Shown: piece by piece, positions 1-29,828 of the stretch
Layout of the letters: each line of letters begins with the position of its first letter
Numbering within the stretch: position 1 is the first letter of the stretch
IMG/VR virus record: IMGVR_UViG_3300005264_000159
Coordinates: 1-29,828 of that record
DNA: 29,828 nt
DNA from: a virus
Reading direction: 5' to 3' (one strand)
Made by a program: the position numbers and the translations under genes
Notes under the pieces: model-generated
Told to the model about the DNA's origin: nothing
The model's database searches: none
What the model saw: only the letters and a program-made list of their open reading frames with translations

Positions 1-531
1 AAATAGTATGCTTAAAGCCCCTGTAACTCAATGGCAAGTAGGAAGTGCTGTATCTATAACACCAACATCAAAAGGATTTACTTTAAGCCAATCTGGCGGT
101 GGAAGCAATCCTAACGATGCAAACCATGTCGTATATAGAGATTTAGACCCAACACATGAATATTATATGAGTGTAGATTTTAGATTAGTAGCAAGTCAAA
201 TGGTATTTTTCTTACATGGGTATACTATAGGTGATACCCCAATTTCATCATTTTTTTCTGCTGGAAGTAATGATGAAGTTATTTATAAGCACCAATCTTT
301 CAAAGTAACTAATGAGCCAGGAATTTATATTTCAACAGCTGAAGCTTATCCTGGAACAATAACAAACTTAGTTGCTATAGACATAACTGCAAATGGCTTA
401 GAAAGTTTAACTGACGATGAATTAGAGGCTTATGCTAAGACAATAAATAAAGAAGATGGATTTCAGTTTGATGATGGACTAGAGGTTATTTCAACTAATT
501 CAAATTTAATTGAAGTTGATAAATTTCAACT
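1..531. repeat. left copy of the imperfect terminal repeat
   Basis: Bases 1-105 equal 29413-29517 exactly. 106-220 have no counterpart, and 221-531 align with 29518-29828 with about 20 substitutions, none in the last 80 or so bases. This shows circularity or terminal redundancy of the molecule, with two fibre alleles. Confidence 0.85.
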
Positions 532-1468
532 TAGTTTAGATACTATTAATAAAGAAGTATGCTTGTTCGACAAAGAATTAAATACACTTTACTCATTCGA
601 TTCAGATACTGCTGGAATGAAATTCGCAACTATTGATTCTGGTGACATAACAGATTTTAGTGAAGTTAAATTCATAGGATTGAAATCATTTGCTAAACTT
701 GAATCTATTATTTTTGATAAACTTACACTTTCTTATGATGATAATGATTCTTTATTAGTGGCTTCGAAGACCGATAGTAATTCATTAATACTGAGCAATG
801 ATTTAAAAGCAATAGATGATATAGCTGATGATAATGAATATACACGATTCAGTGAAGTAATACAGGTTGCAAGTGGAGTAACATTAGACGGTTTACCAAA
901 TGCAAAATATGGTGGAAAATATATGTTGCAATATGAAACAGGGCTTGTTGAAACAGGAACAATAAGTGCTTCAACTATTACTGAAAATGCAATTATTTTT
1001 TACGAATTAGCTCGTCCTATAAAAAAAGACAATATAAATGCTTTAAAATTGTTTAAAAGTGGGAATATTCGAATTGAGAAACGTAGAGAAGAAATAAAGA
1101 CTTACTCAGCTTCAACAGGTATTACTTTGGATAAAGATATAGATTATATAGAAAGCTTAACAGTAATAGACGAATATGGAGAATATAATGTAGGCATTAA
1201 AGGCATTAATCAAGGAGAATATTTATACTATGGTAATCCAGAATACGAACCACCAACATGGAATTGGTTTAAACACCCACATTTAAATGACGGAGACGTT
1301 GTTAAAGTGAAATATAAGTATAAGTCGTCACCAGATGTTAGAAATGAAATAGAATATCCATTAAATTTAGCACAAAAAGCATTATTTGATGAATTGAAAA
1401 TTGCAAACAATGACAAAATTTTAAGAGAATTACTAAAAAGAATAGAAGTTCTTGAAAGTAACCTTTAA
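2..1468 (+). CDS. tail fibre / receptor-binding protein, C-terminal part (left-end copy)
   Basis: Partial gene whose frame is open from base 2. Its N-terminal part lies at the other end of the window (29005-29420), where the same sequence recurs, so on a circular molecule the whole fibre would be about 620 residues. The visible part is rich in beta-prone Ser/Thr/Gly/Asp and ends with a short helical, coiled-coil-like tail (LLKRIEVLESNL). It has no enzyme motif. It follows the baseplate genes and precedes the lysis module, the usual fibre position. The fibre role is inferred from position and composition; no named domain was recognised. Confidence 0.7.
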   Translation, partial: NSMLKAPVTQWQVGSAVSITPTSKGFTLSQSGGGSNPNDANHVVYRDLDPTHEYYMSVDFRLVASQMVFFLHGYTIGDTPISSFFSAGSNDEVIYKHQSFKVTNEPGIYISTAEAYPGTITNLVAIDITANGLESLTDDELEAYAKTINKEDGFQFDDGLEVISTNSNLIEVDKFQLSLDTINKEVCLFDKELNTLYSFDSDTAGMKFATIDSGDITDFSEVKFIGLKSFAKLESIIFDKLTLSYDDNDSLLVASKTDSNSLILSNDLKAIDDIADDNEYTRFSEVIQVASGVTLDGLPNAKYGGKYMLQYETGLVETGTISASTITENAIIFYELARPIKKDNINALKLFKSGNIRIEKRREEIKTYSASTGITLDKDIDYIESLTVIDEYGEYNVGIKGINQGEYLYYGNPEYEPPTWNWFKHPHLNDGDVVKVKYKYKSSPDVRNEIEYPLNLAQKALFDELKIANNDKILRELLKRIEVLESNL

Positions 1469-1492
1469 TATAGATTAGGAAGTGATTAAAAA

Positions 1493-1711
1493 GTGGAATG
1501 TAAGAATTGTATTGAAATAGAAAAAGTAACGAAATCAATAGAGTATAATAGTAATGACACTAACTTCAGAGTATCTGAAATAGAACGAAAATTAGCAATT
1601 AACGATACTAAGACTCAGATGTCAATAGATTTAAATTGGAAGACTATCGCTGTTATAGGGTCATTTTTAACCCTAATAGCAGGGGTAGTAGTAAATAGTA
1701 TATGGGGATAA
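1493..1711 (+). CDS. XhlA-like holin-associated membrane protein
   Basis: 72 residues. The start is GTG at 1493, placed correctly after the TAGGAAGTG ribosome site; the nearby ATG at 1498 is followed directly by a stop. The soluble N-terminal half is helical and charged. Residues 48-70 (LNWKTIAVIGSFLTLIAGVVV and on) form one transmembrane helix. An amphipathic N-terminus, one C-terminal membrane segment and a position just before an endolysin gene is the pattern of XhlA/BhlA haemolysin-type proteins, which assist holin function in the inner membrane. The family is assigned from architecture and context. Confidence 0.65.
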   Translation: MECKNCIEIEKVTKSIEYNSNDTNFRVSEIERKLAINDTKTQMSIDLNWKTIAVIGSFLTLIAGVVVNSIWG

Positions 1712-1726
1712 TAAAGGAGATGTAAT

Positions 1727-2128
1727 ATGAGACATACAAGAGTTTATAATAAAAATGATGGAGATATCCAATTAAGAAAGAACTTTAGATTATTTGAGTT
1801 TGCATCATCTGATACTAATTTAATCATAGTAACTGATGAATTACTTGATATTTTACAAGCAATAAGAGATAAAATAGGAAAGCCTATTAGAGTTACAAGT
1901 GGTTTCAGAAGTGAAGCTATGAATAAAAAGGTTGGTGGTACTGCAAATTCACGCCATAAGCTAGGTTTAGCTTCAGACATAACTTTTGATGGTATCAGTA
2001 AAGTATTAGATGAGACAGCAGATTTCGCAATAGAATTAGGTGCTAGAGGTATTGGTAGATACTATACTAGAAAATTCATTCATATTGACGTTAGAGATGA
2101 GAAATTAATGCAATGGATAGAGGAATAA
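1727..2128 (+). CDS. endolysin, M15-family peptidase
   Basis: 133 residues, start at 1727 after AAAGGAGATG. The peptidase M15 core is visible: TSGFRSEAMN (57-66), SRHKLGLASD (75-84) and FIHIDVR (117-123). H77, D84 and H119 match the zinc ligands of D,D-/L,D-peptidases of this family, which cut the peptide stems of peptidoglycan. There is no signal peptide and no cell-wall-binding domain, so export would depend on the neighbouring membrane proteins. It sits between two small membrane-protein genes, a standard lysis cassette. Confidence 0.9.
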   Translation: MRHTRVYNKNDGDIQLRKNFRLFEFASSDTNLIIVTDELLDILQAIRDKIGKPIRVTSGFRSEAMNKKVGGTANSRHKLGLASDITFDGISKVLDETADFAIELGARGIGRYYTRKFIHIDVRDEKLMQWIEE

Positions 2129-2146
2129 TACGAAAGAGGTGATAAA

Positions 2147-2314
2147 ATGGGCAAATTTTTAATTGAAAATTGGAAAAATATATCATTAATGATAATGTTA
2201 TTTATGATATTAACTTATTCAATAATGAAAGGCAATACTGAATTTATAGCAGGAACAATCTTACCAATGATTGCAATTGGCTTAAATTTAAATCAAAATA
2301 AGAAAGAAATCTAA
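2147..2314 (+). CDS. small membrane protein, candidate holin
   Basis: 55 residues starting MGKFLIENWKNIS, with AGAGGTG as ribosome site. It has two hydrophobic stretches: about residues 12-26 (SLMIMLFMILTYSIM) and 32-46 (EFIAGTILPMIAIGL), joined by a short polar turn, then a lysine/asparagine tail. Two membrane spans with a charged C-terminus, next to the endolysin and just before a terminator, suit a class II holin. Nothing else identifies it; it could be an accessory lysis protein while the XhlA-like protein has the main role. Confidence 0.6.
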   Translation: MGKFLIENWKNISLMIMLFMILTYSIMKGNTEFIAGTILPMIAIGLNLNQNKKEI

Positions 2315-2330
2315 TAAATACAACATAAAG

Positions 2331-2359
2331 AGACACTATATATGGTAGTGTCTTTTTTT
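2331..2359 (+). terminator. intrinsic terminator closing the lysis/late operon
   Basis: AGACACTA (2331-2338) pairs perfectly with TAGTGTCT (2346-2353) around a 7-base loop, followed by a run of seven T. It lies 17 bases after the candidate holin gene and separates late genes from the early control region. Confidence 0.85.
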
Positions 2360-2390
2360 ACATATAATAGAATTGTAAAGGAGGTATAAT

Positions 2391-2591
2391 ATGACAATGA
2401 CTCAACTAATCGAAAAGTATGGAAGTCAAGAGAATGTCGCTAAGCAGTTAGATATAAGCGAAAGTTACATCAGTAAGATAGTTAACAAGAGAAGGATGGT
2501 AACATTACCATTACTAAGAATAATTGCTAGGAGCGAAAATTTGAAGCTTTGGGAAGTAGTAAAAGCACATGAGGAGGCTAATTCAATATGA
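2391..2591 (+). CDS. XRE/Cro-type helix-turn-helix regulator
   Basis: 66 residues; strong ribosome site AAAGGAGG before the ATG. A whole HTH unit is visible: EKYGSQENVAKQLDISESYISKI, with the recognition helix around residues 24-33. The protein is little more than the DNA-binding domain, like phage Cro proteins. A TATAAT at 2363-2368 lies just past the upstream terminator, with no good -35, so a separate promoter is possible but weak. It may be a Cro-like early switch; no CI-sized partner repressor was found. Confidence 0.75.
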   Translation: MTMTQLIEKYGSQENVAKQLDISESYISKIVNKRRMVTLPLLRIIARSENLKLWEVVKAHEEANSI

Positions 2592-2683
2592 GGTTTATAA
2601 GAAAAATACTAAAAATGTATAAAAATAAAAAAATATTCCTACAGATTGAAAATGTAAAATATCATTCAGTTAAGAAGTTCTAA
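2588..2683 (+). CDS. tiny basic protein, unknown
   Basis: 31 residues, MRFIRKILKMYKNKK and on, very rich in Lys/Arg, overlapping the end of the HTH gene (ATG at 2588, stop of the previous gene at 2591) after GAGGAGG, so translational coupling is likely. No family recognised. The overlap and good ribosome site are the main reasons to call it. Confidence 0.45.
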   Translation: MRFIRKILKMYKNKKIFLQIENVKYHSVKKF

Positions 2684-2699
2684 AATTAGGGGGTTAATT

Positions 2700-2858
2700 A
2701 TGTTAGCGGTTAAAAATGAGAATGAATTTAAAAGCAATAATGATATTATATATATAGTAGATAAAATAAGAAGTATTGATTACAAACTAACAGAATTAAG
2801 AAAAATATGTGGTTCAACGAGAATAACTTCAAAGCCAAGAAAATATAATTATAAATAA
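2700..2858 (+). CDS. small protein, unknown
   Basis: 52 residues, MLAVKNENEFKSNND and on, helical and charged, preceded by AGGGGG. No domain recognised. Its last codons and stop lie inside the first copy of a perfect 38-bp tandem duplication (2833-2908), so the natural end is intact but the downstream space is duplicated. Confidence 0.45.
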   Translation: MLAVKNENEFKSNNDIIYIVDKIRSIDYKLTELRKICGSTRITSKPRKYNYK

Positions 2859-2908
2859 ATTAATTTTTTTAGCCAAGAAAATATAATTATAAATAAATTA
2901 ATTTTTTT
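2833..2908. repeat. perfect 38-bp tandem duplication
   Basis: 2833-2870 and 2871-2908 are identical, beginning AGCCAAGAAAATATAATTAT and ending in a T run. The first copy encodes the C-terminus of the preceding small protein; the second has no coding role and lies directly upstream of the promoter at 2931. Confidence 0.95.
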
Positions 2909-2930
2909 CTAAAATAAATAAACATTTTTG

Positions 2931-2959
2931 TTGACAAGTAAACATTAATGTAGTATACT
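2931..2959 (+). promoter_or_regulatory. strong sigma-A-type early promoter with operator-like repeats
   Basis: TTGACA (2931-2936), 17-base spacer, TATACT (2954-2959), 20 bases before the next ATG. TAAACATT occurs at 2919-2926 and again at 2939-2946, exactly 20 bp apart (two helical turns), and the spacer holds the palindrome ACATTAATGT (2942-2951). A repressor binding here would block the promoter. Confidence 0.75.
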
Positions 2960-2978
2960 ATTTATAGGAGGTGAGGAA

Positions 2979-3190
2979 ATGGAGAATAAAATAAATGGTA
3001 GTTACAAGAGTTAGGAAAAATATTGAAACTATCAAAGCAATCGTATAGTAGAAAAGAAATTAACGGAACATTTAATGCTCAAGAGTTAAACTTTATAAGA
3101 TTATACTTAGACTTAGACTCAAAAGAATATTTGAGAATATTTGAAACAAAATCATTAGAGAAATTCAAATCAGACAATTTATTAAAATAA
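2979..3190 (+). pseudogene. Cro-like small HTH regulator, reading frame broken near the start
   Basis: A strong promoter and GGAGGTG lead to ATG at 2979, but that frame stops after 11 codons. From 3002 another frame runs to 3190 and reads LQELGKILKLSKQSYSRKEI and on, ending FKSDNLLK: a helix-turn-helix with an 'INGTFNAQEL' turn typical of phage Cro-like/antirepressor-adjacent proteins. Removing two bases (reading AATGAGTTA instead of AATGGTAGTTA near 2996-3003) would give one 70-residue protein starting MENKINELQELGK. I infer a 2-base insertion. Alternatively the real start is TTG at 3020, but that has no ribosome site. Confidence 0.6.
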
Positions 3191-3204
3191 TAGGAGGAAT
3201 AAAA

Positions 3205-3321
3205 ATGTTATCATTAGAGATTCAACAACAAATTAAACAAATTGTAAGCGACAAACATGCAACTAAAGAAGAGATAGAGGAAGCAATTAGAGAATTAGTA
3301 GGAGATTATTGGGATTTATAA
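3205..3321 (+). CDS. tiny acidic helical protein, unknown
   Basis: 38 residues, MLSLEIQQQIKQIVSDK and on, ending in an acidic ELVGDYWDL. Clear AGGAGG site. Amphipathic helices are likely; no family recognised. It sits in the early operon downstream of the Cro-like gene, where small host-takeover or anti-defence proteins are often found, but nothing in the sequence shows such a role. Confidence 0.5.
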   Translation: MLSLEIQQQIKQIVSDKHATKEEIEEAIRELVGDYWDL

Positions 3322-3348
3322 AAAATAAAAAATTAGGAGGAATTAAAA

Positions 3349-3447
3349 ATGTCAAGTAAGCAAAAAATGTTATTAAAGCAATTATATGCAGATGACCAAA
3401 TGACTGAAAGTGAAAAAAAAGCATACTATAATAAATATTTTAGATAA
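3349..3447 (+). CDS. tiny charged protein, unknown
   Basis: 32 residues, MSSKQKMLLKQLYADDQ and on, ending KAYYNKYFR, after AGGAGGAATTAAAA. The spacing and ribosome site repeat those of the gene before it. No function can be assigned. Confidence 0.45.
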   Translation: MSSKQKMLLKQLYADDQMTESEKKAYYNKYFR

Positions 3448-3475
3448 TTAATGAATAATTTTAACAAACATTGAG

Positions 3476-3499
3476 TACTATAACAAACAGGTTGTAGTA
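3476..3499. other. hairpin upstream of the Rad52-like gene
   Basis: TACTATAAC (3476-3484) and GTTGTAGTA (3491-3499) form a 9-bp stem with one G-U pair and a 6-base loop. It is followed by A-rich, not T-rich, sequence, so it is not a standard terminator. Confidence 0.4.
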
Positions 3500-3514
3500 A
3501 ATTAAAAAAAAAAG

Positions 3515-4018
3515 ATGGTTAAAGAAAAAGGTTGTATGGTTCTACTTTATAATATGGTTCTACTTTATAAAAATGCAAGATGTGATATGAATGTGTTAGA
3601 CGAGACAGTAGGTTGCTTAAATTGGAAGAGAGAGCATTTAAGAGATAATAAAAATTGTATCGTTTCAGTTTGGGACGAAAGTAAAAATCAATGGGTTGGT
3701 AAAGAAGATACAGGAACTGAAAGTAATACTGAAAAAGATAAAGGACTAGCATCAGATTCATTTAAAAGAGCATGTTTCAATTGGGGTATCGGCAGAGAGC
3801 TTTACACAGCACCATTTATATGGATTCCACTTGTAAGTGGAGAAACTTACAAATCTGGGAATTCAGTTAAACTTAATGCTAAATTAAAATTCAAAGTATA
3901 TCATCTTAAATCAAATAATGGCTCAATTGTAGAAATTGGAATTGAAGACCAAAATGGCAAGAAAAGATTTAAATGGATGGATAAAGAATATGCTAAAAGC
4001 AAAGAAGGTGCTAAATAA
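3515..4018 (+). CDS. Rad52-like single-strand annealing protein, N-terminus disrupted
   Basis: From residue 12 onwards the protein resembles phage Rad52-superfamily annealing proteins: VLLYKNARCDMNVLDE, a WKREH segment, EKDKGLASDSFKRAC and NWGIGRELYTAPFIW. These proteins bind ssDNA and anneal homologous strands in phage recombination. The start is odd: no ribosome site precedes ATG 3515, and residues 8-19 contain a doubled MVLLYN/MVLLYK encoded by a perfect 18-bp tandem repeat (3535-3552, 3553-3570). About 20 N-terminal residues normally expected are missing, although the frame downstream is clean. Its stop overlaps the next gene's ATG. Confidence 0.7.
   Translation: MVKEKGCMVLLYNMVLLYKNARCDMNVLDETVGCLNWKREHLRDNKNCIVSVWDESKNQWVGKEDTGTESNTEKDKGLASDSFKRACFNWGIGRELYTAPFIWIPLVSGETYKSGNSVKLNAKLKFKVYHLKSNNGSIVEIGIEDQNGKKRFKWMDKEYAKSKEGAK
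3535..3570. repeat. perfect 18-bp tandem duplication
   Basis: TATGGTTCTACTTTATAA occurs twice in direct succession inside the Rad52-like gene. Being a multiple of three it keeps the frame but duplicates a six-residue segment that family members carry once. Confidence 0.95.
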
Positions 4019-4284
4019 TGGAAAAAAGCAATGAGTTACTTGATAGATTTACTAAAATGTTGGTAGCAACAAAAGATTTTTCGATATTCTTGCAAGATGA
4101 TATATTGAAATTTCAAAATAACGACTTTGATTATGTAGTTAAAAAAGGTGATAGGCTAGATGATGGTAAATTAATCTTATTATTTTTAGGATTTGAAATC
4201 GTCTTTAATAATTTTAAGAAAATAAATGATAGAATATTTTTAGGAATTGGAAACCAATATCACTTTGCAATAATCATAAGATAA
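4018..4284 (+). CDS. hypothetical protein, unknown
   Basis: 88 residues beginning MEKSNELLDRFTKM. The ATG overlaps the stop of the Rad52-like gene (TAATG), so the two are translationally coupled and probably work in the same module. Alternating hydrophobic and charged residues suggest a small alpha/beta protein. No motif, signal peptide or membrane segment is visible and no family recognised. Confidence 0.6.
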   Translation: MEKSNELLDRFTKMLVATKDFSIFLQDDILKFQNNDFDYVVKKGDRLDDGKLILLFLGFEIVFNNFKKINDRIFLGIGNQYHFAIIIR

Positions 4285-4289
4285 ATCAA

Positions 4290-4352
4290 CTTACAATTGT
4301 AAGGTAAAAAATGTCATATATATAGCTTATCTCAACATATAGGCTATATATA
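4290..4352. promoter_or_regulatory. perfect palindrome plus long hairpin in an intergenic gap
   Basis: CTTACAATTGTAAG (4290-4303) is a perfect 14-bp palindrome, a plausible operator. Just after it TATATATAGC (4317-4326) and GCTATATATA (4343-4352) form a 10-bp stem with a 16-base loop. There is no T run, so a terminator is unlikely; this is rather a leader structure for the gene at 4379. Confidence 0.55.
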
Positions 4353-4378
4353 TTAAACTAAATTAGGAGGAAATAAAA

Positions 4379-4804
4379 ATGAAAATTAAAGATTTTAAAG
4401 TAAAAGGTTTATATATGTATAAAGATGGAACAATTATCAAAGTTAAAAATGATGGCGAATGTGTTTATTATTCAGAACATATCGGTAAATGGTTAGACGT
4501 TAATCTCAATATAAGCTTATTACAAGAGGATTTTTTAGAAGTTGATGCAATTAATCACCTATATAAAGAAATAAGCCTAGAATCGATTTTTAAGCTTCTG
4601 AATAAAGACTCTAAAGATGTTTATATGATTGAAAATGACGAATTAATAAAAATAGAAATAATTAATAACAGTTTATGTATAAAAGATGAGATTTTATATG
4701 ATTTAAAGAATGAAACACTAGAAATTATAGAGAATTTCATATGTCATGAGAATAAAATAAAATTAAGTCAGCTACATAATCTTAAATTTTATATAAAAAA
4801 ATAG
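4379..4804 (+). CDS. hypothetical protein, unknown
   Basis: 141 residues after AGGAGGAAATAAAA, MKIKDFKVKGLYMYKDG and on. The first 55 residues look like a small beta-rich domain; the rest is Leu/Ile/Asn/Lys-rich and probably helical with a beta hairpin. No catalytic motif, cysteine pair or membrane segment. It is the last gene before a second promoter. Function unknown. Confidence 0.6.
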   Translation: MKIKDFKVKGLYMYKDGTIIKVKNDGECVYYSEHIGKWLDVNLNISLLQEDFLEVDAINHLYKEISLESIFKLLNKDSKDVYMIENDELIKIEIINNSLCIKDEILYDLKNETLEIIENFICHENKIKLSQLHNLKFYIKK

Positions 4805-4876
4805 GTAAATAACTATATTACATCAATATATTCGACAATAGATAGAAAAATAAATTAAAAATAATAAAAAAAGTAG

Positions 4877-4905
4877 TTGACAACGTACCATAGGTAGTGT
4901 AATAT
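4877..4905 (+). promoter_or_regulatory. strong early promoter with central palindrome
   Basis: TTGACA (4877-4882), 17-base spacer, TAATAT (4900-4905), 25 bases before the ATG of the excisionase-like gene. The spacer contains TACCATAGGTA (4886-4896), an 11-bp palindrome well placed for repression. It differs from the repeats at the 2931 promoter, suggesting a different regulator. Confidence 0.75.
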
Positions 4906-4930
4906 AGTATATATAGAGGAGGTAAGGGAA

Positions 4931-5086
4931 ATGGAATTATTAAAAGTAACTGAAGTTGCAAAGGAATTGAATGTTACAAGACAAGCAATTTACAATTGGA
5001 TTAACGATGGAAAATTAAAAAGTGTAAAATTTCAACATGTTATAAGAGTCAGAAGAGAAGATTTAAACGAATTTATGAATTTTTAG
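4931..5086 (+). CDS. excisionase-like / MerR-type HTH protein
   Basis: 51 residues, MELLKVTEVAKELNVTRQAI and on. It is an HTH_17/excisionase-type winged helix: helix-turn-helix at 6-24 (VTEVAKELNVTRQAIYNWI), the wing around GKLKSVKFQHVIRVRREDL, and a short C-terminal helix. Such proteins bend DNA in excision or act as small regulators. No integrase gene was found, so a control role, or a role at the neighbouring iterons that begin 7 bases after its stop, is as likely as excision. Expressed from the 4877 promoter after GGAGGTAAGG. Confidence 0.75.
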   Translation: MELLKVTEVAKELNVTRQAIYNWINDGKLKSVKFQHVIRVRREDLNEFMNF

Positions 5087-5092
5087 ACAATA

Positions 5093-5193
5093 GGTAGCCA
5101 AATAATTGATACGAGGTAGCCAAATAATTGATACGAGGTAGTCAATCAGTTGGGATGTAAAAAGACTCATTAAAAAGACTTATAAAAAAGACT
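5093..5193. repeat. iteron-like array 1 with AT-rich direct repeats
   Basis: Two identical 22-bp units starting GGTAGCCAAATAATTGATAC (5093-5114, 5115-5136) and a third related unit GGTAGTCAATCAGTTGGGAT (5137 on) repeat at 22-bp steps. They are followed by TAAAAAGACT at 5158, 5171 and (with one extra A) 5183. A 22-bp period equals two helical turns and is not a multiple of three, which favours protein-binding iterons over coding repeats. The A-rich repeats could be a strand-opening element. A very similar array lies at 5694-5838. Confidence 0.65.
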
Positions 5194-5235
5194 AAAAGAT
5201 TAATCTCATATTAAAGAGAATAGGAGCAAATAAAA

Positions 5236-5478
5236 ATGGAGAATGGAAATTTAAAATGGAGTGGCGAATTAGTGTTAGATATCCTATCAAGGAATAGCAT
5301 TAATAATAAAGTTAGAATAACATATGATGAAATAGTAACACAATCGTTTATAAGTAAAAGCACAGTAACTAGAAAAATTAAAGAATTAGTTGAAAAAGGT
5401 TATATTACAAGAATAAAAGATACGAGTGATAGTAAAAATGTGAGTAATATTTATACAATTATAAAAAGGAGAAAATAA
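5236..5478 (+). CDS. winged-helix DNA-binding protein, candidate replication initiator subunit
   Basis: 80 residues, MENGNLKWSGELVLDIL and on. A full winged-helix fold is visible: helices at 8-20, the SKSTVTRKIKELVEKGYI recognition helix (about 40-57), and a wing ending NIYTIIK. This resembles the DNA-binding domain of plasmid and phage initiators. It lies between the two iteron arrays, 2 bases before the next gene, so binding to the iterons is a reasonable inference. A stand-alone MarR-like regulator is the alternative. Confidence 0.65.
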   Translation: MENGNLKWSGELVLDILSRNSINNKVRITYDEIVTQSFISKSTVTRKIKELVEKGYITRIKDTSDSKNVSNIYTIIKRRK

Positions 5479-5479
5479 A

Positions 5480-5677
5480 ATGACAAGCAATAATTCGGGA
5501 TTCAGTATTATACCAAATTCAATATTTGACAATGACGATGTAAAAGACTTTGCATTGTTAGTATTAATAATTCTACACTGTTATAAGGATAATAAAAATC
5601 AAGTAAATATGAGCTTAAATGAAATAGTAACAAGTGAGAAAGTGTTTAGTAGTAACATTTATACTATTATAAAGTAG
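5480..5677 (+). CDS. truncated winged-helix protein (N-terminal half)
   Basis: 65 residues, MTSNNSGFSIIPNSIFD and on. The N-terminal region resembles replisome-organiser/HTH proteins (IIPNSIFDNDDVKDFALLVL, then LNEIVTS). The recognition helix expected after residue 50 is absent: the sequence passes directly from EIVTSEKV to FSSNIYTIIK, the end of the wing. The shift suggests an internal deletion of the recognition helix. Another frame reads on as SDLNRLGSQMIEL just past the stop. Probably a damaged gene; an intact very short protein is the less likely view. Confidence 0.5.
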   Translation: MTSNNSGFSIIPNSIFDNDDVKDFALLVLIILHCYKDNKNQVNMSLNEIVTSEKVFSSNIYTIIK

Positions 5678-5693
5678 TGACTTAAATAGACTA

Positions 5694-5838
5694 GGTAGTC
5701 AAATGATTGAACTTTGATAGTATAATTATGACACTAGGTAGTCAAGGAGCTGATATGGGGTAGTCAAACTCTTTGAGTACCTAGTCAAGCAGTTGGGATG
5801 TAAAAAGACTTATATAAAAAGACCCATATAAAAAGACT
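5694..5838. repeat. iteron-like array 2 with AT-rich direct repeats
   Basis: GGTAGTCAA starts at 5694, 5737 and 5759, and a variant CCTAGTCAA at 5780. The steps are 43, 22 and 21 bp, so all lie on a phase of about 21.5 bp, with a degenerate unit probably at 5716. The last unit runs into CAGTTGGGATG followed by TAAAAAGACT at 5801, TAAAAAGAC at 5815 and TAAAAAGACT at 5829. The order (iterons, CAGTTGGGATG, A-rich repeats) is the same as in array 1 at 5093-5193, so the module exists twice about 600 bp apart. Confidence 0.65.
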
Positions 5839-5886
5839 AATACATCAGGAGTCTTACAATAAAAAAGATTGGAGTGAAAAATAAAA

Positions 5887-6498
5887 ATGAAAAATCAAGA
5901 TACTTTAAAATCAGAAATGAAATATAATTTTTTTAGAGTACCAAATGAAGCAGTTGATAGTGAAGAGCTTATTGGTTATGCATCAATGTTATATATGTAT
6001 CTATGTAGATATGCTGACAATGTAACAAGTGAATGTTATCCAAGTTATACTAAATTATCAAGAGTAATGGGAATATCTAAAAATACAGTAATGAAATACG
6101 TTGAAATATTAATTGAAAAAGGATTACTTACCAAGAAAAAAGTTAAAAAGCCAAATCAAGAATTTGCAAACAATGTTTATACGCTTAAACCAATGAGTGT
6201 TCTTAATGAAAATCAACCTAAAATAGAAAATGAAGTAAAAATTGAAAATAAAGTTCCAACAGAGTCTGAAATGAAAAATAAAAAATCTCTCATATTAAAA
6301 GATGATATGGTTAGCGTGGTAGATTATTACGATTCAAAGGAAAATTTACCGAGATATGTAAAATTAACTGATAAATGGACTGGATTTTCAATCCTAACAA
6401 CTTTATTAAGATACTAGAAGGAAAATATGGCATGGATGAAAAAAAAGCTACTAGACCAACTGTAGACATCTACAATGATATACCTAATGATTTTTAAG
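5887..6498 (+). pseudogene. helix-turn-helix replication protein, C-terminal frameshift
   Basis: The open part, 5887-6417, encodes 176 residues with a helix-turn-helix of the HTH_36 kind (PSYTKLSRVMGISKNTVMKY, about 58-77, then EKGLLTKK), followed by a polar Asn/Lys/Glu linker. It probably acts as initiator or replisome organiser. The frame ends LTTLLRY, but from about 6389 another frame reads NPNNFIKILEGKYG and on to a stop at 6498 (PNDF). One missing A in TTTTCAATCC near 6388 explains this; restored, the protein is about 203 residues. A natural end at 6417 cannot be excluded. It lies immediately after iteron array 2. Confidence 0.6.
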
Positions 6499-6510
6499 AT
6501 GAGAGAAAGG

Positions 6511-6592
6511 ATTTTATTTATAAACAAGGTTAAATTTCATTTATAAACAATCTTTTAAATGAATTTCACCGTATAAACAAATATTTAAACAT
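6511..6592. repeat. DnaA-box-like direct repeats with inverted repeat
   Basis: ATTTATAAACAA occurs at 6516-6527 and 6539-6550 (23 bp apart), and GTATAAACAA at 6571-6580. TTATAAACA differs from the DnaA box TTATNCACA at one base. AAATTTCATTTA (6532-6543) and TAAATGAATTT (6556-6566) can pair with a single-base bulge. The region is extremely AT-rich and lies between the initiator-like gene and the primase-helicase gene, so it could be part of an origin. Confidence 0.45.
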
Positions 6593-6676
6593 AGAATATT
6601 AAAAATGATAATCAATTTAATGTCAGACAGTAAAAGCAATAAAAGCAATGCAATTTATCATTGAAAAATTAAAAAT

Positions 6677-6698
6677 GCTCTAAGCTTAAATTTAGAGC
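6677..6698 (+). other. hairpin before the primase-helicase gene
   Basis: GCTCTAA (6677-6683) pairs with TTAGAGC (6692-6698) around an 8-base loop. Only TTTAAACC follows, so it is at best a weak terminator; it may reduce read-through into the replication operon. Confidence 0.4.
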
Positions 6699-6737
6699 TT
6701 TAAACCACATATTAAAAAATATAAAAGGAGAGTCAAT

Positions 6738-8609
6738 ATGAAATTACAAATAGAATCATTAGTTAGAGAATATGGACAACAAGGTGTAGAGGAAATAGCT
6801 TCAGATTTAGGCATTAACGCACGTAAAAAGTTTAAGTGTGCATTTAATGACCACAACGATAAACATCCTAGTATGAGCTTAATTAAAGGCTCAGAGACAT
6901 TCTATTGTTTCAGTTGCCAAAGAAAATATAACATTATTAATCATTATGTAGAATATTATGGTATGAGTTATAGACAAGCAGTAGATAAATTAAAGACAAA
7001 CTTAGGATATGAAACAATAGATATAAAAGAAGACGATATTAAAAAAGTAATTGAAAAAGAAAATAAAGAAATTGTAGAATATATGCAAGGCTTAGAAAAA
7101 ATGTTTAAATTTAAAAAGATTAGCTTACAAACGTTATTAGAAAATGGTATCACAGATAGAACAAAAGATGGTAAAAGCCAAATTGGAGTTACTTATAGAC
7201 GAAAAAAAGAAATAAAATTACATCAATGGGTAGATATAACAAATTTAAAGCAAAGAATATATGGTGAAAAAGATTTATTATTTAATTATGACAATATAAA
7301 AGATGATGATGATATTATAATCTGCTTCGACATAATGGATTACCTTACAATGTATGAATTAGGATACAGAAATATATGTTCTAAGTCACATAAAGGCAAC
7401 GGATTTGTTGCAAAGTACTATGATGACCTAAAAAAGCATAAGAAAATCACATTAATATTTGGAAATGACGTATCAAATAATACATTTAATCGAATTATCA
7501 AAAGAATAGGAGTTACAAATGTAAAGTACAGAATACTAAAAAATCATCACACAATAAATCATGCAGTAGTTGATGGCTTAGATATGGATGTAGAGTTAAA
7601 AAAAGCTAAATATGTAGAAATTGAGTCATTAAAAAGATTAGAAGATATAACTTTTGAAAATTCTAAACAAGAACAGATTAGATTTGGACAACAGAGTAGT
7701 GCTTTATCGGGCTTAGATTGGCTTCTAGATGGAGTTAGACTATCTACCTTAAATCTTATCTACGGAAGAGATAATGAGGGTAAGACATCAATTACACAAC
7801 AAATGATGTGTAACATGATAGAACAAGGACATGGAATATTCTTATATGATGGTGAGTCAAATCAAGCAACATTGAAAAGAAAGTTCTATTTAAGACTTGT
7901 AGGTGGAGAAGAGAACGCAACAATTACTAAAAAAGTTAATATTAGACCAATTCAATATCCAAAAGACACAGTAGTTGAAGCTTTAGAGCAGTGGCACGAG
8001 AATAAATTAATAATTAGAGGTTCTGAAATGCAAACAGATATCTTTGAAGATATGGAGAAATCATATAAAAGATATGGTACAAAGATATATGTTATAGATA
8101 ATTTGATGTCAATATTAGAATTAGGTAATCAGAATAGAAACAATGCACAATCATCATTTGTTGAAAAAATGAAAAGATTTGCAAAAATAAATAATGTAGC
8201 AGTAATTCTTATAGCACATGCAAGACAAACTGAAGAGAATGTAGCATTAACTAAAATGGATGTAAGTGGCTCTAAAGAGATAACAGATAAGGCAGACAAT
8301 GTAATTAGCTTTATGAGAGACTTTAAAGAAAGACATGATAAGTTTGATGGAGAAGTATTAGATGCTGATGTAACAAATATTATGGACGTATTAAAGAATA
8401 GAGAATTTGGAGAGTTTGGTAGATTTTTATTCAAATTCAATAAGACTTCTGGTAACTTTGACGAAATAATAACAAATCAAGCTTCTGGAACTTACAATGA
8501 AATTAGAGAAAATGTATATACTTGGAAAGATTATTTAAAAGCAGATGTTGATAGAAACACTTATGAAAAAATAAAAGTTAAAGAAATTGTACCAAATAGC
8601 CCATTTTAA
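6738..8609 (+). CDS. bifunctional DNA primase-helicase
   Basis: 623 residues; start at 6738 after AAAGGAGAG. An N-terminal CHC2-like zinc ribbon is seen at C34, H39/H43, C57 and C60 (ending FYCFSC). A Toprim-like central region contains IICFDIMDYL near residue 195. The C-terminal half is a DnaB/RecA-type helicase: Walker A GRDNEGKTS near 342-350, Walker B IYVIDNL near 450, and the VILIAHARQ motif near 490. It should lay primers and unwind DNA at the fork, as T7 gp4-type proteins do. No break or missing motif was noticed, unlike several neighbours. The small gene downstream begins 19 bases later. Confidence 0.9.
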   Translation: MKLQIESLVREYGQQGVEEIASDLGINARKKFKCAFNDHNDKHPSMSLIKGSETFYCFSCQRKYNIINHYVEYYGMSYRQAVDKLKTNLGYETIDIKEDDIKKVIEKENKEIVEYMQGLEKMFKFKKISLQTLLENGITDRTKDGKSQIGVTYRRKKEIKLHQWVDITNLKQRIYGEKDLLFNYDNIKDDDDIIICFDIMDYLTMYELGYRNICSKSHKGNGFVAKYYDDLKKHKKITLIFGNDVSNNTFNRIIKRIGVTNVKYRILKNHHTINHAVVDGLDMDVELKKAKYVEIESLKRLEDITFENSKQEQIRFGQQSSALSGLDWLLDGVRLSTLNLIYGRDNEGKTSITQQMMCNMIEQGHGIFLYDGESNQATLKRKFYLRLVGGEENATITKKVNIRPIQYPKDTVVEALEQWHENKLIIRGSEMQTDIFEDMEKSYKRYGTKIYVIDNLMSILELGNQNRNNAQSSFVEKMKRFAKINNVAVILIAHARQTEENVALTKMDVSGSKEITDKADNVISFMRDFKERHDKFDGEVLDADVTNIMDVLKNREFGEFGRFLFKFNKTSGNFDEIITNQASGTYNEIRENVYTWKDYLKADVDRNTYEKIKVKEIVPNSPF

Positions 8610-8628
8610 ACTATAAAGGAGATAAGAA

Positions 8629-8838
8629 ATGTCAAAAGCGAGTGAAATATTCCATGATGAGAAACTAACTGAAAAAGAAAAATCGAAAAAATTAAAAGAA
8701 CACTATGAATTATGTGCAAATTATTGTGATGATAATCAAACTGAAAAGAATACAGAATATCTATTAACTCAATTAAACGAAATACTATCTTTTATAGTAA
8801 AAATAGATGGTTTAATTAAAAATAAAGAAAGGAATTAG
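8629..8838 (+). CDS. small hypothetical protein in the replication operon
   Basis: 69 residues, MSKASEIFHDEKLTEKEK and on, after AAAGGAGAT. Highly charged and almost wholly helical. It has two cysteines (in LCANYCDD) but no zinc pattern. It lies between primase-helicase and RusA, so an accessory replication role is possible but unproven. No family recognised. Confidence 0.55.
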   Translation: MSKASEIFHDEKLTEKEKSKKLKEHYELCANYCDDNQTEKNTEYLLTQLNEILSFIVKIDGLIKNKERN

Positions 8839-8843
8839 AAAAT

Positions 8844-9206
8844 ATGCAAAAATTACAAATAGAGGCGAAATTTCCAACATTAAATGAGTATACAAACGCA
8901 AATAGAACTAATAAATATGCAGGAGCATCGATTAAAAAGAAATGGACTAAGATAGTTGCAACACATTGTTTACGAGCAGATATTAGTCCTTGTAAAAAGG
9001 TAAAATTAGAGTTTATATGGCAAGAAAAAAATAAACGTAGAGACCCAGACAATTTTATCTTTTCTAAGAAATTTATCTTAGATGGAATGGTAAAAGCAGG
9101 AGTATTAGAAAATGATGGATGGAATCAAATAGATTCTATTAGTGACAATTGGGTTGTTAACAAAGAATGGCAAGGCGTAGAAGTTATTATAAGAGAGGTG
9201 GCATAG
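8844..9206 (+). CDS. RusA-like Holliday junction resolvase
   Basis: 120 residues after AAAGGAATT. The RusA pattern is clear: FPTLNEYTNANR near the N-terminus, then RRDPDNFIF (66-73), KFILDGMVKAGVLENDGW (76-93), and a final beta strand VEVIIREV. D68, D70, D80 and D91 correspond to the acidic residues that bind metal in RusA. The enzyme cuts four-way DNA junctions, needed before packaging of branched replication products. Full family length. Confidence 0.9.
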   Translation: MQKLQIEAKFPTLNEYTNANRTNKYAGASIKKKWTKIVATHCLRADISPCKKVKLEFIWQEKNKRRDPDNFIFSKKFILDGMVKAGVLENDGWNQIDSISDNWVVNKEWQGVEVIIREVA

Positions 9207-9208
9207 CA

Positions 9209-9523
9209 ATGAATAGACAAGAAACTAGATACGAGGAATCAGAATTTTTACAATATAGTAGATACGTACAAACAACTGTAAGTAGAATGGAAGTTGCAGT
9301 AAGTGAAATGTTAAAAAGAAATGGTTTAGTTAAAAATGATGGAAATGCAACAATATTTGATTATACAGATGCTAAAAAGAAAGGATATTCATTTAATAAG
9401 GTGGAAATAGATACAATAAAAGATGCTTATGTATCTGAAAAAATGATAGAAATGGAATTATTTCACAATGGCTTCAAAATCGACTCAGAGAGCTTTTTAA
9501 TTAAAGTTGAAGTTAAATACTAG
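9209..9523 (+). CDS. hypothetical protein, unknown
   Basis: 104 residues from ATG 9209, chosen because GAGAGGTGG stands just before it and the previous gene stops at 9206. MNRQETRYEESEFLQYSR and on: the first half is helical, the second half has alternating beta-like stretches ending SFLIKVEVKY. No motif recognised. Position suggests a replication or recombination accessory protein. Confidence 0.55.
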   Translation: MNRQETRYEESEFLQYSRYVQTTVSRMEVAVSEMLKRNGLVKNDGNATIFDYTDAKKKGYSFNKVEIDTIKDAYVSEKMIEMELFHNGFKIDSESFLIKVEVKY

Positions 9524-9535
9524 GAGGTAATAAAA

Positions 9536-9796
9536 ATGTTGCAGTATAGTAAAAATGGAGGAATGAAGATGATTAATTACAAAGTAATGTACCACAGAAT
9601 GTTAGCTGAAAATGAAAGACTAAAAAAAGAAAGAGAACAATTTTCTCAATTATTCACAAGTACTATATTACCAAACGAAAAAGACCATAAATATAGATTG
9701 GAAGTTCATATAGATTATAAGAATTTAAAAAAATGGTTATATTACAATAATGTAGATGGAGAATTTATAACAGACTTAGAATTAATGAAAAATTAG
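9536..9796 (+). CDS. small coiled-coil protein, unknown
   Basis: 86 residues from ATG 9536 (site AGGAGG). A second ribosome site (GGAGGAATGAAG) lies inside the gene before another in-frame ATG at 9570, so a shorter 75-residue product starting MINYKVMYHRM is equally plausible. The following stretch AENERLKKEREQFSQLF is a short coiled coil. No family recognised. Confidence 0.55.
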   Translation: MLQYSKNGGMKMINYKVMYHRMLAENERLKKEREQFSQLFTSTILPNEKDHKYRLEVHIDYKNLKKWLYYNNVDGEFITDLELMKN

Positions 9797-9844
9797 CAAG
9801 AAAATAGCAAAAAGTTAGGTATTTTAGTTAAAAAAGCATAAAAA

Positions 9845-10252
9845 ATGCTAAAAATGAATATGATTACATTAACAGGAAATATCGGTAGAAGTGAAATGAA
9901 AGAATTAAATGATGGTACAAAGGTATTGAAATTCACATTAGCAGTTGATAAGAACTTTAAAAGAGGTAAAAAGGATATTGTTTATTGGTTTAACTGTAGT
10001 GTATTCGGAACATATGGTCAAGCAATGTCAAAGTTTGCAGTTAAAGGCTCAAGAGTTATGGTAACAGGAGAAATGCAAATTCCATATAGCGAAAAGAATG
10101 AAAAGATTTATCAGAATGTAAACGTTACATCATTAGAAATGATTAGATATGTAAATGATGACGAGGTTGAAAGTTTAGCAAATGAATTAATGAAAGATAA
10201 CGATGAAGATTATGTAGCAACTAGTGAAGATGACGATAATATACCTTTTTAA
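9845..10252 (+). CDS. ssb: single-stranded DNA-binding protein
   Basis: 135 residues. An OB fold of the bacterial/phage SSB type: MITLTGNIGR at the start, then FTLAVDKNFKRGKKDIVYWFNCSVFG, a KGSRVMVTGEM strand and a final YQNVNVTSLEMI. An acidic linker ends in DDDNIPF, the conserved tip that recruits replication partners. It protects ssDNA at the phage fork and during Rad52-type annealing. Three ATGs lie close together (9845, 9854, 9860) with no good ribosome site upstream, so the exact start is uncertain. The 3' end is part of a long RNA hairpin (10231-10268). Confidence 0.92.
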   Translation: MLKMNMITLTGNIGRSEMKELNDGTKVLKFTLAVDKNFKRGKKDIVYWFNCSVFGTYGQAMSKFAVKGSRVMVTGEMQIPYSEKNEKIYQNVNVTSLEMIRYVNDDEVESLANELMKDNDEDYVATSEDDDNIPF

Positions 10253-10268
10253 AGGTGTATTATTGTTA
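10231..10268 (+). other. long hairpin embracing the ssb stop codon
   Basis: Bases 10231-10248 pair without a bulge with 10251-10268 when three G-U pairs are allowed. The left arm encodes DDDNIPF, the right arm is non-coding. No T run follows, so it is not a standard intrinsic terminator. It could slow 3' exonucleases, be an RNase processing site, or act as a transcription pause. Confidence 0.65.
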
Positions 10269-10316
10269 ATAAAGTATAAGTTGTAAAAAAAAGATAAATT
10301 ATTTTTAAAGTAGACC

Positions 10317-10344
10317 CACTATATACAGTGTAGTGAAATATAAT
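10317..10344 (+). promoter_or_regulatory. possible promoter with palindromic operator
   Basis: TATAAT at 10339-10344 stands 26 bases before the ATG of the HTH gene. There is no good -35, but a 14-bp near-palindrome CACTATATACAGTG (10317-10330, one mismatched pair) occupies the -35 region, as expected for an activator or repressor site. Confidence 0.4.
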
Positions 10345-10369
10345 AACACATGAAAAAGGAGAGTTAAAA

Positions 10370-11056
10370 ATGTTAAGTAAAAAGCAAAAGGAATATATTG
10401 AGAGAAATTATATAGAAATGAGATATGAAGATATTGCAAAAGAACTAGGAATTAAGAAGTATGAGGTTGACAAATATTGTTCTGGTTCTAAATTACCTAA
10501 TAAATATAATGAAAAAGATAAAGAAAGGATTGAATTTCTTAAAAATAATTTCAGTAAAATAGGATTGGCTAATTGTGCAAAAGCATTAAATATTAATTAT
10601 TCGAATATGAGTAGAAAAATAAACAGATATATAAGAAATGGATTAATTACTAGAGAAGAGTTAGGCTATGACAATAAAAATAATTATGGTAAAAAGATAG
10701 AATATATTATTGAAAATTACAAGGAAATGACATTGATAGAATTAAGTAAGGGCACTAGATATTCACCAATGAGAGTATTGGATATTATGGAAACTAATAA
10801 GGAAATTAATTATTTTGAATCAAATCATCATTTAAGAATGGAAAAGCTTATTGAAGACAAGCAACAGGAACATGAAGAGTTAGTTAATAATAGAATTAAA
10901 GAAAATAAAGATAATTTAAGAATAATGAATGATTACAGAATAGGTGATAAGATAGGTAAAAATATAGTAATTAAAGAATATCCTAGATATTTTCTTTGTA
11001 AAAATGAAGTAACTAATATTAGAACTTGTATTTCAAAGCCTGTAATGGTAAGTTAG
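10370..11056 (+). CDS. HTH DNA-binding protein, candidate late-gene regulator
   Basis: 228 residues after AAAAAGGAGAG, MLSKKQKEYIERNYIEMR and on. Three HTH-like segments can be seen: YEDIAKELGIKKYEVDKYC (19-37), LANCAKALNINYSNMSRKI (about 65-83) and LIELSKGTRYSPMRVLDIM (about 123-141). The tail is more beta-like (RIGDKIGKNIVIKEYPRYFL) and contains no metal site. A DNA-binding protein between the replication genes and the packaging genes often turns on late transcription (ArpU/RinA-like role), but I do not recognise its family; the role is from context. Confidence 0.65.
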   Translation: MLSKKQKEYIERNYIEMRYEDIAKELGIKKYEVDKYCSGSKLPNKYNEKDKERIEFLKNNFSKIGLANCAKALNINYSNMSRKINRYIRNGLITREELGYDNKNNYGKKIEYIIENYKEMTLIELSKGTRYSPMRVLDIMETNKEINYFESNHHLRMEKLIEDKQQEHEELVNNRIKENKDNLRIMNDYRIGDKIGKNIVIKEYPRYFLCKNEVTNIRTCISKPVMVS

Positions 11057-11115
11057 TAAATTAGTTAGTAATTATCTGCAAATTGTATATAAAAGTGTTA
11101 TAAATCATACAAACA

Positions 11116-11124
11116 TGGTATAAT
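11116..11124 (+). promoter_or_regulatory. extended -10 promoter, candidate late promoter
   Basis: TGGTATAAT is an extended -10 (TG-N-TATAAT). The -35 region (TGTTAT, 11096-11101, 17-base spacing) is poor, which fits activator dependence. Transcripts would start near 11131, just before the hairpin at 11147. Confidence 0.55.
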
Positions 11125-11146
11125 AACAGTAGATAAACAATTAAGT

Positions 11147-11178
11147 AGAAAAGGCGTATATTATTATATGTCTTTTCT
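11147..11178 (+). other. 14-bp leader hairpin
   Basis: AGAAAAGGCGTATA (11147-11160) pairs over its whole length with TATATGTCTTTTCT (11165-11178), with a 4-base loop and two G-U pairs. No T run follows. Placed 16 bases after the inferred transcription start, it looks like a 5' stabilising structure or a protein-binding RNA site. Confidence 0.6.
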
Positions 11179-11222
11179 AATAATGTTTAATCTTAAAATA
11201 ATATAAAGGATGTAAATATGAA

Positions 11223-11375
11223 ATGAAACAATATTGTTATAAGTGCAATAAAGAAGAGGAAACATATGAAACAAGCAAAGACTTTTACATCTATATTGAT
11301 AATAAAAAGATTACTATAGATAGAAAGGTTGAAAGATGTTGCAATTGTAATTCGATTGTAAGATGGTTAAAATAA
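11223..11375 (+). CDS. small zinc-ribbon-like protein
   Basis: 50 residues, MKQYCYKCNKEEETYET and on, ending CCNCNSIVRWLK. Two cysteine pairs, C5-x2-C8 and C39/C40-x-C42, separated by a beta-like segment, suggest a single zinc ribbon. The start ATG at 11223 follows AAAGGATG, and another ATG at 11219 is closed by a stop two codons on. The gene is isolated between two structured RNA segments. Function unknown; small zinc ribbons often bind nucleic acid or host proteins. Confidence 0.55.
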   Translation: MKQYCYKCNKEEETYETSKDFYIYIDNKKITIDRKVERCCNCNSIVRWLK

Positions 11376-11473
11376 GGTATAGAAATAATATTTTATATTT
11401 TAAACAGGCGATTTCAGAAATTCAAAATAGATGATTTTTTAAGTTTGACTCCTAATTTTTTTTTATGTGTAGA

Positions 11474-11615
11474 TACAGCGTATAAGTCCGACATTACTTA
11501 TGCGTTGTAGTGTACATATAAAGTGTACAAATAATAGGCTAGGGTAGCTCCCGAAAGCGTACAAGCTTTAGTACGTTGCCTATTTTCATAATTAAAGCAT
11601 AATACTAAAGGCGGT
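11474..11615 (+). ncRNA. structured RNA leader, candidate translational switch
   Basis: Several helices follow each other. A 14-bp stem with two G-U pairs (11474-11487 with 11496-11509). Two TGTACA blocks that can pair (11511-11516, 11524-11529). A 7-bp closing stem AATAGGC/GCCTATT (11533-11539 with 11578-11584) enclosing hairpins GGG-TAGCT-CCC (11542-11552) and GCGTAC/GTACGT (11557-11562, 11571-11576). The two inner loops both contain AGCU and could kiss. An alternative 8-bp pairing, CTTTAGTA (11566-11573) with TACTAAAG (11603-11610), would destroy the last hairpin and cover the start of the ribosome site AAAGGCGGT. That is the layout of a regulatory leader for the gene at 11622. A packaging (cos/pac) site is the alternative. 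Confidence 0.6.
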
Positions 11616-11621
11616 ATAAAG

Positions 11622-12194
11622 ATGATATTTACAGATACGAATATGTATAGAAGAGGACAAATTGGCGAAGAGATAGTAGACAATTATATAATAAATAGTG
11701 GGAAATTTATTCCTTTTGCACCAATGGTAGAGGATAAAGCACATCCATTCGATAGAATATTAGCTTCAGTTGATAAAAAATCATTGATGATAGCAGAAGT
11801 AAAGACAATAGATGCGAGGGATTATTACCCAGATACAGGAATATCAATATCTAACTTTAGAGAATATTTAAACATTGAGAATAAATATAATCTTGAGGTT
11901 TGGATATTTTTTGTAGATTCTAAATTAGGAAAGATATATGGAAATACATTATCTAAATTAAGAAATGAAACTAAGGTAAATTATAAAGGTAAAGTATTGG
12001 AATATCCTATGAAGAGTAAGAATTTTACAGCAAATGGTGGAGAGATTATATATTTTCCATTAGAGAATATGGTTGATATAAAGAAATTAAACGATATAGA
12101 TATACAACGAATTAAAAATCAACATAATAAAGAATATCGTGGTTTAAAGGATAAAAAAGGATACTATAAATGGAAAGAAGGCAATATAAGTTAA
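11622..12194 (+). CDS. PD-(D/E)XK nuclease-like protein
   Basis: 190 residues, MIFTDTNMYRRGQIGEEI and on. The order of motifs fits the PD-(D/E)XK nuclease fold: helix with E17, HPFDRIL with D44, then AEVKT with E59 and K61. Phage proteins of this kind beside terminase genes act as resolvase-like or packaging-associated endonucleases. The C-terminal third is Lys/Asn-rich and may bind DNA. It is the first gene after the structured leader, with its ribosome site AAAGGCGGT in the switchable region. Fold assignment is good, exact substrate unknown. Confidence 0.7.
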   Translation: MIFTDTNMYRRGQIGEEIVDNYIINSGKFIPFAPMVEDKAHPFDRILASVDKKSLMIAEVKTIDARDYYPDTGISISNFREYLNIENKYNLEVWIFFVDSKLGKIYGNTLSKLRNETKVNYKGKVLEYPMKSKNFTANGGEIIYFPLENMVDIKKLNDIDIQRIKNQHNKEYRGLKDKKGYYKWKEGNIS

Positions 12195-12236
12195 GTGAAA
12201 AGGTAAAAAGAATTTAAAAAGAAAGGTGGTGAGAAT

Positions 12237-12617
12237 ATGAAAAAGTCATTGACAAAAGGATATGGATACAAGCCTACGAAAGCAGAGCAGAAATTATTAG
12301 AAGTATTGTTAAATCCTAATAGTATAGGGAAGTCTGTAACTGCAATGTGTAGAGAGGCAGGGGTTAGCACAAAAGTATATTATACGGGAGTTAAGAAAGA
12401 AGGCTTTAACGATTTAGTTAGGGATGTTTCAATTGAATTGATAAAAGGTAAAATAGCACATGTAATAAATGCTACTTATGAAAATGCACTTGAGCCTAAA
12501 GGATTTCAAGATAGAAAGATGATATTAGCTATGGCTAATGCTTATACTGATAAAGTAGAGCATGAAGGTAGTTTCGAAATTGATATAAAAGTTGATTGGG
12601 CTGATGATGATGATTAA
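12237..12617 (+). CDS. terS: terminase small subunit
   Basis: 126 residues after AAAGGTGGTGAG. The N-terminal half carries a helix-turn-helix (KSVTAMCREAGVSTKVYY, about 33-50) for recognising phage DNA, a central helical part for ring assembly (YENALEPKGFQDRKMILAMA) and an acidic tail DWADDDD that could contact the large subunit. The stop overlaps the start of the large subunit gene. Typical length for this family. Confidence 0.8.
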   Translation: MKKSLTKGYGYKPTKAEQKLLEVLLNPNSIGKSVTAMCREAGVSTKVYYTGVKKEGFNDLVRDVSIELIKGKIAHVINATYENALEPKGFQDRKMILAMANAYTDKVEHEGSFEIDIKVDWADDDD

Positions 12618-13794
12618 TTTTAGTTTAAACCCTATCTATAAAAAAGCTTATAAAAGTGATGATAGATATAGGATAATTTATGGTGGAGCAGGTTCTGGCA
12701 AGAGTTATTATGTAGCACAAGAGTTAATATTGAGGCATTTACAGGATAAAGGTAGAAAGACGTTAATATTGAGAAAAGTAGGAAAGACAATAAGAAATTC
12801 CGTATTCTCTTTATTAACTGAAATTATTAATGAAAATGGATTATCTCATTTATTTACCATAAAAAAAGGTGATATGAGTATAAGATGTATTAATGGAAAT
12901 GAGATTATAACACAGGGTTTAGATGATGTAGAGAAATTAAAATCTATAAGTGGTATTACTGATATATGGATTGAGGAAGCAAGTGAGATAACACAGAAGG
13001 ATTTTGAACAGATAGATTTACGATTAAGAGGTAAGACAGCATTTAAAAAGCAAATAACATTGACATTCAACCCTATATCGAATTTAAGTTGGTTGAAATA
13101 TTACTTTTTTGATAGAAAGCCAACAGATACATTCATATTGAAATCAACGTATAAAGATAATAAATTTATTGATGATGATTATAAGAAAGCAATTGAAAAG
13201 TTGAAAGAAACGGATTATCAATATTATAGAATATATGCGTTAGGTGATTGGGGAGAAATTGGAAATGTAATCTATAAAAATTATGAAGTTAAAGAATTTG
13301 ATAAAAAAGGATTTGCTAATAGATTCTATGGTGTCGATTGGGGATTTGCTGATGACCCATTTGCATTTATAGAAATAAACTTAGATAAGAAAAAGAAAAT
13401 AATTCATGTATTAAACGAATTGTATTTGTTTGGAAGTAGCAATGAACGTTCAGCTAGGAAAATAAAAGAATTTGTAGATGAGAGAGATATCGTAACGTGT
13501 GATAGCTCAGAGCCTAAAAGTATTAGCGAGTTTAGACAGTATGGTATTAATGCATATGGAGCTAAAAAAGGTAAAGGTTCAATTGAGAATGGTATAAGAT
13601 GGATACAAGGATATGAGATAATAATACATCCGTCATGTATAAACTTTACAAATGAGATTTCAAAGTATAAAATGAAAGAAGATAAACATGGAAATGTATT
13701 ACCAGTACCAGTAGATAGGGACAATCATTTACTTGATACTCTAAGATATGCAATAGAGAGCGAAATCGTGAACAATGAATGGAGCTTCTTTTAG
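12604..13794 (+). CDS. terL: terminase large subunit (Terminase_3/PBSX type)
   Basis: 396 residues if it starts at ATG 12604 (alternatives 12607, 12610), overlapping terS and probably coupled to it. ATPase motifs: Walker A GGAGSGKS (27-34) and Walker B IWIEEA (E124/E125), with TFNP as the coupling motif. RNase H-like nuclease: D245 in YGVDWGFADD, D300 in TCDSSEP and D378 in NHLLDTLRYA. It pumps DNA into the prohead through the portal and cuts it. Length is normal and no motif is missing. Confidence 0.93.
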   Translation: MMMINFSLNPIYKKAYKSDDRYRIIYGGAGSGKSYYVAQELILRHLQDKGRKTLILRKVGKTIRNSVFSLLTEIINENGLSHLFTIKKGDMSIRCINGNEIITQGLDDVEKLKSISGITDIWIEEASEITQKDFEQIDLRLRGKTAFKKQITLTFNPISNLSWLKYYFFDRKPTDTFILKSTYKDNKFIDDDYKKAIEKLKETDYQYYRIYALGDWGEIGNVIYKNYEVKEFDKKGFANRFYGVDWGFADDPFAFIEINLDKKKKIIHVLNELYLFGSSNERSARKIKEFVDERDIVTCDSSEPKSISEFRQYGINAYGAKKGKGSIENGIRWIQGYEIIIHPSCINFTNEISKYKMKEDKHGNVLPVPVDRDNHLLDTLRYAIESEIVNNEWSFF

Positions 13795-13805
13795 GAGGTT
13801 ATTTA

Positions 13806-14471
13806 ATGGAAAAAGAATTAATAAAATATTTAAAATCCCAAATTGAAAAGTTTGGTGAATTACAAAATGAAATGGATATCGGTAAGAGATATTTTAAACA
13901 AGAGAATGATATATTAACTAGAAAGAAGTTTAAAGGAATAGCAATTGAGGATAAAAAGACTTCTGAAAAAAGATATGTTAATGTTGAAGATACAACAAGA
14001 GCTAATCATAGATTACCAAGTGCATTTGCTAAATTACAGATAACTCAAAAGGTAAGTTATTCTTTAAACGATGATTTATCGGTAACTAATGATGAGGAAA
14101 TATACAAAGAGTTAATTCCAGATTGGAAGATTAAACTTAAAAAGTCTGCTATGAAAGTATCACAAACAATATATGAAGCATGGCAACCATATCTAGAAGA
14201 TAAGAAATTGAAATTCAATAGAATACCTGGAGACCAGATTATAGTTGATTTTGAATCATCTACAAGAGATAATGAAAAGAGAATAATTAGACATTATATG
14301 GTAGATGGAGTTGAAAGAGCTGAGATTTGGGATGAATATAAGGTAGTAATCTTTGAAAAGAAAAAGAAATGGACATTGGTAGAAACTAGAAGTCATATAC
14401 AGAATCAACTTGTAAATTCAAGAGGCGAAGTTATAGATGAGTCTGGGGAAAGTTGGGGAATTATACCCTGA
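13806..14471 (+). CDS. portal protein, N-terminal part (SPP1 gp6-like), frame broken
   Basis: 222 residues in this frame from ATG 13806 (AGGAGG site), recognisable as the N-terminal half of an SPP1-type portal: NRIPGDQIIVDF, HYMVDGVERAEIWDEYKVV, and WGIIP at the end, where family members continue with an IPLYNN-type segment. Instead the frame meets TGA at 14469. The rest of the portal follows in the +1 frame. The junction looks like a deletion of an estimated 20-30 codons that is not a multiple of three. As the portal is essential, either this copy is dead or the window's sequence is wrong here. Confidence 0.8.
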   Translation: MEKELIKYLKSQIEKFGELQNEMDIGKRYFKQENDILTRKKFKGIAIEDKKTSEKRYVNVEDTTRANHRLPSAFAKLQITQKVSYSLNDDLSVTNDEEIYKELIPDWKIKLKKSAMKVSQTIYEAWQPYLEDKKLKFNRIPGDQIIVDFESSTRDNEKRIIRHYMVDGVERAEIWDEYKVVIFEKKKKWTLVETRSHIQNQLVNSRGEVIDESGESWGIIP

Positions 14472-15096
14472 CTTTGCAAATAATATTGATGATTTCCAGG
14501 AGATATTAACTGTATTAAAAGGATATGGTGGTAGTGACCCATCTAAAGTATTAAATCTTATAAAGAAAATGGGTGGAATTAACATTGCAGAAGGTGGAAG
14601 TGTTGATTATAAACAAGGTATTATCCCAACAGAAGCTAGAGAAGTAGCGTTGAAACAATTTAGAAAAGATATATTTGATGCAGGAATGGCAGTAGATACA
14701 GAGAACATGGCAAAAGGAAATGTAACTAATAACATCATAGCTTCTATGTATGAGAATTTAAATATGAAAGCTTCTGGATTTGAACAGGAATTACAGGACT
14801 TTTGGAGAAAAATAAATTTCATAATTAATAGATATTTTGAAATGATGGGTATTGATACTAGAGTAAGTGGTGAATTAGTATTTGATAGAACAATTTTAGT
14901 TAATCAGAAAGAAAGAGCTGAAGAAAATAAGATTGATTTAGAGAATTTATCATTGTTATCGGGATTTGTAAGTGAAGAGATGATAGCGGAAATTATAAAC
15001 AATCTTGAATTTGTAAAAAAGAATTCAAATATGACTAAAGAGGAAATTTTAAAAAGTGTACTTGATAAGTCACAAGATTTCCTAATAGAAGAGTGA
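14437..15096 (+). CDS. portal protein, C-terminal part, frame broken
   Basis: The second half of the portal. The ATG at 14437 is nominal; homologous sequence begins near 14471 with DFANNIDDFQEILTVLKGYG and continues through KKMGGINI, KQGIIPTEARE and a helical C-terminus (EEMIAEIINNLEFV). No ribosome site precedes 14437, so a free-standing protein is unlikely. Together with the upstream part it makes about 430 residues, slightly short for the family, in agreement with missing codons at the junction. It overlaps the first part by 35 bases. Confidence 0.75.
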   Translation: MSLGKVGELYPDFANNIDDFQEILTVLKGYGGSDPSKVLNLIKKMGGINIAEGGSVDYKQGIIPTEAREVALKQFRKDIFDAGMAVDTENMAKGNVTNNIIASMYENLNMKASGFEQELQDFWRKINFIINRYFEMMGIDTRVSGELVFDRTILVNQKERAEENKIDLENLSLLSGFVSEEMIAEIINNLEFVKKNSNMTKEEILKSVLDKSQDFLIEE

Positions 15097-15100
15097 TAAT

Positions 15101-15901
15101 ATGAATGAATATGAAAAAGCATTGAATGATACTGAAGAAGAAGAAAAATCATTTATAGATAACCATGAAAGAATTGCAATTGCAACATATATTGCTTTAA
15201 AAAGTATGAATAATAACTTCTTTACAACAGTTGCAACAGATTCTAAGTTGGATTTAGTTAAGGTTAATAAGTCCAACCTATTATCATCTTTTTTAAATAA
15301 TGCATTTGCTGAGATTGATAAGTTGAAATTGAATAAGACTGAATTTGATGGATATTTAAGAAATGTAGCTGATATTAACTTTAAAGCTACAAAAGAAGCC
15401 TTAGATGATGTATTACATGGAATAGATATTGGATTAACTGAAGAGGAATATAGTAATTTAGTACAAACCATATTTAAGGATAATGCTATTGACAGTACAA
15501 TAGTAAGAGGCAAATTAAGTTTAAGTCAAAAGGTTAGACAATCAATTGCTTCTGGAGATAGTATAAATGATTTAAACAAGAGTGTGAAAAAGGTTGTTGA
15601 AGGAGTTGTTAATGGAAATGAAACAATAATAACAACTCAAACTACAAAGACAATGAATCACAGTAGAATAACAGGGTTACAAAAAGCAAATAGTAAGATA
15701 GATGATACAATCGAGAAAATTTGGGTATCAAGAAGAGATGAAAAGGTTAGGGCAAGTCATAAGTCATTAGATAATGGAATATCAATTCCTTTAGACGAGG
15801 CTTTTGATAATGGATTAATGTATCCAGGAGACCCTACAGGAGATGCAAGTGAAGTAATTAGATGTAGATGTGAATTGGAACATGTAGTAATTAAGCATTA
15901 A
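15101..15901 (+). CDS. MuF-like head morphogenesis / minor capsid protein
   Basis: 266 residues, start 4 bases after the portal. A helical N-terminal region leads to the Mu F-like C-terminal domain: TQTTKTMNHSRITGLQKA, then WVSRRDEKVRASHKSLDNG, LMYPGDPTGDASEVIRCRCE. The S-H and C-R-C residues of this domain are in place. Such proteins sit beside the portal inside the prohead and take part in DNA entry or head assembly. Portal-MuF-scaffold is the expected order. Intact. Confidence 0.88.
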   Translation: MNEYEKALNDTEEEEKSFIDNHERIAIATYIALKSMNNNFFTTVATDSKLDLVKVNKSNLLSSFLNNAFAEIDKLKLNKTEFDGYLRNVADINFKATKEALDDVLHGIDIGLTEEEYSNLVQTIFKDNAIDSTIVRGKLSLSQKVRQSIASGDSINDLNKSVKKVVEGVVNGNETIITTQTTKTMNHSRITGLQKANSKIDDTIEKIWVSRRDEKVRASHKSLDNGISIPLDEAFDNGLMYPGDPTGDASEVIRCRCELEHVVIKH

Positions 15902-15908
15902 GTGATAA

Positions 15909-15981
15909 TACAACATTTAGACCTAGAAGTCTATAAAAGCAGAATGTTGTACAGGAAATTAACCTAACAGTGCGAATCTGT
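15909..15981 (+). other. structured intergenic RNA before the scaffold gene
   Basis: TACAACATT (15909-15917) pairs with AATGTTGTA (15943-15951), enclosing a second hairpin TAGAC/GTCTA (15918-15922, 15929-15933). A third small hairpin ACAG/CTGT (15967-15970, 15978-15981) follows. No T run is present. It may set scaffold and capsid expression by mRNA processing or stabilisation. Confidence 0.5.
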
Positions 15982-16006
15982 ATAAACTAGACATAGGAGG
16001 AGTAAA

Positions 16007-16585
16007 ATGAAAGTATTTGAATTGTTAAAAGCGAAATTAAGTGAGTTAAAGTTAGAAGATGAAGTGGTAAATGGATTAATTGAATATGCAAAAGCTGAAA
16101 TACCAAAGGATTTTATTCCTAAGACGAAATATAATGAAAAAGTAGAGGAATTACAGACTGTAAATTCAAAGTTAGATGAAACAAATAAGACTATCACTGA
16201 ATTAAAAGGCTCAAATGAAAGTATTGAAGAGTATAAAAAGAAACTGGATACACTTAATTCAGAATTAACAGACTTCAAAGAAAAATCAGAAAGTAGAGTT
16301 ACTAGAGTTAAGATAGAATCAATTTTAAAAGCAGGATTATTATCATCGGGTGCAGACCCAGAGAATTTAGATTTATTAATGCATGAATATGATTCTAAGA
16401 TTGACGAAATGAAGCTTGATGAAGCAGGGAAAGATATTATTGGTAAAGACGATTATATTAAGCCTGTGAAAGAAAAGAGAGCGAACATGTTCTTAAAAAG
16501 TAAAATAGTGACACCAGACCCAAGCAAGGGTAAAGGAATAGAAGATGGTGAATTTTCAAGTATTGATTCCGCAATGGGATTATAA
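16007..16585 (+). CDS. phage scaffolding protein (GP20-like)
   Basis: 192 residues after AGGAGGAG. A long coiled coil covers about residues 40-100 (VEELQTVNSKLDETNKTI and on), followed by a helical, charged C-terminal region with ASGADPENLDLL-like capsid-binding pattern (LLSSGADPENLDLLMHEYD). This is the build of GP20-type scaffolds, which guide capsid assembly and leave the head before packaging. Placed directly before the capsid gene, 20 bases apart. Confidence 0.85.
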   Translation: MKVFELLKAKLSELKLEDEVVNGLIEYAKAEIPKDFIPKTKYNEKVEELQTVNSKLDETNKTITELKGSNESIEEYKKKLDTLNSELTDFKEKSESRVTRVKIESILKAGLLSSGADPENLDLLMHEYDSKIDEMKLDEAGKDIIGKDDYIKPVKEKRANMFLKSKIVTPDPSKGKGIEDGEFSSIDSAMGL

Positions 16586-16605
16586 TTAAAAGGAGAGTGT
16601 AGTAA

Positions 16606-17496
16606 ATGAGTTTAGAAAAAATTACGAAACATGTGGCAGAGAAGTTAGATGAAGTATATATGAAAGCATCTGTAACAAGTGTATTAGAGGGCAATAGTTC
16701 TTTAATTCAAGAGTTAGATGCAGAAACAATCAAAGTTCCTAAAGTATCAACTCAAGGCATGGCAGATTATGACAGAGCGAATGGTTATGTTGCAGGTACA
16801 ATGAGTTTAACATGGGAAGCTAAGCAATTAACTAATGATAGAGGTAGAGAATTTTCTATTGACAGAGCAGATAACTTAGAAACAGCAGGAGTTGCATATG
16901 CTAACTTAGCATCAACTTATACAAGAGTAAATGTTGTTCCAGAGATGGATGCTTTAAGATTTGCAGTTATGTCAGCTAATGCAGGTACAAAAGTTGCAAG
17001 TGTTACATTAGATAACACATCTATCGTTTCAGCATTAGGTAAAGCAATTGAGCAAATGGATGATGATAATGTTCCAAATGAAGACAGAGTATTATTTGTA
17101 TCAAATGAATCATATCGTTTCTTAAAAGAATCTGCTCCATATAGATTTGGTAGTGGTGAAAATTTAGATAGAACATTTGAAACTTTTGATGACATTGAAA
17201 TTATCAAAGTTCCTAAGACTAGATTCTATACTGCTATTACATTATTAGATGGTACAACTGCTGGACAAGAAGCAGGTGGATATACAGTATCTGTTACAGG
17301 AGAACAAATTAACTTTATGTTAGTTCATAAATCAGCGGTTATTCCTTATGTTGGATTTAATGTTGCTAAAGCATTTGCTCCAGAGCAAAATCAAAAGACT
17401 GATGGTTACTTGTTCCAACAAAGAATTTATCATGATTGTTGGGTATTAGACAACAAAGTTGCAGGTATCTACGTACATTCAAAGGAAATTTCGTAG
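16606..17496 (+). CDS. major capsid protein
   Basis: 296 residues after AAAGGAGAG. The HK97-type fold is suggested by an N-terminal helix (ITKHVAEKLDEVYM), the E-loop region (TMSLTWEAKQLTNDRGREFSI), a long spine helix near 118-130 and a C-terminal VHKSAVIPYVGF and AKAFAPEQNQ. Codons are more regular than in neighbours, as in strongly expressed genes. A terminator follows at once, so capsid mRNA is likely separate and abundant. Confidence 0.9.
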   Translation: MSLEKITKHVAEKLDEVYMKASVTSVLEGNSSLIQELDAETIKVPKVSTQGMADYDRANGYVAGTMSLTWEAKQLTNDRGREFSIDRADNLETAGVAYANLASTYTRVNVVPEMDALRFAVMSANAGTKVASVTLDNTSIVSALGKAIEQMDDDNVPNEDRVLFVSNESYRFLKESAPYRFGSGENLDRTFETFDDIEIIKVPKTRFYTAITLLDGTTAGQEAGGYTVSVTGEQINFMLVHKSAVIPYVGFNVAKAFAPEQNQKTDGYLFQQRIYHDCWVLDNKVAGIYVHSKEIS

Positions 17497-17524
17497 AATA
17501 AGGTAACATATAATAAGAGAATAG

Positions 17525-17555
17525 GGTAGGTGAAAAAGCCTACCTGTTCTTTTTT
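17525..17555 (+). terminator. intrinsic terminator after the capsid gene
   Basis: GGTAGG (17525-17530) pairs with CCTACC (17539-17544) around an 8-base loop. The T-rich tail is TGTTCTTTTTT. It probably lets only part of transcription pass into connector and tail genes. Confidence 0.85.
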
Positions 17556-17574
17556 AAAAAAGGAGATGAAATAA

Positions 17575-17883
17575 TTGATAATTACTAAAAATGGAGTAAC
17601 AAGAAAAGTTAGCGAACAGAAATTTGATTTATATTTCAAGTCAAAAGGATATAAAGAAGTTAAGAGCTATAAAGAGATTGAAAAAAATGCTGAGGATATT
17701 GTTGATAACGATGTTGATAATGTTGATAACATTGATGAAGACGTTGAACATGTTGTTAAAGTTGATTTAGATGGTGTAAATTTAGAAGAGATGACAAACG
17801 ATGATTTAAGAATTTTATTAAAAAATCAAGGCAAACCAACTTATGGTGCAAAAGCTGAATTAGTTGCAAGATTACAAGAATAG
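17575..17883 (+). CDS. SAP-domain protein, likely head-associated
   Basis: 102 residues starting with TTG at 17575, 9 bases after AGGAG. The C-terminal 35 residues form a SAP domain: LEEMTNDDLRILLKNQGK, then YGAKAELVARLQE, a helix-extended-helix that binds DNA. Between residues 42 and 62 a VDN/VDNV repeat (12-bp-like DNA repeats, 17699-17735) gives an acidic flexible linker. Small SAP proteins after the capsid gene are common in phages of Bacillota. A role in head or connector assembly is inferred. Confidence 0.7.
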   Translation: MIITKNGVTRKVSEQKFDLYFKSKGYKEVKSYKEIEKNAEDIVDNDVDNVDNIDEDVEHVVKVDLDGVNLEEMTNDDLRILLKNQGKPTYGAKAELVARLQE

Positions 17884-17895
17884 AAAAGAGGTGAA

Positions 17896-18801
17896 ATGAT
17901 GAGTGTTATAACTGAAGAATTATCTCTTAGGCAAAATAAATTAGGCAAGGAATGTTATGCTCGTAAGACTGTAACAGTACCAGCTAACGGTACTATTTAT
18001 TCTACAGCTATTTCTGGATATACTAAGGATATAGTTATGAAAAGTAGAACTTTAAATATTATTAGTGAAGTTAAAGATGTAGATGTTAAGGTTACTTTAT
18101 TTGAAGAAACAGTAATGGTTAAAGAATATGAAAATATTTTTGCATATGAAAGCGAAACATTCCCATATTCAAAAGCTAATTTAAATGAAATAATTGATGA
18201 AGGAAAGACTTACACTTATGTAGTAGATAATCAATATGATGGTGGAGAAACTACTATGATAGTGGTGTCTGATAGTGAAATGGAATTTGAATGGGCTTAT
18301 GATGGACCCAGTTTATGGAAATTAAAAGCAACTGCTGAAGCTTATGCAGAAATTGTTAAATTCAGAGTTAATGAAGACGGTACTTTAAACAGGACAACAG
18401 CTATAGCTTCAAGTACAGGATTACTTACTTTTTATGAGATAGAGAATATACCAACAAGCGAACAAGAGAATGTGGTAATTTTTGAAACAGAACCACAGGG
18501 TGAAGGATTGCCTGGTGGAATTGTAAGTTATGTATCTAATAGACAAATGAAAGATGATATTATTCCAGAATTTTCAATTAGACTTCCTGTTGATTTAGCA
18601 GAATTTGAAAGTTTAGGAAATGATATAGGAAAGACTTCAAGAGTAGTTGGGGAAAATAAATCAATGGTAATTGCAGGATTAAAAGACCCTTACATTTTAG
18701 GCAAAAGAGTTAGATATGCGTTAAAAATTGAGAACTTAGCAAATGCTGATGTAGAATTGTGTAGTTGTTGGAGTTGGTTCGAGTTAGATAGTTTAGATTA
18801 A
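17896..18801 (+). CDS. probable virion structural protein, unknown
   Basis: 301 residues (ATG 17896, or 17899) after AGAGGTG. Beta-rich throughout, with KTVTVPANGTIYSTAISG near the start and repeated beta-sheet stretches; two cysteines close together near the end (CSCWSWFEL). No enzyme motif, signal peptide or membrane span. It lies between capsid and connector genes, where decoration or head-fibre proteins are sometimes found. I do not recognise the family. Confidence 0.6.
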   Translation: MMSVITEELSLRQNKLGKECYARKTVTVPANGTIYSTAISGYTKDIVMKSRTLNIISEVKDVDVKVTLFEETVMVKEYENIFAYESETFPYSKANLNEIIDEGKTYTYVVDNQYDGGETTMIVVSDSEMEFEWAYDGPSLWKLKATAEAYAEIVKFRVNEDGTLNRTTAIASSTGLLTFYEIENIPTSEQENVVIFETEPQGEGLPGGIVSYVSNRQMKDDIIPEFSIRLPVDLAEFESLGNDIGKTSRVVGENKSMVIAGLKDPYILGKRVRYALKIENLANADVELCSCWSWFELDSLD

Positions 18802-18818
18802 CAAAAGGAGGTATTATA

Positions 18819-19268
18819 TTGTATGAAATAATGGATACGATAAACAATCATTTTGTTAAGTCTGTTGAATATAAGAAAGTTGAAATAACATCTGATAATA
18901 CTTTAGTAGGTGATTTTAAATCACTATATTTAAAAGGAATGTATGTAATTATTAAAAATAGTTACTTAAATAATGGTGTTTACGAAATAGATTCAGTTGA
19001 ACCAGGTGTTATAACTGTAAAGGAAGATTTACAAGAAGAGAATACAGGACAACCAATGTTCATAGTGGCTTCTATTCCAAATAAAGGCTTTGTAGATTTA
19101 GCAAATAAGATAAATACTTTCAAATTAACTAATAATGGTGGCGTTAAATCAAAAAGCGTACAAGATTTACAAATTGTATATAATGGTGATAACAGTTGGC
19201 AAAATGTGTTTGAAAAGAGATTAAATAGTTATAGGAAATTATTCAATGATTTAGATTTATCGGTTTAA
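18819..19268 (+). CDS. head-tail connector-like protein, unknown family
   Basis: 149 residues; TTG start at 18819, 6 bases after AGGAGGT (the ATG at 18831 is too far from that site). Beta-rich: VKSVEYKKVEITSDNTLVGDF, LYLKGMYVIIKNSYLNNGVYEI. C-terminal helix NVFEKRLNSYRKLF. In phages of this kind this position holds the first connector or adaptor. Assignment is by position only. Confidence 0.5.
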   Translation: MYEIMDTINNHFVKSVEYKKVEITSDNTLVGDFKSLYLKGMYVIIKNSYLNNGVYEIDSVEPGVITVKEDLQEENTGQPMFIVASIPNKGFVDLANKINTFKLTNNGGVKSKSVQDLQIVYNGDNSWQNVFEKRLNSYRKLFNDLDLSV

Positions 19269-19272
19269 GACT

Positions 19273-19791
19273 ATGAGTAAATATATAAAAATAAAAGATG
19301 TAAGAGATGATTTAGATGATTTATACGATAAGATAAAAGAATTAAAGAAAATTGAGATAAGAGTTGGAATTTTCAATGAAGACAGTTCTGAATTACTAAT
19401 GATTGCAAGAGTACAGGAATTTGGAGCAAGTATCAAAGTAACTGAAAAGATGAGAGGTTATTTACGCTCTCAAGGCTTATTTTTAAGAAGTGATACGCAA
19501 TATATTGAAATTCCCGAGAGAAGTTATATAAGGTCAACAGCAATTGAGAAAGAAAAGCAAATAAGAGCTAAAGTAACTAAACTACTAGAGAAATACTTAA
19601 CAACAAATATGAAATTGAAAGAATTTACATTTGAGTTTGGGAATTATCTAGTAGATTTAGTACAAAAGCAAATGAAAGATTTAAAAGAACCAAAATTACA
19701 TCCATTTACAATACAGCAAAAAGGGCATAATGACCCATTAATTGATAGTGGTAATTTATTAAATGGAGTGACATATAAGGTGGTGAAATAG
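19273..19791 (+). CDS. HK97 gp10-like tail-completion / head-closure protein
   Basis: 172 residues. Pattern of the HK97-gp10/virion-morphogenesis group: IEIRVGIF, MIARVQEFGASI, PERSYIRSTAIE, and at the end PLIDSGNLLNGVTYKV. These proteins join the tail to the neck. There is no clear ribosome site before ATG 19273; translation is perhaps coupled to the gene just upstream (stop at 19268). The stop overlaps the next start. Confidence 0.8.
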   Translation: MSKYIKIKDVRDDLDDLYDKIKELKKIEIRVGIFNEDSSELLMIARVQEFGASIKVTEKMRGYLRSQGLFLRSDTQYIEIPERSYIRSTAIEKEKQIRAKVTKLLEKYLTTNMKLKEFTFEFGNYLVDLVQKQMKDLKEPKLHPFTIQQKGHNDPLIDSGNLLNGVTYKVVK

Positions 19792-20123
19792 TGGACTTAC
19801 AAAGTTTAGTTGATGAATTTGGTAAAGAAATACAAATTAAAAAGATTAACAATGGTGGCTACATTGATGGTATTTGGCAAGGTGAGACTGAAACAATTTC
19901 AACTATATTTGGAGTCCTACTAAACCTATCATATAAAGATGTAAAAAGACTAACAAGTGGTGACTATACAGTTGCAGATAAAAAAGTAATTGTAAAGAAT
20001 GAAGTGGAATTAGCCAAGGGCGACATAATTGTAGATGTTGAGAATTATAAAATAGAGAAAGTGTTAGACCAAAGCTTTCATGGAAATGTAAAAAGTTATA
20101 TAGCTTCAAAGGTGGTGAATTAA
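19791..20123 (+). CDS. head-tail joining / minor connector protein
   Basis: 110 residues starting with GTG 19791, which overlaps the previous stop codon. Small beta-barrel character: IQIKKINNGGYIDGIWQGE, TISTIFGVLLNLSYKDVKRL, GDYTVADKKVIVKN, KGDIIVDVENYKIEKV. This is the pattern of gp41/gp16-like head-closure or joining proteins. The order gp10-like, joining, terminator is partly mixed, so individual names are tentative. Confidence 0.65.
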   Translation: MDLQSLVDEFGKEIQIKKINNGGYIDGIWQGETETISTIFGVLLNLSYKDVKRLTSGDYTVADKKVIVKNEVELAKGDIIVDVENYKIEKVLDQSFHGNVKSYIASKVVN

Positions 20124-20588
20124 TTGTACGCAAAGTCTGATATCATAAAAGATATATTAAAAGATTTAAATGAAATTGGAAAAGTTGTGCTTTCTGGGCA
20201 AAATGGAAAGAAACCACCTCAACCATATGCAGAATTAAATATTATCAGTGAAATAATATCTAATGAATTTGATGAAGTTAGATACATGGATAAAGATGAC
20301 CAATTTATAGGTAAGTATAAGAATAATGTTAAACTAACATTATCATTGACACATCATTCTAAAGATAATTTGGATGATGAAATTAATTATCTAGCTGATT
20401 ATTTCAGAGTTGGAATAAAAAAGCTACAAAGTAAATATGGCTTTAGTGTATTGTCAGAACCAAACATAATGAACAGAAATACAATATTAAATGTTGAATT
20501 TTCTAACATTAAAGGATTTGATGTAACACTTTTTATAGATTATTTAATAGAAGATGTAACAGAATTTATTGAAGAAGTTCAATTATAA
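20124..20588 (+). CDS. tail terminator / neck protein (LIC_12616-like)
   Basis: 154 residues starting with TTG 20124 after GGTGGTG, directly after the previous stop. The sequence QPYAELNIISEIISNEFDEV and HSKDNLDDEINYLADYFRVG, ending in FTLFIDY-like VTLFIDYLIEDV, resembles phage neck terminators that cap the tube before head joining. It comes directly before the sheath gene, as expected. Confidence 0.7.
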   Translation: MYAKSDIIKDILKDLNEIGKVVLSGQNGKKPPQPYAELNIISEIISNEFDEVRYMDKDDQFIGKYKNNVKLTLSLTHHSKDNLDDEINYLADYFRVGIKKLQSKYGFSVLSEPNIMNRNTILNVEFSNIKGFDVTLFIDYLIEDVTEFIEEVQL

Positions 20589-20601
20589 GGAGGAATAAAG
20601 A

Positions 20602-21615
20602 ATGGCAGATATTAACGTAAATATAGTTAGGGAGACAGGCGGTGTTTCGCAAGCAGGATTTGGTACAGCTTTAATTCTAAGCTCTACAGCTCATGCTTAT
20701 ACAGTATATACATCATTAGCTGATTTAGTTGCTGATTTTGCGACTGACACAGTAGTATATAAGATGGCAAGTGCTTTAATGGGACAAGCTATCAAACCAG
20801 AACGATTTGCAGTTGCAGGAGTTGAGTATGAAGCAGGAGTAGACCCAGTAACAGACTTATCAGCTTTTTTAAACTTGTTAGTTGCAGATGGAAAAGATTT
20901 CTATGCAGTATTACAAGAACAAGATGATATGGCAAGTCAAGTTGAAGTTTCAACATGGGTTGGTACTCAAGTTAAAATTCATTTTATTAGAGTTGATGTA
21001 TTACCAGTTGCGTATACAGGAACATTGTCAAACAGAACAACAGTTGTATATACAAGCATTGCAGGAGAATATCCAGAATGTGCAATTGCGGGATACGGAT
21101 TACCAAGATTACCAGGAAGTTTAACATGGAAGAACGTTGAAATTTCGGGAGTTACTAGTGAAGTATTAACTGGTTCAGATGCTAATGATTTAGAAGCAGG
21201 AAGATTTAATTATGTAAGAAAATATTATGGTAGAAAAGTAACAAGTGATGGTTTGTTACAAGGAAACTTATATATCGACCAACAACGTTCTCAAGATTTT
21301 ATTCAGTTGAGAATGGAAGAAAATATAGCACAATTGTTAATTAATAATGATAAAGTTCCTTATGATGATACAGGAATTGCACAAATCGTATCAGTAGTTC
21401 AAAAGACATTAAATCAAGGATTTAGAAATGGGATTATCGCTTCAAATAAAGGTGGACAAGCATTATTTAATGTAACAAGTTTATCTTTAGCAGATATCCC
21501 ACAAAGTGATATTGATGCAAGAGTGTTAAAAAGTGTTGAGTTCGAATATATTGAAGCAGGAGCAATTGAAAATGCAACAATTACTGGTAGAATAGTTACT
21601 ACGTTAGGAGTGTAA
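20602..21615 (+). CDS. tail sheath protein (DUF3383-like)
   Basis: 337 residues after AAGGAGG. The N-terminus DINVNIVRETGGVSQAGFGT followed by ALILSS and YTSLADLVADF is characteristic of DUF3383 sheath-like proteins of contractile phages; the C-terminus, with IDARVLKSVEFEYIEAGAIE, forms the strand exchanged between subunits. It contracts to drive the tube into the cell. Its presence gives the myovirus assignment. Shorter than the usual 370-500 residues but without a visible break. Confidence 0.85.
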   Translation: MADINVNIVRETGGVSQAGFGTALILSSTAHAYTVYTSLADLVADFATDTVVYKMASALMGQAIKPERFAVAGVEYEAGVDPVTDLSAFLNLLVADGKDFYAVLQEQDDMASQVEVSTWVGTQVKIHFIRVDVLPVAYTGTLSNRTTVVYTSIAGEYPECAIAGYGLPRLPGSLTWKNVEISGVTSEVLTGSDANDLEAGRFNYVRKYYGRKVTSDGLLQGNLYIDQQRSQDFIQLRMEENIAQLLINNDKVPYDDTGIAQIVSVVQKTLNQGFRNGIIASNKGGQALFNVTSLSLADIPQSDIDARVLKSVEFEYIEAGAIENATITGRIVTTLGV

Positions 21616-21619
21616 AATT

Positions 21620-22015
21620 ATGGCATATAATGCAAGTAATATTAAAGTTATTGTAAATGGTACTTTTTTAACTGGATTCAGAGACGGAGATATTTACGCT
21701 TATGAGGAAGGTGCTGATAGATTTACAAGATACGAAGGAGCTGATGGTTCAATTGATTACACTGAAAGAGCAGGAAATCCTTGTACATTAACTATTGGTT
21801 TAAAAAATAATAGTCCATCTAATAAAATTTTAGATGCTTTGTATCAAGGAAGAGAAGAGTTAGATGTAACAATTAAAGATAGTAATGAAAATGGAAAGAC
21901 TATTTCGGCTACAAACGCAGTAATTATGCGTAGACCAGACGAATCAAAGTCTAAAGAAATCGGTGAAAGTGAATGGATATTTGATTGTCCAGACCACTCA
22001 GTTAGTTATTTATAA
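21620..22015 (+). CDS. tail tube protein (DUF3277-like)
   Basis: 131 residues, beginning 4 bases after the sheath stop with little ribosome site (TAGGAGTG lies in the sheath end). YNASNIKVIVNGTFLTGFRD, EEGADRFTRYEGADGSIDY, CTLTIGLKNNSPSNKILDAL and a final EWIFDCPDHSVSYL fit the small beta-barrel of tube proteins that pair with DUF3383 sheaths. It forms the inner tube of the tail. Confidence 0.88.
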   Translation: MAYNASNIKVIVNGTFLTGFRDGDIYAYEEGADRFTRYEGADGSIDYTERAGNPCTLTIGLKNNSPSNKILDALYQGREELDVTIKDSNENGKTISATNAVIMRRPDESKSKEIGESEWIFDCPDHSVSYL

Positions 22016-22046
22016 TATAGTATAATATAATAGGAGGTCATATAAT

Positions 22047-22316
22047 ATGGCAAAGCAAAAAGTAGTTAAAGTAAATAAAAAAGAATATACATTACAAAGT
22101 CCTGGATATAGATGGTACATGGAAACAGTTGATAAGAATACGCCAAGAGGCAAATCAGTTCCAAAGCAAATCAAAATGATTGATGACTATTTAGAGCATG
22201 TTGTAGTTGACCCAAAAGTAACTGTTGAGGACTTTGAAAATGAAGAAAAAGAGTTAGGCGGGTTTGAGGCACTTATGACGTTAATCAATGAGTGCGAAAC
22301 CTTTCTTACTGCCTAA
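22047..22316 (+). CDS. tail assembly chaperone, first reading frame
   Basis: 89 residues after AGGAGGTC, MAKQKVVKVNKKEYTLQSPGY and on. Small helical protein in the place of the tail chaperone G between tube and tape-measure genes. It binds the tape measure during tail assembly. Its last 29 bases overlap the next open frame, which lies in the +1 register, the pattern of G/GT pairs produced by ribosomal frameshifting. Confidence 0.7.
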   Translation: MAKQKVVKVNKKEYTLQSPGYRWYMETVDKNTPRGKSVPKQIKMIDDYLEHVVVDPKVTVEDFENEEKELGGFEALMTLINECETFLTA

Positions 22317-22473
22317 TATATCTAGGAAACAAATAAAAGATAAGGCAAAAAAATATAATATCTTCTACGAATTAATTTTCGTAGGAGGTTTAGATTATGA
22401 TAAAGTAATGAAAATGGATTTTGAAGAACTTATGACATCATACGAGGCACTAATCAACATAAAAAGTGGTTAG
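22288..22473 (+). CDS. tail assembly chaperone, second frame (frameshift extension)
   Basis: 61 residues if started at ATG 22288, but no ribosome site stands before it. More likely it is the T part, joined to the first frame by a +1 or -2 shift within 22288-22316 (the +1 register is what a -2 shift, known from phage Mu, would give). Helical: KDKAKKYNIFYELIFVGG, MDFEELMTSYEALINI. The overlap contains GCGAAACCTTTC, but I cannot prove a slip site. Followed by a terminator. Confidence 0.6.
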   Translation: MSAKPFLLPNISRKQIKDKAKKYNIFYELIFVGGLDYDKVMKMDFEELMTSYEALINIKSG

Positions 22474-22481
22474 TGCTTTTT
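22447..22481 (+). terminator. intrinsic terminator before the tape-measure gene
   Basis: GCACTAATCA (22447-22456) pairs with TGGTTAGTGC (22467-22476), 10 bp with one G-U pair, followed by TTTTTATTATT. It overlaps the 3' end of the chaperone extension. It probably reduces expression of tape measure and baseplate relative to tube and sheath. Confidence 0.75.
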
Positions 22482-22502
22482 ATTATTAAAGAGAGGTGAA
22501 AA

Positions 22503-24368
22503 ATGGCTTTAAGAGATTTGTTCATAGGTGTTGATTTTGATGTAAATGAGAGAAGTTTAAGAGCAGGAGATAATGCTTTAAATAGTTTAACGCAAGAAAC
22601 TAATCGAGCAGGAACAGGAATGAAAAAGCTTGATAAGAATTCAAAAAGTGCAGGAAATTCAATTAAGAAAATAGGTAAGAATTTAGGTACATTTATTGGC
22701 GTATATGAATTAGGTAAAGGATTGAAATTTTCTTTAGAACAAGCATCAATGTTAGCAGAGGAAACAGACAAATTTAACACAGTATTCGGAGAAATGTCGC
22801 AACAAGCAGGAGTATGGGCAACAGAATACTCTAAAAAAGTAAACTCTTCAGTTGTTGAAACTAGAAGTGCTATTGCAGAGAATCAGAATTTGCTAGTAGG
22901 ATTTGGAGCATCAAGAGAAGAAGCTTTTAAAATGGCGACAAGTATGAGAGAATTATCAGATGATTTATCAGCAATGAATAATATTGAGAAAGAAATTACA
23001 TCTAATAATTTACAATCAGTTATGTTAGGACAACATCAAGCAGGTAAAAAGCTAGGTTTGGCAATAACAGAAGCAGGATTAAAGCAATTAGCATTAAATA
23101 AAGGATATACAGAATCATTTGATACATTAGACCCATTGGTAAAAATGCAATTAAGATTTGATTTAGCATTGCAACAATCACAAGATAGTATTGGTAAAGC
23201 TGAAAGTGAAGCACATACATTTGCAGGAAGTATGAGAGGTTTAAAAGCAACATTATTAGACACTTCAGCAGTAGCAGGAGAGAAATTAATGCCTGTAATT
23301 GGAGATATGATAGGATATTTCAATGATAATAAAGATGCAATTGTTGATATGGTTGTAAATGGAGTTGGAGTAGCTTCAAGAGGTATTCAAGTCTTATTCG
23401 AAACAACTAAATTATTAATAGGTTCATATGAAAAAGTAGAACCTTTAATTTGGGGATTAGCGGTAGCTTGGGGAGCTCAAAAGGTATTATTAGGAGCTTC
23501 TGGATTGATAGGACTTATTGGTAAATTAAACTCAATGCAATTAGTGTTAGGAACATCTACAAAAATAAGCACAGCTTTAGAATGGGCATGGATTACAGCT
23601 ACAAACGCATTAGGTGCTTCAGCTACAGCAACAACTGGGGTTATGGGAACATTAAATGCAGTTATGTCAGCAAATCCAATTGGAGTAATGGTAATAGCAA
23701 TTGGTAGTGCAGTTGTAGGATTAAAATTATTATACAAACATTCCGAAAAATTTAGACAATTCTGGGATAAATGGATAACTCCTATTTGGGATAAATTGAA
23801 AGCTTTTATAGGTATTGCAGGAACAAGTACCAAAGTTCAAATGAATTCTGAAAATAGAAATATAAACGAAACGGTTGTTCCTAAATACAATAGTATTGCT
23901 CTAACTAGTGATATGACTAAAGAAGAGAGAGCTCAAGCTATTATAACAGGCTCATATGCTACAGGCACTAACAATGCTAAACCAGGATTAGCTAAAGTTG
24001 GCGAGAGAGGAACAGAAATTGTTGCTATGAATGGTGGAGAAAAAGTATTTACTCATAATGAAACTAGGAATATTATTGGAGACTTAGGTGGTAATAAACG
24101 TCAAAATTCGATTAACATTGATAATAATACTACTAGAAGGGGTATAATAGATAGAGACGCAGAAAGTAGCACAGAGTCGATTTTTAACGACATGAGTAAG
24201 AAGAATATCAATGAGAAATCTACAATTAATACAAGTAATAATGTAGTTAATATAGAAATAAATACTAATACAACTCAAAGTGCACTTGAGATAGCAAGAG
24301 AAACAAGAAGAGAAATTGAAAATTATTTTAAAGAAGCGAGACTTAAAGGAGGGTTTGCTATTGTTTAA
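22503..24368 (+). CDS. tail tape-measure protein
   Basis: 621 residues after AGAGGTG. N-terminal region helical (LRAGDNALNSLTQETNRAG and on). The middle has hydrophobic membrane-like segments near 310-410 (LAVAWGAQKVLLGASGLIG; GVMVIAIGSAVVGLKLLY). The end shows the GLAKVGERGTEIVAMNGGEKV motif common at tape-measure C-termini. It sets tail length and helps DNA pass. 621 residues implies a short tail, roughly 90 nm by the usual 1.5 Angstrom per residue rule. Confidence 0.88.
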   Translation: MALRDLFIGVDFDVNERSLRAGDNALNSLTQETNRAGTGMKKLDKNSKSAGNSIKKIGKNLGTFIGVYELGKGLKFSLEQASMLAEETDKFNTVFGEMSQQAGVWATEYSKKVNSSVVETRSAIAENQNLLVGFGASREEAFKMATSMRELSDDLSAMNNIEKEITSNNLQSVMLGQHQAGKKLGLAITEAGLKQLALNKGYTESFDTLDPLVKMQLRFDLALQQSQDSIGKAESEAHTFAGSMRGLKATLLDTSAVAGEKLMPVIGDMIGYFNDNKDAIVDMVVNGVGVASRGIQVLFETTKLLIGSYEKVEPLIWGLAVAWGAQKVLLGASGLIGLIGKLNSMQLVLGTSTKISTALEWAWITATNALGASATATTGVMGTLNAVMSANPIGVMVIAIGSAVVGLKLLYKHSEKFRQFWDKWITPIWDKLKAFIGIAGTSTKVQMNSENRNINETVVPKYNSIALTSDMTKEERAQAIITGSYATGTNNAKPGLAKVGERGTEIVAMNGGEKVFTHNETRNIIGDLGGNKRQNSINIDNNTTRRGIIDRDAESSTESIFNDMSKKNINEKSTINTSNNVVNIEINTNTTQSALEIARETRREIENYFKEARLKGGFAIV

Positions 24369-24990
24369 ATTAGGTGATGCAGAATTAACATTAGTTGATA
24401 ATGAAGAAATAATTAAAAGTAATAATATAACTGATTATCCAACAGAAGATTCAAATGTTATTGCCGACAATATAGAAGTAAACCCTTTAAGGGTTTCTAT
24501 ATCTGGCATTATAACAGGTATAAATGCTTTTAATACATTGCAATTGATAAGAAAATATTCTGATAGTGGTGAATTGATAAAGTATACAGGTAGAAACATT
24601 ATAGATAATTGTGTTATAGAAAATTTATCTACAGTACATGATAGTTCGGTAAAAGGTGGATTAAAGTTTAAAATAGATTTAAAGCAAGTTGTTATTGCAA
24701 ATTTACAAGAAACTAATATTAATTTTAAGACAGTTAAGCCACAGGTTGTTAATAAGGTTAAGAATTTAGGTAAAAAATCAATATTAGAAATAACAAAAGA
24801 GCCAGATTACTTAGATTTGCCATTAAAAGGTAAGTTTCCATCATTAACTAATTTACTTAAACTATCAAGAGAAAAAAGCCTAATTAAATCAAATGTAAAA
24901 ATTAGCACTCCAGAAATTGATAACTTCTCTGGAGCAAACAGAAGACGAATGAAGTCTGATAGATTTACTTCTGAAAGAAGAAGAGGCTAA
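24361..24990 (+). CDS. tail/baseplate protein, unknown family
   Basis: 209 residues from TTG 24361, chosen because AAAGGAGGG lies at ideal distance; it overlaps the tape-measure end by 8 bases. It begins MFKLGDAELTLVDNEEI; a beta-rich first half (NPLRVSISGIITG) recalls baseplate-proximal proteins that bind the tube end. The C-terminal 40 residues are basic (NRRRMKSDRFTSERRRG). Named by position. Confidence 0.6.
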   Translation: MFKLGDAELTLVDNEEIIKSNNITDYPTEDSNVIADNIEVNPLRVSISGIITGINAFNTLQLIRKYSDSGELIKYTGRNIIDNCVIENLSTVHDSSVKGGLKFKIDLKQVVIANLQETNINFKTVKPQVVNKVKNLGKKSILEITKEPDYLDLPLKGKFPSLTNLLKLSREKSLIKSNVKISTPEIDNFSGANRRRMKSDRFTSERRRG

Positions 24991-25010
24991 TATGATAGGA
25001 GATGATTAAT

Positions 25011-25346
25011 ATGTTAGGAATTTTACCAATAGAAAAAGATAAAATACCATATACTTTTGATGTAAATCTAAGCAATAAGGTGTATTCAATAACCTTAAAA
25101 TATAATAACTTTTCCGATGAGTTTACCGCAGATTTGTCATTAGGTGATAAAATATTAGTACAAGGTAAGAAATTATTATTAGGAGAATCTATATTTGGAG
25201 ATTTCGCTTTAGATAATAGTGGTAATTTAAGAGAAGATTTTTATTCTGAAAGTATTATACCATATGATTTAACGTGGCAAGAAGATAAGCTTTCATTAGA
25301 TAATTTAGGCATAAAAGTATTTCTATATGTAATAGAGGATGAATAG
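25011..25346 (+). CDS. baseplate plug-like small protein
   Basis: 111 residues from ATG 25011 after AGGAGATG. PIEKDKIPYTFDVNLSNKVY, ITLKYNNFSDEFTADLS, IIPYDLTWQEDKLSLDNLG and KVFLYVIEDE match a small beta-barrel family (DUF6983-like) found between tape-measure and hub genes in contractile phages. The last codons are within 2 bases of the next start. Family name from memory of the pattern. Confidence 0.6.
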   Translation: MLGILPIEKDKIPYTFDVNLSNKVYSITLKYNNFSDEFTADLSLGDKILVQGKKLLLGESIFGDFALDNSGNLREDFYSESIIPYDLTWQEDKLSLDNLGIKVFLYVIEDE

Positions 25347-25347
25347 T

Positions 25348-26127
25348 ATGTTGTATAAAAGAATAATTAAAGTTGATATAGGTGGTTTAAGCGAAACATT
25401 ATCATATCCAGCATTGAAAATTGAATTTAAAGGTGAAATTGATGATGATAATGAATCGGATATTTTTATGATAAAAATATTTAATTTATCTATTAGTACA
25501 ATTAACAAAATAAAAAAAGGTGCTGATATTTCATTGCAAGCAGGATACGAGGATAACTTTGGTACATTAAACATAGGTAAAGTAGTAAGTGTATCAAATT
25601 TTAAAAATAGTACAGAATATGTAACAGAAATTAAGATGAGCACAGATACTGATTCGTGGACTAATGATTATATCAATCAAGTATTTAATCCACCAATAAC
25701 AAGCAAACAAATATTAGAACGATTAGTACCTTTGAGTGGTTTAAGTACAGGAATAATCAATTTAGAGAAAGTTGTTACTTATCAAAGAGGAAAAGCAGTT
25801 TCGGGTAAACTTATCGATGTGGTTAAACAGATAGCTAAGGAAAGTGCAACTCCAATTACAATATCAAATGGTAAAATAAATTTTACAAACAAACAAATTT
25901 CAAGAGGATTTTTAATATCTTCTACAAGTGGTTTAATATCAATCCCTAAAAAGATAGATGAGAAAGATTCTAATATAGATTATAGCTTTAAAATACTATT
26001 TAATAGTAATATCAAGCCTAAATCATTGGTAAAATTAGAAAGTAAGAATGTAAATGGTAATTTTGAAGTTGTAAAGGCTACATTTAATGAAGATTTCACA
26101 ATAGATTTATTCGTAAAGGAGGTTTAA
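25348..26127 (+). CDS. baseplate hub protein
   Basis: 259 residues from ATG 25348. The order IKVDIGGLSETLSYPALKIEFKG, then ISLQAGYEDNFGTLNIGKVV, with a later KTLIDVVKQIAKES-like stretch and a domain ending VVKATFNEDFTIDLFVKEV is that of the phage gpD/gp27-like hub: two beta-barrel domains around a central helical part. It anchors the spike on the tube. The next gene starts at once (TAAATG). Confidence 0.7.
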   Translation: MLYKRIIKVDIGGLSETLSYPALKIEFKGEIDDDNESDIFMIKIFNLSISTINKIKKGADISLQAGYEDNFGTLNIGKVVSVSNFKNSTEYVTEIKMSTDTDSWTNDYINQVFNPPITSKQILERLVPLSGLSTGIINLEKVVTYQRGKAVSGKLIDVVKQIAKESATPITISNGKINFTNKQISRGFLISSTSGLISIPKKIDEKDSNIDYSFKILFNSNIKPKSLVKLESKNVNGNFEVVKATFNEDFTIDLFVKEV

Positions 26128-26751
26128 ATGGAAATTTCTAAATTATTAGGAGGTTTGCAAGATAATTTACTAAACAATATATTTTGTAGCTTAGTTGGTA
26201 AAATAACTAAAATACATGATGAAAATAAAATAGATGTAAAGCCTTTGTATAGTTTAAACGGAAACAGTATACCGCAAGTAGTACAAGTACCGTTACTATT
26301 TCTAGGAAACGCTAAAAATATGATAGAAGTTGAATCACAAGTTGGAGATTATGTATTATTGATAATTTCTGATTACGATATTGACAATTTAATTATATCT
26401 GGAGAGGAAAAAGAAGTAAATACTAATAGTAAGCATCAATTAAACGATGCAGTTGCAATACCTTTCAGCTTTACACCTTTTAATAACAGTAAAGCTCAAA
26501 CAAGCAAGATTAGTATAAAAGCAGATGGAAGTATAATAATTGATACTCCAAACACTATTAAATTAGGTGGAAACGCAACTGAGGGTGTACCGTTAGGTGA
26601 TAGTTTAAAAAGTTGGATTGATAATCATACACATAATTTTAGTTCTGGTTATTCATGGACTAGTGGTAGTGGTAGTGGTACTATCTCTGGGACAACAACT
26701 AATCCTAATAGCGAAAGCCCAAATACAAGTGAGAAGGTGTTAGTAGAATGA
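26128..26751 (+). CDS. baseplate spike protein (Gp138/gpV-like)
   Basis: 207 residues after AAGGAGG. N-terminal OB-like domain (LVGKITKIHDENKIDVKPLY; VPLLFLGNAKNMIEVESQVGD; VLLIISDYDIDNL), then a beta-helix part with KISIKADGSIIIDTPNTIKLGG and a tip with LKSWIDNHTHNFSSGYSW, where the H-x-H may hold an iron ion as in P2/phi92 spikes. Ser/Gly-rich end. It pierces the outer layer at infection. Confidence 0.8.
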   Translation: MEISKLLGGLQDNLLNNIFCSLVGKITKIHDENKIDVKPLYSLNGNSIPQVVQVPLLFLGNAKNMIEVESQVGDYVLLIISDYDIDNLIISGEEKEVNTNSKHQLNDAVAIPFSFTPFNNSKAQTSKISIKADGSIIIDTPNTIKLGGNATEGVPLGDSLKSWIDNHTHNFSSGYSWTSGSGSGTISGTTTNPNSESPNTSEKVLVE

Positions 26752-27098
26752 AAAAATCAATATTTTTAGAAGATGGAGATATAAAATTAATAAATGGGAA
26801 TATTGTATTAATAGGTGAGGACGATAGGGTATTACAACTTATTGAAAATACTTTAAGCATTAGAAAAGGCGAATGGTTCTACAATCAAAATACAGGTTTA
26901 AATCATGATGAATTGTTTAAAAAGAAACCAGATTTAAAAGCTTTAGAAAATGATATCATACAAACGATTAGTTCTTTGGATGAAGTTGACAAGGTAATAA
27001 GTGTAGAAATAGAATATAATAAGATAGAAAGAGAAGCATTGATTAAATTAAATATAAGTTATAATTTAAAAAATATCGAATTGGAGGTGACTTTGTAA
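26748..27098 (+). CDS. gp25-like baseplate wedge protein (DUF2634/XkdS)
   Basis: 116 residues; ATG overlaps the spike stop. FLEDGDIKLINGNIVLIGED, then QLIENTLSIRKGEWFYNQNTGLN and LKALENDIIQTISSLDEVDKV follow the XkdS/gp25 pattern, including the conserved KGEWF and the short helix-sheet end. It is a wedge core that ties sheath to baseplate. No break. Confidence 0.85.
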   Translation: MKKSIFLEDGDIKLINGNIVLIGEDDRVLQLIENTLSIRKGEWFYNQNTGLNHDELFKKKPDLKALENDIIQTISSLDEVDKVISVEIEYNKIEREALIKLNISYNLKNIELEVTL

Positions 27099-28073
27099 AT
27101 GGCAGGAATAACAGAAAATGGATTTGAAAAGAAATCTTTTAACGATATATTAAACGAAATGATAGATGAAGCTAAGAATATCTTTGGAGACGATATAGAT
27201 TTAAGAGATGAAACATTTTTAAGACAATGGTTGGTTACAATGGCAATAAAAGAGGCTGAAAGGTGGGATATATTAGAAGATATTTATAATAACTTCTCAG
27301 TATCTACAGCAACTAATACAAGTTTAGATTATGCAGTGAAATTTCAAGGTTTAAGTCGTAAATCAGCAACAAAAGCTATTGTGGATGTATTATTTACGGG
27401 AGATGAGCATACAATTATTAATTCTGGATTTGTAGTTCAAACAAGTAGTGGAATAAAATTTCAAACATTATCAAGTGGAACAATTGATGGTGGTGGTGGA
27501 AATATAACGCTTCAATGTGAAGCATTGGATGTAGGCTCTGACGGAAATGTATTAGCAGGAACAATTACAGAAGTTGAAAGTCCTTTAATTGGATTATCTT
27601 CAGTAATTAATAATGACGATGCAGATGGTGGCTTAGCTTTAGAATCAGACGAAAGTTTAAGATTAAGATTTATAAAAAGTTTGGCAAAAGGTGGTGGCTC
27701 TACATCAAATGCAATTAGAGCAACAATATTATCATTAGAAAATGTGGAAGATGTATTAATGTTTGAAAATGATACTGACGAGATAGTAAATGGTTTAGAA
27801 GCACATTCATTTTCACCATATGTATTAGGCGGAGAAGATTTAGATATACAAACTGCGATTTTTGAAGTAAAAAGTATGGGTATTCGTTCTGTAGGAACAT
27901 ATGAGCATACATTTGAAACAGATAGCGGTAGTCATTTTACAGTAGGATTCGAAAGACCTCAAGACGTTAATATTTGGTTAAATATAACCTTAGAAACAAA
28001 TAATGATTATCCGATAGATGGTGAAAATTTAGTTAAACAAGCAACTATATGGGATAACTTACAGTTCTGCTGA
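27099..28073 (+). CDS. baseplate J-like protein, C-terminus lost by frame break
   Basis: 324 residues, one base after the previous stop. Baseplate J signatures: FLRQWLVTMAIKEAERWDILE, NTSLDYAVKFQGLSRKSAT, GTITEVESPLIGLSSVINNDDADGG, DESLRLRFIKSLAKGGGSTSNAI, and NVEDVLMFEN. The frame ends IWDNLQFC, but a different frame continues as TYSSADIVINSDLVNGVEVS to a stop at 28149. Between them a stretch of about 25-30 residues seems missing, not a multiple of three. Essential wedge protein in functional phages. Confidence 0.85.
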   Translation: MAGITENGFEKKSFNDILNEMIDEAKNIFGDDIDLRDETFLRQWLVTMAIKEAERWDILEDIYNNFSVSTATNTSLDYAVKFQGLSRKSATKAIVDVLFTGDEHTIINSGFVVQTSSGIKFQTLSSGTIDGGGGNITLQCEALDVGSDGNVLAGTITEVESPLIGLSSVINNDDADGGLALESDESLRLRFIKSLAKGGGSTSNAIRATILSLENVEDVLMFENDTDEIVNGLEAHSFSPYVLGGEDLDIQTAIFEVKSMGIRSVGTYEHTFETDSGSHFTVGFERPQDVNIWLNITLETNNDYPIDGENLVKQATIWDNLQFC

Positions 28074-28149
28074 TATAGTAATTAATTCCGATTTAGTGAA
28101 TGGAGTTGAAGTATCTACAACTGATGAAACTAAAATTGAGGTGATTTAA
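28057..28149 (+). pseudogene. displaced C-terminal fragment of the baseplate J gene
   Basis: Thirty codons in the +1 frame, TYSSADIVINSDLVNGVEVS followed by TTDETKIEVI, matching the usual end of J proteins. There is no start codon or ribosome site of its own. The stop overlaps the ATG of the next gene (TAATG), as expected of the intact gene end. Confidence 0.75.
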
Positions 28150-28667
28150 TGGCTTATTCTGAAGACATTTTAAATTTACTATCAATGTATTTCGGGAAAT
28201 ACAATCCAGATAGTAATATAGGTAAGATATTGCGTACAATAGAGCATACTGATGATGAATTTTTAGAAACATCTGAACAAATAAAAAATATATTAGATAT
28301 AGACCAAGCAACAGGTTTAAACTTAGACAACATATTCGGTATTAATAAGAATTTAAAAAGAAAAGGGTTATCTGATAGCGAGTATATTGAAAGATTGAAA
28401 TTAGAAACAACGGTTAATAATTCGGATGGAGAGTGGCATACTTTAGAAGAAGCAGGAAATATTCTATTTGGTAATGATTTTTTAGGAATTTTCGAAAGTG
28501 GTAAAGGTAGAATACAAGTAAATATGAGACCTAATAATCAGAAAATCCCAAATGAAACATTTGAAAAAGCAGTTGCTGTTAGTGTCGGAATAAAGTATTC
28601 TATTAGGTCGGACACAGAAACGCTTAGCAAATGGGAATATTATTTTAATATAAAGGAGAAATTATGA
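28149..28667 (+). CDS. baseplate/tail protein (DUF2612-like)
   Basis: 172 residues; ATG overlaps the stop of the J fragment. It begins MAYSEDILNLLSMYFGKYN and has NLDNIFGINKNLKRKGLSDSEY with LKLETTVNNSDGEWHTLEEAG, typical of the gp6/tail-protein-I position in baseplates of low-GC phages. It probably joins wedges to fibres. The stop overlaps the next ATG. Confidence 0.7.
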   Translation: MAYSEDILNLLSMYFGKYNPDSNIGKILRTIEHTDDEFLETSEQIKNILDIDQATGLNLDNIFGINKNLKRKGLSDSEYIERLKLETTVNNSDGEWHTLEEAGNILFGNDFLGIFESGKGRIQVNMRPNNQKIPNETFEKAVAVSVGIKYSIRSDTETLSKWEYYFNIKEKL

Positions 28668-28963
28668 CAAATGAAGGTATATCAAGAATTTTAGAACTAA
28701 TAAAAGATGATATAGATAGTATAACATGCGATGTAAACGGAGTTACGCAACCTATTGAGATAACTCAAATAATTCATTCTGTGTATGACGAATTATCAAT
28801 AATAGCTTATATAGAGCCAGAAGTTGAAGGAATTCTTGACAATTTTAGATTAATAGGAGTAACTGGCATCTATGATATAAAGAATTATTCTTATGAAAAA
28901 GTAGCAGGGTCAACACAACTTGTAACTTTAAAATACAAACTAGAGATAAAGGCGGTGGAATAA
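28664..28963 (+). CDS. small baseplate/tail protein, unknown
   Basis: 99 residues after AAAGGAG. MTNEGISRILELIKDDIDSI and on: a helix first, then a beta-rich region (NFRLIGVTGIYDIKNYSY; QLVTLKYKLEIKAVE). It sits between the wedge-associated and the fibre genes, as fibre adaptor proteins do. No family recognised. Confidence 0.55.
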   Translation: MTNEGISRILELIKDDIDSITCDVNGVTQPIEITQIIHSVYDELSIIAYIEPEVEGILDNFRLIGVTGIYDIKNYSYEKVAGSTQLVTLKYKLEIKAVE

Positions 28964-29023
28964 ATGGCAATAAATTATACAAAGAGATAAAGGCGGTGGA
29001 ATAAATGGCAATAAATTATACAA
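28942..29023. repeat. perfect 41-bp tandem duplication at the fibre gene start
   Basis: 28942-28982 and 28983-29023 are identical. The unit begins AGAGATAAAGGCGGTGGAAT and holds the end of one gene plus ribosome site, ATG and first six codons of the next. The first copy now yields only a mini-ORF MAINYTKR (28964-28990); the second provides the functional start at 29005. Confidence 0.95.
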
Positions 29024-29154
29024 AAGTGAATTTTCAAAATAGAGATGATATTTATCCTAATAAATATTTAGTTGATGGCGAAGCAAAAGAAATTGTTAAA
29101 GATGATTCTGGATTAAATACAGCAGGAACCAGGAACATTGCTAAATGCAGTTAA
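29005..29154 (+). pseudogene. tail fibre protein, N-terminal part, frame broken
   Basis: 49 residues from ATG 29005 (ribosome site GGCGGTGG): MAINYTKVNFQNRDDIYPNK and on to GLNTAGT, the usual attachment end of fibres in Bacillota phages. The frame then ends as RNIAKCS. The cause is a perfect 7-bp tandem duplication CAGGAAC (29123-29129, 29130-29136); removing one copy gives GLNTAGTLLNAVNLDKL and joins the next frame. So 29005-29527 was one gene. Confidence 0.75.
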
Positions 29155-29527
29155 CTTAGATAAATTAGACCAAGGGCTAAAGGATGCTTCTGATAATATC
29201 GATACTATTGAAACTAACGTATCTGAAAATGCAAATAATATAGCGAATATTGATGAAATTGTCAATGTACCAAATGTATCAAATTCTATCGTTTCAACAA
29301 AAAGATTATTTAATATAGGCAAGGGTGATTCGAGTGAATTAGCTACAGAAGCAATAAATTCATTAGTAGATATAAAAATTAAAGGGGTTAATCCAAGAGT
29401 TAATGTATTTACAAATAGTATGCTTAAAGCCCCTGTAACTCAATGGCAAGTAGGAAGTGCTGTATCTATAACACCAACATCAAAAGGATTTACTTTAAGC
29501 CAATCTGGCGGTGGAAGTATACTATAG
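29138..29527 (+). CDS. tail fibre protein, continuing frame (right-end copy)
   Basis: 129 codons in the frame that begins with TTG 29138 only nominally. LNAVNLDKLDQGLKDASDNI and IETNVSENANNIANIDEIV form a helical or coiled stalk; the region from MLKAPVTQW onward equals the window's first 105 bases. It ends GGGSIL through a 115-base deletion relative to the left-end copy. Without indels this frame joins 2-1468. Confidence 0.7.
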   Translation: MLNAVNLDKLDQGLKDASDNIDTIETNVSENANNIANIDEIVNVPNVSNSIVSTKRLFNIGKGDSSELATEAINSLVDIKIKGVNPRVNVFTNSMLKAPVTQWQVGSAVSITPTSKGFTLSQSGGGSIL

Positions 29528-29828
29528 GCGATACACCAACTTCATTATTTTTTTCTGCTGGAAGCAATCATGAATTTGTTCATACAAACAAATCTTTTAA
29601 AGTAACTAATAAGCCAGGAATTTATATTTCAACAGCTGAAGCTTATCCTGGAACAATAATAAATTTAGTTGCTATAGATATAACTGCAAATGGCTTAGAA
29701 AGTTTAACTAACGATGAATTAGAAGCTTATGCTAAGACAATAAATAAAGAAGATGGATTTCAGTTTGATGATGGACTAGAGGTTATTTCAACTAATTCAA
29801 ATTTAATTGAAGTTGATAAATTTCAACT
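29413..29828. repeat. right copy of the imperfect terminal repeat
   Basis: Counterpart of 1-531. It lacks the segment matching 106-220 and has a denser block of substitutions between 29529 and 29605, the fibre loop. Confidence 0.85.
29518..29828 (+). pseudogene. tail fibre protein, divergent partial copy cut by the window end
   Basis: In the frame beginning TAT at 29518 it reads YTIGDTPTSLFFSAGSNHEF and continues to the window end as ISTNSNLIEVDKFQ. It corresponds to bases 221-531. Replacements cluster in one loop: NDEVIYKHQ in the left copy, NHEFVHTNK here. Frame is lost against the part before 29518. Confidence 0.75.

Follow-up and report, generated by a model that had tools for sequence, protein, structure and literature searches.

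A putative int-alpA-family leader RNA in a virus record, with one loop complementary to two mutually exclusive strands

The window analysed here is an IMG/VR virus record of 29,828 nucleotides, and all positions given below are those of the window. On its plus strand, positions 11532-11624, from the stem P1 to the start codon, hold a divergent copy of int-alpA RNA (RF02996), a short folded leader found ahead of many phage genes, often those of selfish DNA-cutting enzymes. What is new here is that, judging from the sequences of the window and of its relatives, the loop of the P3 hairpin (L3) uses the same nucleotides for complementarity with two partners, a spacer strand and the Shine-Dalgarno (SD) region. 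The favored reading, to which we give a probability of roughly two in three, is that such int-alpA-family 5' leaders control the translation of the gene behind them, L3 toggling between the spacer and the SD, and that they have been moved together with homing endonuclease genes. The int-alpA class would thus gain a testable role, the control of translation in cis, and, if this is right, a single RNA module would set how much product phage genes of quite different kinds yield.

Structure, borders and family of the leader

The strands AAUAGGC (11533-11539) and GCCUAUU (11578-11584) form P1, the 7-bp stem that the first-pass annotation had described as closing two hairpins sharing AGCU in their loops, and both the stem and the shared letters are as described. 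The hairpins are P2 (GGG-UAGCU-CCC, 11542-11552) and P3 (AGCGUAC, 11556-11562, with GUACGUU, 11571-11577), whose loop L3 is AAGCUUUA (11563-11570). P1 is followed by the spacer strand UAAAGC (11593-11598) and by a predicted hairpin, P4 (AUAC-UAAAGGCG-GUAU, 11602-11617), with the SD AAAGG (11607-11611) in its loop. The predicted folding energy of 11470-11625 is below that of shuffled sequences (z = -3.67), mostly because of a 14-bp dyad lying upstream, as the conserved part of about 95 nt (11531-11625) has by itself a z of -0.96, a stability that is not exceptional. Since folding energy by itself proves little, the case rests on the relatives.

A covariation alignment and a covariance model (R1) were made from 46 window-type leaders, the window copy being left out. 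R1 has a single match within the window, at 11532-11623 (65 bits, E = 7.4e-18). In the 46 copies, 93.7% of the P1, P2 and P3 cells hold standard pairs, compared to 69.5% after shuffling and at most 55% when the strands are slid, and the covariation score is 0.590 as against 0.154. Covariation is strong in P1, where six of the eight pairs show changes on both sides, and in P3, which is 97.7% paired and has changes on both sides in four of six pairs. The letters of P2 were fixed by the search pattern; conservation of the core is thus partly set by construction, while the covarying parts were free to vary. In copies that the model recovered off the pattern, the P2 stem carries compensatory changes (GAG/CTC in L212, GGC/GCC in L004), and both of the L3 complementarities described below are seen again by inspection.

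The relatives are numerous and widespread. The 22-nt core GGNTAGGGTAGCTCCCGAAAGC is present in 35 viral stretches, and a looser form of it finds relatives in the hundreds in viral and bacterial collections, from which at least 257 distinct copies were parsed. The bacterial matches listed belong to the Pseudomonadota, Planctomycetota, Bacteroidota, Verrucomicrobiota, Cyanobacteriota, Actinomycetota and other phyla, as labelled in the database. Among the matches listed, a start codon lies 70-100 nt past the core start in 229 of the 253 copies with a downstream ORF.

The Rfam search proposed in the first-pass annotation leaves the window copy itself unmatched: nothing reaches the gathering threshold, only chance matches appear at E 10, and RF02996 is not matched even at that value. 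Many of its relatives, on the contrary, do pass the gathering score of RF02996 (10 of the 15 CU-type and 5 of the 15 window-type loci that were sampled, and three more), and R1, a window-type model, recovers RF02996-passing CU-type copies (L041, L042 and L174), which shows continuity with accepted members. P1, P2 and P3, their order and the junction letters (UAG and GAAA) are as in RF02996, as is the P3 loop of about 9 nt, and the 3' tail of RF02996 (aAgGG) can pair with its loop (CCuUu). The junction of the window copy differs only in that the CU linker is missing and P3 is longer, extending into GAA-AGC...GUU. Given that many relatives pass the RF02996 score and the window copy does not, the latter is best placed as a divergent member of a catalogued family without an assigned function, and the new phage RNA class that had been suggested was rejected on the matches of the relatives. 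The integrase-alpA location that gave the family its name is not found here, the window copy having a small zinc-finger-like ORF on one side and, on the other, an orphan nuclease gene followed by terS and terL; yet, since many RF02996-passing relatives are also found elsewhere, this location is a feature of the name. The Rfam model, typed 'Gene; sRNA', ends before the SD hairpin and misses about two-thirds of the sampled window-type copies; the 3' border of int-alpA RNA is here extended to the SD and the start codon. The family reportedly stems from the work of Weinberg et al. in 2017. A literature search found int-alpA named as a genome prediction without function, and a search using sequence strings of the element returned no relevant paper.

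The upstream border also had to be moved. The structured leader proposed at 11474-11615 was retained as such, but the conserved RNA corresponds to 11532-11624, as the homologues begin at P1, right after a -10 box. The 14-bp imperfect dyad (11474-11487/11496-11509, with two G-U pairs) and the two TGTACA blocks (at 11511 and 11524) have the letters that the first-pass annotation reported and, given where the homologues begin, were rejected as parts of the RNA. In 99 of 190 copies, the last letter of a -10-like hexamer falls 2-11 nt before P1, compared to 10-14 of 190 (5-7%) in other intervals of equal size, and 35 of the 37 perfect TATAAT boxes end 2-8 nt before P1. The corresponding box of the window is TATAAA (11517-11522), with a predicted transcript start at about 11529. 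Because the -10 box and the predicted transcript start precede P1, the dyad and the TGTACA blocks would be promoter-side DNA, and 11474-11529 probably lies outside the transcript. The dyad, which is absent from the homologues, is number 19 in a list of 42 inverted repeats from 11 kb and is unremarkable in an AT-rich window. TGTACA occurs four times in the whole window, and two of these copies lie exactly on either side of the -10 box (TGTACA-TATAAAG-TGTACA, 11511-11529), an arrangement resembling an operator for a putative repressor of the endonuclease leader promoter; the blocks and the dyad are perhaps an operator.

One loop and two partners

Two pairings of L3 can be drawn in the window. 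In one of them, GCUUUA (11565-11570) pairs with the spacer strand UAAAGC (11593-11598); in the other, CUUUA(GUA) (11566-11573) pairs with (UAC)UAAAG (11603-11610), thereby covering the SD. The latter is the exact 8-nt complement noticed in the first-pass annotation, whose view of mutually exclusive pairings, one of them over the ribosome site, is upheld; the competing spacer pairing had been missed. The complementarities were evaluated in 73 dissimilar copies retained after thinning, by comparing the longest exact complement with that obtained when the partners were swapped (1000 swaps). The complement between L3 and the spacer averages 5.70 nt, compared to 3.32 nt when swapped (s.d. 0.11), and that between L3 and the SD region 4.97 nt, compared to 3.37 nt (s.d. 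0.11). Both pairings are present in 57 of the 73 copies, with 4.7 expected and a maximum of 13 in the 1000 swaps, and in 95% of these 57 copies at least three L3 nucleotides are common to both. As the same nucleotides serve both, the two pairings are mutually exclusive. The dual complementarity is found in both subtypes, and the sequence of L3 differs among copies and yet fits the spacer and SD sequences of its own copy. In about one fifth of the dissimilar copies, for instance that of phage D3, one or the other pairing is missing at the thresholds applied.

The two duplexes are close to balance in energy, with means of -9.0 (spacer) and -8.1 kcal/mol (SD), and -7.8 and -6.4 kcal/mol, respectively, in the window. 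Formed in full, the 8-nt SD pairing of the window disrupts 3 bp of P3; with P3 left intact, about 5 bp of this pairing remain. The SD tends to sit in the loop of P4, the arms of which measure 3.91 nt in real copies and 2.71 nt in swapped ones, so that in the off state two loops may be in contact. A kissing interaction between the AGCU letters of the two loops was also considered; it was rejected in view of a P3 loop that is hypervariable but keeps its pairing with the downstream strands.

Proposed mechanism and competing explanations

In the favored scenario, a sigma-70-type promoter would start transcription at or just before P1, and P1, P2 and P3 would make up a compact conserved core holding out L3. 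In the on state, L3 would pair with the spacer strand after P1 to form a pseudoknot, the spacer strand playing the part of an anti-anti-SD, the SD would be free and translation would be on; in the off state, L3 would pair with the SD region in the P4 loop, the SD would be covered and translation would be off. The two partners, made of nearly identical letters, would compete for the loop. Since the loop can pair with either the spacer or the ribosome site, the leader is probably an on/off switch for protein making. We infer that the two pairings correspond to these states and alter endonuclease output; the Rfam type of int-alpA, the P3 pairs lost to the full SD pairing, the unexceptional stability of the leader and the copies with one pairing missing count against such a toggle, and the leader could also be a fixed expression setting rather than a switch. 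Candidate triggers would be a ligand, a ribosome or phage factor, or the kinetics of folding by themselves. The cassette would serve many phage genes and would travel with homing endonuclease genes.

A comparable situation is known in phages T4 and Aeh1, where I-TevI, I-TevII, I-TevIII, segB and mobE have hairpins that sequester the ribosome-binding site (PMC2988022), so that there too an RNA structure covers the site at which ribosomes bind the messages of phage homing endonucleases. Those hairpins are simple and their control depends on promoter choice, and they are not stated to form a single homologous RNA family (PMC2988022). In contrast, the int-alpA leader would represent a single conserved family that carries its own anti-anti-SD strand and stands before many gene types.

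Several other scenarios may explain the same element. One possibility is a genuine riboswitch for a metabolite or an ion, in which the P1-P2-P3 junction (fixed UA, GAA(A) and UNGCU) would bind a ligand that chooses the partner of L3. The preQ1-II and SAM-II RNAs are translational riboswitches with anti-SD/anti-anti-SD platforms, and the expression platform described here resembles theirs in having a compact pseudoknotted core and a strand that chooses between the SD and another partner; judged by complementarity, the leader also has the mutually exclusive structures, one of them over the SD, of a translational riboswitch. Moreover, Rfam's own model retains the UAG and GAAA letters around P2, and copies are recognisable over many phyla. 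Nevertheless, the downstream genes have no pathway in common and are phage-borne rather than metabolic, the choosing strand is a hypervariable loop, no ligand is known and the extreme conservation of the core is partly set by the search pattern, which makes a ligand-binding riboswitch rather doubtful. A broader proposal, which we consider just as tentative, is that int-alpA RNAs are phage-borne translational riboswitches or sensors of the host state, together a very large class over many bacterial phyla, responding to one signal of infection or host physiology common to selfish endonucleases and phage replication genes.

The Rfam type of the family would instead suit a trans-acting small RNA that would use L3 as its seed for other messages and overlap with the SD incidentally. 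This seems unlikely, as the start codon lies at the near-constant distance reported above, changes in L3 go together with changes in the spacer and the SD of the same copy, and the conserved part has no terminator. A slightly weaker candidate is a DNA-level mobility part of homing endonuclease cassettes, such as an end or recombination site, for which the RNA fold would be secondary. HNH proteins (phrog_374) are indeed over-represented behind the RNA (12 of 71 window-type and 10 of 83 CU-type downstream ORFs, compared to 3 of 90 other ORFs of the same loci). In addition, the flanks of Vibrio phages 1.122.A and 1.013.O are near-identical up to the -10 box, and in 1.122.A the RNA and its gene were cleanly inserted as one unit ahead of the next phage gene; Pseudoalteromonas AL and PHS3 provide a second pair of occupied and empty sites, with complex boundaries. 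Yet, many copies precede genes other than endonucleases, such as the DUF1376 replication proteins behind 13 of 83 CU-type leaders, and the compensatory changes and the SD complementarity favor an RNA. Finally, the cos or pac recognition site for TerS that the first-pass annotation had offered as an alternative would agree with the position of the window element, about 0.6 kb upstream of terS. It is highly improbable, since the homologues are not linked to terminase genes, being found in the tail region (D3), before HNH and other unrelated genes and in bacterial genomes, and since the covariation fits an RNA. The translational control of the gene behind the leader remains the favored reading.

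Genes behind the leader

The plus strand of the window carries, in order, replication genes, a regulator, the ORF that follows the leader (11622-12194), terS, terL and the portal, capsid and contractile-tail genes. The 190-aa product of 11622-12194 is an orphan with zero matches in Pfam, PHROGs, NCBIfam, PDB, phages and plasmids. A motif recognised by eye (GEE...FDR...AEVK) suggests that it is a probable PD-(D/E)XK nuclease and possibly a homing endonuclease; its single-sequence AlphaFold model is unusable (pLDDT 32), and close protein relatives of this nuclease or of TerL were not found in viral contigs. Further upstream, the 50-aa zinc-finger-like ORF (11223-11375) has two CxxC pairs and is weakly similar to MqsA-type zinc domains, and the regulator ORF (10370-11056) is weakly similar to the T5 D5-like transcriptional regulator (phrog_323), a possible controller of late promoters. 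The SPP1-type portal gene is split, the overlapping ORFs 13779-14471 and 14437-15096 each matching the next portion of the same Pfam and PHROG profiles; this frameshift reflects either an error in the sequence or a genuine break.

The location of the leader at the entrance of the packaging genes had suggested a sensor peculiar to that operon, a view not supported by the relatives, which can be anywhere in the genome and stand before homing endonucleases, replication initiators, antirepressors, integrases and small ORFs. The genes behind window-type leaders include HNH, NUMOD and GIY-YIG endonucleases, antirepressors, a replication protein O, an integrase and many unknown ORFs, and CU-type leaders precede endonucleases and unknown ORFs in addition to the DUF1376 proteins, which ties int-alpA RNA to homing endonucleases and phage replication genes.

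Some individual loci are also worth reporting. Vibrio phage 1.088.O (MG592463.1) has three leader copies in one genome (L040, L285 and L286), at least two of which stand before similar ORFs (MKVNTKDFVLRAKKYHG... and MKRLTTDEFILRARKVHG...). Near-identical enterobacterial leaders precede unrelated small ORFs (L041, L053, L055, L070, L144, L185, L186, L194, L209, L222, L279 and L280), and in L279 and L280 the leader site is flanked by the lysis genes and the terminase, the leader resembling a module swapped among genes. In L012, at about 5410-5500, the leader-endonuclease cassette lies directly 3' of the apparent 3' end of a tRNA gene.
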